Origin: Sphingorhabdus sp. EL138
Lineage (GTDB): Bacteria > Pseudomonadota > Alphaproteobacteria > Sphingomonadales > Sphingomonadaceae
Length of the DNA: 64,000 nucleotides
Reading direction: 5' to 3'
Assembly: GCF_945862485.1 (NCBI RefSeq)
Contig: NZ_CAMAYF010000005.1
Span: forward strand, 62,001-126,000
Positions 1 to 64,000 of the stretch are shown one piece after another. The notes under the pieces are model-generated. The model was given only the letters and a program-made list of their open reading frames with translations, had not been told where the DNA came from and made no database searches. The position numbers were made by a program, and so were the translations under genes. Each line of letters starts with the position of its first letter. Within the stretch, counting starts at the first letter, position 1.

Positions 1-1293
1 GATATCTTCGACCTCGTGGATCAACATCGAACAGACCGCGCCTTTCGACCAATAGGCGTGCCGGTTCCCCTCCACAGGCGCGTAATCGCGTAGCAAAGCG
101 GCAAATGCGGCTTCATATTCGCCGGGGGCGTCGCCCGCGTTCGCCTTGCCATGGCGATAGCGATAGAAAAATTGATCGATGGCGATTTTTTCCCGCGACA
201 TTGTGCGTTCGGCGGCTGCAACCAATTGCCTGTCGAGTTCCTCTCCGCGTGACGCCACGCCCAAGCGCCACAGAAAGCGCCGGATGACCGCTTGCTGATA
301 CAGGCCCGGAAAACGTTCCAGCGCGGCAATCAATGGCGGCGCATCTGACACCAAGCGCAGCGCCACTGCCAACTGTCCCAAGTTCCAATGCAGCGCTTCG
401 GCCTGTCTGCCAAAGGCGTAAAGACCCGTCTCGTCAAAATAGGCCGCGGTGAATTGCGGGTCCCAATATTCCGTAAAGCGCCACGGACCATAATCGAAGC
501 TCTCACCGGTGATATTGATATTGTCGGTGTTGAGCACGCCATGGACAAAGCCCGCGACCATATAGGATGCGGCAAGATCAGCGACCCGCTCTACCGCCAG
601 CCCAAGCAACTGGGCCGCAGGATTTTCCGAAGGGGCAACATCATAAAGCTGCGTTAGGCAGTAGGCGATGAGCTGCTGCATGAACTCGGCATTTCCCTCG
701 GCGGCTGCGCGTTGAAAACTGCCAATGCGGATATGGCTATGGCTCAACCGTACCATCACCGCCGACCGTGTGGGGGACGGTTCATCGCCGCGTATCAATT
801 CTTCGCCGGTTTCAATGATGGAAAATGTTTTGGAGGTGTTGACGCCCAAAGCCTCCAACATCTCCGTTGCCAATATTTCGCGCACCCCACCCTTAAGCGT
901 CAGGCGGCCATCGCCACGGCGGCTATACGGCGTGGTTCCCGATCCCTTGGTCGCGAGGTCAAGCAAGCGGCCGTCGCCATCGCGCATTTGCGCAAACAGG
1001 AAACCGCGACCATCGCCAATGTCCGGATTGTAGACGCGAAACTGGTGGCCATGATAACGCAAAGCCAGTGGTTCGGGCATATTGTCGGGTAGCGGTTCAA
1101 AGCGGCCAAAGTGGCGGACCCAAGCGGCGTCATTATAGTCCGCCAACCCCACTGTCGCCGCCCAACGATCATTACGAAAACGCAAGATCGTCTCCGGAAA
1201 ATGCGCAGGCCGGACAGCGTCACCAATTTTCGCGCCAAGACTGGCGATTTGTGGATCAGGGCGGTAGGGGGAAGGGAAAGGTTTCATATTCAT
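1..1293 (-). CDS. selO: Protein adenylyltransferase SelO (YdiU family), 3' end beyond window edge
   Basis: Manual reverse-strand translation gives MNMKPFPSPYRPDPQ...KGSGTTPYSRRGDGRLTLKGGVREILATEML...MVAGFVHGVLNTDNINITGESFDYGPWRFTEYWDP, matching SelO motifs (KGxGxTPYSRRxDGR, HGVxNTDN, DYGP). It is absent from the ORF track because it runs off the window. Confidence 0.93.
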   Translation of the reverse strand, partial: MNMKPFPSPYRPDPQIASLGAKIGDAVRPAHFPETILRFRNDRWAATVGLADYNDAAWVRHFGRFEPLPDNMPEPLALRYHGHQFRVYNPDIGDGRGFLFAQMRDGDGRLLDLATKGSGTTPYSRRGDGRLTLKGGVREILATEMLEALGVNTSKTFSIIETGEELIRGDEPSPTRSAVMVRLSHSHIRIGSFQRAAAEGNAEFMQQLIAYCLTQLYDVAPSENPAAQLLGLAVERVADLAASYMVAGFVHGVLNTDNINITGESFDYGPWRFTEYWDPQFTAAYFDETGLYAFGRQAEALHWNLGQLAVALRLVSDAPPLIAALERFPGLYQQAVIRRFLWRLGVASRGEELDRQLVAAAERTMSREKIAIDQFFYRYRHGKANAGDAPGEYEAAFAALLRDYAPVEGNRHAYWSKGAVCSMLIHEVEDI

Positions 1294-1294
1294 C

Positions 1295-1562
1295 TAGGGT
1301 CAGGACTACTTAAATCCACCTTCGCGGTTTGAGGCCATACTGTTCAGTGCCAGGCGGTAAGCGCCGGACTTAGTGGTTCTAAGTCCAAGCTTGCCAACGT
1401 GGCAATGGACAAAATGGGTCAAATCCGAAGGACACCAAAATGGCTTCGATCTCAAAGCAAAATGCCCTTGCAGGCAGAATGACTGCCTGCGGCGGACATT
1501 TTACTTCGATATCTTTGCCATTTTGACGCCGCGAAGGTAGATTTAAGTGGTCCTGACCCTTA
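1295..1562. repeat. Long-hairpin repeat element, copy A
   Basis: 32-nt terminal inverted repeats (1296-1327 / 1529-1560, 2 mismatches). The inner ~94 nt (1437-1530) is nearly identical to the reverse complement of 37915-38015. Confidence 0.85.
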
Positions 1563-1595
1563 CGCATCTGGGCGGTGCAAAAGGGAAAGGCAAGT

Positions 1596-2744
1596 ATGGC
1601 GGCGGTTCGCATCCTGCATTTGCATAGCAGCTTTGATTTAGGTGATGCGCAATCGCGCACGGTTCGTCTGATGAATCATTTTGGTAATCAAGCCGAACAT
1701 ACGGTTTTGTCGGCGGTTAGTGACGCCTTTGGCGCGGCGGACGCCTTAGATCGCCGCGTGAAGGTCAATTTCCCCAGAGACGCCGCACCTTCGCTCACCG
1801 GAATGCCGAGCATGGGCCGCTATCGCCGTTTGGCCGCTTATATGAAGAAATTTCACCTCGTGCTGAGTTACAATTTCGGCGCGATGGATGGCGTCATGGC
1901 GCATACCTTGTTCACGCGCGGTATGAAATTGCCGCCATTGATCCATCATGAGGACGGATTTGAGCAGGATGAAGTTGATAAGCTGAAATGGCACCGCAAT
2001 TGGTTCCGCACCATTGCGCTGCAACGGGCTGACGCCCTTGTTGTGCCCTCCAAAACGCTTGAACATATTGCGCGCACTGTCTGGCATCAGCCGCTGGAGA
2101 AAATCGCGCGCTTTCCCAATGGCATTGATACCGAACATTATAACCGCCGTCCGCAGCGTGGGTCTTTCCCGGGTTTTCAAAAGCGTGACGGCGAAATTGT
2201 CGTCGGTACGATTGCAGACCTGCGCAGCGTCAAGAATTTACCTCGGCTATTGCGTGCGGTCGCGGCGGCGGACGTGAATATCCGGCTTGCCATTGTGGGT
2301 GAAGGGCCAGACCGCGACGTCATCATGGCACAGGCCACGCGGCTTGGTATCGCGGACCGCGTCATGATGCCTGGATATTTGCGTGATCCCGCCCGTTATA
2401 TTCGGTTGTTCGACATTTTTGCGCTGTCGTCAGATAGCGAACAATATCCCGTTTCACTGGTTGAAGCGATGACCAGCGCGCTGCCGATTGTGTCCACGGA
2501 TGTGGGCGATGTCCGTAATATCGTATCGCGGGAGAACCGGCCATTTATCGTTGCACGTGATGATGAGGGCGCTTTGGCGTCGGCTATCGCTAGCTTGGCA
2601 AAAGATGCGGCACTTCGTGCAACATTGGCCACAGCAAACCGCATTTTGGCCTGTTCTCAATATGATGAGGACACGATGTTTGCACGCTATCGGCAGCTTT
2701 ATGGTTCTGCCATGAAACGTGCCGATTTTGCGCGACAAAGCTGA
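1596..2744 (+). CDS. Glycosyltransferase family 4 protein
   Basis: FPNGIDTEHYNRRP, VGEGPDRDVIMAQATRLGIADRVMMPGYLRDPARYIRLFDIFALSSDSEQYPVSLVEAM is typical of GT4; start ATG preceded by AAGGGAAAGG. Confidence 0.88.
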   Translation: MAAVRILHLHSSFDLGDAQSRTVRLMNHFGNQAEHTVLSAVSDAFGAADALDRRVKVNFPRDAAPSLTGMPSMGRYRRLAAYMKKFHLVLSYNFGAMDGVMAHTLFTRGMKLPPLIHHEDGFEQDEVDKLKWHRNWFRTIALQRADALVVPSKTLEHIARTVWHQPLEKIARFPNGIDTEHYNRRPQRGSFPGFQKRDGEIVVGTIADLRSVKNLPRLLRAVAAADVNIRLAIVGEGPDRDVIMAQATRLGIADRVMMPGYLRDPARYIRLFDIFALSSDSEQYPVSLVEAMTSALPIVSTDVGDVRNIVSRENRPFIVARDDEGALASAIASLAKDAALRATLATANRILACSQYDEDTMFARYRQLYGSAMKRADFARQS

Positions 2745-2809
2745 ACATTTGCGATAGCGCCGACCACTAGAAGCGCGCTGTACAGTGCTTTAAACAAGAA
2801 TTTTTAGGG

Positions 2810-4222
2810 GTGGTATTTGTGTTCAAGGGTCTGAAACCCATTATCTATGGTGGCCGTGAAGTATGGCCATTGGTCGAAGGCGGCAAGGGCGTTGCGGCAA
2901 CCAATCATGCAAGTTCTGGCGCCTGGGCTGCGGCCGGCGGCATCGGTACAGTCTCTGCCGTAAATGCCGACAGCTATGACGAAAATGGCGACATGATCCC
3001 GCAAGTCTTCCTGGGTAAAACGCGTGCCGAACGGCATGAGGAACTTGTCGCATATGGCATTCGCGGCGGCATTGCGCAGGTAAAGCTTGCGCATGAAATA
3101 TCCAATGGGCGCGGCGCTATAAATATCAACGTGCTCTGGGAAATGGGCGGTGCACAGCGCATCTTGCATGGCATATTGGAAGCGACCAAGGGCATGGTGA
3201 CAGGCGTTACCTGCGGCGCAGGCATGCCATATAAGCTATCCGAAATCGCGGCGCAATATGGCGTCTATTATCTGCCGATCGTAAGCTCCGCCCGTGCCTT
3301 CCGCGCACTGTGGAAGCGTGCCTATCACAAGGTACCTGAATGGTTGGGTGCGGTGGTTTATGAAGACCCGTGGTTGGCCGGTGGTCACAATGGCCTGTCC
3401 AATGCCGAAGACCCGCGCAGCCCCGAAGACCCCTATCCCCGCGTGAAGGCTCTACGCGATGTCATGCGCGTTGAAGGCATTTCGGATGATGTGCCCATCG
3501 TCATGGCAGGCGGCGTTTGGTTCCTGCGCGACTGGAACAACTGGATTGATAACCCCGAACTGGCGCAGATTGCGTTCCAATTGGGCACACGTCCGCTTTT
3601 GACGCAAGAAAGCCCCATTCCAGCGGGTTGGAAAGACGCGCTTACGAAAATTCCAGAAGACGGCGTGCTGTTGCATCAATTTTCGCCCACGGGTTTTTAC
3701 TCTAGCGCGGTCATCAATCCTTTCCTGTTGGAGCTTCAGGCGCGTTCGGAACGTCAAATTTCGTTTGTGCAGGCCGCCGACGCGGAACACACGGCGCAAT
3801 TGGATGTGGGCGTGAAGGGTAAGAATTTCTGGGTTACCCAAGCCGACCTGATGAAGGCACGCGAATGGGATGCACGTGGGTTTACCGTTGCGCTAAAAAC
3901 GCCCGATAACTCGCTTGTGTTCGTGACGCCATCTTCAGGCGAGGTTATCCGGAAAGATCAAAAGGACTGCATGGGTTGTTTATCGCATTGCGGTTTTTCG
4001 TCGTGGAAAGATCATGACAATAATTCCACTGGCCGTCTGGCCGACCCGCGCAGCTTTTGCATTCAAAAGGCGCTTCAGAACATCGCACATGGCGCGCCGA
4101 TTGATGAAAATCTGATGTTCGCCGGACACAGCGCCTATCTGTTCGGAAAAGATCCCTTTTATTCGAACGGCTTTGTCCCGACGGTGCAGCAATTGATGGA
4201 TCGTATTCTTACGGGCGATTGA
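2810..4222 (+). CDS. Nitronate monooxygenase / 2-nitropropane dioxygenase-like flavoprotein
   Basis: 470-aa ORF with TIM-barrel NMO-like features (VTGVTCGAGMPYKLSEIA, DVPIVMAGGVWFLRD, QLGTRPLLTQES). Confidence 0.75.
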   Translation: MVFVFKGLKPIIYGGREVWPLVEGGKGVAATNHASSGAWAAAGGIGTVSAVNADSYDENGDMIPQVFLGKTRAERHEELVAYGIRGGIAQVKLAHEISNGRGAININVLWEMGGAQRILHGILEATKGMVTGVTCGAGMPYKLSEIAAQYGVYYLPIVSSARAFRALWKRAYHKVPEWLGAVVYEDPWLAGGHNGLSNAEDPRSPEDPYPRVKALRDVMRVEGISDDVPIVMAGGVWFLRDWNNWIDNPELAQIAFQLGTRPLLTQESPIPAGWKDALTKIPEDGVLLHQFSPTGFYSSAVINPFLLELQARSERQISFVQAADAEHTAQLDVGVKGKNFWVTQADLMKAREWDARGFTVALKTPDNSLVFVTPSSGEVIRKDQKDCMGCLSHCGFSSWKDHDNNSTGRLADPRSFCIQKALQNIAHGAPIDENLMFAGHSAYLFGKDPFYSNGFVPTVQQLMDRILTGD

Positions 4223-4231
4223 TGCCATTTT

Positions 4232-4253
4232 CGGGCCTGATGCGTCAGGCCCG
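4232..4253. terminator. Perfect stem-loop CGGGCCTGA-tgcg-TCAGGCCCG between convergent genes
   Basis: 9-bp perfect inverted repeat 10 nt after the stop of the + strand gene. Confidence 0.7.
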
Positions 4254-4272
4254 TTGAAACTTTTGCGACTGC

Positions 4273-4293
4273 GGCGGGGCATCGCGCCCCGCC
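4273..4293. terminator. Stem-loop GGCGGGGC-atcgc-GCCCCGCC before the amtB stop
   Basis: 8-bp perfect GC inverted repeat just beyond amtB (minus strand). Confidence 0.65.
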
Positions 4294-4300
4294 ATTTCGA

Positions 4301-5611
4301 TCAATCCAGATCCCACGCTCTTTCGCCGTGGCTTGAAATGTCGAGCCCGTCGCGTTCCTGATCCTCGCTCACGCGCATGGGCAATACTGCCGACACCACA
4401 TAACCAATAACCACCGTCACCACGGCGGAATAGCCCGCGACTATGGCAACGCCCTTGAACTGCGCCCAAAGTTGCGATGCCATATTTGCGCCTTCGGCAT
4501 AGCCCGCGCCGCCCAAGGCCTCGCTCGCAAAAATGGCGAGCATCATGGAGCCCAATATGCCGCCGACGCCGTGCACAGCGAAAACGTCGAGTGAATCATC
4601 AATTTTCAGCGTGCCTTTGACAAGGCCCACAAACCAAAAGCATATGACTGCGGCCAATATACCCAGAATGATTGCTCCGCCCGGGCCAATCACGCCCGCC
4701 GCCGGCGTAATGGTCGCAAGTCCGGCAACCGCACCCGTCGCAAAGCCCACTGCGGTTGCCTTGCCAACCTTTATCCGTTCGATCAGCAACCAGACCAAGG
4801 CCGCTGCCGACGCACCGACATGGGTGTTGATGATGGCGCTCGCGGCAGCATCATTTGCCGCCAAGGCAGAGCCACCATTAAAGCCAAACCAGCCGACCCA
4901 TAATAATCCGGCCCCAGCGACTGTCAGAGCGGGGCTGTGCGGCAACATAAGCGTTCTGGGGAAGCCGATACGCTTGCCGAGCATAAGGGCTACGACGAGC
5001 GCGGAAACGCCTGCAGTGGTATGCACGACAATGCCGCCGGCAAAATCGATAACGCCTTGATCGGCCAGAAATCCGCCACCCCAAACCCAGCGGGTGACTG
5101 GAACATAGACCAAAAGCGACCATAAGGCGCTGAATGCGACCACCCAGCCAAAGCGCGCGCGCTCGATCCAAGCGCCGACGATTAGAGCAGGGGTGATGAT
5201 CGCAAAGGTCATCTGGAACAAAGCAAAGGCGAACTCGCCGGTTGTCTGCCCCTCCCTAATGGACGCCAGCAGTCCGTTAAACATGACGTTTTCAAAAGAG
5301 CCGATGAAGCCGTTGCCATTGACGGAAAAGGCGAGGCTATAGCCAATCACGATCCAAATGACCGAAGCCAAAGCGGCCACTGCGCCGCATTGGACCAACA
5401 CGGAAAGGAAGTTCTTGGCGCGGACCAGCCCGCCGTAAAACAACGCTAACCCGGGCAAGGTCATCATCAACACTAACGCCGAAGCAGTCAAAATCCATGC
5501 GCTGTCGCCGCTATTGGCTTCAGGCAATGCGGCAGCGGCATTTTGCGCAAATGCAGGTGCGGCGGCCAAAGTGCTTATGAGCAGCGCTGGCAGTATAGTC
5601 TTCGAAATCAT
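4301..5611 (-). CDS. amtB: Ammonium transporter
   Basis: Signal peptide MISKTILPALLISTLAAAPAFA, then Amt/Mep core (DSAWILTASALVLMMTLPGLALFYGGLVRAKN, GGIVVHTTAGVSALV, HGVGGILGSMM). Confidence 0.95.
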   Translation of the reverse strand: MISKTILPALLISTLAAAPAFAQNAAAALPEANSGDSAWILTASALVLMMTLPGLALFYGGLVRAKNFLSVLVQCGAVAALASVIWIVIGYSLAFSVNGNGFIGSFENVMFNGLLASIREGQTTGEFAFALFQMTFAIITPALIVGAWIERARFGWVVAFSALWSLLVYVPVTRWVWGGGFLADQGVIDFAGGIVVHTTAGVSALVVALMLGKRIGFPRTLMLPHSPALTVAGAGLLWVGWFGFNGGSALAANDAAASAIINTHVGASAAALVWLLIERIKVGKATAVGFATGAVAGLATITPAAGVIGPGGAIILGILAAVICFWFVGLVKGTLKIDDSLDVFAVHGVGGILGSMMLAIFASEALGGAGYAEGANMASQLWAQFKGVAIVAGYSAVVTVVIGYVVSAVLPMRVSEDQERDGLDISSHGERAWDLD

Positions 5612-5679
5612 GTTCGTGTAGCCCCCCGGTTCGGAACCAGTCTCTAGGCGTGCAAAACCCAAGGCTCAATGCACAAAAT

Positions 5680-5695
5680 TGCGGTCAACGTGCCA
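5680..5695 (-). promoter_or_regulatory. Putative sigma54 (RpoN) promoter of amtB
   Basis: Reverse strand TGGCACGTTGACCGCA: -24 TGGCACG, GG and GC dinucleotides at canonical spacing, 69 nt upstream of the amtB ATG. Confidence 0.6.
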
Positions 5696-5713
5696 CAATG
5701 AATACAATATTGC

Positions 5714-6712
5714 TTATTGCCAGCCTTCAAGGACTTGATCTGGCGGTCTGTGGCCGTCCGCCCACATACGGATGTTGGTAATCACGCGTTCGCCCGACGC
5801 TTCTCTGCCCTCAAAGGTCGCGCTGCCCAGATGGGGGAGCAACACAACATTGGGGATATTGAACAACCGCGAATCCACTGCGGGTTCATGCGTATAGACA
5901 TCCAATCCGGCGCCAGCGATGCGGCCCGTTTCCAGGGCATCAATCAACGCGTCCTCGTCGATCAACTCCCCGCGCGAACTGTTGATGATATAGGCGTCCG
6001 CTTTCATCTGCGCGATGCGGTTGGCGTTGATGATCTTGTCGGTTTCTGCGGTTAAGGGGCAATGCAGGCTGATAATGTCCGACCGCGCCATGAGCCTGTC
6101 AATGTCGGGCTCAAAGATGATGCCCAATTCATCTTCGACACTGGCGGGCAGGCGGTGGCGTTTGTTGTAGATGATGTTGAGGCCAAAGGCCTTAGCGCGC
6201 ATCGCCACGGCCTCACCAATACGGCCAAGACCGATGATGCCCAATGTCTTGCCGCCAATCCGGTGGCCCAGCATACCTGTTGGGCTCCAGCCGCGCCATT
6301 CGCCGTTACGCATGACACGCTGCCCCTCACCCAGACGGCGGGGAACGTTGAGGATCAGCGCCATCGTTAAGTCTGCGGTATCGTCGGTGAACACCCCGGG
6401 GGTGTTGGTGACCATGATGCCCTTTGCCTTTGCGGCGGCCAGATCGATATGGTTAACCCCTGCGCCATAGCTCGCGATGAGCTTGAGCCGGGGCGGGGCG
6501 GCTGCGATGATCTCTGCATCGATATTGTCTGTGACCGTTGGCACAAGCACGTCGCAATCGGCCATGGCAGCGACCAAAGCGTCACGGCTTAGTGGGGTGT
6601 CGTCGGCATTGAAGCGTGCGTCAAACAACTCCGTCATGCGTTTTTCAACCGCAGGTAGCAAACTGCGTGTAACGTGGATGGACGGACGTTCGATGCGGCT
6701 AAGTTCTGGCAT
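5714..6712 (-). CDS. D-isomer-specific 2-hydroxyacid dehydrogenase (glyoxylate/hydroxypyruvate reductase type)
   Basis: GKTLGIIGLGRIGEAVAMRAKAFG, INSSRGELIDEDALIDALETGRIAGAGLDVYTHEP. Confidence 0.92.
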   Translation of the reverse strand: MPELSRIERPSIHVTRSLLPAVEKRMTELFDARFNADDTPLSRDALVAAMADCDVLVPTVTDNIDAEIIAAAPPRLKLIASYGAGVNHIDLAAAKAKGIMVTNTPGVFTDDTADLTMALILNVPRRLGEGQRVMRNGEWRGWSPTGMLGHRIGGKTLGIIGLGRIGEAVAMRAKAFGLNIIYNKRHRLPASVEDELGIIFEPDIDRLMARSDIISLHCPLTAETDKIINANRIAQMKADAYIINSSRGELIDEDALIDALETGRIAGAGLDVYTHEPAVDSRLFNIPNVVLLPHLGSATFEGREASGERVITNIRMWADGHRPPDQVLEGWQ

Positions 6713-6786
6713 AGGCTGACTAAAGCGGAATTCGCGGCTAGGTCAAGACAGGATGGTTGCGCTCGTCGCAACGCTTGCCGTATAAG

Positions 6787-7293
6787 ATGAAAACGATGGT
6801 AAAAAATATGGTAAATCAGAACAGATCGATCGTGCGGTATGGCGCAGTGGCGCTTGCGCTTTTGGGGGCGGCGTCTGCCGCTGGACAGACGCAGCGTAAA
6901 CCGCCTTATTGGGCATCTATTGAGAAGCCTGAAGCTCGGATGCGCACGGGACCCAGCACGGAATTTTCTGTTACATGGATTTACAAAAGGCAAAATTTGC
7001 CAGTGAAGGTTGTCGCGGTTCACAGCGTCTGGCGCAAGGTTCAAGACCCCGATGGCGACCAAGGCTGGCTGCACGTTCGGTTACTTAGCCCAGAGCGGAC
7101 CGCCATCGTTATTGGTAAAGACATTGGTGCGTTGCGGGACTCACCGCAAGTCAGCGCGCATATTTCATGGCGCGTTGAACCCGGCGTTGTCGGAACCATT
7201 GATGAATGCGAAAAGGGATATTGCCGTTTTGAAACCGAAGGTCGGTACGGCTATATCGAAACGTCCCGTATTTGGGGCGATGAGGCGCTGTAA
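6787..7293 (+). CDS. SH3 domain-containing protein (secreted)
   Basis: Hydrophobic N-terminus, then bacterial SH3 pattern (MRTGPSTEFSVTWIYKRQNLPVKVV...WRKVQDPDGDQGWLHVRLLS). Confidence 0.75.
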   Translation: MKTMVKNMVNQNRSIVRYGAVALALLGAASAAGQTQRKPPYWASIEKPEARMRTGPSTEFSVTWIYKRQNLPVKVVAVHSVWRKVQDPDGDQGWLHVRLLSPERTAIVIGKDIGALRDSPQVSAHISWRVEPGVVGTIDECEKGYCRFETEGRYGYIETSRIWGDEAL

Positions 7294-7317
7294 ATACGCG
7301 CTACAAACGCCCGAAGC

Positions 7318-7578
7318 TTAAGCTTCGACGCGTTCTGCCAGCACTGTTAGGCCGTTTGCGTTCACTTCTGCAAAACCACCTGCGATCATCAGGCGCTCCG
7401 GCGTTGCGCCTTGCGTCTTGTAAATCTCAAGCGCCGCATCGTTGCGCAGCGTGCTCATCATCGGGCTATGGCCCTCTAACACGCCGAAATCGCCCTCAGT
7501 ACCCGGAACGACGACCATATAGACGTCGTCCGAGCGATAGAGCTTCTCAGGGGTTACGAGTTCGAAGTGGAGAGGCAT
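7318..7578 (-). CDS. atpC: F1F0 ATP synthase subunit epsilon
   Basis: [45 protein letters not shown]; operon position. Confidence 0.95.
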
Positions 7579-7584
7579 AATGGC

Positions 7585-9180
<1,596 letters not shown>

Positions 9181-10062
9181 TTAAAGCGCTTCTGCGCCTG
9201 CGATAATTTCGATAAGTTCAGTGGTAATCGCTGCCTGACGCGTGCGGTTATATTGAATGGTCAGCTTGTTGATCATGTCACCCGCGTTGCGCGTTGCATT
9301 GTCCATAGCTGTCATTTTTGAACCTTGCTCCGATGCCGCATTTTCGCGGTTCGCGCGCAGCAACTGAACGGCGACATTGCGTGGCAGCAATTCGGCGAGA
9401 ATTTCTTCCTCGTCGGGTTCATATTCTACCGTGGCGGACAGGCCAGCCGCGTCGCCTTCACCAGCGGTTACCGCGACGGGCATCAATTGAATCTGCGTTG
9501 GTTCTTGCGTCAGCACGGTCACAAATTTGCTGAAGAACAGATGCGCGACGTCAAATTCGCCAGCTTCAAAACGCGCGGTCAGATCTTCGCCCCATGCTTG
9601 CACATCAGCAAAGCTGAGCTTGCCCAGATCGCCGGGTTCGATGCTGTGGATGATATCGCCACGAAAAGTCCGGCTGAGCTGATCGCGGCCCTTTTTCCCG
9701 ATGGTGTAGAATTTGACGGTCTTGCCTTCAGCCTTCAAAGCTTCTGCCTGACGGCGGGCGAGGCGGACGATGTTGGTGTTGAATGCACCGGCAAGGCCCT
9801 TGTCACTGGTTGCGACAACGAACAAATGCACGTCGTTTTTGCCAGAGCCCGCAAGCAGCTTTGGCGATTGCGGGCCAACAGATACCTTGGACGCGATGCT
9901 CGACACCACTGCCTCAAGCCGCTCGGCATAAGGACGTGATGCTTCTGCTGCTTCGGTCGCCCGGCGCAGCTTCGCAGCGGCGACCATTTTCATCGCCTTG
10001 GTGATCTTCTGGGTCGATTTGACCGAGTTGATCCGCATTTTGAGGGCCTTAAGAGACGCCAT
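9181..10062 (-). CDS. atpG: F1F0 ATP synthase subunit gamma
   Basis: MASLKALKMRINSVKSTQKITKAMKMVAAAKLRRA; C-terminal MDNATRNAGDMINKLTIQYNRTRQAAITTELIEIIAGAEAL. Confidence 0.97.
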   Translation of the reverse strand: MASLKALKMRINSVKSTQKITKAMKMVAAAKLRRATEAAEASRPYAERLEAVVSSIASKVSVGPQSPKLLAGSGKNDVHLFVVATSDKGLAGAFNTNIVRLARRQAEALKAEGKTVKFYTIGKKGRDQLSRTFRGDIIHSIEPGDLGKLSFADVQAWGEDLTARFEAGEFDVAHLFFSKFVTVLTQEPTQIQLMPVAVTAGEGDAAGLSATVEYEPDEEEILAELLPRNVAVQLLRANRENAASEQGSKMTAMDNATRNAGDMINKLTIQYNRTRQAAITTELIEIIAGAEAL

Positions 10063-10080
10063 CTATTCTTCCCTTTGCCG

Positions 10081-10143
10081 TCACCCTGAACTTGTTTCAG
10101 GGTCTTCACTAAGATGCTGAAACAAGTTCAGCATGACGGGTGA
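10081..10143. repeat. Tandem complementary hairpins (CTGAAACAAGTTCAG family), atpA-atpG intergenic
   Basis: ACCCTGAA-cttgt-TTCAGGGT (10083-10103) and ATGCTGAA-acaag-TTCAGCAT (10114-10134) within outer TCACCC...GGGTGA. Confidence 0.8.
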
Positions 10144-10146
10144 TTG

Positions 10147-12251
<2,105 letters not shown>

Positions 12252-12498
12252 GCGTCGAATTCCTAAAATGTGAGACTGAAAAAACTTGGCGAGCGCACCG
12301 AAGGGTTGCCCCTTGTTGACGTCGCGCTGCGCCTAGCAGGGGTTTTGCTGCGATGCAAGATGGCGATTGTCGCTTGTGTAACGGGAACCGTGATGCCGAA
12401 CTTTCTCTCCTCATTATTCGGAGATTTCTGCCTTAAACTTGTTTAAAGATAACAAACTGCCGTAGGATGTGAGCCTGAAATAATAGAATGGCGACAAA

Positions 12499-13188
12499 AT
12501 GGAGAATGCAATGGGCAAAATGATTCGCATGACGATGTCGGATGGCGCAGAAATCGCCGTCTATAATGCCGAAGCAGAGGGGGAACGTCGCGGTGGCCTT
12601 GTCCTTGTTCAGGAAATATTTGGCGTGACCGACCATATCCGCGACTTGTGCGACGAATATGCTGCCGATGGTTATGAGGTATTGTCACCCGCCATTTTTG
12701 ACCGCGAGCATCCAGGGTTTGAGGCCGATTATACTGGCCCCTACTATAATCGTGCCGTGGAGCTAGCGCGCGAGCTGCACCCGTTCGTGCAGTCGCTCGA
12801 AGATGCAGTGGTTTGCATTAATGCGCTGAAGGATAAGGGGCCGGTGTTTATCACAGGCTATTGCTATGGCGGCTCTGTCGCGTGGGCCGTTGCTGGGATC
12901 AGCGATTATCTCGCCGCCGCCAGTTGTTATTATGGCAGTCTCGTGCCGACGGTTTATGCGGACAATATCCCCAAATGCGCCACGATCGCCCATTTCGGAC
13001 GCTATGACGCGGGCATACCGATGGAAGGCGTCGAAGCGCTTATTGAAAAGGCCCATCCGACCGCGCAAATATTCGTGTATGACGCCAATCATGGGTTCAA
13101 TTCCGACCGGCGCAAGGATTATCATGAGCCAAGCGCCGATCTGGCACGGGAACGCACTTTGGCACTCTTTCGCGCCTGCGGTGGATGA
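12499..13188 (+). CDS. Dienelactone hydrolase family protein
   Basis: GGLVLVQEIFGVTDHIRDLCDEYAADGYEVLSPAIF, ITGYCYGGSVAW, YDANHGFNSD. Confidence 0.9.
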   Translation: MENAMGKMIRMTMSDGAEIAVYNAEAEGERRGGLVLVQEIFGVTDHIRDLCDEYAADGYEVLSPAIFDREHPGFEADYTGPYYNRAVELARELHPFVQSLEDAVVCINALKDKGPVFITGYCYGGSVAWAVAGISDYLAAASCYYGSLVPTVYADNIPKCATIAHFGRYDAGIPMEGVEALIEKAHPTAQIFVYDANHGFNSDRRKDYHEPSADLARERTLALFRACGG

Positions 13189-13736
13189 ATGCGGCTATGA
13201 CACCAAGCGCATGGAGCAACGGCGGTTCAGGCGTTTCCATATATTGGACGGTGGCTGAAACTGCGCTTGGCGCGATGTTGCTGGCGGTGACCGATAAGGG
13301 AATTTGCCGCCTGTCGTTTGACGAAAATGAAAGCGCGCTAACGCGCCGCTTTCCGAACGCGACCCTGCTGCGTGAAGGCGGTTCGCTCTCGGCGCTCATC
13401 GACGGTGCGGTCTTCGCGGTTCAAAACCCAAAGCAGATGCCCCAATTGCCCTTAGATGTCGGCGGCACTGATTTTCAAATGGCCGTGTGGCAAGCGTTGC
13501 AGCAAATACCGGCGGGCGAAACGCGTAATTATGCCGAAATCGCTGCGGCGGTTGGAAAGCCTGATGCGGTGCGCGCGGCGGGCACGGCCAATGGTGCCAA
13601 CCCTGTCTCGGTGCTTATTCCCTGCCACCGTGTCATCCGGTCAGATGGCGGCCTTGGCGGCTATGCTTATGGGTTGGAACGCAAGCGTCGTTTGCTGGCA
13701 TGGGAAAACGAGCAGGGCGGTTTGTTTTCAGACTAG
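13185..13736 (+). CDS. Methylated-DNA--[protein]-cysteine S-methyltransferase
   Basis: FQMAVWQALQQIPAGETRNYAEIA...NPVSVLIPCHRVIRSDGGLGGYAYGLERKRRLLAWE. Confidence 0.92.
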   Translation: MNAAMTPSAWSNGGSGVSIYWTVAETALGAMLLAVTDKGICRLSFDENESALTRRFPNATLLREGGSLSALIDGAVFAVQNPKQMPQLPLDVGGTDFQMAVWQALQQIPAGETRNYAEIAAAVGKPDAVRAAGTANGANPVSVLIPCHRVIRSDGGLGGYAYGLERKRRLLAWENEQGGLFSD

Positions 13737-13751
13737 GCCGTGAACCATTTT

Positions 13752-14492
13752 TTAAGGATATAACGCCCGCACAAAATATAGTCCTTCGGGTGGTGCGTTT
13801 TCCGCAAGAGCCGAACGGTCGGCGGCATCGAGCGCCGCCTTTAGATCTGCGGCTGTCCAGCGTCCAAGCCCGACGGCGACAAGGCATCCGACCATAGACC
13901 GCACTTGATGATGCAAGAAGGACAAGGCCGCTGCCTCGATAATCACATGCTGCCCCTCTCGCCGCACGTTCAGGCGGTCGAGCGTTTTGACAGGGCTGGC
14001 GGATTGGCACGCGGTGGAACGGAAGGTCGTGAAATCGTGCAGGCCAACAAGTATCTGCGCGGCGTCATGCATCGCATCGGCATCCAGCTCCGGCCCGACG
14101 CGCCAGACGCGACCCTTTTCCAACGTCAGGGAGGCACGGCGGTTGAGGATGCGATATGCATAAGCGCGACCAATACAGCTATAACGCGCATGCCAGTCGT
14201 CGGCGACTTCTTTGCATGCCAATATCGCGATGGGGTGCGGACGCAAATGGGCGTTAATGGCCTCCATCAAGCGGAAGGCGGATAGGCCTTTTTCGACATC
14301 GACATGCGCGCGCATGCCCAACGCATGGACCCCTGCATCGGTGCGACCAGCGCTGTAGACCAAAGTTTTCTCGCCGGTGGTTTTGAATATCGCTTCTTCG
14401 ACTGCCCCTTGCACCGAGGGGCCATGGTCCTGCCATTGCCAGCCCATATACGGGCCGCCGTCAAATTCGATGGTCAGCGCAAAGCGTGTCAT
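13752..14492 (-). CDS. truA: tRNA pseudouridine(38-40) synthase TruA
   Basis: [53 protein letters not shown]. Confidence 0.95.
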
Positions 14493-15394
14493 GACAATAT
14501 TGTCCCAGCGGGAATGGCTTTGCCGCGCAGCAGGTCCGCGGTGGGCATAGCCGGTTTGCCGGCACGTTGGATGAGCGTTGGGCGAATGGCATGAACGCCG
14601 CAGGCGATGGTGAGTTGGTCGTCCATAATCGTGCCTGCCGCGCCGTGGGCTGCGATGATGTCAGCGGCCAACACCCGATATCTCTCATCTTCAAATGCGA
14701 ACCATGCGCCGGGTGCGGGGTTAAACGCACGGACTTGGCGCTCGACGTCTTCGGCGGATAGGGAAAAATCCAGCTTCGTTTCTGCCTTGTCGATCTTGGC
14801 GGCATAAGTAACGCCTTCATCCGGTTGCGCGACGCAGGGAAACGCATCCAAATCCGCCAAAACCCGAACCATCAGTTCCGCGCCAAGCTCGGCCAGCTCC
14901 ATGGTCATCACGCCCGTTGTCTTGTGCCCGATTTCGATTTCCGTCGTCGCGCGGACGGGGCCCGTATCCAGACCCGCCTCCATCTGCATGACCATGACGC
15001 CCGTGGTGGCATCGCCGGCCAAAATCGCACGTTGCACAGGTGCGGCGCCCCGCCAACGGGGCAGCAATGATCCATGGACATTCAGGCAGCCATGCTCAGG
15101 CGCCTCCAAGACCGCTGGCGGCAATATGAGGCCATAAGCCGCAACGATAGCAACATCGACGCCCAGTGCCGCGAAATCAGCCTGTGCTTCTGCCTGACGC
15201 AGCGACAAAGGGCATCGTACCGGTAGCTCTAGCTCCTCAGCGCGTTGTTGCACCGCGGACGGGGTCAGTTTCTTGCCACGATTGGCGGGGCGCGGTGGCT
15301 GTGTGTAAACGGCGGCCACATCATGCCCAGCCGCCACCAACGCATCGAGCGTCGGCACGGCAAATTCGGGCGTTCCCATGAAGGCAAGACGCAT
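14489..15394 (-). CDS. fmt: Methionyl-tRNA formyltransferase
   Basis: [48 protein letters not shown]...[24 protein letters not shown]. Confidence 0.95.
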
Positions 15395-15436
15395 CGTCAC
15401 TTTTCCTTTGTTCAAAAGCCCCCTAAGACCCAGCGC

Positions 15437-16033
15437 ATGGCATCGCAAGAAATAGACGCACTGGCACAAGCATTGTCGAAGCTACCGGGGCTTGGCCCCC
15501 GTTCGGCCCGCCGTGTCGTGTTGCACCTGATGAAAAAGCGTGAGAGCGTATTGCAGCCGTTATTGCGTGCTTTGCAGAATGTAGAGCAAAGGCTCGTTGT
15601 CTGCAGCACCTGTGGCAATATCGACACCGGCAATCCATGCGGCATTTGCGTTGACCCACGCCGCGACATCCGATCAATCTGCGTGGTGGAGGATGTATCC
15701 GACTTGTGGGCGCTGGACCGTTCACGGCTTTTCCCCGGAAAATATCATGTTCTGGGCGGCCGCTTGTCGGCATTGGATGGTGTCCGGCCAGAGGATTTGA
15801 ATATCGACGGATTGGTCAGCCGCATTGCCCACGGCGGCATTGACGAGGTGGTGTTGGCGATGAACGCCACGCTTGAGGGGCAGACAACAGCGCATTATTT
15901 GGCCGAGCGGCTGGAGCAATTCCCCATCCGCCTGACGCAATTGGCGCATGGCGTGCCGGTGGGCGGGGAGCTTGATTATCTTGACGACGGCACTTTGGCG
16001 CAAGCCTTGCGCGCACGGCGACCCGTCGGTTGA
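15437..16033 (+). CDS. recR: Recombination mediator protein RecR
   Basis: [76 protein letters not shown]. Confidence 0.95.
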
Positions 16034-16064
16034 TTTATCCAAAGACCGTCCCTATTTGCGACCC

Positions 16065-16622
16065 ATGGCCATATTACCTATTCTTGAAGTGCCCGATCCG
16101 CGGCTGAAAACTATTTCGAAACCTGTCGAGAGCTTCGACGGCGATTTAAAAACGCTCGTCAATGACATGATCGAGACCATGTATGCTGCGCCCGGCATTG
16201 GTTTGGCGGCCATCCAAGTAGGCGTGCCAAAGCGCCTGTTGGTGATCGACTTGCAGGAAGAGGAAGCCGAAGGTGAAGAGCCCGTTCGCAACCCGCGCGT
16301 GTTTGTGAACCCTGAAATCCTCGACCCGTCCAGCGAACATAGCCTGTATAATGAAGGTTGCCTGTCCGTCCCCGACCAATATGCCGAAGTTGAGCGCCCC
16401 GCCCAAATCCGCGCCCGCTGGCAGGATTTAGACGGCAAGGTGCATGAAGAAACTATGACGGGCCTGATGGCGACATGTTTGCAGCATGAAATGGACCATC
16501 TGGAAGGCATATTGTTCATCGACCATCTGTCGCGTCTAAAGCGTCAAATGGTGTTGAAGAAGATCGAGAAGGCCCGCAAAATGGGCGGCGGTCATGTGCA
16601 TGGGCCCGATTGCCGCCACTGA
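16065..16622 (+). CDS. def: Peptide deformylase
   Basis: GIGLAAIQVGVPKRL, EGCLSVPDQYAEV, CLQHEMDHLEGILFIDHLS. Confidence 0.95.
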   Translation: MAILPILEVPDPRLKTISKPVESFDGDLKTLVNDMIETMYAAPGIGLAAIQVGVPKRLLVIDLQEEEAEGEEPVRNPRVFVNPEILDPSSEHSLYNEGCLSVPDQYAEVERPAQIRARWQDLDGKVHEETMTGLMATCLQHEMDHLEGILFIDHLSRLKRQMVLKKIEKARKMGGGHVHGPDCRH

Positions 16623-16637
16623 TACAGTAAGTTGAAA

Positions 16638-16656
16638 CCCCGTCCCAGGCGGGGTG
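16638..16656. terminator. Stem-loop ACCCCG-tcccagg-CGGGGT between convergent def and LpoA-like gene
   Basis: Perfect 6-bp stem in the short convergent intergenic region, TTATTTT nearby. Confidence 0.6.
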
Positions 16657-16659
16657 TCG

Positions 16660-17820
16660 TTATTTTGCGAACTGTGACGGGGCCGCGCTAACCGTTACAA
16701 ACTTGCCCGCCTGAATTTCCTGCACCTCCAGCATACGGTCAGTCAGGCCATTGGTGTTGAACCGGAACGCCCCATCAACGCCAATGAAGCCTTGCGGATC
16801 GGTCAGTTGCGCGACGGGAAAGCGTGTTCCCGGACGCCAGTCACGGGCGAGTCGGGCGACCAGCAACACTGAGTCATAGCCAAGGCTCGACAAGCGCAAG
16901 GGCGCCTTGCCATAACGGGCACGATATTTGGCCGCATATTGCGTGTAGAGCGTGTCCGATACACTTGCGAACCACGCGCCATACATGGGTGCACTACCCG
17001 CAAGCGACCCATCGATATTCCACAAATCCGGCCCCAAAATTTTGGCCGTGCGCAATCCGCCACGGCGCAAGGCAGGCACGGTTGTTATGGCTGCGCGGCC
17101 GCTGTCGGCAACCAAGATGGCGTCAATAGCGCCCATCTGTGCCAGACGTCGGGCGGCGGCTTCGGCGGACGCAGCCGTTCCGTTTGTTTCCTGAATGCCC
17201 ACCAACACGCCGCCGGCTGCGCGCACGGCAGTCGTGATATTGGATTGCGCCCGTTGTCCGTAAACATTGGATGCCACCACAGCAGCAAAGCGGTTCATGC
17301 CTTTTGATTTGGCGTACAGCACCGCGCGTTCAATCGACTGGTTCGGTAAATGGCCAAGCAAGAACACATTCTGTCCGGCAACGCCGACATCATTGGAAAA
17401 GCTGATAATAGGCACGCCTGCTGGACGAGCAATTTCTGCGACCTCAATCACATTGTCTCCGCGCAATGGACCCAAGATGACCTTGTTGCCATCGACAATC
17501 GCGCGCTGCGTTGCGGCGGCCACACCAAGGCCTGTGTCATACGTCACCATGCGGATATTGGTAACTTTGGTATCGGCAAGCGCCAGTTCCGTAGCATTGG
17601 CAATTGATTGCCCCACTTCGGCGTCAGGGCCAGTCACGGGCAGCAGAAGCGCAACACGGTGCATGCCATCGGACGGTTCGGCGACCACAGGCGGCGCTTT
17701 GCTGCGTGGGACTGTGCTACAGGCCGCCAGCATGATGATGGATGCCAACACCAACAGCTTTTTGAATTGGCCTGCTAAAGCTTGCGGCTGGGCCCGCGTT
17801 GCGGCAATGGTTGCGCTCAT
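16660..17820 (-). CDS. Penicillin-binding protein activator / LpoA-like periplasmic-binding lipoprotein
   Basis: Lipobox MLAACSTVP and Peripla_BP_6-like core (HRVALLLPVTGPDAEVGQSIANATELAL...VILGPLRGDNVIEVAEIARPAGVPIISFSND); divergent from rsmI. Confidence 0.8.
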   Translation of the reverse strand: MSATIAATRAQPQALAGQFKKLLVLASIIMLAACSTVPRSKAPPVVAEPSDGMHRVALLLPVTGPDAEVGQSIANATELALADTKVTNIRMVTYDTGLGVAAATQRAIVDGNKVILGPLRGDNVIEVAEIARPAGVPIISFSNDVGVAGQNVFLLGHLPNQSIERAVLYAKSKGMNRFAAVVASNVYGQRAQSNITTAVRAAGGVLVGIQETNGTAASAEAAARRLAQMGAIDAILVADSGRAAITTVPALRRGGLRTAKILGPDLWNIDGSLAGSAPMYGAWFASVSDTLYTQYAAKYRARYGKAPLRLSSLGYDSVLLVARLARDWRPGTRFPVAQLTDPQGFIGVDGAFRFNTNGLTDRMLEVQEIQAGKFVTVSAAPSQFAK

Positions 17821-17853
17821 TTTGGGTTCCTTGGGAAGAAACTACATATTCCG

Positions 17854-18684
17854 ATGACTTTCGAATCAGGCTTATATGTCGTTGCGACCCCCATCGGCAA
17901 CCTTGCAGATATATCGCACAGGGCAATCGAGCTTCTGAAAGCCGCAGAAATCGTCGCGGTTGAGGACAGCCGCGTCACCGGCAAATTGCTGCATCACCTT
18001 GGCATTAAAAAGAAAATGCGCCGCTACAACGACCATAGCGGGGGTATCGAGCGGGAGTCTTTGGTCGCCGCGGCACGGGGCGGTGTGGTGGCCTTGGTAT
18101 CGGACGCGGGCACGCCCTTAATCTCCGACCCTGGATATAAGCTGGTTCGCGCAGCCCGTGACGCTGGCGTGCCGGTGTTTACCATTCCGGGGGCAAGTGC
18201 CGTGACGGCCGCTTTGTCAATCTGTGGCCTGCCGACCGATCGGTTTTTGTTCGCTGGCTTTCTGCCCAATAAAGCCAAGGCGCGGGTCGAGACATTGATG
18301 GAGCTGGGGCAGATTAAGGCTACATTGGTGTTTTACGAAGCTGGTCCGCGTCTGGCCGCGAGCTTGGCCGCCATTGCCGACACATATGGCGACCGCGAAG
18401 TTGCGGTTGCGCGCGAGCTGACCAAGAAGTTTGAAGAGGTGGTGACCGGAACGGCGGCGGAGCTGGCGGCGCGTTATGCCGAACAGGAACCGAAAGGCGA
18501 AATCGTCCTGATCATTGGCCCACCTGCCGACGATGTGGCAACCGAAACGGGCGATGTCGATGCGGCGTTGCAAGAGGCGCTCGAGACGATGTCCGCCGCC
18601 AAGGCCGCAGGCGCGATTGCCAAGCGCTTCGGGCTGGAACGCAATGCCGTTTACGCACGCGCAACGGAATTGAAGGCGCAGTGA
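17854..18684 (+). CDS. rsmI: 16S rRNA (cytidine(1402)-2'-O)-methyltransferase
   Basis: GLYVVATPIGNLADISHRAIELLKAAEIVAVEDSRVTGKLLHHLGI, LVSDAGTPLISDPGYKLV. Confidence 0.95.
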   Translation: MTFESGLYVVATPIGNLADISHRAIELLKAAEIVAVEDSRVTGKLLHHLGIKKKMRRYNDHSGGIERESLVAAARGGVVALVSDAGTPLISDPGYKLVRAARDAGVPVFTIPGASAVTAALSICGLPTDRFLFAGFLPNKAKARVETLMELGQIKATLVFYEAGPRLAASLAAIADTYGDREVAVARELTKKFEEVVTGTAAELAARYAEQEPKGEIVLIIGPPADDVATETGDVDAALQEALETMSAAKAAGAIAKRFGLERNAVYARATELKAQ

Positions 18685-19031
18685 ACCGCCTTGCTGCCGA
18701 AAAACGCGGACGGCGCGGGGAGGCGATTGCCGCATGGTTCCTGCGCCTGAAAGGATGGCGCATCGTCGGCGCGCGCGTGAAAACACCGCGCGGCGAGGTG
18801 GACTTAATCGCACGGCGCGGCAAAAGCATTGCCTTTGTTGAGGTAAAGGCACGCACGAAAGCCGTTGACCTTGCCACCGCGATTGACGCCAGTCGGTTGC
18901 GCCGTGTGGCCGCCGCTGCGGAAATTCTCTTGTCCAAATACGGCAAAGAATGTGAAAATATGCAGATTGATGTGATTATGGTTGCGCCTTGGCGTTTCCC
19001 TAAGCATTTGCCAAATGTCTGGCACGGATAG
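18681..19031 (+). CDS. YraN family (UPF0102) protein
   Basis: GRRGEAIAAWFLRLKGWRIVGARVKTPRGEVDLIARRGKSIAFVEVKAR. Confidence 0.93.
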   Translation: MNRLAAEKRGRRGEAIAAWFLRLKGWRIVGARVKTPRGEVDLIARRGKSIAFVEVKARTKAVDLATAIDASRLRRVAAAAEILLSKYGKECENMQIDVIMVAPWRFPKHLPNVWHG

Positions 19032-19042
19032 GAACTGGCGAA

Positions 19043-20005
19043 ATGGCAATCAAAATGGCGGTCCAGATGGACCCTATGGACGGTATCAACATCAATGGCG
19101 ATTCCAGCTTCGCGCTGATGCTGTCCGCACAGGCGCGCGGTTATGATATCTGGCATTATGATGTAGGCACGCTGACGCTCGATGCCCATGACCGGCTGAC
19201 GGCATGGGCGCATCCGGTGCATGACCTGCAACGCGTCGAAGGCGCGCATTATCGCTTTGGTGCGCCGAAGAAGATTGATTTGGGCGCAGATATTGACGTG
19301 GTGTTGATGCGGCAGGACCCGCCCTTTCATGTCGGCTATATCACCGCGACCCATTTGCTCGAGCGGATCGAGCATGAGACATTGGTGGTCAACAACCCCG
19401 CCAGCGTCCGCAACGCACCGGAAAAAGTGATGGTGCTCGATTATCGGCAGTTTATGCCGCCGACGATCATCACCCGTTCGGCGGACGAAGTGCGCGACTT
19501 CCAAAAAATACATGGCGCCGTCGTGGTGAAGCCGCTGCACGGCAATGGCGGCAAAGCCATTTTCCGCATTGATGCCGACGGCAGCAACCTGGGCGCCTTG
19601 TTTGAGGTGTTCAACAACACATGGCCCGAACCGCATATGGTGCAGCCGTTCCTGCCCGATGTTGCGCTGGGCGACAAACGGATCGTTATGATCGACGGCG
19701 AAGTGACGGGCGCGATCAACCGTCGTCCGGGCGAAGGCGAGTTCCGTTCCAACTTGGCCGTAGGCGGTAGCGCGGAGTGGACGCAGCTTACCAGCCGCGA
19801 GCTTGAGATCTGCATGGCTATGGGGCCGCGTTTGAAGGAGCTTGGCCTTATATTTGTTGGCATTGATGTTATTGGCGGCAAATGGCTGACCGAAATCAAC
19901 GTGACATCGCCCACGGGCATTGTCGCGATTGATCGTTTTAATGGCACGGATACACCCTCGCGCATTCTCGACGCGATTGAACGCAGACTTTCGGAGAAGA
20001 ACTAA
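19043..20005 (+). CDS. gshB: Glutathione synthetase
   Basis: MAIKMAVQMDPMDGININGDSSFALMLSAQARGYDIWHY...VVKPLHGNGGKAIFRI...INVTSPTGI. Confidence 0.96.
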   Translation: MAIKMAVQMDPMDGININGDSSFALMLSAQARGYDIWHYDVGTLTLDAHDRLTAWAHPVHDLQRVEGAHYRFGAPKKIDLGADIDVVLMRQDPPFHVGYITATHLLERIEHETLVVNNPASVRNAPEKVMVLDYRQFMPPTIITRSADEVRDFQKIHGAVVVKPLHGNGGKAIFRIDADGSNLGALFEVFNNTWPEPHMVQPFLPDVALGDKRIVMIDGEVTGAINRRPGEGEFRSNLAVGGSAEWTQLTSRELEICMAMGPRLKELGLIFVGIDVIGGKWLTEINVTSPTGIVAIDRFNGTDTPSRILDAIERRLSEKN

Positions 20006-20649
20006 TGGAAGATTGGATCATTCGCTTGGTCGAATGGGGCCATTATTGGGGCGTGGCTTTGCTCATGCTGCTTGAGACCATATTCCCCCCAATCCCGTCC
20101 GAAGTGATCATGACCGTGGCTGGTGTATCGTCGGCGCGCGGGACCATGAATCTTGCGGGCACTATTGCGGCGGGCACGGCGGGTGCGATGCTCGGCAATT
20201 GGATCTGGTATTGGGTGGCCCTCAAATTTGGCGAAAAACGGATGCAAATCTTCATCGACCGCTACAGCCGTTGGTTGACGCTCGATTGGGATGAGGTGGA
20301 GCGTGGCCAAAGGCTGTTCCGCACGCATGGATCAATCATCGTACTGATTGCGCGGATGCTGCCCACTTTGCGGTCGCTCATTTCGATACCAGCTGGCTTG
20401 TTCGGCATGACGTTTCGCCGGTTCATGATCTTCTCGACTATCGGAACCGCCGGATGGACCGCGGCCTTGGCCTGCGCGGGCTATTTCTTGGGATCCCAGT
20501 TCGATGATGTTGAAAAATGGCTTGGGCCAATTTCGACCTTAGTCATCGCAGGGATCGTGTTGACCTATGTCTGGCGGCTTGTTCGCTGGAAGCCGAACCC
20601 TGTGCCTAAGCCCTTGGATGTGCGTTCTGATACTCATCCAAAAGCATAG
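20005..20649 (+). CDS. DedA family membrane protein
   Basis: LLMLLETIFPPIPSEVIMTVAG...LIARMLPTLRSLISIPAGLFGMTFRRFMIFSTIGTAGWTA. Confidence 0.93.
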   Translation: MEDWIIRLVEWGHYWGVALLMLLETIFPPIPSEVIMTVAGVSSARGTMNLAGTIAAGTAGAMLGNWIWYWVALKFGEKRMQIFIDRYSRWLTLDWDEVERGQRLFRTHGSIIVLIARMLPTLRSLISIPAGLFGMTFRRFMIFSTIGTAGWTAALACAGYFLGSQFDDVEKWLGPISTLVIAGIVLTYVWRLVRWKPNPVPKPLDVRSDTHPKA

Positions 20650-21493
20650 CGGTATCGACAGCCGTATAAACCTGCGTCGACGACAGGCTGGCATGGCCCA
20701 GTAATTCCTGCAGACTGCGTAAGTCCGCGCCGCCTGCCAGCAAATGCGTGGCAAAGCTGTGGCGCAAGGCATGCGGCGTTGTCCGGTCCGACAGGCCCAA
20801 TCGCGTGCGTGCGCCTTGCACCGCGCGCCGCACCAATGCGGGCGATAATGGCCCGCCTTGCGCGCCCCGAAACAATGGCTGGTCCGCGCTGGTCGCATAA
20901 GGGCACAAAGCGAGATATTCCTGCATGGCTGTCCGGACTTGTGCCAGCAAGGGCACGATGCGTGTCTTGTTGCGCTTACCCGTGACGCGCAACGTAGTGC
21001 CAAGCGGCAATATGTCGCCCATCAGGCCAGTCGCCTCACTAACGCGCAGGCCGCTGCCATAGAGCAGCAAAAGCAACGCCCAATCGCGCGCGCCGATCCA
21101 GCCGTCTTTTGCATTTTCGGCGACGTCATCGGCGAGTGCCAGAACATCATCGGGGTTTACCGGACGCGGCAGGCTGCGCTGCACACGCGGCCCCTTCATA
21201 ACCGGCAAAGTGACATCATCGCCCAAGGCAAAGCGCAAGAAATGGCGCGCTGCGGACAGTTCGCGCGCTGTTGAACGGTTGGTGAGGCCATCACCGCGCC
21301 GGTCGGCCAAAAAGGCACGCATGTCGGCCGATGATATCTTGTGTAGCGTGACGCGGGTGACGTCATTACCCCAATGCAACTGCAGAAATCCCGCCAGCCG
21401 ATCTGCCGTTGCATAATAAGCCCGCACGCTATGCGGCGACATTCGGCGGTTGTCGGTCAGAAACGCGAGATATTCGGCAAGTAAGGACGACAT
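20606..21493 (-). CDS. xerC: Tyrosine recombinase XerC
   Basis: LLLLYGSGLRVSEATGL, TPHALRHSFATHLLAGGADLRSLQELLGHASLSSTQVYTAVD. Start could alternatively be 21529. Confidence 0.9.
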   Translation of the reverse strand: MSSLLAEYLAFLTDNRRMSPHSVRAYYATADRLAGFLQLHWGNDVTRVTLHKISSADMRAFLADRRGDGLTNRSTARELSAARHFLRFALGDDVTLPVMKGPRVQRSLPRPVNPDDVLALADDVAENAKDGWIGARDWALLLLLYGSGLRVSEATGLMGDILPLGTTLRVTGKRNKTRIVPLLAQVRTAMQEYLALCPYATSADQPLFRGAQGGPLSPALVRRAVQGARTRLGLSDRTTPHALRHSFATHLLAGGADLRSLQELLGHASLSSTQVYTAVDTAMLLDEYQNAHPRA

Positions 21494-21506
21494 GTCCGCA
21501 TTGCTA

Positions 21507-22670
21507 TCAGGCGGCGGCATCCGCCTCAAGTTTTACTATTTGCGGCAAGATGGCATCGAGCAATGGCATGCCTTGCGGTGTGACGGTGACGTGGTGGTCT
21601 TCGCGGCTAATCAGGCCAAGCCGCGCGATTTTGTCGACCGCATCCATGTCCAGCAAGTCGGCGGCGGCGATGCCCGTCTTTTGCGATAGGCGGCCAAGGT
21701 CAACACCCTCCGCCAGCCGCAATCCCATCAACAAGCTTTCGGTAGCGCGCGTTGCCGCATCAAGATGGTCTTCGCTGCTGATGCCGTGGGTGTTACGATC
21801 AACGGCGGACAAGAAATTCTCGGGCTTTTTATGGCGCTCTGTTGCAGCGTGCAGCCGCCGTCCATGCGCGCCGGGGCCAATGCCGATATAGTCATCATAG
21901 CGCCAATAGCTAAGATTATGGCGGCTTTCGCTGCCGGGGCGGGCATGGTTGCTGATCTCATAGGCTGGAATGCCTGCGGCGGACGTCATCTGTCCGGTCA
22001 GTTTATATAAGGTCGCGGCATCATCATCGTCGGCGGGGATGAATTGGCCCGTGCGCACCAAGGTTTCAAAGCGCGTGCCGGGTTCAATGGTAAGCTGGTA
22101 CAGCGACATATGGTCGGTGCCGAAAGAAAGGGCGCGTTGCAGCTCTGCCGCCCACTGGGTAGCGGTTTGTTCGGGGCGCGCGTAAATCAGGTCAATATTC
22201 ACGCGGCCAAAATGGCGTTGTGCAATCGCCAAGGCATCGAGGCTCTCGGCAACCGAGTGCGCGCGGCCCAAAAACGTCAGCGCTTTATCATCCAGTGCCT
22301 GAAGCCCAAGCGATACGCGGTTGACGCCTGCCGCAGCCAGGTCCGCGAAACGCGCCGCCTCCACCGAAGACGGGTTCGCTTCTAATGTGATTTCAATATC
22401 GTCGGCAAAACCCCAATGCCGTTCTGCCGCTGCAATCAATGCGGCGACGGTTGATGGCGGCATCAATGATGGCGTCCCGCCGCCGAAGAAGATGGAGGTC
22501 AATTTCCGATCCGCTATGCGCCCCGCCTCATAGGCCATGTCCGTCAGCAATGCCGCGCACCACGCGGCGTCGTCCACCGTGTCGCGGACATGGCTGTTGA
22601 AATCACAATAAGGGCATTTGGAAATGCAAAATGGCCAATGGATGTAAAGGGCGAGTGGGGCAGGCACCAA
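21507..22670 (-). CDS. hemW: Radical SAM family heme chaperone HemW
   Basis: ALYIHWPFCISKCPYCDFNSHV, FFGGGTPSLMPPSTVAALI, HNLSYWRYDDYIGIGPGAHGR. Confidence 0.94.
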   Translation of the reverse strand: MVPAPLALYIHWPFCISKCPYCDFNSHVRDTVDDAAWCAALLTDMAYEAGRIADRKLTSIFFGGGTPSLMPPSTVAALIAAAERHWGFADDIEITLEANPSSVEAARFADLAAAGVNRVSLGLQALDDKALTFLGRAHSVAESLDALAIAQRHFGRVNIDLIYARPEQTATQWAAELQRALSFGTDHMSLYQLTIEPGTRFETLVRTGQFIPADDDDAATLYKLTGQMTSAAGIPAYEISNHARPGSESRHNLSYWRYDDYIGIGPGAHGRRLHAATERHKKPENFLSAVDRNTHGISSEDHLDAATRATESLLMGLRLAEGVDLGRLSQKTGIAAADLLDMDAVDKIARLGLISREDHHVTVTPQGMPLLDAILPQIVKLEADAAA

Positions 22671-22707
22671 TTCTCTTAACCCACTTCGCTATGTCCGCGA
22701 AAGACGA

Positions 22708-23337
22708 TCAAGAAAACAACGCCGCAACCAATTTGCGGAACGCGTCCGCGCGGTGGCTCATCGCGTGTTTCTCTTGCGGATCCAATTCGGCAAAGGTCTC
22801 GCTGCGGCCTTCGGGAACGAACACAGGGTCATAGCCAAAGCCAAGCAACCCGCGCGGTGGCCATGTTAGGCTACCCTGCACACGGCCTTCGAAAATCTCT
22901 TGATGCCCGTCGGGCCATGCCAGCGCCAAAGTGCATATGAAATAGGCGCTCCGGTCGGTGTCGGGGCCAAGTTCGGCCAGCTTGCCCTCAACCTTGCCCA
23001 TTGCCATATACCAATCACGCCCCGGTCCGCCTTCGAAGACCTGCGTTTCCGCCCAGTCGGCCGTGTAGACCCCCGGCGCACCGCCCAAAGCGGCAACGCA
23101 TAGGCCGCTGTCATCGGCCAGCGCCGGAAGGCCGGAACCTTGCGCGGAGGCATGGGCCTTCAGCAACGCATTTTCGGCAAAACTGGTGCCCGTCTCGTCG
23201 GGTTCAGGCAGACCAAGTTCGCCCGCCGACACCGGTTCGATACCAAAAGGCGCAAGCAAGGCGCGGATTTCACGGACCTTGCCCGCATTATGGCTGGCAA
23301 TGACCAGCCTGCCGGGTTCGAGTTTGCGATGTTTCAT
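22708..23337 (-). CDS. rdgB: XTP/dITP diphosphatase (RdgB/HAM1)
   Basis: [86 protein letters not shown]. Confidence 0.95.
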
Positions 23338-23395
23338 CAGGCTTGCCTCTAACAACAAAATCCGTCGCCCCAGCTTATACTGGAGCGATGGTTCC

Positions 23396-24109
23396 TTACT
23401 TAACCGCGTCGGCCTGCGCGGCGAAAATCCGGTCGGTTCCCATGCGCGCAAGGCGGAGCAAACGGAGCAGGCCTTCTTCGTCATAGGTCGCGCCTTCGGC
23501 TGTGGCTTGCACTTCGGCAATCTGGCCACCTTCGATCAGAACGAAATTTGCATCGGCATCGGCGTCGGAATCTTCGATATAATCCAAGTCCAAAACGGGC
23601 GTGCCTTTGAAGATGCCGCAGCTTACGGCAGCAACCCGTCCGCTGATCGGATCTTCCTTGATCGCGCCTGACGCAACCAAGCCATTGACGGCCAAGCGCA
23701 AGGCAACCCACGCGCCCGAAATCGCGGCGGTGCGTGTGCCGCCATCGGCTTGCAACACGTCGCAATCGATCGTAATTTGGTTCTCGCCCAGCTTCTTCAA
23801 ATCTACGACAGAACGTAAAGAGCGGCCAATAAGGCGCTGAATTTCTTGGGTTCGTCCGGACTGCTTGCCTTTGGCAGCTTCGCGCTGGCTGCGCGTATGC
23901 GTGGCGCGGGGGAGCATCGAATATTCCGCCGTGACCCAACCTTCACCCTTGCCGCGCAACCATGGTGGAATGCGGTCTTCGACGCTGGCGGTGACCAGCA
24001 CTTTTGTATCGCCAAAACCGATAAGGCAGCTACCTTCGGCATGTTTGGTGAAATGGGTTTCAATCGAAATGGCGCGCATTTCGTCTGGCGCACGGCCGGA
24101 TGGACGCAT
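23396..24109 (-). CDS. rph: Ribonuclease PH
   Basis: [73 protein letters not shown]. Confidence 0.96.
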
Positions 24110-24191
24110 GATAGTCTCCTGATGATAGATTGGCGGCTGCCATAGCCTGCCCTGCTTGCTTTGCAAGTGCGCGGTGCGCTACACAGTCACG

Positions 24192-25238
24192 GTGAACCAA
24201 ACACCCATCAACGAACTGAATGACCGGACACGCATCATTTTCCGGATGGTGGTGGAAAGCTATCTGGACAATGGCGCGCCGGTGGGTTCGCGGACAGTTT
24301 CCAAATTCGCAGGGTTGAACCTGTCCCCTGCCTCCATCCGCAATGTCATGCAGGATTTGGAGGAAGCGGGCTATCTCGCCTCTCCGCATACAAGCGCCGG
24401 ACGCGTGCCCACCGAGAGCGGTCTGCGCCTGTTCGTCGATGGCATGATGCAATCGGCGGAGCCTTCAGCCGAAGAACAACGCGCGATTGAATCGCAAATC
24501 CGCGGCGATGGACCGATTGAAGAGGCGCTGGCGGCTGCGACGTCGGTACTGTCGGGCCTATCTGCCTGCGCCGGTATCGTCTTGGTGCCAAAACGGGACG
24601 CGGTCCTAAAGGCATTTAGCTTTGCGCGCCTGTCCGCATCTCAAGTGCTCGCGATCATGGTCGGGTCCGACAATAGCGTTGAAAACCGGCTGGTATCGAT
24701 AGACCCGGCAATCAGTGAATCCATGTTAGTGGAGGCCGCGAACTATATTTCGGCGCGCCTGTCTGGCTTGACCCTATCGGAAGCGTTGGAGCGCCTCGAC
24801 AGCGAAATTCGGGCCGAAAAGGCGGAGCTTGATGTGGCCAGCCAAAAACTGGTGCGTGACGGCCTCGCCATTTGGTCGCTTGATGCCAATGACCGGCCAG
24901 TACTCATCGTGCGTGGGCAGTCGAACTTGATTGACGATGCAGCGGCGGCAGACCTCGACCGCGTTCGGCAATTGTTAGACGAGCTTGAGAGCAAAGAAGA
25001 AATCGCGCGGCTGGTCGATAGCGCGCGTGAGGCGCAGTCGACGCGGATTTTTATTGGTTCGGAAAATAATCTTTTCTCGCTTTCGGGATCGTCGGTCATC
25101 GCCGCGCCATATCGGGAGGCAGGCGGCAAGGTCGTCGGCGTCATTGGCGTCATTGGCCCGACCCGCCTGAATTATGCACGCATTGTGCCCATGGTCGACT
25201 TTACCGCGCAGGCGCTGAGCCGTTTAATAAGGCCGTGA
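24192..25238 (+). CDS. hrcA: Heat-inducible transcriptional repressor HrcA
   Basis: ELNDRTRIIFRMVVESYLDNGAPVGSRTVSKFAGLNLSPASIRNVMQDLEEAGYLASPHTSAGRVPTESGLRLFVD; GTG start. Confidence 0.95.
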   Translation: MNQTPINELNDRTRIIFRMVVESYLDNGAPVGSRTVSKFAGLNLSPASIRNVMQDLEEAGYLASPHTSAGRVPTESGLRLFVDGMMQSAEPSAEEQRAIESQIRGDGPIEEALAAATSVLSGLSACAGIVLVPKRDAVLKAFSFARLSASQVLAIMVGSDNSVENRLVSIDPAISESMLVEAANYISARLSGLTLSEALERLDSEIRAEKAELDVASQKLVRDGLAIWSLDANDRPVLIVRGQSNLIDDAAAADLDRVRQLLDELESKEEIARLVDSAREAQSTRIFIGSENNLFSLSGSSVIAAPYREAGGKVVGVIGVIGPTRLNYARIVPMVDFTAQALSRLIRP

Positions 25239-25257
25239 ACGCAGAAATGATGCGCGG

Positions 25258-25285
25258 GTTGATGAATTAAAATTGCTTTCTATAT
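25258..25285 (+). promoter_or_regulatory. RpoH-like promoter upstream of grpE
   Basis: GTTG-N17-TCTATAT, ~55 nt upstream of grpE. Confidence 0.4.
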
Positions 25286-25339
25286 GCGAGCAGCAACAAA
25301 CGACCATGCAGTCGCAACGTAAATGGGTTAATCAAGTTT

Positions 25340-25915
25340 ATGACAAAGAAGAAATCAGCCGCAGCCGATCCCGCTGTAGAAAACGAACTTGAAGGCGTGC
25401 CAGAGCATATGAAAGACGATACGCCAGAGGCTACCGACGCTGCAGATGCAAAGATTGCGGTGCTGGAAGAAGCGCTCGCCGCTGCACAGCAGGAGGTTTT
25501 ATACGCGCAGGCCGAAACGCAAAATGTGCGCCGCCGTATGGAAAAAGAGGCGCAGGACGCGCGCGCTTATGCCGCAACGGGATTTGCCCGCGATGTGCTG
25601 TCGGTGTCTGACAATCTATCGCGCGCCTTGGAAGCGATCCCCGCTGAAATGCGGGAAAGCGAAGCGATGAAACCGCTCGTCATTGGTCTTGAAGCAACGG
25701 GCCGCGAACTGGACAGCGTCTTTACCAAAAACGGCATTACGCGCATTGCCGCTATGGGCATGCCGCTGGATCCCAATCAGCATCAGGCGATGGTTGAAAT
25801 TCCCAGCGCCGATGTCGCACCGGGCATCATCGTCGCCGAAATGCAGGCAGGGTATATGATCAAGGACCGCTTATTGCGTCCTGCCTTGGTTGGGGTGGCA
25901 AAGGCGGCGGAGTAA
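25340..25915 (+). CDS. grpE: Nucleotide exchange factor GrpE
   Basis: ETQNVRRRMEKEAQDARAYAATGFARDVLSVSDNLSRALEAIP...MPLDPNQHQAMVEI...GYMIKDRLLRPALVGV. Confidence 0.95.
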   Translation: MTKKKSAAADPAVENELEGVPEHMKDDTPEATDAADAKIAVLEEALAAAQQEVLYAQAETQNVRRRMEKEAQDARAYAATGFARDVLSVSDNLSRALEAIPAEMRESEAMKPLVIGLEATGRELDSVFTKNGITRIAAMGMPLDPNQHQAMVEIPSADVAPGIIVAEMQAGYMIKDRLLRPALVGVAKAAE

Positions 25916-25955
25916 GCCCGCCCGCATCATTACCATCAGCCAGGGGTGGCGCAAG

Positions 25956-25984
25956 GTGACGCGCTCCGCTATTGAGCGCGTCAC
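25956..25984. other. Perfect 11-bp stem-loop abutting the MATE start codon
   Basis: GTGACGCGCTC-cgctatt-GAGCGCGTCAC followed directly by ATG at 25985. Confidence 0.75.
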
Positions 25985-27382
25985 ATGACCACAGCGGCAA
26001 TCCCCACGGACCGTCAATCCCCTTGGCGCGATGAACTTCGCGCGACCTTGTCGCTTGCCTGGCCGTTAATCTTAACCAATTTATCAATGTCGTTGATTGG
26101 CGCGACTGATGTGGTGATGGTGGGTTGGCTTGGGCCGACTGAGTTGGCAGCGGCATCGCTGGGGTTCAACCTGTGTATGACCGCGGCGATTTTCTGCATG
26201 GGGCTAGTTACCGCAACGGCGCCGATGATGGCGAGCGAACGCGGCGCAAAGGCGCATTCCGTGCGCGATATCCGTCGCACATTCCGGCAAGGATTGTGGG
26301 TCGCGGTTGCGATCATGATCCCGATCTGGCTGTTCTTGTGGCAGACAGAGGCCATATTGCTGACGCTTGGCCAGCAAGCCGAACTTGCGTCCAAAGCGCA
26401 AAGCTATGTCCGTGCCTATATGTGGTCGATCCTGCCATTTTTGTGGTTGATTATTGCGCGTAATTTCCTGTCGGCGTTGGAGCAGCCCTTATGGTCGCTC
26501 GTCATCGGCATATTGGGCGTTTTTGCCAATGCGGCGTTCAACTATGTCCTTATTTTCGGGAAGCTGGGTGTACCGGCCTTGGGCATAATCGGCGCGGGCG
26601 TCGGTAGCATATTAGCCAATATATTCATGTTTTTGGGCATGGTCGCGGTGATTACTTATCACCCTAAATTTAGGCGATATCATCTCTTCGGGCGTTGGTG
26701 GCGCAGTGATTGGCCGCGTTTTAGGGCGCTGTGGAAACTGGGCTTGCCGATTGGCGTGACGATGGGCTTGGAAGGCGGCGTTTTCGGCGTTGCCGTCATG
26801 CTCATGGGGTTAATCGACACCGCTTCGGTCGCGGCGCATGCCATCGCGCTGCAGGTTGCAAGCGTGACTTTCATGGTGCCGATGGGTCTTGCGCAGGCTG
26901 CGACAGTGCGTGTGGGCATCGGCTATGGCCGGCGCGATCTGGCGCTTATCCGCCGCGCGGGTTGGACCAGCTTTGTCATGGGAACAGGGTTCATGGCGGC
27001 GATGGCGGTACTGATGTGGCTGTCGCCCGAGTTGCTGATTGCGCTCTTCATTGACCGTGATGCCGCAGCCAATGCAGAGGTTGTGCGACTGGCCGTCAGT
27101 TTCCTTGCCATTGCGGCCTTGTTCCAGATTGTCGATGGCGCACAAGTCGTGGGTGCGGGCATGTTGCGCGGGCTACACGACACCAGCGTGCCTATGCTTT
27201 TCGCGGCCTTTGGCTATTGGGTGGTCGGCATTGGTGTGGGCGCGTGGTTGGCGTTTTCGCAAGGATGGAATGGCGTTGGCATTTGGGTTGGTTTGGCGAC
27301 CGGGCTTGGCATTGTCGCCGTGCTTATGCTCGTGCGGTGGTCGCTGCGCGGGCGGCTTGGACTGTTGCCTTCAGAAAATTAG
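25985..27382 (+). CDS. MATE family efflux transporter (NorM-like)
   Basis: 12-TM-type protein with MATE signatures (LAWPLILTNLSMSLIGATDVVMVGWLGPTELAAASLGFN, DGAQVVGAGMLRGLHDTSVPM). Confidence 0.9.
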   Translation: MTTAAIPTDRQSPWRDELRATLSLAWPLILTNLSMSLIGATDVVMVGWLGPTELAAASLGFNLCMTAAIFCMGLVTATAPMMASERGAKAHSVRDIRRTFRQGLWVAVAIMIPIWLFLWQTEAILLTLGQQAELASKAQSYVRAYMWSILPFLWLIIARNFLSALEQPLWSLVIGILGVFANAAFNYVLIFGKLGVPALGIIGAGVGSILANIFMFLGMVAVITYHPKFRRYHLFGRWWRSDWPRFRALWKLGLPIGVTMGLEGGVFGVAVMLMGLIDTASVAAHAIALQVASVTFMVPMGLAQAATVRVGIGYGRRDLALIRRAGWTSFVMGTGFMAAMAVLMWLSPELLIALFIDRDAAANAEVVRLAVSFLAIAALFQIVDGAQVVGAGMLRGLHDTSVPMLFAAFGYWVVGIGVGAWLAFSQGWNGVGIWVGLATGLGIVAVLMLVRWSLRGRLGLLPSEN

Positions 27383-27391
27383 CACGCGGTT

Positions 27392-27412
27392 ATCCTGAAA
27401 CAAGTTCAGGAT
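27392..27412. repeat. Single hairpin of the CTGAAACAAGTTCAG family
   Basis: ATCCTGAA-acaag-TTCAGGAT, 10 nt after the MATE stop; same core as 10083-10103 and 10114-10134. Confidence 0.75.
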
Positions 27413-27479
27413 GACAAATCTGGGGGTGGCATTATGAAACAATTGCGTTCTGCACCACTCTGTTTCCAGCCCGTATCCT

Positions 27480-27953
27480 TTACCCATCAATCGCTTTCTT
27501 CTCGTCCGGATCGCTGCCGTCGATTTCTTGTACCCGCGCCTTTACCAATATGCGGACATTGTTCGAAAACAGAAATTCGGCCTCAATCACACCCAAGCGG
27601 CGGGGGATGAGGTTGACGCCCCACATCATCACATGCTTGCCGCCTTTTTTGAAGGCGACTTTCTCTCCAGACGGAATGAGCACGCGGTCCATAGGCGCCA
27701 TCGTCACCGCACCGGTTTTTGCGTCCACCGCAACATCGTGCATTTCAACACGAACGGCCGATGGCGAACTTACGCGCAGCAAATATACATCCTCCGGCCC
27801 GCCATAGACGTTGAAATGCATCGCTGACGGATTGTTATCGACAGGCGACAGGGTCAGCACCGCTTCCTTTACTTTCAACTGCGGTGTCGGGCCGCATCCG
27901 CTCAGCAAAAGAGCTGCCGCAGCGGCACTAAATGTGAATATACGTCGGTTCAT
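27480..27953 (-). CDS. PCu(A)C-type copper chaperone lipoprotein
   Basis: Lipobox LLLSGCG; VRVEMHDVAVDAKTGAVTMAPMDRVLIPSGEKVAFKKGGKHVMMWGVN (H/M copper motif). Confidence 0.85.
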   Translation of the reverse strand: MNRRIFTFSAAAAALLLSGCGPTPQLKVKEAVLTLSPVDNNPSAMHFNVYGGPEDVYLLRVSSPSAVRVEMHDVAVDAKTGAVTMAPMDRVLIPSGEKVAFKKGGKHVMMWGVNLIPRRLGVIEAEFLFSNNVRILVKARVQEIDGSDPDEKKAIDG

Positions 27954-28047
27954 AACGTCCTCCTTTTGCTGTCAGGTGCGCGTGTTGGTGCGACCATCCT
28001 ATACAGAGTTTTCACTTAACTTTTTCCCTATCTAGGAACGCCGAAGT

Positions 28048-28075
28048 CTTGTGCCAAGAGAATTGGCACCTATAT
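28048..28075 (+). promoter_or_regulatory. RpoH (sigma32)-type promoter of dnaK
   Basis: CTTG-N17-CCTATAT; the spacer contains perfect GTGCCAA-N5-TTGGCAC palindrome (28051-28069). Confidence 0.6.
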
Positions 28076-28178
28076 CGCCGCTACAAGGTCACGTTACGCG
28101 GAACCCCAGTGCCTGATAGGGCTGGTGCGAAATGCGGCAGGGTAAAGTTCAATTTTTAAAATTTCGGGGTAAGTTTTT

Positions 28179-30086
28179 ATGGCTAAAGTTATTGGTATCG
28201 ACTTGGGCACGACAAACAGCTGCGTTGCGGTAATGGACGGCGGCAAGCCCAAGGTCATCGAAAATGCAGAAGGCGCACGGACAACGCCATCGATCGTGGC
28301 CTTTGCTAAGGACGGCGAGCGCCTTATTGGCCAGCCCGCCAAGCGTCAGGCAGTCACCAATCCGGAAAGCACCATTTACGCGGTAAAGCGCCTTATCGGT
28401 CGCCGTTTTGATGATCCATTGACCAAGAAAGACATGGGCCTCGTGCCGTACAGCATCGTCAAGGGCAAGACCGGCGATGCATGGGTTAAGGCAGGCGGCG
28501 AAGAATATTCGCCCTCACAAATTTCAGCTTTCACCTTACAAAAGATGAAAGAAACAGCGGAAGCCTATTTGGGCGAAACCGTCACGCAAGTGGTCATTAC
28601 CGTTCCAGCCTATTTCAACGATGCCCAGCGTCAGGCCACAAAGGATGCTGGCCAGATTGCCGGGCTTGAAGTGCTGCGTATCATCAACGAGCCAACCGCT
28701 GCGGCGCTGGCTTATGGCATGGACAAGGATGATAACAAAACCATCGCGGTCTATGACCTTGGCGGCGGTACCTTTGATATTTCGATCCTAGAAGTCGGCG
28801 ATGGCGTATTCGAAGTGAAATCGACCAATGGCGACACATTCCTGGGCGGTGAAGATTTTGACAGCGTGCTCGTTGAGCATTTGGCGGCCGATTTTAACAA
28901 GGCTGAGGGCATTGACCTGACCAAGGACAAGCTGGCGCTGCAACGTTTGAAGGAAGCGGCTGAAAAGGCGAAGATTGAATTGTCGTCCACACAGACGACC
29001 GAAGTCAACTTGCCGTTCATTACCGCAGACCAAAATGGTCCAAAGCACCTTGTGAAAACCATCACCCGTGCCGACCTTGAAAAATTGGTTGATGAATTGA
29101 TTAAGCGCACGCTTGAGCCATGCAAAAAGGCTTTGGCTGATGCGGGTATCAAGGCTGATGGCATTGATGAAGTCGTGATGGTCGGCGGCATGACCCGCAT
29201 GCCCAAGGTGCGCGACGTCGTGAAGAACTTCTTTGGCAAGGAACCGCACACAGGTGTGAACCCTGATGAAGTAGTTGCGATGGGCGCCGCCATTCAGGCG
29301 GGCGTGTTGCAGGGCGACGTCAAGGATGTGTTGTTGCTTGACGTGACGCCATTGTCCTTGGGTATCGAAACACTCGGCGGCGTATTTACCCGCATGATCG
29401 ACCGTAACACGACGATCCCGACGAAGAAGAGCCAAGTATATTCGACAGCCGAAGACAATCAAAATGCCGTGACCATCCGCGTGTTCCAAGGTGAGCGTGA
29501 AATGGCAGCAGATAACAAGTTGCTGGGCAACTTCGATCTGGTCGGCATCCCACCTGCACCGCGCGGCGTGCCACAGGTTGAAGTGACCTTTGACATTGAC
29601 GCCAATGGCCTGGTCAGCGTGACGGCCAAGGACAAAGGCACAGGCAAGGAACAGCAGATCAAAATTCAGGCATCGGGCGGCTTGTCCGATGCGGATATTG
29701 AGCAAATGGTCCGCGATGCCGAAGCCTTTGCCGAAGAAGACAAGAAGCGTCGTGAATCGGCAGAAGCCAAGAACAACGCCGAAAGCCTCGTGCACTCCAC
29801 CGAGAAGCAGCTGGAAGAGCATGGCGACAAGATTGACGCTGCATTGAAGGGCGAAATCGAAGCGGCCGTTGCGGAAACCAAGACGGCCATCGAAGGTGGC
29901 GATGCAGAAGCGATGAAGGAAAAGGCAACGGCCTTGGCTCAAATCGCGATGAAGCTTGGCGAAGCAATCTATAAGGAAGAGCAAGCCGCCGGTGCATCGG
30001 CAGATGCCGCATCGGAAGACGCGCCAGCAGACGACAATGTCGTTGATGCTGAATTCTCCGAAGTCGAAGACGACAAGAAAGACTGA
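28179..30086 (+). CDS. dnaK: Molecular chaperone DnaK
   Basis: [42 protein letters not shown]; full-length 635 aa. Confidence 0.98.
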
Positions 30087-30100
30087 TGTTGCATATTTTC

Positions 30101-30130
30101 GACCGTCGCTATCGAAACGCAGCGACGGTC
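30101..30130. other. dnaK-dnaJ intercistronic stem-loop
   Basis: GACCGTCGCT-atcgaaacgc-AGCGACGGTC, perfect 10-bp stem, not followed by a T tract. Confidence 0.75.
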
Positions 30131-30155
30131 GGAAAGACCGGGGGGTTAGTCATTC

Positions 30156-31283
30156 ATGAATCTCGACATTGATTATTATGAATTGTTGGAAGTCGAGCGG
30201 ACAGCGGATGAAAAGACGCTGAAAACCGCGTATCGCCGGATTGCGATGGAATGCCATCCCGACCGCAACCCAGGTTGCGATAAATCCGAAGCGAAGTTTA
30301 AGGCCATTAGCCAGGCCTATGACGTCCTGAAAGACCCGCAAAAACGCGCAGCCTATGACCGGTTCGGCAAAGAAGCGTTTGAAAATGGTGGTATGGGCGG
30401 CGGCGGTGGCCAAGGCGGCGCTGGCTTTGGTGACTTTTCCGATATCTTCGAAAGCTTTTTTGGCGACGCCTTTGGCGGCCGTCAGCGTGGCCCGGCACGT
30501 GGTGCAGATTTACGCTATGATCTCGAAATCTCGCTCGACGAGGCTTTCCACGGCAAGGACGCGGAAATAACCATCGACGTCGCCACCGCATGCGGCACGT
30601 GCAGTGGCAGTGGCGCGACGCCGGGGTCGGGCAAGCGTCGATGCAATCTGTGCGCTGGTCATGGCAAGGTGCGCGCGCAGCAAGGTTTCTTTGTTGTCGA
30701 ACGCACATGCCCGACCTGTCACGGTCGCGGCGAAGTGATTGAGTCGCCTTGCCGGGCCTGCGGAGGCGAAGGCCGTACGGATGAACGCAAGACCATCGCC
30801 GTAAATATTCCGCCTGGCGTTGACGAAGGCACGCGCATTCGTGTGGCAGGCAGGGGCGAGGCTGGACCAAATGGCGCAGCGGCGGGTGACTTGTACATTT
30901 TCATCCATCTGTCACGCCACAAGGTGTTCGAGCGCGACGGCACAACATTGTTCTGCCGCGTGCCCGTCAGCTTCAGCACAGCGGCGCTGGGCGGCGAAAT
31001 CCGCATTCCGGGCCTCGATGGTGCCGAACATATTATCATCGTTCCAGAGGGCATACAGTCGGGCAAACAGCTTCGGCAGCGCGGGGCTGGAATGCCTGTG
31101 CTGCAAGGGCGTGGTCGCGGCGACATGGTCATTCAAATCGACGTTGAAACGCCGTCAAAGCTGTCCGCGCGGCAGAAGGAAATTCTGCGCGAGTTTCGTG
31201 AAACCGAAACGGGTGCAGAATGTCCACAATCAACCGGCTTTTTTGACAAGCTGAAAGGCATTTGGGACGGCATCACCGATTAG
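30156..31283 (+). CDS. dnaJ: Molecular chaperone DnaJ
   Basis: J domain with HPD, G-rich linker, CxxCxGxG zinc-finger repeats. Confidence 0.97.
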   Translation: MNLDIDYYELLEVERTADEKTLKTAYRRIAMECHPDRNPGCDKSEAKFKAISQAYDVLKDPQKRAAYDRFGKEAFENGGMGGGGGQGGAGFGDFSDIFESFFGDAFGGRQRGPARGADLRYDLEISLDEAFHGKDAEITIDVATACGTCSGSGATPGSGKRRCNLCAGHGKVRAQQGFFVVERTCPTCHGRGEVIESPCRACGGEGRTDERKTIAVNIPPGVDEGTRIRVAGRGEAGPNGAAAGDLYIFIHLSRHKVFERDGTTLFCRVPVSFSTAALGGEIRIPGLDGAEHIIIVPEGIQSGKQLRQRGAGMPVLQGRGRGDMVIQIDVETPSKLSARQKEILREFRETETGAECPQSTGFFDKLKGIWDGITD

Positions 31284-31313
31284 GCTTTGCCTGTGCTGCC
31301 GTGGCATAGAAGG

Positions 31314-33656
31314 TCAGAACTTAATCTGGTCTATCTCGGTCCGTAAGGAGATCATGAGGGGCTGGATATGCGTCAGCCGGTCCTGCTCCTCATCTAATAT
31401 CGCTTGGAACACTCGCTTTTTGTAGCTTTGCGCGCGGTCATCCGAAAATTCATGGCCCGGCGGCAGCGATGATATCAATATATCGATCATCCGTTCCGCG
31501 CCATGCAAACGGCCCCATAGATAGTCATTTTCACGATAAGCGCGGCTGAAGAACGCACCGAAATTGTTGAACTCTATGCCCTTTAACGTTGCGGCAGTGC
31601 CGCCTTTGCGGATGGATGTGCAGTCGTCAGGCGAAATGCGGTCCACCTTGACTGGGTCGAATTCGTCAAAGCCTTCATCCTGCAACAAAGGTAGCGTGGC
31701 GATGTCGTAGAGCGCATAGCCCAAATAGCCGAGCAGCATGATCCGGCGTGCCGCATCGGGCAATGTCAGCATGGCATCGCACAATATTTTGTCGACCTTG
31801 GCATCGGTACGCACGAGATCGCGTTGCGCCGCGAGATGGTCCATCAAACCCGCGGGGTCGTCGATGCCTGATTTGGCGGCCATCGCGAAATCCAGCCCTA
31901 AAAACTCCGCCGTTTCCAGATCGAGAAACAGAGCCAGACATTTGTAAATGGCGTCGCGCATTTTGGTGATATCATCGTCCGGCATGTCGATGATATTTTC
32001 GACCTCTTCGGTCAGGTGCCGGGCGATAAAACGCAAGCGCCGGATGCGGAAACGCAGGTCATGTGCGCGAAAAAAGGCAATTTGGCGCGCGGTGGCTTTG
32101 CCCTTATGCGGCGGCCTATGGTCAAGGTCACGCGTCCCGATTTCGGCCCAAAGCGCGGCGCGCAAGTCCCGGAAAAACGCGTCTGGTGCATCGGGCAAGC
32201 TACGGCGCGCGGTGGCGACAATATCGTCCACAACGCCTGTGATTTTGAGATGGCTATAGGCGCGATAACCGAACCCGGCGGCAACAATCGCCTTTTCCTG
32301 GGCCGAGTGCCGCCATTTTTGCATACGGCTGGCAGATGGCCGGGTGAGGAACCATGTCTTGCCCAGCAGCGTCTCTACTGTATCTTCAACTTCATTACGC
32401 AGGCTATCAATGACGCGTTGCGTGCGTTCGATCCGCTCCGAACGGCCTGTGATTTTTTCCAGACTGTCGCGGATTGGCTGCTCCCGCGGAATGTTGGACG
32501 TTGCCCCCAATATCGTCGCAAAAAACCCCGGTGGCTTGCGTGGCATTTTGGCGGTGCCGTCCAAATTGCGCTTACCAAATCGGAAACTGGGGCGGCCTGG
32601 CTTTGGATCGATATAGACAAAACGCCGGTCCACTTCGCGCCGTGCAGGGCGGTTGCGCAAGGCGGAAATCGCCTGATTAAACGGCGCATTGGCCAAGACT
32701 GATCCGTCGATTAACATCGTATCTTCGGCGGCGTTGGCGGCAAATTGCTGCGGCAATATGCGTTTCAAAAATGCAAGCCGGCCAAGCCATGGAACATTTT
32801 CCCGCGCCAACAAACGGTCAAGTTCGCGCACAGAAAAGGGCGGAAATGCACCCGGGAAGCTGGCGGTGGCGCGCGCTGCAAAAATCAGTTCGGGAATGTC
32901 GGCGAGGTTGGTTCGTCCGCGTGTTGAAAAATCGACGGTGATGCGATGTTCGGACTCCGTGACCTCTTCAGGGCTGTTGAGGCGCAGCACCCGATCATGC
33001 CCGTAATAGTCGGTTACCGTGACAAATAAGTCCAACGGCTGACTTGCCGGTAAAAGTGGCGTTTCTTTGGCGCTCGCCGCCATCGCGTTCAGCGCATCGA
33101 GCAATAGTTTTGAAAACACATTCCCGCCAAAGGGTGGCGCAAACCATCGGGCGCGGACAAAGCGTGATAGCTTGGCGGCGACTTCCTGTTGCGCCTCTTT
33201 CGCGACTGTCCGTTCAACCGCCCCACCGCGTCGGCGCAAGACCATCCATGCAATCGGCGTTGCCCAAAATTTGGTGAATCGCGACAGCGGGCGGGCATCC
33301 GGATCAAGCAGCACATCGACGTCTGCCATGTCCAGCCACATGTCGGTCAAGGGCTCCAATGATTGGCCCGTGACGATGGCCTGCGACAGGAAAATACCGT
33401 TGATACCGCCCGCGCTTGACCCGGCAATGATGTCCGTCAAAACGCGCAACTTTACGCCGCTCACCCGCGACATTTCGGTGAGCAGGTAGTGATAGACAAT
33501 CTCGCTAGGGCGGGCGGGCGGAGCGCCGTCATGAAAAGCGCGGCTCGCGCGGACCATGTGCCAAATTTCGCGCGTGACGCCATGCATGTAAATGGCAAGG
33601 CTGACCCCGCCATAACAAATGAGCGCCAGCCTGAGTTCTTTTTCGCGCATAGACAT
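31314..33656 (-). CDS. Patatin-like phospholipase family protein
   Basis: LRLALICYGGVSLAIYMHGVTREIWHMVRASRAF, IIAGSSAGGINGIFLS (GxSxG), LIDGSVLANAPFNQAI (DG). Confidence 0.88.
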   Translation of the reverse strand: MSMREKELRLALICYGGVSLAIYMHGVTREIWHMVRASRAFHDGAPPARPSEIVYHYLLTEMSRVSGVKLRVLTDIIAGSSAGGINGIFLSQAIVTGQSLEPLTDMWLDMADVDVLLDPDARPLSRFTKFWATPIAWMVLRRRGGAVERTVAKEAQQEVAAKLSRFVRARWFAPPFGGNVFSKLLLDALNAMAASAKETPLLPASQPLDLFVTVTDYYGHDRVLRLNSPEEVTESEHRITVDFSTRGRTNLADIPELIFAARATASFPGAFPPFSVRELDRLLARENVPWLGRLAFLKRILPQQFAANAAEDTMLIDGSVLANAPFNQAISALRNRPARREVDRRFVYIDPKPGRPSFRFGKRNLDGTAKMPRKPPGFFATILGATSNIPREQPIRDSLEKITGRSERIERTQRVIDSLRNEVEDTVETLLGKTWFLTRPSASRMQKWRHSAQEKAIVAAGFGYRAYSHLKITGVVDDIVATARRSLPDAPDAFFRDLRAALWAEIGTRDLDHRPPHKGKATARQIAFFRAHDLRFRIRRLRFIARHLTEEVENIIDMPDDDITKMRDAIYKCLALFLDLETAEFLGLDFAMAAKSGIDDPAGLMDHLAAQRDLVRTDAKVDKILCDAMLTLPDAARRIMLLGYLGYALYDIATLPLLQDEGFDEFDPVKVDRISPDDCTSIRKGGTAATLKGIEFNNFGAFFSRAYRENDYLWGRLHGAERMIDILISSLPPGHEFSDDRAQSYKKRVFQAILDEEQDRLTHIQPLMISLRTEIDQIKF

Positions 33657-33743
33657 GATGTGGCATTAGGCCGCGTCGCGCGCAAGCGCTGATACTGAGC
33701 ACTTATATCTTGAGTTCTTGATTTGTTCTGTTAGTTATCGGCC

Positions 33744-35108
33744 ATGGCAAAGACAAAACGCAAATATGTGTGTCAGGCATGCGGGTCTGAATCCAACCGC
33801 TGGCAAGGGCAGTGTGACGATTGCGGCGAATGGAACACTTTGGCGGAAGAGGCCAAGGCAACTGTTTTTGAGCTGAAGCATCATTTGCATTCGGGCGGCC
33901 GTGCGGTCGAATTGTCCGGATTGAATACGGATATTACACTGCCGGAGCGCGCCTCGACGGGTATATCTGAATTTGACCGCGCACTGGGTGGCGGACTTGT
34001 ACCGGGTTCAGCGACCTTGCTTGGCGGCGATCCGGGCATTGGTAAATCGACATTATTGTTGCAAGCCGCCGCAAACCTCGCGCGGCGCGGCTTGGCCGTT
34101 GCGTATATTTCGGGCGAAGAGGCGGTCGACCAAGTGCGCTTGCGCGCCCGCCGGCTTGGCCTTGGCGATGCGCCGGTGCAGCTTGCCGCCGCAACCTCGG
34201 TGCGCGACATATTGACGACGATGGCCCAAGGCGCACCGCCCGCTTTATTGGTCATCGATTCCATACAAACTATGCACAGCGACCTCATAGAAGGCGCGCC
34301 GGGAACGGTCAGCCAAGTCCGCGCCTCGGCGCAAGAGCTTATCCGGTTTGCCAAGGAACGCGGCACGGCGCTGATGCTCGTCGGCCATGTGACCAAGGAC
34401 GGGACGATCGCCGGACCCCGTGTGCTGGAACATATGGTCGACACCGTATTGTCGTTCGAAGGCGAACGCAGCCATCAATATCGCATTTTGCGTGCGTCCA
34501 AAAACCGCTTTGGCGGGACCGACGAAATCGGCGTCTTTGCGATGGTGGAAGAAGGCTTGACCGAGGTTGGCAACCCAAGCGCCTTGTTCCTGACCGACCG
34601 GGCCGAGCAGGTTACGGGGGCAACGGTGTTTCCGGCGTTGGAGGGGACACGGCCCGTTCTCGTAGAAATTCAGGCACTGACCGTGCGGCTATCGAGTGGA
34701 GCGACACCGCGCCGCGCTGTCGTCGGCTGGGACAGTGGCCGCCTTGCGATGATATTGGCGGTGCTGGAGGCGCGATGCGGCCTTAGTTTTTCAACCGCTG
34801 AGGTCTATCTCAACATCGCAGGTGGCTATCGCATTTCCGACCCCGCTGCCGATCTCGCGGTGGCAGCGGCCTTGGTTTCGGCTTTGGCTGAACGGCCATT
34901 GCCGTCCGATGCAGTGCTCTTTGGCGAAGTGGCTTTGTCTGGCGAAATCCGTCCCGTGGCCCATGGTGCATTGCGATTGAAGGAATCGGCAAAGCTTGGG
35001 TTTAGTCGCGCATTAGTGCCGCCTTCGGTGCAGGGGCAGGCCGGTATTTCCACGCAAGAGTTCCGTACGCTTGCCAATCTCGTTGACCATATGCTGGGAC
35101 GCTCCTAA
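33744..35108 (+). CDS. radA: DNA repair protein RadA
   Basis: CQACGSESNRWQGQCDDCGEWNTL, LLGGDPGIGKSTLLLQAA, KNRFGGTDEIGVFAM. Confidence 0.96.
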   Translation: MAKTKRKYVCQACGSESNRWQGQCDDCGEWNTLAEEAKATVFELKHHLHSGGRAVELSGLNTDITLPERASTGISEFDRALGGGLVPGSATLLGGDPGIGKSTLLLQAAANLARRGLAVAYISGEEAVDQVRLRARRLGLGDAPVQLAAATSVRDILTTMAQGAPPALLVIDSIQTMHSDLIEGAPGTVSQVRASAQELIRFAKERGTALMLVGHVTKDGTIAGPRVLEHMVDTVLSFEGERSHQYRILRASKNRFGGTDEIGVFAMVEEGLTEVGNPSALFLTDRAEQVTGATVFPALEGTRPVLVEIQALTVRLSSGATPRRAVVGWDSGRLAMILAVLEARCGLSFSTAEVYLNIAGGYRISDPAADLAVAAALVSALAERPLPSDAVLFGEVALSGEIRPVAHGALRLKESAKLGFSRALVPPSVQGQAGISTQEFRTLANLVDHMLGRS

Positions 35109-35144
35109 ATCTGATTAGAACGGTTTTAAAGGCAATAGGATCAG

Positions 35145-35669
35145 ATGACAGCACTTGATATCATTGTCCTGTTCTTATTGGGCAGCGGGGCAGTATTCGG
35201 CTTCTTACGCGGCTTTTTGCAAGAAGCTCTGTCGATGATCGCATGGGTGCTGATCATCTTGGCCGTTCGTATGTTTCATACACCCGCGACAGCGGCTTTG
35301 GCAGAGGCCGTGGGCTCTGACTCTGGCGCGGCCATGCTCGCCTTTTTGGCACTTGTCATCGTCATCTTTGCCTTGGGTAAATGGATTGCGAAATCGATTG
35401 GGGCCAAAACGCGCAAGTCATTGCTTGGTCCGATTGACCGGGTTCTTGGTTTTGGCTTCGGTATGCTCAAGGGTCTGATAATCGCAACGCTCATCTTCCT
35501 TCTCTTCGTGATGGGATATGATGTGGTGTATGATGCGGGTGAAGGGCGACCTGAATGGATGACCAGTTCGCGTACATATCCGTTGCTCAACGCCAGCGGT
35601 GACGCCATGTCCGAATTTGTGCGTGCGCAACGCCTCACCGCCGATAGTGCCGCCGAAACCGCGAACTGA
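35145..35669 (+). CDS. cvpA: CvpA family protein
   Basis: MTALDIIVLFLLGSGAVFGFLRGFLQEALSMIAWVLIILAVR...RVLGFGFGMLKGLIIATLIFLL. Confidence 0.9.
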   Translation: MTALDIIVLFLLGSGAVFGFLRGFLQEALSMIAWVLIILAVRMFHTPATAALAEAVGSDSGAAMLAFLALVIVIFALGKWIAKSIGAKTRKSLLGPIDRVLGFGFGMLKGLIIATLIFLLFVMGYDVVYDAGEGRPEWMTSSRTYPLLNASGDAMSEFVRAQRLTADSAAETAN

Positions 35670-36100
35670 TGGACTCCGCGCTCTACAATCGGGATATCTT
35701 AAGGCTGGCAACATCTCTGGTCGTAGGGCATCGCCTTGCAGACCCCGACGGCACCGCAGAAGTGCGTTCGCCCTTATGCGGCAGCCGCATTCAAGCGGAT
35801 GTTACCACCGACGCCGATGGAATATTATGTGCCCTTGCCTTGCGCGCGAATGCTTGCGCGCTGGGACAAGCATCGGCGGCTATTTTGACGCAAAACGCCG
35901 TTGGCACAGCGATGACCGAAATCGCAACATTGCGCGATGGCGTGGCGCAGGCGTTACAGCGGGCGGGCGATATGCCAGGCTGCTGGCCGGAACTCGCTTT
36001 GCTCACGGCGGCAACTGATTATCCGTCGCGCCATGCCGCGATCTTATTGCCTTATGACGCGATCCTCGCCGCTGCCGCGCAGGTCAAAGACAAAGTATGA
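35669..36100 (+). CDS. Iron-sulfur cluster scaffold (NifU/IscU-like) protein
   Basis: ADPDGTAEVRSPLCGSRIQADVTTD...ALRANACALGQASAAIL, IscU-like Cys spacing. Confidence 0.7.
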   Translation: MDSALYNRDILRLATSLVVGHRLADPDGTAEVRSPLCGSRIQADVTTDADGILCALALRANACALGQASAAILTQNAVGTAMTEIATLRDGVAQALQRAGDMPGCWPELALLTAATDYPSRHAAILLPYDAILAAAAQVKDKV

Positions 36101-37886
36101 TGGAAGAAACATCACGCCACCTCGTCGCTGATGTGATGTTGGGCGGTGTGGTACTGCTCGGCGCGGCGCTATTGGCGGTGCTGATTTTTCGGCGTCTCGG
36201 CCTTGGCGCGGTGCTTGGCTATCTGGTCGCGGGCATTGCCATTGGGCCGGATGGCCTTGCGTTGATTGACGCGCCAGAGACGATATTGGCCTATTCCGAA
36301 ATCGGCATCATCTTGCTGCTGTTCCTCGTCGGGCTTGAGCTATCGCCGAGCAGGCTGTGGCTGTTGCGGCGTGACATTCTGCTGTTCGGGCCGTTGCAGG
36401 TCATTTTGTGCGGCCTCGGCATGTTTGCCGTCATCCATTTCGCAATGCCAAGCTTTAGCTGGCAAGCCGCTTTAGTACTTGGGCTTCCATTGGCCTTGTC
36501 GTCCACCGCGCAGGTGTTGCCCTTGCTGCAATCGCGCGGCCGTATGAAAACCGATTATGGCGAGAAAAGCTTCTCCATATTATTGTTTCAGGACATTTCG
36601 ATTGTTCCCTTGCTGACCATCGTTGCCGCCTTGTCGCGCGCACCAGCCGAAGAAGGCGCGATTGAGGGGTGGTGGTTGGCATTATACGCCGTGCTGGCGA
36701 TTGCCGGACTGGTCTTGGCCGGACGCTATTTGCTGTCGCCACTCTTGCGCTTGGTCGGCAAGATTTCGGAGCGTGAATTGTTCATCGTCACGGGCCTATT
36801 CACCGTCTGCGTCAGCGCCGCGGTGATGCAGGCGATTGGCGTGTCGCCAGCCTTGGGCGCATTTGTCGCAGGCGTCATGTTGGCCGAATCGCCTTACCGG
36901 CATGAGTTGGAGGCCGACATTGATCCGTTTCGTTCGATCTTACTGGGTCTGTTTTTCTTGGCAGTTGGCATGTTGCTTGATGTTGATGTTATCTTGTCGC
37001 AGCCCTTTTTCGTCGCGGGTCTTGCGCTGGCTTTGGTCGCGATAAAGATTGCAGTTATCTTCGCACTTGGCAGGTTTTTTGGTCTCCAGAACAAGCCGTC
37101 GATCATCATGGCAATGCTGTTGAGCCAAGGTGGCGAGTTCGCTTTTGTGCTGTTCGCCGCCGCGCAGCAGGCCTTGTTAATCGAACCAGAGGCCGCAAGC
37201 CTGTTCGGTGCAGTCGTGACGCTGTCCATGGCAACCACGCCGTTCCTGATGATCTTTGCGGGCAAGCTTGCTGCGCGCAAGGGGAAGGATGACGTCCAGT
37301 TGGATGACCCTGAATTGGCGTCACAGGCCAATGTTATCATCGTCGGGCATGGACGGTTCGGGCAACAGGTGTCGTAGATCATGCGCGCAGCGGCTCGTCC
37401 GGTGACGTTGATTGATATCAACCCGCAGACCATCGACCGCAGCGGGGACTTTGGCTTCAAGGTTTTTACGGCGATGGCAGCCGCGTCGACTTGCTCCAGC
37501 GGGCAGGGGGCAAAGACGCGCAGGCGATATTCTTCTGCATTGATGACCGATACATGACCGCGGACTCATTGATGCCTGTGCGTGAGACATTTCCGCGGAC
37601 AAAATTGTTCGTGCGGGCTTATGGCCGGGAGCAGGCTTTGTTGTTGATGCAGGATGAAGGCATTAGCATCATGCGTGAAGTGTTTGAATCCTCGATCCGT
37701 ATGTCTGCCGATGCGCTGAAATATTTTGGTACGGATCGTGCAAAAATCCACGAGATTATCTTGGAATTCCGGCGGCGTGACCGCAGCCGCCTAAAAGCGC
37801 AGTTCACCAGCGGGGACATGCATGCCGGAAGGCGTCACAGTTTCGGCGGCGATGACTCCGACGACTTTCTGATTGCAGACGATTAG
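36097..37886 (+). pseudogene. KefB/KefC-type monovalent cation:proton antiporter, disrupted by in-frame TAG and frameshift
   Basis: N-terminal 426 aa ends GHGRFGQQVS*(TAG 37375-37377). Homologous reading continues as IMRAAARPVTLIDINPQTIDRSGDFGFKVF, then shifts frame at the T-run 37463-37467 into GDGSRVDLLQRAGGKDAQAIFFCIDD...FLIADD. Confidence 0.8.
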
Positions 37887-38046
37887 GCCGTGAACTCATA
37901 AATATCACCTTCACGGCGTCAAAATGGCAAAGATATCGAAGTAAAATGTCCGCCGCAGGCAGTTATTCTGCCTGCAAGGGCATTTTGTTTGCGAGATCGA
38001 AGCCATTTTGACGCCGTGAAGGTGATATTTATGAGTTCACGGCCTA
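37884..38046. repeat. Long-hairpin repeat element, copy B (163 bp)
   Basis: Perfect 45-bp terminal inverted repeats (37884-37928 / 38002-38046), apical GCAGGCAG-ttatt-CTGCCTGC hairpin (37955-37975). Confidence 0.9.
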
Positions 38047-39144
38047 AACTTCGCTGTCGAGGAACGCGGCAACGTCATTCAGCGACACATCTTTGGACAA
38101 AAATGTCTGTCCGATGCCGCGCGCCAGCAAGAAGGGCAGCGTGCCTCCGCTCATTTTCTTGTCATGCCGCATATAGTCGACCAAAGCCGCGCCATTGGCG
38201 CTAACACCGGCTTCGGATAAAGTTGTTGGCAAGCCAGCCCGTTCCAAAAGCGAGCTGACACGTTCCGCATCCTCTGCAGGGCACAGGCCCAACCGCACCG
38301 AATAGCGAAACGCTAAGGCCATACCAGCGGCGACCGCTTCGCCATGAAACAGCCGGTCGGAAAAACCAGTGTCGGCTTCCAAGGCATGGCCAAATGTGTG
38401 GCCCAAGTTCAACAGCGCCCGCGTACCGGTGCGTTCGGTTTCGTCCGCGGCGACGATCCGTGCCTTCGACTGCACGGACCGGATGATGGCCTGTGCACGG
38501 ATATCAAGGGATCCTGCAAAAAAGCTGTCGAGATTATCCACGCAAAAGTCAAAAAACGCTGCGTCATCGATCAGGCCATATTTCACCACCTCGGCAAATC
38601 CCGCTGCGAGTTGGCGGGTGGGCAGGGTTGAAAGCAACTCTGGGTCGATGAGGACCAATGCAGGTTGATGAAACGCTCCAACCAGATTTTTGCCTGCAGC
38701 GCTATTGATGGCGGTCTTGCCGCCAACGCTGCTGTCGACTTGGGCAAGCAAGGTCGTCGGTATCTGCACAAAGGCACAGCCGCGTTTAATGATATGCGCG
38801 GCAAAGCCAGTAATGTCTCCAACCACGCCGCCGCCCAGTGCAATGATATGGTCGCTGCGTTCCACATGCTGTTCCAGCAACCAGTCCGTCAACTGCTCCA
38901 ACTGCGCCCAGCTTTTACCCGCTTCGCCAGCGGGCAGGATGAAATGCACGCATGATAGGCCCGCGCCGCGCACGGCCGATTCAAACTGTGGCAGAACGGC
39001 TTGCGCCACATTTTCGTCGGTTATGACAAGTAAGCGACTGTCGCGGGCATAAGGCGCCAAAACAGGGCCGACATTGGCCAGTAACCCAGCGCGGACATGA
39101 ATATCATAAGGGCAGTTGGACAGGTCAACGGATATCACGGTCAT
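38044..39144 (-). CDS. aroB: 3-dehydroquinate synthase
   Basis: IALGGGVVGDITGFAAHIIKRGCAFVQIPTTLLAQVDSSVGGKTAIN; stop codon lies in repeat copy B. Confidence 0.96.
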   Translation of the reverse strand: MTVISVDLSNCPYDIHVRAGLLANVGPVLAPYARDSRLLVITDENVAQAVLPQFESAVRGAGLSCVHFILPAGEAGKSWAQLEQLTDWLLEQHVERSDHIIALGGGVVGDITGFAAHIIKRGCAFVQIPTTLLAQVDSSVGGKTAINSAAGKNLVGAFHQPALVLIDPELLSTLPTRQLAAGFAEVVKYGLIDDAAFFDFCVDNLDSFFAGSLDIRAQAIIRSVQSKARIVAADETERTGTRALLNLGHTFGHALEADTGFSDRLFHGEAVAAGMALAFRYSVRLGLCPAEDAERVSSLLERAGLPTTLSEAGVSANGAALVDYMRHDKKMSGGTLPFLLARGIGQTFLSKDVSLNDVAAFLDSEV

Positions 39145-39704
39145 GCGGAAAGGGCCTTTAATATATTTTCAACGGTCCGCACATGCGGTGAAGTATCGCT
39201 GCGGATATGGAGATTGGCAGCGGCATATAAGGGGTTACGTACCTGGCCAAGTTCAGTCAGCACCGTCACTGGGTCCTTGCCTTTCAACAACGGGCGATGG
39301 TTGCGCCGCGACACACGGTCGGCGAGCACTTGCACGTCGGCATTAAGCCAGATCGATGTTGCGCGTGCCAAGATGAGCGCGCGGGTTTCGTCGTTGACGA
39401 ACGCGCCGCCGCCCGTCGCAATAACCTTTGGTGCGCCTTCGATCAGGCGCGCGATCACGCGGCGTTCACCATCGCGAAAATATGCCTCACCAAATTTCGC
39501 GAATATTTCGGTAATCGACAAACCCGCTGCCTTTTCAATTTCGTCATCGGCATCGACAAAGGGTGTGCCCAGACAGGTAGCAAGCCGTTTTCCGATGCTG
39601 GTTTTGCCGACGCCCATCATGCCGACAAGCACGACCGGACGGTCAATGACCAATGCGGCTTGCATGCCAAATTTGCGTTTTTTAGGTTCGTGAACTTCAG
39701 CCAT
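39141..39704 (-). CDS. aroK: Shikimate kinase
   Basis: VVLVGMMGVGKTSIGKRLATCLGTPFVDADDEIEKAAGLSITEIFAKFGEAYFRDGERRVI. Confidence 0.95.
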   Translation of the reverse strand: MAEVHEPKKRKFGMQAALVIDRPVVLVGMMGVGKTSIGKRLATCLGTPFVDADDEIEKAAGLSITEIFAKFGEAYFRDGERRVIARLIEGAPKVIATGGGAFVNDETRALILARATSIWLNADVQVLADRVSRRNHRPLLKGKDPVTVLTELGQVRNPLYAAANLHIRSDTSPHVRTVENILKALSA

Positions 39705-39890
39705 GACGACATCGCCTATATATCGCCTTGGCGTCCGCCGAAAGCAGTTTGCCACTTTGCGGATTTTTGTAGTAATTACAGCATAATGAGTGGAGAAAAG
39801 CCGCATGGTTGCATGAAATACCATTTTTGCGGTTTCTGTCGGTTGCCGCAAGGGGCATAGGCTTGCTATTGACTGCTGAGGGTTGCGGCA

Positions 39891-41738
39891 ATGGCAACGG
39901 ATGATAATAAGGCATGCCGCATTGCTGTTCGCAGATATGGAAACAGGTTCGCATCATTGACTGACAAGATTTCAAAAAGCGGCCTTTTGGTTGCCAGTGC
40001 TCTGGTTCTGGTATTTTCTTTGCCTGCGCTCGGGCAGCAGGGACCTGAATCTTTGTTGCCTGAGGGCTTTGGGGACCCTGCGCCCCCGCAGACGCCTGTA
40101 CCGGGCAGGACCGCGCCTAATGTGCCCGGATCCATTAGCTCTTCGAGCCCTTCCGCTGCGACCGAGGAGGCAGCTGCGACAGAAGAAGGCGAAGAGGAAG
40201 AAGATCCCGAATTGGTCATCCGTTTTGATATGCCGCCTGCCGCGCGGCAGTCGTTGGGCGCGGTCGGGATATTGCCCCAATCGTCAGGTGGGTTTCCGGC
40301 CAACTCTTTTGGTTCGCTGGATGGGGCTTTCCTCAGCCAGATGCTCAAACGGACATCGGGACCGATTGCCTCACGTTGGGGCACGATCATGGCGCGGCGC
40401 TTACTCGCTAGCCGCACCAACACGCCAAACGGTGTTAATGGCGCGGATTGGACAGCGGAGCGCGCGTGGTTGTTGCTGCGGATGGGTGACTCTGTCGTGG
40501 CGCGCAATCTTGTGCAGCAAGTGGATGGCGCAGATTACACAAAGCGCCTCCACGAGGTCGCGATGCAGGCCTATTTGGCCAATGGCGATTTAGCGGGCAT
40601 GTGCCCAATCACCGAAAGCGGTGTGCGCCTGGTCAACAACGGCCGCTGGAAAATGACGCGCGCCATCTGCGCGTCTTTGGCGGGTGAGCAAGGCAGCGCG
40701 ACGGCATTTATCAATCAGGGCCGCTATCAGGGCTGGGTGCGTGGCGTCGATTATCTCTTGGCTGAAAAAGCGGTTGGGGCCGGCATGAACGGGCGGCGTT
40801 CGGTGAAAATCGAATGGGAAAATGTGGAGGGCATGAACCCTTGGCGCTTCGGTCTTTCCGCTGCTGTGGGTCTTGAACCCCCAGAAAGCCTATTTGCCGA
40901 CACGGGGCGTCAGGTCGACGGTTGGCGGGTGCAGTTGCCAATGTTTTCGCCGACGATCCGGGTCAAATATGCATCCAATGCTGCAGCGCTGGGTATATTG
41001 TCGAACCGGAACATGGTGGATCTCTATGCGCAGCTCCTTGATGATCCTGATGCTCCCGACGCCGCGCGGTTACAGGCCGAAAGCCTCGGTGACGCTTACA
41101 CCGCCTCAGGTGAAGATGCCAAGGTTGCGGCTATGACGTCTTTATGGACCACGGCGGCCGCAGGCGCAGACTATCACGCTTCATTGGTGATGACGGCGCG
41201 GGCGGCTGCGCTGATCGTGCCAGATACTGATCATCGGGAAGAGGCTGACCGGCTGATTGCTTCCATGCTGACGGCTGGTCTTGACCGCTCCGCAGCGCGA
41301 TGGATGGACATTGTGGCGGATGGATCGCTGGGTTGGGCGCTGGTAACACTGGCGACGCCGGGACGGGTAACGGCCGCTGATTATGGCAGCCTAGACGATT
41401 TTTTCGGCAATGATGACAGTACCGACGGACATAAATCGCGGCTTTTGCTGGCCGGCTTGTCGGGGCTTGGCCGTATTGAAACGGACGCGCGCGCGGACTT
41501 TGCAAGCGACCTTAAAGTCAATATTTCCCGTCAAACCGCATGGTCAAAGGCGATTACCGCCGCCGCTGGACGTGGCGAGCAGGGCACGGTTGCGTTGATG
41601 GCGGTTGCGGCGCTGCAGGCGCCGTCATGGTCGGCTGTGCCCGCCAATCATCTTTACTATATCGTCCGTTCCTTGCGTCAGGTCGGTTTGGAGGCCGAAG
41701 CCCGGATGATTGCCGCTGAAGCTGTCACTTTTGCCTAA
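39891..41738 (+). CDS. Uncharacterised secreted/envelope protein (615 aa)
   Basis: N-terminal hydrophobic segment (SGLLVASALVLVFSLPALGQQ), Pro-rich then Glu-rich linker (EEAAATEEGEEEEDPE), alpha-helical remainder; well-formed ORF. Confidence 0.7.
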   Translation: MATDDNKACRIAVRRYGNRFASLTDKISKSGLLVASALVLVFSLPALGQQGPESLLPEGFGDPAPPQTPVPGRTAPNVPGSISSSSPSAATEEAAATEEGEEEEDPELVIRFDMPPAARQSLGAVGILPQSSGGFPANSFGSLDGAFLSQMLKRTSGPIASRWGTIMARRLLASRTNTPNGVNGADWTAERAWLLLRMGDSVVARNLVQQVDGADYTKRLHEVAMQAYLANGDLAGMCPITESGVRLVNNGRWKMTRAICASLAGEQGSATAFINQGRYQGWVRGVDYLLAEKAVGAGMNGRRSVKIEWENVEGMNPWRFGLSAAVGLEPPESLFADTGRQVDGWRVQLPMFSPTIRVKYASNAAALGILSNRNMVDLYAQLLDDPDAPDAARLQAESLGDAYTASGEDAKVAAMTSLWTTAAAGADYHASLVMTARAAALIVPDTDHREEADRLIASMLTAGLDRSAARWMDIVADGSLGWALVTLATPGRVTAADYGSLDDFFGNDDSTDGHKSRLLLAGLSGLGRIETDARADFASDLKVNISRQTAWSKAITAAAGRGEQGTVALMAVAALQAPSWSAVPANHLYYIVRSLRQVGLEAEARMIAAEAVTFA

Positions 41739-41768
41739 CGATATGGCAATGACGATCGTCAGCCAAAA

Positions 41769-42674
41769 ATGAGCTTACCCGATCGTGATCTGATTGCGCG
41801 TTTTCTGGAAATGTTGGCAGCAGAGCAAGGTGTCGCCAAGAATACGCTATTGGCCTACCAAAGCGACTTGATGTCAGCATCCAGCCTTTTGCATGGTCAA
41901 CTGGCTGTGGCTGCGCCTGACGCGCTCGTGGAACTGGCCCGCCAATGGCGCGACCTAGCCAACAGCTCTGTTGCGCGTAAGGCATCGGCATTACGGCGTT
42001 TTTTTGCCTTTCTGCATGAGGAGGGCTTTCGCGCGGACAACCCGTCAGCAGCCCTGCCGAAGCCAGCGCAAATGCGGCCCTTGCCCAAAATTCTCGATAT
42101 AGACGAAGTCGACACCTTGTTTGCTGTGATTGCAGCAAAGCTTGCGCAGGCGCATCCCATCGCAAATGATTACCGGCTGTCGGCGCTTATCGAGTTGCTA
42201 TATGGTTCGGGGCTGCGGGCCACCGAATTGGTCGTTCTACCGCGAAATGCGGTTGTGTCGGATAGACCGTTCATCATCGTAAAAGGCAAAGGCGACAAGG
42301 AACGATTAATCCCCATTTCCAACCGTGCGCGCCAAGCGGCAGTTGCGTGGTTGGACTTTGTTCCGGAAAAGTCGCGGTTTCTCTTTCCGTCGCGCGGGGG
42401 GCATATCAGTCGTATTCGCTTGTTCCAGATCATTAAGGACCTTGCTGCGTCTTCGGGGCTGGATCCGGCAAAGGTCAGCCCCCATGTCCTGCGACATGCC
42501 TTTGCCACGCATCTTTTGGCGGGCGGCGCTAATCTGCGGGCTTTGCAGTCCATGCTGGGGCATGCAGACATCGCGACGACGCAGATTTACACGCATGTCG
42601 ACAGCAGCAAGCTCGTTGATCTGGTTAATCGGCGGCACCCATTAGCAACGCGTACATTGACCCGTAGCACGTGA
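41769..42674 (+). CDS. xerD: Tyrosine recombinase XerD
   Basis: LIELLYGSGLRATELVVLPRNAV, VSPHVLRHAFATHLLAGGANLRALQSMLGHADIATTQIYTHVD. Confidence 0.93.
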   Translation: MSLPDRDLIARFLEMLAAEQGVAKNTLLAYQSDLMSASSLLHGQLAVAAPDALVELARQWRDLANSSVARKASALRRFFAFLHEEGFRADNPSAALPKPAQMRPLPKILDIDEVDTLFAVIAAKLAQAHPIANDYRLSALIELLYGSGLRATELVVLPRNAVVSDRPFIIVKGKGDKERLIPISNRARQAAVAWLDFVPEKSRFLFPSRGGHISRIRLFQIIKDLAASSGLDPAKVSPHVLRHAFATHLLAGGANLRALQSMLGHADIATTQIYTHVDSSKLVDLVNRRHPLATRTLTRST

Positions 42675-42691
42675 GGCTCTAACCGACAGTC

Positions 42692-43636
42692 ATGATGGTA
42701 TATCTTGATTTTGAAAAGCCGGTTGCCGCGCTCGAAGCGCGCATCCTTGAATTGCAAGATGCTGCGCGTGATAGCGACGTTGATGCGGGCGCCGAAATCG
42801 CCAAATTGCGCGCCAAGGCGGACAAGCAGTTGAAGGATACCTATGCCAATCTGACGGCATGGCAGAAAACGCAGGTCGCTCGGCACCCGGAACGGCCCCA
42901 TTTCAAACATTATATCGAAGCGATGTTTGAAGGCTTCATGCCCTTGGCAGGGGACCGCGCCTTTGGTGACGACCAAGCGATTATCGGCGGTCTTGGCCGC
43001 TTGAATGGCCGCCGCGTGATGGTTATCGGGCATGAAAAAGGCGATGATACGCAAAGCCGCCTGCGTCACAATTTCGGGATGGGTAAGCCCGAGGGCTATC
43101 GCAAAGCCATTCGCTTGATGGAACTCGCCGATCGGTTTGGCATCCCGGTGGTGAGTTTGGTCGATACGTCGGGCGCGTTTCCGGGCATTCAGGCGGAAGA
43201 ACGCGGGCAGGCAGAGGCGATTGCCCGTTCTACCGAGAAATGCCTGTCGCTGGGCGTGCCGATGATTGCCTGCATAGTGGGTGAGGGCGGTTCAGGTGGC
43301 GCCGTTGCACTAGCCGCAGCCGACCGCATATTGATGTTTCAATATGCCGTCTATTCGGTGATTTCGCCGGAAGGTTGCGCCTCAATTTTGTGGCGCACCG
43401 GTGACAAGGCAGCGGACGCCGCGCAAGCCATGAAGATGACGGCGGATGACCTGAAAGCATTGCGGATCATTGACCGTATTGTTCCAGAACCCGTCGGTGG
43501 CGCGCACCGCGACCATGGCATCGCGGCAGCAGCGCTTGCGTCCGCGATATACGAGGAGTTGGACGCGTTGTCCGGTTTTTCATCGAAAGAATTATTGCAA
43601 CAACGGCGCGCAAAATTCTTGTCCATGGGGGCCTGA
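42692..43636 (+). CDS. accA: Acetyl-CoA carboxylase carboxyltransferase subunit alpha
   Basis: YLDFEKPVAALEARILEL, RHPERPHFKHYIEAMFEGFMPLAGDRAFGDDQAI, GEGGSGGAVALAAADRILMFQYAVYSVISPEGCASILWR. Confidence 0.97.
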   Translation: MMVYLDFEKPVAALEARILELQDAARDSDVDAGAEIAKLRAKADKQLKDTYANLTAWQKTQVARHPERPHFKHYIEAMFEGFMPLAGDRAFGDDQAIIGGLGRLNGRRVMVIGHEKGDDTQSRLRHNFGMGKPEGYRKAIRLMELADRFGIPVVSLVDTSGAFPGIQAEERGQAEAIARSTEKCLSLGVPMIACIVGEGGSGGAVALAAADRILMFQYAVYSVISPEGCASILWRTGDKAADAAQAMKMTADDLKALRIIDRIVPEPVGGAHRDHGIAAAALASAIYEELDALSGFSSKELLQQRRAKFLSMGA

Positions 43637-43732
43637 ACTTTTTCGAGTATAAACTCCCTTATGGCCGTTATGGTGTGAGGCATTGAAAGGGCGCGTCCCA
43701 AGCTGCGTTGCCTGTATTTGGGGAGGATATTG

Positions 43733-45232
43733 ATGCGTTTTCCGAAAATGTGTCTTTTTGCCAGTGCCGCAATTTTGGGACTGGGCGTCATCGGCGGCCA
43801 TGTTCCCGTCGACGCACAGTCGCGAGCAGCAGGCCCAGCGGTCCCCAAACCCTTCACCGCCCAAGAAAAGAATGAGGGCGCCAAATATCATACAGAAATT
43901 CTCAAAGAATTTGGCGGACCTATGCAAAGTCCGCAAACGGCCTATGTTGTGCGCGTTGGTAAGAATATTGCCATGCAGTCGGGACTTGGAAACGCGCAAA
44001 GCGATTTCAACGTGACATTGCTCAATTCGTCGGTGAACAACGCATTCGCGTTGCCCGGCGGCTATATCTACATCACCCGCCAGTTGGTCGCCTTGACAAA
44101 TAATGAAGCCGAAATGGCGGGCGTTCTGGGGCATGAGGTCGGGCACACCGCAGCACGTCATAGTGAAAAGCGCAAAAATAGTGCGAGGCTTGCGGGCATT
44201 TTGGGGATGGGCGGCAGTGTATTGGGGGCGGTGCTCGGCAATTCGGGCGGGCTATTGGGCGCGCTGGGCGGCGGATTACAGCAATATGCAGGTCCGTTGG
44301 CGCAAGTCTTCACGCTAAAATACTCGCGTACGCAAGAAGAGGAAGCCGATGATTACGGTATCCGCTATCTCAGCAAAGCCGGATATGACCCAAGCGCACT
44401 GGCATCGATGCTCAATTCCTTGGCGTTACAAACCAGCGTGGACATGCAGGTGGCCGGATTGGGTGATAATCGGGTTCCGGAGTGGGCCAGCACGCACCCC
44501 GACCCTGCCAGTCGCGTTTCGCGCGCAGCGACGCGGTCGAAAGCATATCCCGCCAGCACACTGCGCAATGCGGACGCCCATTTGGCGGCCATTGACGGCA
44601 TGCTGTATGGTGATGAGCCCGCGCAAGGGATAGTCGAGGGGCAGAATTTCCTACACCCCGAACTGAAGATGCAATTCACCGCGCCCAGTGGCTTTGGCAT
44701 GCAAAACAGCAGCGATTCCGTCGCGATTAACGGCAATAGCGGGAAAGCCATATTCACGGGCGGCGCATTTGATGGCAATCGTAGCAGCTATATCGCCAAA
44801 GCCTTAAAGGCGGTGTCGGGCGACAAGGCAACCATTCCAGCGGGAGAGATCCGGCGAACGATGGTGAATGACATCCCTGCTTTTTACACCAATGCGGTGC
44901 TCAATACCCAGCAGGGGCAGCGTGTTGTTTCAGTGTTCGCGTATGAATGGGCACCGGGAACTGCCTATCATTTTGTGACAATCACGGCGAGCAACGCCAA
45001 CCCATTTGATCGCATGTTTTACAGCATGTCGCGCCTGACCACCGCGCAAGCTGCTGCCGTAAAACCACGTAAGTTGCGTGTTATTACCGCAGGGCCACAA
45101 GATAATGTCGCGTCGCTTGCGGCGCGCATGGCATATACATCTTTGCAGACCGAACGCTTTCGGGCACTGAACGGACTGTCACCCAGTGTCACTATTCGCG
45201 CTGGGCAAAAGCTGAAGATCGTGACCTATTGA
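43733..45232 (+). CDS. M48 family metalloprotease with C-terminal LysM-like domain
   Basis: VLGHEVGHTAARHSEKR (HExxH), EEEADDYGIRYLSKAGYDP; C-terminus LNGLSPSVTIRAGQKLKIVTY. Confidence 0.9.
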   Translation: MRFPKMCLFASAAILGLGVIGGHVPVDAQSRAAGPAVPKPFTAQEKNEGAKYHTEILKEFGGPMQSPQTAYVVRVGKNIAMQSGLGNAQSDFNVTLLNSSVNNAFALPGGYIYITRQLVALTNNEAEMAGVLGHEVGHTAARHSEKRKNSARLAGILGMGGSVLGAVLGNSGGLLGALGGGLQQYAGPLAQVFTLKYSRTQEEEADDYGIRYLSKAGYDPSALASMLNSLALQTSVDMQVAGLGDNRVPEWASTHPDPASRVSRAATRSKAYPASTLRNADAHLAAIDGMLYGDEPAQGIVEGQNFLHPELKMQFTAPSGFGMQNSSDSVAINGNSGKAIFTGGAFDGNRSSYIAKALKAVSGDKATIPAGEIRRTMVNDIPAFYTNAVLNTQQGQRVVSVFAYEWAPGTAYHFVTITASNANPFDRMFYSMSRLTTAQAAAVKPRKLRVITAGPQDNVASLAARMAYTSLQTERFRALNGLSPSVTIRAGQKLKIVTY

Positions 45233-45322
45233 GCGTAAAAGGGGTGTTGCACCACATTCCTTGGTTGCGAGGCGCGTCGAAATCTCACACAGCCTGACAA
45301 AACCGTGCGATGTGATGAGAAT

Positions 45323-45730
45323 ATGGAAAATAGTCCGACAATATTGTTCGTGGTTGCTGCTGCGTTGACCAATGACAAAGGAGAAATCCTTCTGCAAAAG
45401 CGTCCTATGGGCGCTCAAATGGCCGGTTTATGGGAATTTCCGGGCGGCAAAGTGGATATTGGCGAATCGCCAGAAGCCGCTTTGGTACGTGAGCTTGCAG
45501 AGGAGCTTGGGATAATCGTCGCCGCGCAGGATTTGGTGCCCGAAACCTTCGCCAGCGAACCATTGGGCGACCGAATTCTGGTGCTTTTACTCTATCGTTG
45601 CACCACATGGTTGGGAGCGCCCAGCGCGATCTATGCGTCCGAGATCCAATGGACTTTGCCGCAAGACATGGCGGATTTGCCTATGCCGCCCGCCGATTAT
45701 CCCTTGGTCCGCAAGCTGCAGGGGCTTTAG
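45323..45730 (+). CDS. NUDIX (deoxy)nucleoside triphosphate pyrophosphohydrolase, MutT-like
   Basis: LLQKRPMGAQMAGLWEFPGGKVDIGESPEAALVRELAEELGI (Nudix box). Confidence 0.92.
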   Translation: MENSPTILFVVAAALTNDKGEILLQKRPMGAQMAGLWEFPGGKVDIGESPEAALVRELAEELGIIVAAQDLVPETFASEPLGDRILVLLLYRCTTWLGAPSAIYASEIQWTLPQDMADLPMPPADYPLVRKLQGL

Positions 45731-46587
45731 CCCGCTTGATCCTTAGACAATATGTCCGCAAGCGAAACTTGCCCGCTTCCCCTTTTGGCAGGACGAGGCT
45801 GGTTTTCGGACGGTGCCCATCCGCTTAAATAGATATGCGCAAAGCCTTCGGTAACCTTGCCCTGGGCATCTGCACGAGCGGCAAAGGCTTGGTCGAGGCG
45901 CGCGGGCATGTCTTTGCCAAGATAGCTGCGCGGTCCGGCCAGCACATTGCCAATACCGGCGTCTCTTATGTCGGATACGATGGAGCGCCAGTTCCCATAA
46001 CGCACAGACGAGATGTCTTGATCCGCAACAGGCAAAGTGAAACCAGCACGCACGATGAGGTCTGCGGCGCTGCGCAAGTCAATCTGCGGATGGATATGCG
46101 GCGCCACACGGTCGGCATCCGCCTCTAGCAACATTGCCTTTAGCGCACTTAAGGTGCCAGCGCCAAACATATGGCCAAGAAACAGCCCATCGGGCCGCAA
46201 CAGGCGACGGATTTGAATAAGCGCACCGGGCAAGTCGTTGACGCTATCGAGCGTTCCTGCCGAAATCACGAGATCAAAGTTGCCCGGCGTGAAGGGCAGG
46301 CGGTCCTCTTCCAACGCAACGGGCGCGTCACCCTCTGCCGCAACATTGCGGAGCGAGGCAAGCGTGCAGGGGACATTTGGCGGCAAGATTTCCGCGTGCC
46401 ATCGTCCGATGGGGCCAATGATCAGGGCATGTTCGAACGTGCGCGTCACCGCCGATAGCCGCTCGGTTATATCTTGCGCGATATGGTGCCACAGGAAATC
46501 ATCCCCAGAACGCCCCGCGGCCCGCGCACGCAAAGCATGGCGGCGGCGGCGGTCAAAAATTTCCGGTGGATTCAGATCATTGCTCAT
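45727..46587 (-). CDS. SAM-dependent methyltransferase
   Basis: MSNDLNPPEIFDRRRRHALRARAAGRSGDDFLWHHIAQDITERL...FDLVISAGTLDSVNDLPGALIQIRRLLRPDGLFLGHMFG. The ORF-track start at 47265 is rejected. Confidence 0.85.
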   Translation of the reverse strand: MSNDLNPPEIFDRRRRHALRARAAGRSGDDFLWHHIAQDITERLSAVTRTFEHALIIGPIGRWHAEILPPNVPCTLASLRNVAAEGDAPVALEEDRLPFTPGNFDLVISAGTLDSVNDLPGALIQIRRLLRPDGLFLGHMFGAGTLSALKAMLLEADADRVAPHIHPQIDLRSAADLIVRAGFTLPVADQDISSVRYGNWRSIVSDIRDAGIGNVLAGPRSYLGKDMPARLDQAFAARADAQGKVTEGFAHIYLSGWAPSENQPRPAKRGSGQVSLADILSKDQAG

Positions 46588-46630
46588 TTGCGCCCTTGTG
46601 CAGACCCAATCTTTGTCCGACAAGTGCGAT

Positions 46631-47398
46631 ATGGCAAAGGGAAGCCACATTTTCCACAGCATGTTGAATTGGGTATTGCCTGAGCGCTGCCCCTGTTGCG
46701 GTATCATTACCGCAGCGGGCGGGCCATTTTGCGTGTTCAGCTGGCAAAAATTGGAATTTCTGGGGCCGCCTTGGTGTCGGGGGTGCGCTGCCCCTTTTGA
46801 ATTTGACCGTGGTGCGGACGCGTATTGCGCCGCCTGCATAGCAAACCCGCCGCGACATGATGGTATCCGTGCTGCGGTAAAATATGATGACCTATCGGCG
46901 CAGGTGGGGCTTCGGCTGAAATATGGCGGCAAAATTGGTTTAGCGCGCGTCATTGCGCAGCAATTGTTGCGCCATGTGCCGGAGGAGAAAGACCAACTGA
47001 TCATCACGCCCGTGCCGCTGCATTGGACACGGATATGGTCGCGCAGCTTCAACCAATCGGCGTTGATCGGAAAGCAACTCGCAGACTTAACCGGCATCGC
47101 CTTTGTGCCCGACATATTGGTCCGGCATAAGCGCACGCCCAGCATGCGCGGTTTGGACCCCAAACGTCGCCGCAAAGCCGTGGCCAGCGCCTTTGCCGTC
47201 CACCCTATATATAAGGGCACATTGAAAGGGCGAAATATCATCCTGATCGACGACGTGCTGACCACGGGCGCAACTAGCGACGGTTGCGTTGCGGTGCTGA
47301 AACGTGGCGGCGCAGAATGGGTGCAGATATTCTGTTGGGCGCGGGCTTTGCGTGGCAGTGAGGCGCAAGCGGAAGCGGCGATATTGTTCGACGCTTGA
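46631..47398 (+). CDS. ComF family protein (phosphoribosyltransferase-like)
   Basis: LPERCPCCG, ITPVPLHWTRIWSRSFNQSALIGKQLA, LIDDVLTTGAT. Confidence 0.92.
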   Translation: MAKGSHIFHSMLNWVLPERCPCCGIITAAGGPFCVFSWQKLEFLGPPWCRGCAAPFEFDRGADAYCAACIANPPRHDGIRAAVKYDDLSAQVGLRLKYGGKIGLARVIAQQLLRHVPEEKDQLIITPVPLHWTRIWSRSFNQSALIGKQLADLTGIAFVPDILVRHKRTPSMRGLDPKRRRKAVASAFAVHPIYKGTLKGRNIILIDDVLTTGATSDGCVAVLKRGGAEWVQIFCWARALRGSEAQAEAAILFDA

Positions 47399-47429
47399 CT
47401 TGCAGGATTGGGAGCACCATTTCTGTCTC

Positions 47430-47702
47430 ATGACCTCAAATGTTGAAATCTACACCAAATTCGCCTGCCCTTATTGTGTGCGGGCCAAGCATCTTTTGGA
47501 CAGCAAGGGCGTCACATATAGTGAATATGATGTAACCATGGACGCGGCAAAGCGTGCTGAGATGGTCGCACGTGCGCCGGGCGCCCAAACTGTGCCGCAA
47601 ATTTTTATCAATGATGTCGCGATTGGTGGGTCCGATGATTTGCGCGCGCTCGACAATCAGGGTAACCTGGATAGCTTGCTGGGAGTTGGCGGCGCGCAAT
47701 GA
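47430..47702 (+). CDS. grxC: Glutaredoxin 3
   Basis: VEIYTKFACPYCVRAKHLLDSKGVTYSEYDV...APGAQTVPQIFINDVAIGGSDDLRAL. Confidence 0.95.
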   Translation: MTSNVEIYTKFACPYCVRAKHLLDSKGVTYSEYDVTMDAAKRAEMVARAPGAQTVPQIFINDVAIGGSDDLRALDNQGNLDSLLGVGGAQ

Positions 47703-48187
47703 TCACATTTGACCTGAACTGTAGCAACGGACACCAGTTCGAAGGCTGGTTCGCGTCCTCTGCTGATTTTGATGCGCAGAAATCCAACGGTCTGCTCATT
47801 TGCCCAACCTGTAATGACGGCAGGATTCAAAAGGCGCTGTCAGTGCCAAATGTACCGCGCAAGGGTAACCAAGGGGCCGTGAGTTTGCCTTTAGTCGCCT
47901 CTGCCGGAGCCGAACTGAAAGCGGATGCTCAGGCGCCCGAAGTTTTGCCCCCAGCCGTGGCGGAGCTCTTGCAAAAATTGGCCCATGCGCAATCCGAAAT
48001 GCTGGATAAGTCGCAATGGGTGGGCGGAAATTTCGCCGAAACCGCGCGCGCCATTCATTATGGCGAAGAACCCGATCGGCTGATCCACGGCGAAACCAGC
48101 AGGGACGAGGCAAAGGCTTTGGTCGAAGAAGGCGTGGGCATTGCGCCTTTGCTTTTTCCGGTTATCCCGCCCTCGGCAAAAAATTGA
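47699..48187 (+). CDS. DUF1178 family protein
   Basis: MITFDLNCSNGHQFEGWFASSADFDAQKSNGLLICPTC; C-terminal GNFAETARAIHYGEEPDRLIHGETSRDEAKALVEEGVGIAPLLFP. Confidence 0.9.
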   Translation: MITFDLNCSNGHQFEGWFASSADFDAQKSNGLLICPTCNDGRIQKALSVPNVPRKGNQGAVSLPLVASAGAELKADAQAPEVLPPAVAELLQKLAHAQSEMLDKSQWVGGNFAETARAIHYGEEPDRLIHGETSRDEAKALVEEGVGIAPLLFPVIPPSAKN

Positions 48188-48222
48188 CCGTCCGATTGCG
48201 CACAGCTATGACCAGAGTCGCT

Positions 48223-48299
48223 GCACCCATAGCTCAGCAGGATAGAGCATCAGATTCCTAATCTGGGGGCCACTGGTTCGAATCCAGTTGGGTGCACCA
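48223..48299 (+). tRNA. tRNA-Arg (anticodon CCT), CCA encoded
   Basis: GCACCCA acceptor pairs with TGGGTGC; anticodon loop TTCCTAA; TTCGAAT T-loop; terminal ACCA. Confidence 0.95.
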
Positions 48300-48825
48300 T
48301 ATATTTCAATGATTTATGGGCCGCTGGTAGCGTAAATTGCGGTGGGATTTAATTTCTAGTAATCACATAATAATCACCAGCCGACGCTGCGTTGCGTGTT
48401 CGGCTTATCTTATTTGAGTGCGAGAACGCCGCACGAAACTTCATATACCGCAAATTGTTTATCCGTCCAAGAACCTGAACTTCGACTGGATCTTGAATCA
48501 TTGTTGACCCAGACAACTGTGCTGTCGCAGCAATTGCCAAACATAGTCGGATATCACGTGATGCGACAATTTGAGTTCAGTTTCGTATCGGCTAAGGAAA
48601 TGACGCGACAGCGCCGTAATTTTGTCTTGCGGATTTGTCAGCGGAGCCATCATTAACCGGACGGCGCTCAGCCGATCAAAAAAAGAGACTTCTAAGCTTG
48701 CCGTCCTCGAAGAACCGAATGCGGATTAGGATCTTTGCGATGACACGTAAATTGACCTTGCGTCATCCTTCTCGTTATTTTACTTCGTAGGCCACAAATG
48801 AAGCTGGCGACGAAAGACAGCAAAT

Positions 48826-50211
48826 ATGCGGGCTACTACGCCGACAGCCGTTAAAACTGATACGCCATCAAAGTTGCCTCTTTGGCGGCAGCTATATGTG
48901 CAAGTGCTGGTCGCCATCTTCCTGGGTGCTTTGTTAGGGTATCTCTATCCCGATATCGGTTCTGCCTTAAAGCCGCTGGGTGATGGCTTCATCAAATTGG
49001 TCAAAATGATCATTCCGCCGGTCATTTTTCTCACCGTCGCAACCGGAATTTCGGGTATGCGCGATCTGTCGGCTGTTGGCAGCGTAGCTGGGAAGGCATT
49101 CGCATATTTCTTTTTCTTCTCGACGCTTGCACTGATTATCGGTCTTATGGTCGGCAATATCGTACAGCCCGGTGCTGGCCTAAATATTGATCCCGCCTCG
49201 CTCGATGCCAGCAAAATAGCAGATTATGCCAAAACATCAGAGGGGCAGACGATTGCTGGCTTTGTGCTTAACATAATTCCAGAGACTTTATTCAGCGCCA
49301 TGACCAGTGGCAATATATTGCAGGTGCTGCTTGTCGCTATACTGACCGGGCTCGCGCTGTCTGCCACGCGCCCCCATAGCGATTTGGTGCTCGACGTCCT
49401 TGCCTCGTTCAATGTGGTGATTTTCAAGCTCGTTCACATGTTGATGAAATTGGCCCCAATCGGGGCGTTTGGAGCGATCGCGTTCACGATTGGCGAATTC
49501 GGTATCGCCTCGCTTGCTAACCTCGCAGCTCTAGTGGCTACTTTCTATGTTACCTCGCTGCTGTTCGTGGTCATCGTACTTGGCGCCGTTGCATTTTTCA
49601 CCGGGTTCTCCATTTTTAAAATGATCCGTTATTTGCGTGAAGAACTCTTGCTGGTGCTTGGCACGTCGTCTTCCGAAGCTGCACTTCCCAGCTTGATGGA
49701 GAAGATGGAAATTGCTGGCGCACGGAAGTCGGTAGTGGGCTTGGTTGTACCTACCGGCTATTCATTCAATCTCGATGGCACCAATATATATATGACGTTG
49801 GCCGCTTTGTTTATCGCCCAAGCCGTAGGCATAGATCTTTCCATGTCAGAACAATTGGCTTTGGTTTTGGTTGCAATGATAAGTTCAAAAGGCGCTGCTG
49901 GTGTTACAGGTGCAGGATTTGTGATCCTTGCAACAACGCTGTCAGTCGTACCCTCGGTGCCTGTCGCAGGCATGGCGCTCATTCTTGGCATTGACCGATT
50001 CATGAGCGAATGCCGGGCACTTACCAACTTCATCGGCAACGCTGTCGCCACAATTGTTGTTGCACGTTGGGAAGGCGCGCTGGACACAGAACGTCTGGCC
50101 GCAGCGATGGCAGGAAAACCGATACCTTTACCGGAAGAAGATATTGAACGACACGAACGCAGCGGGCCGCGCAGCGAAGCGCTCGCAGAAACGTTGGGTG
50201 AAGCGACTTGA
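48826..50211 (+). CDS. dctA: Dicarboxylate/amino acid:cation symporter (DctA/GltP family)
   Basis: [90 protein letters not shown]. Confidence 0.93.
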
Positions 50212-51152
50212 TCGCGCGGCGGACATTGCTGCAAAACCTCGCTGTGCTGACCGCGATAGTTGCTGTGCAATTTAGCACGGCTGCGCCTGCATTAGCTAAT
50301 GCGTGGGAGGAAATTCCCTTATGGCCAGGCCAGCCGCCCGGCAAGGGCGGGACAACTGGCCCTGAGAAGCTGGGCGGAACAGGTGCTGGTTTTGGCGCGC
50401 TATCAAACATCTCAACCCCGCGCATGCGCGTGTATCGGCCCGCAAAGCCGAACGGAGCGGCTGTATTGGTATGCGGCGGAGGAGGTTATTTCAGGATCCA
50501 GCTGTGGAAAGAAAGCACGCCCATCGCACAATGGTTGCAGGAACGCGGCTTCACGGTATTCGAGCTTCTTTATCGCCTACCAAACGATGGCTGGGAAGCC
50601 TCGGCACCTTTCATGGACGCGCAGCGGGCGATGCGTATCATTCGCACTAAAGCTACGGAATTCGGCCTAGATCCAAAACAGATCGGCATCATGGGTTTCT
50701 CGGCCGGTGGTCACCTTGCTGGGTTTACGGCATATCAGCCCGAACGTCAGCTTTACACTGGGTCCGACACGTACGAAAAAGTAAGCGCAAGGCCCGATTT
50801 TGCAGCGTTGCTGTTCCCTGTGGTATCACTGCGCCGACCTTATGATACGACGCGCACCCGTCGAGAGATTGTAGGTGAGAACCCCTCTACAGAGGCGGAA
50901 ATTGCTTGGTCCCTTGACACTTATGCTAGCGCCGACGCTCCGCCGACAATCATCTTTGCATCTGCCGATGACAAGACCGCGCCGCCTGGGCATGGCATCA
51001 TGCTTTTTGAAAAACTCAATGCCGCGGGCGCTTCGGCAGAGCTGCATTTGTTTCGGGACGGTGGCCATGGCTGGGGCCTAGGCCTGCCCAATCAGGTGTT
51101 GAGCCAGTGGCCGGCAATGTTTATCAAATGGTTTAATTCGCTAAAAAGTTAG
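50208..51152 (+). CDS. Secreted alpha/beta hydrolase (esterase/acetyl-xylan-esterase-like)
   Basis: Signal peptide; [24 protein letters not shown] (GxSxG), DGGHGWGLG catalytic His region. TTG start overlapping the dctA stop. Confidence 0.85.
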
Positions 51153-51168
51153 AAAACAAATAGGGAGA

Positions 51169-54100
51169 ATGAAGATGGCATCCAGATTGTTCCGAAAGCT
51201 GGCGTTGCTCAGCACGACAGGGCTAATGACGGCGACTATGGCGCACGCACAAGATGCAAGCACTCCGGCGGTCCAGTCTACCGAGGAAACGGAGGCGACA
51301 ATCGTCGTTACCGGTTCACAAATTCAAGGCGCGCAGATTAATGATGTCCTGCCGGTAACTGTGCTCGATGAACAGCAGATTGAGAATACAGGTGCGTCGT
51401 CAGGTGACGAGTTGTTCCGCTCCATTCCGCAGGCCGGAACCGTTGCCTTCAATGAGCAAAACGCAACTACGCAAAACAATGTGCGTGGTGACGTTGGTTC
51501 GGTGAACCTGCGTGACCTGGGAACGGGCAATACCTTGTTGCTGATGAACGGCCGCCGGATGAACTTGCATCCCGGCTTTCAAACAGAGTTACTAGTACCC
51601 GTTGTCAGCCCTGACACTAACGAAATTGCACCTGGCAGCGTACGTCGGATCGAAGTTTTGCGCGACGGCGCTTCCGCAATTTACGGGGCCGACGCAGTCG
51701 CAGGCGTCATAAACACCGTGCTCAAGGGTAATATGAAGGGCGGTTTCTTGGAGACCGACTGGCGTGCTTCTGACGGCACCAGCCTTTACAGCTATTCCAT
51801 CTCCGGAGGGCTCGGTTTTGATTTTGGCGGCGGGCGCGGTAATTTGACCATGTATGGCGGCCATTTTCATGAAAATGGTCTTGGTGCGCAAAAACGGGAT
51901 TATTCGCGCGACGATGATCGCACGCGATTGCTGTTGGGAACCGATTTCGAAGGGGAAGCCTCGTTCAACAACCGCAACACGTTCGGGCCGTTCGGGCAAT
52001 TCGATATTCAGACATCACCCAATAGCCGAACGCCGATAAACGACGACGATTTCTATCTGCAGCCAAGCTCGTTCACAGGCTGCCGTATGGATTTCCGCAA
52101 CGGCATCTGTGCGCGTAACGGAGAAACACCAACGACTGCGGTGCGTTATAACACCATATTCGGCAACACGCTTATCAGTGGCAAGGACCGCTACAACGCG
52201 ATGGCATTGTTTAACTATGAACTGAGCGACAGTGTGGAAGCATATTTTGAAGGCAGCTATTATCGCTCTGAAAATAAGCGCCTTAATGATGCATCCGCTA
52301 TTCTTAGCGCGGTACCCGTGGGCATTGCGCGCACCGCCTATTGGAACCCATTTGGCCCAACAACATTGGCCGGCGGCGTTGCCAATCCCAACCGCCTACC
52401 TGGCACAACTATCCCAAGTACTGGTGCTGATGTCATTATGGAACGGTATCGCTTTGTCGATGCTGGCAACCGTGCTGTGCTTGTTGACAAGGACGCATAC
52501 CGGCTTGTTGGTGGTCTCCGCGGCAATTTCGGCGCTTGGGAGTTCGACACTGGCTTTGTCTATTCTGAGTCAAAGGTCACCGATCTCGAAACCAACCGCG
52601 TTTCTCTTACCGCCATGCAGCAATCGATTAATCGGACCACGTCTGATGCCTATAATCCCTTCAACGGTGGCTGCATCGAAGATCCAGGCCAAGGCGATTG
52701 TACCCCGAACCCAGCATCGGTTATCGACACGTTCCGCATTAATGTGTCTCGCGTAGGCGGCACCAGCTTGGCGCTTGCCGATTTCAAGATCAGCCGCGAT
52801 GACCTAATCGCGTTGCCCGCTGGAAATCTTGGCGTCGCGACGGGCGTCGAATGGCGACGCGAAACCTTTTATGATGATCGCGATGCACGGCTGGACGGGA
52901 CAATAACGTTCACCGATAGCGTAACAGGCGTATTCAACGGCAGCGACGTCGCAGGTACCAGCCCGTCGCCAGACACCGATGGAACGCGCACCGTCTATTC
53001 TGCTTTTGCGGAAATATTCGTTCCAGTGGTCAGCAGCGACATGAATATCCCGCTGGTTGAGGACTTCAACGTTCAGATGGCTGGACGGATTGAGCGCTTT
53101 GAAGACATTGATGCAACTGCCGTGGTTCCGCGCGTTGCCGCGTCATGGACCACTATCCCCGGCGTAACTTTCCGCGGCGCTTGGTCGCAAGGCTTCCGCG
53201 CGCCTAATCTGGTGCAAGTCAACGACGACGGCACGACCCGGTCCAATACCCGTGACGATTTCGTGGTTTGCCAGGCACAGGTCCGCAAAGGCCTCTTATC
53301 GAGTCTAGACGCCTGCCCAGGGGCCGGTGTGATTAGCTTCCGTTCGGGGGCGCGTAGCCTCAAGCCGGAAGATAGCGAGAGCATCAACCTTGGAATCGTA
53401 TTGGAACCAAAGTTTATGCCGGGGCTGACGCTGACTGCAGACTATTGGCAGGTTAAGCAGACCGCGTTGGTTGGCACATTTGGTGACGACAACGCGATTG
53501 CGCTTGACCTTCTGCGTCGTCTTGGTGGCAGCACTAATCCGAACGTCATTCGCGCTGCGCCAACTGCGGATGACATTGCGCTGTTCACCGGCACTGGCCT
53601 CACCCCAGCAGGTAAGATTGTGCAGGTCCTTGATCCTTATCTGAACCTCGACAGCCGCGTGTCAAAGGGTTGGGACATTGGCATGAATTACAAAGTGCCA
53701 GATTTTGGGATCGGGCAGTTCCGTCTCCGCCTGAATGCCGCAAGATTGAAAAGCTTTGTTCAGTCTGCTGGCGTTGACGGCGAAGAACTGCTTGCCGGAA
53801 TTGCTGCTGGCAAACTACCGGCCGACGTTACTGTTGGCGGATTGGGCGAATTGCTCGAGATTGATGGCCGTCCCAAATGGCGGGCAAGTGGATCCGTAAA
53901 TTGGGAGAGCGGTCCTTTAGAAATTGGCCTGTTCGGTCAATATACGGGCAAGATTTGGGACACCAGCGTCGTACGCGATATTCTTTTGGTATCCGACGAT
54001 CCAAATGCTAATTTCTACAGAGTGAAAGACCAATTCCTTACGAACCTATCGGTTTCTTATACGATTGATAACGATACCGCGCTGAGCGGAACGCGTTTGA

Positions 54101-54225
54101 GATTTGCTGTTAACAACCTGTTCGACAAGGACCCGCCGCTCGCAGACGAGACTTATGGTTTCTACAGCGAGTTGTACACAGCGCGCGGGCGTGTCTTTCA
54201 CGTCGAACTTCGCAAGAAATTTTAA
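51169..54225 (+). CDS. TonB-dependent receptor
   Basis: Signal peptide, plug domain (ATIVVTGSQIQGAQINDVLPVTVLDEQQIENTG...RRIEVLRDGASAIYGADAVAGVIN), C-terminal LRKKF aromatic end. Confidence 0.95.
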   Translation: MKMASRLFRKLALLSTTGLMTATMAHAQDASTPAVQSTEETEATIVVTGSQIQGAQINDVLPVTVLDEQQIENTGASSGDELFRSIPQAGTVAFNEQNATTQNNVRGDVGSVNLRDLGTGNTLLLMNGRRMNLHPGFQTELLVPVVSPDTNEIAPGSVRRIEVLRDGASAIYGADAVAGVINTVLKGNMKGGFLETDWRASDGTSLYSYSISGGLGFDFGGGRGNLTMYGGHFHENGLGAQKRDYSRDDDRTRLLLGTDFEGEASFNNRNTFGPFGQFDIQTSPNSRTPINDDDFYLQPSSFTGCRMDFRNGICARNGETPTTAVRYNTIFGNTLISGKDRYNAMALFNYELSDSVEAYFEGSYYRSENKRLNDASAILSAVPVGIARTAYWNPFGPTTLAGGVANPNRLPGTTIPSTGADVIMERYRFVDAGNRAVLVDKDAYRLVGGLRGNFGAWEFDTGFVYSESKVTDLETNRVSLTAMQQSINRTTSDAYNPFNGGCIEDPGQGDCTPNPASVIDTFRINVSRVGGTSLALADFKISRDDLIALPAGNLGVATGVEWRRETFYDDRDARLDGTITFTDSVTGVFNGSDVAGTSPSPDTDGTRTVYSAFAEIFVPVVSSDMNIPLVEDFNVQMAGRIERFEDIDATAVVPRVAASWTTIPGVTFRGAWSQGFRAPNLVQVNDDGTTRSNTRDDFVVCQAQVRKGLLSSLDACPGAGVISFRSGARSLKPEDSESINLGIVLEPKFMPGLTLTADYWQVKQTALVGTFGDDNAIALDLLRRLGGSTNPNVIRAAPTADDIALFTGTGLTPAGKIVQVLDPYLNLDSRVSKGWDIGMNYKVPDFGIGQFRLRLNAARLKSFVQSAGVDGEELLAGIAAGKLPADVTVGGLGELLEIDGRPKWRASGSVNWESGPLEIGLFGQYTGKIWDTSVVRDILLVSDDPNANFYRVKDQFLTNLSVSYTIDNDTALSGTRLRFAVNNLFDKDPPLADETYGFYSELYTARGRVFHVELRKKF

Positions 54226-54229
54226 TGCG

Positions 54230-55420
54230 ATGCGGCGGGCAGGAACTTGGTTATCGCTCGCCGCGTGGATAGGGATCGGGTCGGTTGCACATGCGCAGCC
54301 ACCCGCCACCCCAGCTTCATCTGTTTCCAAACCTACACTGTCTGGTTGCAATACAGCGAAAGCTAGCGTTAAATTTGATTTTGAGGGCGCGTCCCGCTCT
54401 GTCTGTTATGTGGAGAGTGAACGGACGCTATCAATTTTAGTGACACCCGAACACCTACCACCAATTAACCCAAGCCCATGGTATGCCTTTCGCTACAGCG
54501 CGGAGGAAGGCGGCAATCTAACGGTTCACGTGCGCTACCTTGGCGCACGCCACCGTTATGCACCAAAATGGCGAGGACGTGGTGACCCTTCGGCGCTTTC
54601 CGTTGTGGTTGCCAAAGACGCCAGTTCGGTGTCAATTACACTGCCGCCGGGCGAAGGTGTTGTCAGTGGCCAGCCGCTTTTGACAAGTGTTCATTACGAC
54701 AATTTGCTTGCACAGCTTACGAAAAATGGGGGCGGCAGCCGGATTGTGATTGGCCAATCACACGATAGACGCCCTATTGAGGCCGTTCGTCTGGGTTCTG
54801 CTGATGCGCCGCGCCTTGTGCTTATGTTGGGCAGGCAACATCCACCTGAAGTGACGGGTGCGTTCGCGATGGACGCCTTTGTGCTTAAGATTGCAGATCT
54901 GGTCCGTAACGGCTCCATAAACGGAAAAGAATTTCAGTTTCTGATTGTCCCTTTACTCAATCCCGATGGCGTAGCCCGGGGGCACTGGCGAGGTAATCTA
55001 GGCGGGACTGACCTCAACCGCGATTGGGGTATTTTCAAGCAGCCGGAAACGCGCGCGGTCAATGATTGGCTGGCTTCGCTACCGGCACAAGTAAGGCCGG
55101 CTTTAATGCTCGATTTTCACTCCACTAACCGCAACCTCTTCTATGTGCAGGGTGACGAAGCTAATGCGCAAGGCAAGGCGTTTCTAACTGCATGGCTCGT
55201 GGGTAAGGAGAGCGCCTTTGCGGGATATCCATTTAAGATTGAGCCACGCGATGCCAATCCCGGTTCGGGTACGACAAAGAATTGGTTCAGCGCGACATAT
55301 GGTATTCCGGCATATACCTACGAGGTCGGAGATGATTCAGACCCTGCAGCAGTTCGCGCTGCAGCGGAGGCGTTGGCTCAAAATTTGATACCATCTCTGG
55401 ATATGTCGCCTAAAGAGTGA
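54230..55420 (+). CDS. M14 family zinc carboxypeptidase (cytosolic-carboxypeptidase-like), secreted
   Basis: HPPE zinc motif (LGRQHPPEVTGAF), NPDGVARGHWRGNLGGTDLNRDW, LDFHSTNRN, YEVGDD; N-terminal beta domain NPSPWYAFRYSAEEGG; signal peptide. Confidence 0.88.
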   Translation: MRRAGTWLSLAAWIGIGSVAHAQPPATPASSVSKPTLSGCNTAKASVKFDFEGASRSVCYVESERTLSILVTPEHLPPINPSPWYAFRYSAEEGGNLTVHVRYLGARHRYAPKWRGRGDPSALSVVVAKDASSVSITLPPGEGVVSGQPLLTSVHYDNLLAQLTKNGGGSRIVIGQSHDRRPIEAVRLGSADAPRLVLMLGRQHPPEVTGAFAMDAFVLKIADLVRNGSINGKEFQFLIVPLLNPDGVARGHWRGNLGGTDLNRDWGIFKQPETRAVNDWLASLPAQVRPALMLDFHSTNRNLFYVQGDEANAQGKAFLTAWLVGKESAFAGYPFKIEPRDANPGSGTTKNWFSATYGIPAYTYEVGDDSDPAAVRAAAEALAQNLIPSLDMSPKE

Positions 55421-55471
55421 AGCAAGGGCATGTGCGCAGGTGAGATACTCAGCTCAATCTGGGGATTTTGA

Positions 55472-56374
55472 ATGCGCGTTCCAATGACCCATCGCCTCGC
55501 AGCGATCCTAGCTTGTCCCTGGGCGTTTTTTGCACCAACGTCGGCAATTGCCAAAGAGTGCGTACCGCTTGCTGACGGATCGTCGCAGATTGTTTTCTCT
55601 GGCTGGGCAGGTCCTAAACTGCCTGTCTTCGTGCACAAGCCGAGAATAGCTGGGGCCGATAGCAGGATTGTTTTTGTCATGCATGGCGTGCAACGTGACG
55701 GCGACCGATATAGAGACGAATGGCGCGATCTGGCCGAAAAGCACAATCTTATAGTCGTTGCGCCGACTTTTGGCAGAACAGATTTTCCCACTACAGGCTC
55801 TTACAATCTCGGCAACATAGTCGATGAGAAAGGCCGAAAATCACCTAAAGAAAAATGGTCATTCTCCGCAATCGAGCCGTTGTTCGACCACATAGTTTGT
55901 CGTGTGTCTGGTAACCAACGGGGTTATGCGCTCTATGGTCATTCTGCAGGTGGGCAGTTCGTTCATCGCTATGTAGCCTTTGCCGATGCGCCCCGAATGG
56001 AAGTCGCAGTTGCCGCCAATTCTGGATGGTACACGATGCCTGATAATGGTGCTTTTCCTTATGGCTGGGGCGGCGATGTGGCAGGACTGGTTTCGCCCGC
56101 GGCGGCGTTTCAGCGACCGCTAACCATCTTGCTGGGAACTGAAGATATTGATCGTAACGATCCTAACCTGCGCATCAATGAGCAGGCTGACAAACAGGGG
56201 CGGACGCGTTTTGACAGGGGGCACGGTTTTCTGACCGCTGCAAGGAAGGAGGCAGGCGAGGCCTCGCTGATCAGCTGGAAGATCGCCTATGCACCTGGGG
56301 TCGGGCACGACAATGGTCGGATGGCTCCGTTTGCCATTCCTCACCTGTTAGCCACAACTGGAAGTAACCGTTAA
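55472..56374 (+). CDS. Secreted alpha/beta hydrolase, PHB-depolymerase/poly(aspartate)-hydrolase-like
   Basis: Signal peptide; VFVMHGVQRDGDRYRDEW, YALYGHSAGGQFVHRY (GxSxG), TILLGTEDIDRNDPN. Confidence 0.7.
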   Translation: MRVPMTHRLAAILACPWAFFAPTSAIAKECVPLADGSSQIVFSGWAGPKLPVFVHKPRIAGADSRIVFVMHGVQRDGDRYRDEWRDLAEKHNLIVVAPTFGRTDFPTTGSYNLGNIVDEKGRKSPKEKWSFSAIEPLFDHIVCRVSGNQRGYALYGHSAGGQFVHRYVAFADAPRMEVAVAANSGWYTMPDNGAFPYGWGGDVAGLVSPAAAFQRPLTILLGTEDIDRNDPNLRINEQADKQGRTRFDRGHGFLTAARKEAGEASLISWKIAYAPGVGHDNGRMAPFAIPHLLATTGSNR

Positions 56375-56652
56375 GGCCAATACTGTTATTGGGCACAAAG
56401 CAGAACGGCTACAATTGGGCCGGAAGCTGACTGACTGGTTTTTCTGATAGATGAGAAAAAGCGGACTAATCCAAACCTTTGGCGTATATCAATACACAAC
56501 GCTACGCCGAACTGCCATCCGTCAAAACGAAGGTCGATATGGCCGATTGGCAAAAATCTCTATGTAGGTCAACAATGTATACAGGCCATTGCATGTCAGA
56601 CGCTATCAACGTCCAGCAAGCACGTGGGATAACTCTAGGGCGGCTATGGCAG

Positions 56653-58071
56653 TTATTGCATGAAACCCAAATTAGCGCCGTTAAACCGGCCAATGTTGGG
56701 TGAGATGCTGGGTAATTCGCTAGGTGCAACGCCGAACCAAGTGGCCAGTGTTGCGGCATATTGATCCACTGAGATTGTTGGGAGCAAACGGCCAACGCCG
56801 ACTTGGTCTGGACTTCTAACGGAGATTTGTGGAGCGACGCCGTAATAGCGGCCGCCGTTAACCGCGCCACCCATGATGAAGTGATGTGCGCCCCAGCCAT
56901 GGTCGGAACCATCACCATTCGACTGCAGCGTGCGGCCAAAATCGGAGGCTGTGAATGTGGTCACTTTGTCAGCGACACCCAATTCCACGGTAGCGCGATA
57001 AAAAGCGTCCATTGCGAAGTCGACACGGTCCATCAGCGTTGCATGCCCCACAATCAAATTGTCGTGATGGTCAAAGCCGCCCAAGTTTACCATAAACACT
57101 TGGCGCTTTACGCCTAGCGCTTGGCGAGCAGCGATCAACCGCGCAACAATTTGAAGCTGGTCAGCTAAAGTGTTGGTACCGGACACTGGCCGGAATGACG
57201 TGGCAAGCGATGTCGGTTGGAGCGCCGCATTGACAACAGTTTCTGCATCAATGGAGCGGCGTGTTACCCTATTATATTCAGCTTCAAACATATTGTTGCT
57301 CGACTGCGTCAACAACGTGCGAAGGGCGTTGCTGCCCGCCGTAGAGCCGAATAAGGGGCTCTTGAGACCACTGATAGAAGTCGCCCCCGCTGTCGAGATT
57401 TGATAGGTAAACGCGTCTTTCCCAGCCAAAAACACGGTATTGCCCGCCGCCGAAATGCACGTGAACAATGAATTTGTGTTGCTGGACAAGGCTAGGTCCC
57501 CCATGCGGCCACCCCAGCCGTCTGTGGAACCTTCGGGCTTAGACGACTGCCATGTAGATTGTTGGTCATTATGCGAAAACAATTTCGCAGGCCGGGGGTT
57601 TGCGACCCAATTGCTGCTTTGATATTGGGCCAAAGTTAATGGCGCAATAAGTGGACCAACATTTAGCAATGGTGCAATTTTACCTGCATCAAACAAAGCT
57701 TTCATGCGGGTCATTTGCGGGGCGAGCGCATATTGCACATTATTGGTCAGCACTTGGCCATTAGCGGGTGTGAGGGCAGTTGCCGCGAGAGACGAACGTG
57801 CTAAGGTAATGCCTCCTGCAGTTTGGCCAGGGCCGCCACCGCGAATGGCGCTATAAAGGTCGTAATTTGCCGAGTCATAGGGTATCAATGTACTGTTATG
57901 GTCATTGCCACCGTTTAGAAAAACGCAGACCAATGCGCGATAATCATTGCCTGCGCTGAAAGCGGCAGCCTCCCCCATGCCAGCAAGACCCATGGCCCAA
58001 GACCCTGCTGTCCCAGCCACGGCCAATTGTTTAGAACGGCGAAGGAAAGCGCGCCGTGACAAATCTTCCAT
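56653..58071 (-). CDS. DUF1501 domain-containing protein with Tat signal
   Basis: LSRRAFLRRSKQLAVAG twin-arginine leader; ALVCVFLNGGNDHNSTLIP, VFMVNLGGFDHHDNL, DHGWGAHHFIMGGAVNGGRYYG. Confidence 0.93.
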   Translation of the reverse strand: MEDLSRRAFLRRSKQLAVAGTAGSWAMGLAGMGEAAAFSAGNDYRALVCVFLNGGNDHNSTLIPYDSANYDLYSAIRGGGPGQTAGGITLARSSLAATALTPANGQVLTNNVQYALAPQMTRMKALFDAGKIAPLLNVGPLIAPLTLAQYQSSNWVANPRPAKLFSHNDQQSTWQSSKPEGSTDGWGGRMGDLALSSNTNSLFTCISAAGNTVFLAGKDAFTYQISTAGATSISGLKSPLFGSTAGSNALRTLLTQSSNNMFEAEYNRVTRRSIDAETVVNAALQPTSLATSFRPVSGTNTLADQLQIVARLIAARQALGVKRQVFMVNLGGFDHHDNLIVGHATLMDRVDFAMDAFYRATVELGVADKVTTFTASDFGRTLQSNGDGSDHGWGAHHFIMGGAVNGGRYYGVAPQISVRSPDQVGVGRLLPTISVDQYAATLATWFGVAPSELPSISPNIGRFNGANLGFMQ

Positions 58072-58096
58072 TTTGCTAATGTGCACGATACGCTCC

Positions 58097-59926
58097 CTAT
58101 TTTTGGACGAGATAATCGGGGGAAGCAAACACAAGAAGTGTCGCCAGATACACGCGTCGTTCCTTGTCTGCCACCGCACTGATGTCCGTGACGGTCGTCG
58201 CGTCAAGCGCGGCCTTGATAGTAGCTTTGGTGGTGTCGGTGAGCTGGTTTCCGGACAACAACAAGGACAGCCTGTTAAGTAAGGCCGCAGTGTCGGAAAC
58301 GATAGCTAACTCACGCGTATAATTGGCTTTAACGTCATTGTTCAGGCCGTTGACTGATCCGATGGCTGAAGCCATGAAGTTGATGTAGCCGGCAACACTG
58401 ACTTCGGTAACGATTTGGAATTCAGGTGCGACAAGCGCGTTCGTAGCAATGGCCGTGTTCGCAGGGACGTAACCCGGACGGTAAAAATTGAATACGGACG
58501 GCGCACGCAAAGGGCTTTGCCCAAGACTGGTGGCAGGATTGGACAGATTTGCGATGATCCAATTACCTGATCGCGATGTGGCACCGAAATTTCGGGCCCA
58601 TTGCGTAAAACGCAGCACGGGCTCGCGTACTTTACCAAAGGTCGGCGACGTCAACCCAGCCGCATTTGTGGCTTCATCATCCAGCAAAATGGCCTTGAAA
58701 ACCGCGCGCAAATCGCCACGAACGCCAGAACCATTATTGTTAAATATCTTGGCAACACGATCAACATAACCAGCGCTAGGGTTACTGGTCACCAAACGCT
58801 GGATCATTTGTTTTGAAAAGAAAGGGCCAACATTGGGATGGTTAAAAAGTGCGTCCAGCGCCAGTTTCATGGATGTTGGGGCATCAGTGTTGGCCGGAAT
58901 AGTTGTGCCCAGAAATGTTTTTTCCAACATGGAATGTTCGCTGCTGGTCTGCGGCCTTGACCATCTGGTCGGGTCGCTTGTCATTGGCCTGATTACAGAT
59001 TCTAACGGCGCTACCAATGTTGATGGCACACGGACAGAAGGTGTTCTGACCAAATTCGAATAGTCGTAACTATAACCGGTAAATACGCGCGCGAGGTTCG
59101 ACACATCGGAACTAGTATATGTTTCGATGGGCTGACCAGTGGTTCCGAGTTTTTTGGTGCCGTCATTATTCAGCTCATTCAAACCAATGGTGAAAAGCTG
59201 CATGACTTCACGCGCATAATTTTCGTCGGGTACGCGACCAGTCCGCGTATCTTCTTTCTTGTTATCGAGTGTGCTCAGGTAAACGCCCATTGCGGGGTTG
59301 AGTGTTACATCTTCCAGTAACTGACGGAAATTACCCAGAGCATGGCGGTTGAGAACGTCCCAGTAAGCCGCCATAGCATTCGACCGCCATGTGATTTCGA
59401 TGCCGTTGGTGGATACGACAAAAAACTGGGAAAGCGCGTACGCCAATCTTTTACGCACGGGGTCGGGGCTGGTGATCAACTGGTTCCAGACCATATAATC
59501 GGCGAACACGCTATTGTTGTAAAATTCTTCGGTGGTGACTTGATCATAACCGCGCGATGAAAGCCATGCGACACCCGTCTGGCTAATCGGAATGTCCATC
59601 TGCTTATCGAGCCAGGCCACATATCCTACAGATCGGATATCCGCGATTTCGGTTTCAGTCGCCGCAAGACTGGCCTTCAAAATGAAACGGACTGCTTCGC
59701 CATCTGTCGTGGGCTTAGCGACTTGCACCGTTGGTCCAAAAATAGAGGTATTTGAATTCCCGTCAGCGCCTCCGCCACCACATGCGGCTAGGGCCAATGA
59801 TGCAGCGGGAATAGCAAAAATGGCGGGCGATTTTTCCCGGATAATTTCCTGCGACGCAGCGAAAGCGTCATCGGAGACGTCAAATTTTGTTGGCCCCTCA
59901 AGAGCCGCGCATTCAGCTTGCGTCAT
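58097..59926 (-). CDS. DUF1800 domain-containing protein
   Basis: AVRFILKASLAATETEIADIRSVGYVAWLDKQM, NYAREVMQLFTIGLNELNNDG, HPNVGPFFSKQMIQRLVTSNPSAGYV. Confidence 0.93.
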   Translation of the reverse strand: MTQAECAALEGPTKFDVSDDAFAASQEIIREKSPAIFAIPAASLALAACGGGGADGNSNTSIFGPTVQVAKPTTDGEAVRFILKASLAATETEIADIRSVGYVAWLDKQMDIPISQTGVAWLSSRGYDQVTTEEFYNNSVFADYMVWNQLITSPDPVRKRLAYALSQFFVVSTNGIEITWRSNAMAAYWDVLNRHALGNFRQLLEDVTLNPAMGVYLSTLDNKKEDTRTGRVPDENYAREVMQLFTIGLNELNNDGTKKLGTTGQPIETYTSSDVSNLARVFTGYSYDYSNLVRTPSVRVPSTLVAPLESVIRPMTSDPTRWSRPQTSSEHSMLEKTFLGTTIPANTDAPTSMKLALDALFNHPNVGPFFSKQMIQRLVTSNPSAGYVDRVAKIFNNNGSGVRGDLRAVFKAILLDDEATNAAGLTSPTFGKVREPVLRFTQWARNFGATSRSGNWIIANLSNPATSLGQSPLRAPSVFNFYRPGYVPANTAIATNALVAPEFQIVTEVSVAGYINFMASAIGSVNGLNNDVKANYTRELAIVSDTAALLNRLSLLLSGNQLTDTTKATIKAALDATTVTDISAVADKERRVYLATLLVFASPDYLVQK

Positions 59927-60139
59927 TACACTTTCCCCCCAACCAGAAAGGCCATTCCAAGTGTTGGAAAGACCGTGGTTCCCAACGCCGTTGTCACACC
60001 AGTGTAATCATGTAACGCTTACGTATGGTTACACTTGTTTATACCTTTTCCAATTCCAAACAATTAATTTTTTTGTTGCGATGGGTGGGGTAGGAGATTA
60101 GTCAGCGCTATGGTACCAAGCGTGATTTAGTCTCAGAAT

Positions 60140-60748
60140 ATGATCAACAGGCGCTTCACCCCCTCGTTTTGTGCAGTTTTTCTTCTCGCGGGATTGTGCT
60201 CGGGTGCGCACGCAAACGTTTTCGAACGTAGGCAAAATGGCAATCTCGTCGAAATATCTAAGCCGGCATGGCGGTCGGACGCGTCGCCGGATGTCGGCGA
60301 TCGATATGGTCCCAAAGCAGAGCCCGCATCTATCTCTTCCCAATCACAAAATGCCGTGCGGCAGCATATTCACGCCACGGCAACGCGCTTCGGCGTTGAC
60401 CGCAACCTGGTCGATGCCGTTGCTTGGCAAGAGTCACGATATAATCCGCACGCGCGCTCCACGGCAGGGGCGATAGGTGTGATGCAACTTATGCCCGGGA
60501 CTGCGCGGCAATTGGGTGTCCGTAACCCACATGATGTGGAACAGAATGTGGTCGGTGGGACAGCTTATCTGCGTCAGCAGCTTGAACGTTTTGGCAATAA
60601 CGTGCCGCTTGCTTTGGCTGCATACAATGCCGGACCCGGTGCAGTTATAAAATATGGCGGCATCCCGCCGTACCGCGAAACACAAGATTACGTCCGCCAA
60701 ATAATGCAACGTCTATCGGCAACGTCGACGTATCGCCCAGGATATTGA
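60140..60748 (+). CDS. Lytic transglycosylase (VirB1-like)
   Basis: VDRNLVDAVAWQESRYNPHARSTAGAIGVMQLMPGTARQLGV, AYNAGPGAV; first gene of the T4SS run. Confidence 0.92.
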   Translation: MINRRFTPSFCAVFLLAGLCSGAHANVFERRQNGNLVEISKPAWRSDASPDVGDRYGPKAEPASISSQSQNAVRQHIHATATRFGVDRNLVDAVAWQESRYNPHARSTAGAIGVMQLMPGTARQLGVRNPHDVEQNVVGGTAYLRQQLERFGNNVPLALAAYNAGPGAVIKYGGIPPYRETQDYVRQIMQRLSATSTYRPGY

Positions 60749-61074
60749 GGTTCATGATGACATATACATTCTCCCGTTTTTTCACCTTAGCTGCGTTGGC
60801 CTTTGCTCTACCCAAAACGGCGATGGCGCAGGTCGCTAATGTCGATCCGCAGGGTTCAGGGCCAATCGTCAATGCGCTAGGCTGGATACAGGGCACGCTG
60901 CTTGGCAATGTCGCAACGACGGCAGCCGTAATCGCCGTTGCCGTTGTGGGCCTGATGATGCTGACGGGACGCATGAACTGGCGCTTTGGTGCCACCGTCA
61001 TCATTGGCTGTTTCATTCTCTTTGGCGCCACAGCGATTGTCTCAGGTATTCGTATCGCCGCAGTTGGCGGTTAG
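60745..61074 (+). CDS. virB2: TrbC/VirB2 family type IV pilin
   Basis: Signal segment, then two hydrophobic helices (TAAVIAVAVVGLMMLTGRMNWRFGATVIIGCFILFGATAIV). Confidence 0.87.
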   Translation: MRFMMTYTFSRFFTLAALAFALPKTAMAQVANVDPQGSGPIVNALGWIQGTLLGNVATTAAVIAVAVVGLMMLTGRMNWRFGATVIIGCFILFGATAIVSGIRIAAVGG

Positions 61075-61077
61075 GCT

Positions 61078-61362
61078 ATGACCCCGCTGAACCGCACGCC
61101 GATATTCCGGGCATTAACACAGCCGCAGATGTTTGCTGGCGTTACCTATAGCTATTTTGTCATCAATCTGGTCGTTACTACCGAGATTTTCTTGATCACG
61201 CGTTCATTTTGGGCGATCCCGGCAGCCGCCATCATCCATGCTATTGGCTATATGGCGTGTTTGCGCGAGCCCCGGATTTTCGACCTCTGGATTACGAAAG
61301 TAAGCCGTTGCGGCCGTACGCGCACATATGATCTTTGGCGCTGCAACAGTTACCGGCCTTAA
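61078..61362 (+). CDS. virB3: VirB3 family T4SS protein
   Basis: TPIFRALTQPQMFAGVTYSYFVINLVVTTEIFLI...REPRIFDLW. Confidence 0.87.
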   Translation: MTPLNRTPIFRALTQPQMFAGVTYSYFVINLVVTTEIFLITRSFWAIPAAAIIHAIGYMACLREPRIFDLWITKVSRCGRTRTYDLWRCNSYRP

Positions 61363-61365
61363 TCT

Positions 61366-63792
61366 ATGAAAACGGTTGCCCAAAAAGCCTCAGCTTTGGA
61401 CCCCTGTGCAGGGGACCGTCTGCCTTATGCCGGGCATTTGGATGACCATACGGTTATGACCCGCAGCGGCGACTTGATCCAGATGATCCAGGTCGACGGT
61501 GTTGCTTTTGAAACTGCCGATAGTGAAACACTGAACCATATGGCGGCGGTGCGTGATGTTGTGATGCGCGGCATCGCAAACTCTAACCTGATGTTATATT
61601 GCCACGTCATCCGTCGTCAGGTGACTGCCGAACTATCGGGCGCGCAACCAGAGGGGTTTGTCCGTGACCTAGACGATGCGTGGCAGCAACAATTGCGCGG
61701 CAAAAGGCTCTATATAAATGACATAGTGCTAATGCTAGTACGTCGACCAGCCCGGGGAAAGATCGGCTTTTTTGACCGCCTCACCAAATGGGGCAATGGT
61801 ACACGCAACAGCGCCGAACGGCTGGCTGACCAAACGCGGGAACTGCGCGAATTGGATGCGGCACGTACCAACCTGCTTTCCGCCCTCAGCCGTTATGGCC
61901 CGCGCCTGCTGGGCCGCTATCAAGGTGCGAGCGGTATCTGTTCCGAACCGCTTGAGATATTGTCGGCTCTATATAATTGTGAAATGCAGCCCGTGCTTGA
62001 ACCCATGGGCGACGCTGGCCACTATCTGCCCTATAAGCGGATCAGCTTTGGCCTGGATGCTCTGGAATTGAAAGGCGCTAGCGCTAACACGTCGCGTTTT
62101 GGTGCCATTGTTTCCATCAAAGATTATCCTGCTTATACCGCACCGGGTATGCTCGATAATCTGCTGCGCCTGCCGCATGAGCTGACGATGACGGAGAGCT
62201 TTGCTTTCATCGACCGGCAGATCGCAGATGAGCGCATCGGGCTTGCACTGCGCCGGTTACGTGCGACCTCAGACGAGACTACGACCCTGCGCCAAGGCCT
62301 ACTGGGTGCAAAGGATGACCTTACGGGCGGAGCTGCGGCTTATGGCGAGCACCATCTGACTGTCCATGTCCGCGCTATGACCTTGGCCGCGCTGGATGCT
62401 GCCGTCGCCGACGTGCAAGCATCGCTGGCTGATATTGGGGCCGTTGCCGTGCGTGAGGATCTCAATCTTGAAAGTGCCTTTTGGGGTCAATTTCCCGGCA
62501 ACGCAGATTTTATTGCGCGCAAGGCATTGGTGTCGACGGCCAATTTGTCCGGTCTTATTTCGCTCCATGGGTTTCCGATTGGCATGCCTGAAGGCGGTCC
62601 ATGGGGTGAACCAATCACGGTGCTCGAAACGACATCCAGCACGCCCTATTTCTTTAATTTGCATAGCGGCGATTTGGGTAATTTCACGCTTATCGGGCCA
62701 TCGGGGTCGGGCAAAACGGTGGTGCTCAATTTCCTGATTGCGCAAGCGCAGAAGTTTTATCCCCGCACTTTTTTCTTTGATAAGGATCGTGGTGCCGAGA
62801 TTTTCATTCGCGCCATTGGTGGCCATTATGATGTCTTGCGGCCCGGAACGCCAACCGGTTTCAATCCGCTTCAACTACCCGAAAATGCAACAAATCAGGC
62901 GTTTCTGCGCCAGTGGTTATCGCAATTGCTTACGCCAGCGGGCGGGCAACTTACTGCCGATGAAAACGCGATTATCGCGAGTGCCGTGGATGCTAATTTC
63001 GGTCAGCCCACCGAATACCGCCAATTACGGTATTTGGTGGAGCTACTGGCTGGTGGCGCGCGTCCCATCCGTGGTGATCTCGCTTCGCGCCTTGCACCTT
63101 GGTATGGCTCGGGTGAGCATGCATGGTTGTTCGATAACTCAGCAGACCAGTTGAACCTTGATACAAGAACCGCTGGCTTTGACATGACGGCATTGCTCGA
63201 CAACCCAACCTTGCGGACGCCCGCGATGATGTATTTGTTCCACCGCGTTGATGAACGCTTGGACGGCAGCCCGTCCATGATTGTAATCGACGAAGGGTGG
63301 AAAGCGCTTGATGACGACATCTTTGTCCGCCGTCTGAAGGATTGGATGAAGACCATTCGCAAACGCAATGGGGTAGTCGGTTTTGCCACACAAAGCGCAA
63401 GTGACGCGATTGAAAGTAAGATTGCCGCGACCATCATTGAACAATCCGCCACGCAATTGTTCATGAGCAACCCCAAGGCACAAGCATCCGATTATTGCGA
63501 TGGTTTCGGCCTTACCGCGCATGAGCTGGATCTCGTGCGATCCTTGCCAGAACATTTGCGCTGCGTTTTGATCAAACAAGGCGGGAATAGCGTGGTTGCG
63601 CGTCTCGACATTGGCAATATGCCCGATGCAATCACCGTGTTGTCGGGCCGCGAAAGCAGCGTTCGTAAACTGGACGAACTGCGCCGCGTGCATGGTGATG
63701 CGCCGTCCGAATGGATGCCGATATTGTTGAAGGATGCGCAGGAAGTTGCATTGGCCCCGTGGTCAGCTGCAAAAACGGGAATGCATAGCTGA
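61366..63792 (+). CDS. virB4: VirB4 family T4SS ATPase
   Basis: FTLIGPSGSGKTVVLNFLIAQAQKF Walker A, MIVIDEGWKALDDDIF Walker B, GFATQSASDAIES. Confidence 0.95.
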   Translation: MKTVAQKASALDPCAGDRLPYAGHLDDHTVMTRSGDLIQMIQVDGVAFETADSETLNHMAAVRDVVMRGIANSNLMLYCHVIRRQVTAELSGAQPEGFVRDLDDAWQQQLRGKRLYINDIVLMLVRRPARGKIGFFDRLTKWGNGTRNSAERLADQTRELRELDAARTNLLSALSRYGPRLLGRYQGASGICSEPLEILSALYNCEMQPVLEPMGDAGHYLPYKRISFGLDALELKGASANTSRFGAIVSIKDYPAYTAPGMLDNLLRLPHELTMTESFAFIDRQIADERIGLALRRLRATSDETTTLRQGLLGAKDDLTGGAAAYGEHHLTVHVRAMTLAALDAAVADVQASLADIGAVAVREDLNLESAFWGQFPGNADFIARKALVSTANLSGLISLHGFPIGMPEGGPWGEPITVLETTSSTPYFFNLHSGDLGNFTLIGPSGSGKTVVLNFLIAQAQKFYPRTFFFDKDRGAEIFIRAIGGHYDVLRPGTPTGFNPLQLPENATNQAFLRQWLSQLLTPAGGQLTADENAIIASAVDANFGQPTEYRQLRYLVELLAGGARPIRGDLASRLAPWYGSGEHAWLFDNSADQLNLDTRTAGFDMTALLDNPTLRTPAMMYLFHRVDERLDGSPSMIVIDEGWKALDDDIFVRRLKDWMKTIRKRNGVVGFATQSASDAIESKIAATIIEQSATQLFMSNPKAQASDYCDGFGLTAHELDLVRSLPEHLRCVLIKQGGNSVVARLDIGNMPDAITVLSGRESSVRKLDELRRVHGDAPSEWMPILLKDAQEVALAPWSAAKTGMHS

Positions 63793-64000
63793 TGGCCAGT
63801 TGCGTTACCCTCAACCCTGCGGCAGGCTCGGCGGAAACGATGGTGAATGCCGTTGATTGCTATATCGGGGCCACCGTGCAAGCTGGCTATGCCAATTTGC
63901 TGGGCCAAGGCAGCGTGTTTAGTGTTGCCCTCACGATTGCGTTGACGATTTACGTCGCGATCATCGGTTATCGGCTGATATTTGGACGTTCCTCGCTTAG
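63792..64000 (+). CDS. VirB6/TrbL-like T4SS membrane protein (N-terminal part, runs off window)
   Basis: ATGA overlap with the virB4 stop; MASCVTLNPAAGSAETMVNAVDCYIGATVQAGYANLLGQGSVFSVALTIALTIYVAIIGYRLIFG. Confidence 0.8.
   Translation, partial: MASCVTLNPAAGSAETMVNAVDCYIGATVQAGYANLLGQGSVFSVALTIALTIYVAIIGYRLIFGRSSL

Follow-up and report, generated by a model that had tools for sequence, protein, structure and literature searches.

The operon and its genes

The window analysed here is a stretch of 64,000 nucleotides of Sphingorhabdus sp. EL138 DNA. It contains five genes in the same direction, with overlapping ends or short gaps between them, the last of which encodes the hydrolase under study:

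48826-50211, plus strand: DctA, C4-dicarboxylate:cation symporter (NCBIfam PRK01663, 640 bits, above the cut-off of 513; Pfam SDF, 2.5e-108)
50208-51152, plus strand: exported BD-FAE family alpha/beta hydrolase, PaeX-like esterase (Pfam BD-FAE, 1.8e-20; NCBIfam PaeX, 196.9 bits, below the cut-off of 550)
51169-54225, plus strand: TonB-dependent outer-membrane receptor (TBDR), 1018 aa (Pfam TonB_dep_Rec_b-barrel and Plug, over cut-off)
54230 (best start)-55420, plus strand: exported M14 zinc carboxypeptidase, CCP-like (Pfam M14, 1.8e-14)
55472-56374, plus strand: predicted exported PahZ1-type poly(aspartic acid) hydrolase (triad Ser158, Asp225, His279)
56360-56403, no strand: break, at which DNA homology to fused genes of relatives ends (56360) and inverted homology to L007 begins (56403)

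The hydrolase gene comprises 300 codons, and we regard it as a real gene because homologues of its product in close relatives are 72-88% identical, the dN/dS ratio against the nearest relative is ~0.11, and the AlphaFold2 model is confident (pLDDT 92.2). The first-pass annotation had described an exported alpha/beta hydrolase of ~300 aa with two characteristic motifs, and all of these features are present: a 300-aa alpha/beta hydrolase, the N-terminal signal-like segment MRVPMTHRLAAILACPWAFFAPTSAIA (export signal judged by eye), and the motifs HGVQRDGDRYRDEW and GHSAGG. Its sequence suggests that the protein is secreted, with a periplasmic or extracellular location.

The start of the BD-FAE hydrolase gene overlaps the dctA stop by 4 bases, and the TonB receptor is 72-98% identical to its counterparts in related operons. 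We defined a poly(Asp)-use operon operationally as PahZ1 plus a second beta-aspartyl or exo-peptidase and a C4-dicarboxylate carrier within 10 kb, a combination found at 48826-56374 of the window. Compared with L006, identity along the operon is mosaic (98% for the TonB receptor, 83% for the adjoining BD-FAE hydrolase and 80% for PahZ1), which suggests recombination inside the operon. Carriage on a plasmid was rejected, as every plasmid homologue is <60% identical and none contains the whole fusion described below. Promoter and terminator scans returned sites no more numerous than in shuffled sequences. Further downstream, at 60140-63792, a lytic transglycosylase, a VirB2-like small membrane protein and a VirB4-like ATPase, all recognized by eye, mark where a set of type IV secretion genes begins.

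The window hydrolase belongs to the PahZ1 family

In a sequence search of the PDB, the window hydrolase gave its best match with PahZ1 of Sphingomonas sp. KT-1 (6VE6, E 1.5e-64, 221 bits), followed by PahZ1 of Pedobacter sp. KP-2 (9O7U, E 5.8e-40) and, nearly equal to the latter, LpqC (3D0K, E 5.4e-39); beyond these three entries there was no further significant PDB sequence match. A structure search with the model returned the same top three in the same order, with TMt values of 0.93-0.95, 0.92 and 0.81-0.84, respectively, and the remaining hydrolases among the 50 matches listed reached ~0.6 or lower. In the structural alignments the protein shares ~43% identity with KT-1 PahZ1 and 31% with KP-2 PahZ1, and its fold, length and single catalytic domain agree with the PahZ1 family. 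The Pfam search yielded no family over cut-off, feruloyl esterases included, and the NCBIfam models for PHB depolymerases scored 29 against a cut-off of 150 bits (extracellular type 1) and 20.1 against 107.85 (esterase_phb). With all curated models below their cut-offs, we rejected the reading that the protein is a PHB depolymerase or a feruloyl esterase.

The PahZ1 tree (63 rows, with several deep forks weakly to moderately supported) places KT-1 PahZ1 inside a 23-row clade that also contains the window hydrolase, and KP-2 PahZ1 further out, beside two IadA-linked Bacteroidia. LpqC lies outside the PahZ1 clade, paired with L091 (support 100), although support for the deep forks between it and that clade is only moderate. 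Several positions, e.g., F105, P125, E127, F131, E135, P136, F138 and D139, are common to the window, KT-1 and KP-2 proteins but not to LpqC. The catalytic triad Ser158/Asp225/His279 is intact in the window hydrolase, with the serine in a GxSxG context; across the PahZ1 alignment (A1), D225 and H279 are invariant and S158 occurs in at least 90% of sequences, and Arg75, Arg166, Arg246 and Arg249 are likewise invariant in the family.

The first-pass annotation had guessed at a PahZ1-type enzyme, to be judged by comparison with PahZ1 and PHB depolymerases and to be given up if unrelated esterases were the best matches. The PahZ1 entries rank first in that comparison, and since sequence, fold and tree position agree, we consider the lead confirmed as homology. 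On these grounds, the window protein is a further member of the already known PahZ1 family.

Cleavage of beta-linked poly(aspartic acid) is known for two bacterial enzymes, the PahZ1 proteins of KT-1 and KP-2. KP-2 PahZ1 is an endo-type enzyme that cuts beta-amide but not alpha-amide bonds (PMC4456602). Its smallest substrate is a trimer, dimers being left undigested, and it cleaves on the carboxyl side of beta-L-Asp, best with D-Asp as the next unit (PMC4456602). By analogy, the window enzyme would act on beta-amide bonds in the same manner, and it very probably cuts beta-aspartyl amide bonds.

The M14 carboxypeptidase

The M14 protein has a CCP architecture, i.e., an N-terminal beta domain and a catalytic M14 domain with HxxE, NR, H and E elements, and its zinc and catalytic residues (alignment A2; H204, E207, H297, N263-R264 and E365, counted from the Met at 54230) are intact. 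The nearest folds in Foldseek are bacterial CCP-like enzymes and CCP5 (4B6Z, 3L2N, CCP5), the last of which has been solved with Glu-peptide analogues. Lys350, 15 residues ahead of the catalytic Glu365, is kept in 30 of 30 M14 relatives and occupies what we take to be the specificity position 255 of carboxypeptidase A. A basic residue at this position would favour acidic C-terminal residues, for which the M14 enzyme may have a preference.

PahZ1 neighbourhoods across bacteria

We compared 59 PahZ1 loci from Sphingomonadales, other Proteobacteria, Bacteroidia, Verrucomicrobia and one rumen Selenomonadaceae genome. The first-pass annotation had pointed to DctA and a carboxypeptidase as neighbours of the hydrolase; both genes are real, and their association with it recurs in other genera. 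The order DctA-TBDR-M14-PahZ1 is found in L059, L060, L061 and L073, at identities to the window of 41-45% for PahZ1, 36-37% for M14, 34% for the TBDR and 62-65% for DctA. Elsewhere the partners differ. A PahZ2-type M20 peptidase adjoins pahZ1 in L054, L055 and L058, and an IaaA-type Asparaginase_2 does so in L058 and L009; the neighbourhoods in L010 and L011 contain IadA (over the NCBIfam cut-off in L011), DcuC, DASS and a regulator, and L092 and L096 carry a lyase and DcuC. In L066, DASS and SDF carriers, M14 and TBDR genes are accompanied by a D-amino-acid dehydrogenase, a D-aminoacylase-like amidohydrolase and a signal-bearing lyase of the fumarase/aspartase superfamily.

At least one partner (PahZ2, an isoaspartyl peptidase, M14 or a C4-dicarboxylate carrier) lies within ~10 kb of PahZ1 at 34 of the 59 loci, whereas none of 20 control regions chosen from other parts of these genomes has one (Fisher p 2e-6, with loci that are not independent by descent). 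Co-occurrence of the PahZ1 and M14 families was observed in 24 of 401 family genomes, against 4.3 expected. That three unrelated C4-dicarboxylate carrier families (DctA, DASS and DcuC) and three to four unrelated beta-aspartyl or exo-peptidase families occur beside one enzyme points to a shared product, namely a C4 amino acid or C4-dicarboxylic acid released from a chain of beta-aspartyl units.

A DctBD-DctA-BD-FAE-TBDR-M14 module without a nearby PahZ1 occurs in many genomes (L101-L112, L115 and L116). PahZ1 would thus be an addition to a broader module, the core substrate of which may be a different one; polymalate or other C4 conjugates are possible. Separately, L066 (9270-19901) and L117-L120 contain TBDR-M14-D-aminoacylase-D-amino-acid dehydrogenase clusters, some with a signal-bearing fumarase/aspartase-superfamily lyase, and their content suggests that they handle D-aspartyl or N-acyl-D-amino acid material.

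A PahZ1-PahZ2 fusion in relatives and its apparent loss in the window lineage

The 80-88% identical proteins of close relatives are usually longer, the matching part being their first half, and in six of these relatives the window-type PahZ1 is naturally fused, as the N-terminal half, to PahZ2. The fusion is encoded in single frames of 714-731 aa (714 aa in L001, 723 aa in L051, 731 aa in G084 and G134), and in L002, L004 and L007 the PahZ2 half was found at the same offset. This second half is an M20 peptidase, 46-48% identical to an L058 protein (cluster C22) that in turn matches PahZ2 of KT-1 (7LJH) with E 1.5e-93. Another M20 cluster, C30 (L054/L057), was ruled out as PahZ2, as it matches other M20 peptidases. 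In the Sphingorhabdus type strain S. rigui DSM 29050 the operon is complete and includes the fusion. L071 (S. wooponensis) gave only a weak partial PahZ2 match.

No PahZ2 remnant was found in the window. DNA identity to L001, L002, L004 and L007 spans the operon and ends at 56360, 14 bases before the end of the hydrolase gene, and from 56403, 43 bases further on, the window matches at 92% the DUF1501/DUF1800 segment of L007, which is inverted there and lies upstream of dctA. By eye, a DUF1501/DUF1800-like pair occupies 56653-59926 on the minus strand of the window, right after the operon and in opposite orientation to L007. Taken together, the stop in homology and the inverted match indicate a rearrangement, by which the PahZ2 half appears to have been removed in the window lineage, precisely where the two halves join; it is possible that the break at 56360 is an assembly error. 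The window PahZ1 has accumulated 20 unique changes compared with 7 in L001, a mild acceleration. Its dN/dS values to both L001 and L002 are ~0.11, within the span of intact relatives, and by this measure the PahZ1 half is still under purifying selection. The window genome (G000) also carries a separate PahZ2 paralogue on contig C3 (56439-57401; L045, 1435-2600), which changes frame near its N-terminus and is either a pseudogene or the product of a sequencing error. The operon, the PahZ1-PahZ2 fusion and its partial loss are seemingly undescribed in the literature searched.

Proposed function and alternatives

Considering all of the above, we propose, with a probability of roughly 0.75 for the explanation as a whole, that the window gene encodes a PahZ1-family endo-hydrolase of beta-aspartyl bonds within a catabolic operon. 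In the proposed pathway, the TonB receptor would take up the polyanionic substrate, polymer or oligomer, through the outer membrane, and PahZ1, as a serine hydrolase, would make mid-chain cuts at beta-amide bonds between aspartyl units to yield short oligomers. The M14 carboxypeptidase would then trim these to monomers, a step for which relatives may use PahZ2, either fused or encoded nearby, or isoaspartyl peptidases, and DctA would import aspartate or another C4-dicarboxylate, with material flowing from the receptor through PahZ1 and M14 to DctA. Exopeptidases would be needed because PahZ1, as studied in KP-2, is endo-type and beta-only and leaves dimers. With the PahZ2 half apparently gone, PahZ1 of the window lineage would now work alone with the M14 enzyme.

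Three other explanations were weighed against this proposal. We consider it unlikely that the PahZ1-type enzyme is a relic whose PahZ2 half was deleted and whose residual domain is drifting or has a minor role. The end of fused-gene homology at 56360 with inverted DUF1501/DUF1800 sequence 43 bases on, the relative-rate excess and the frame change in the separate PahZ2 copy are all compatible with decay, but the intact frame and triad and a dN/dS typical of intact relatives argue against it, and in other genera it is normal for PahZ1 to stand alone. It is quite unlikely, in our estimate, that the substrate is instead a beta-linked C4-dicarboxylate polyester, for instance beta-poly(L-malate), which corresponds to beta-poly(aspartate) with ester in place of amide bonds, with PahZ1 and the BD-FAE esterase cutting esters and DctA importing malate. 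Such a substrate would suit the C4-dicarboxylate carrier (over its NCBIfam cut-off), the esterase-like gene within the operon, the resemblance of PahZ1 to ester-cutting PHB depolymerases (PMC4456602) and the existence of polymalate-using bacteria (PMC9210645). It does not account for the amide-cutting M14, PahZ2, IaaA and IadA enzymes beside PahZ1 elsewhere, and the 43-kDa polymalate hydrolase of Comamonas is without serine-esterase activity (PMC9210645), unlike the window enzyme.

That the protein is an LpqC-type PHB-oligomer or general carboxylesterase, resembling PahZ1 through common ancestry only, is very improbable. LpqC, which is named a PHB depolymerase, is indeed the third match in both searches; however, it groups elsewhere in the tree with L091, both PHB depolymerase models remain far below their cut-offs, and PahZ2 fusion and peptidase neighbours are out of keeping with PHB.

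PahZ1 enzymes were purified for their activity on a synthetic polymer, poly(aspartic acid) produced thermally, and the literature searched (PahZ2, polyaspartate hydrolases, natural beta-poly(Asp)) gives no natural PahZ1 substrate. The conserved operon, which combines a PahZ1-like enzyme with an outer-membrane receptor, an importer of C4-dicarboxylates and an exopeptidase, suggests that a beta-aspartyl polymer or peptide found in nature serves bacteria as a nutrient, and makes the question of the natural substrate testable. We think it likely that the operon as a whole serves outer-membrane and periplasmic scavenging of such material. More tentatively, these operons might be horizontally variable and dedicated to a beta-linked aspartyl polymer of natural origin or to beta-aspartyl (isomerised, partly D-) peptides, with PahZ1 as the endo-enzyme and natural PahZ1-PahZ2 fusions as the most compact form. 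The relatives supply such fusion enzymes ready-made, and the operon serves as a marker for recognizing, from the genome, bacteria that can break down dispersants, hydrogels and scale inhibitors made of polyaspartate.

A second PahZ1-like neighbourhood was observed in L051 (11294-17370), L077 (3837-10384) and L085 (1827-8284). It contains a P-loop protein with a MobB-like domain and an outer-membrane barrel-like protein, joined by PGA_cap (CapA-like) in L051 and L077, an ABC exporter in L051, and HlyD with a 7TM/ATP-grasp ligase-like protein in L085. This neighbourhood may be a biosynthesis and export cluster for a linked acidic polymer, and it is tempting to speculate that, in some genomes, a PahZ1-like paralogue encoded next to an exporter and a CapA-like protein might point to the side that produces the polymer.

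Comparison with known systems

The proposed system resembles the cyanophycin-scavenging clusters of non-producers, in which cyanophycinase, IadA/IaaA and a transporter occur together (PMC10206079), in that an endo-hydrolase is clustered with a carrier and an isoaspartyl peptidase. It differs in that PahZ1 cuts beta-linked and not alpha-linked aspartyl backbones; because published PahZ1 leaves alpha-amide bonds uncut and no cyanophycinase was found among the PahZ1 neighbours examined, we regard cyanophycin as an unlikely substrate. LpqC, a putative PHB depolymerase of Bordetella parapertussis, shares the fold, the triad positions and the motif HGVxRxGxxYRDxW with the window protein, but falls outside the PahZ1 clade and lacks the residues common to the window protein and both PahZ1 enzymes. 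The M20 metallopeptidase PahZ2 of KT-1 corresponds to the partner half in fused relatives of the window protein, whereas its family is absent from the window locus and the contig C3 paralogue is frameshifted in the assembly. KP-2 PahZ1 agrees in family and fold but is more distant in sequence, with the nucleophile motif GFSAGS in place of GHSAGG. The closest known counterpart is KT-1 PahZ1, which has the same fold, the catalytic Ser/Asp/His and the signature blocks WYTMPD, GHSAGG and WSFxxIEPxFD in common with the window protein; the two have diverged by 57% in sequence, and the window protein closes a TBDR/M14/DctA operon and stems from a PahZ1-PahZ2 fusion lineage.
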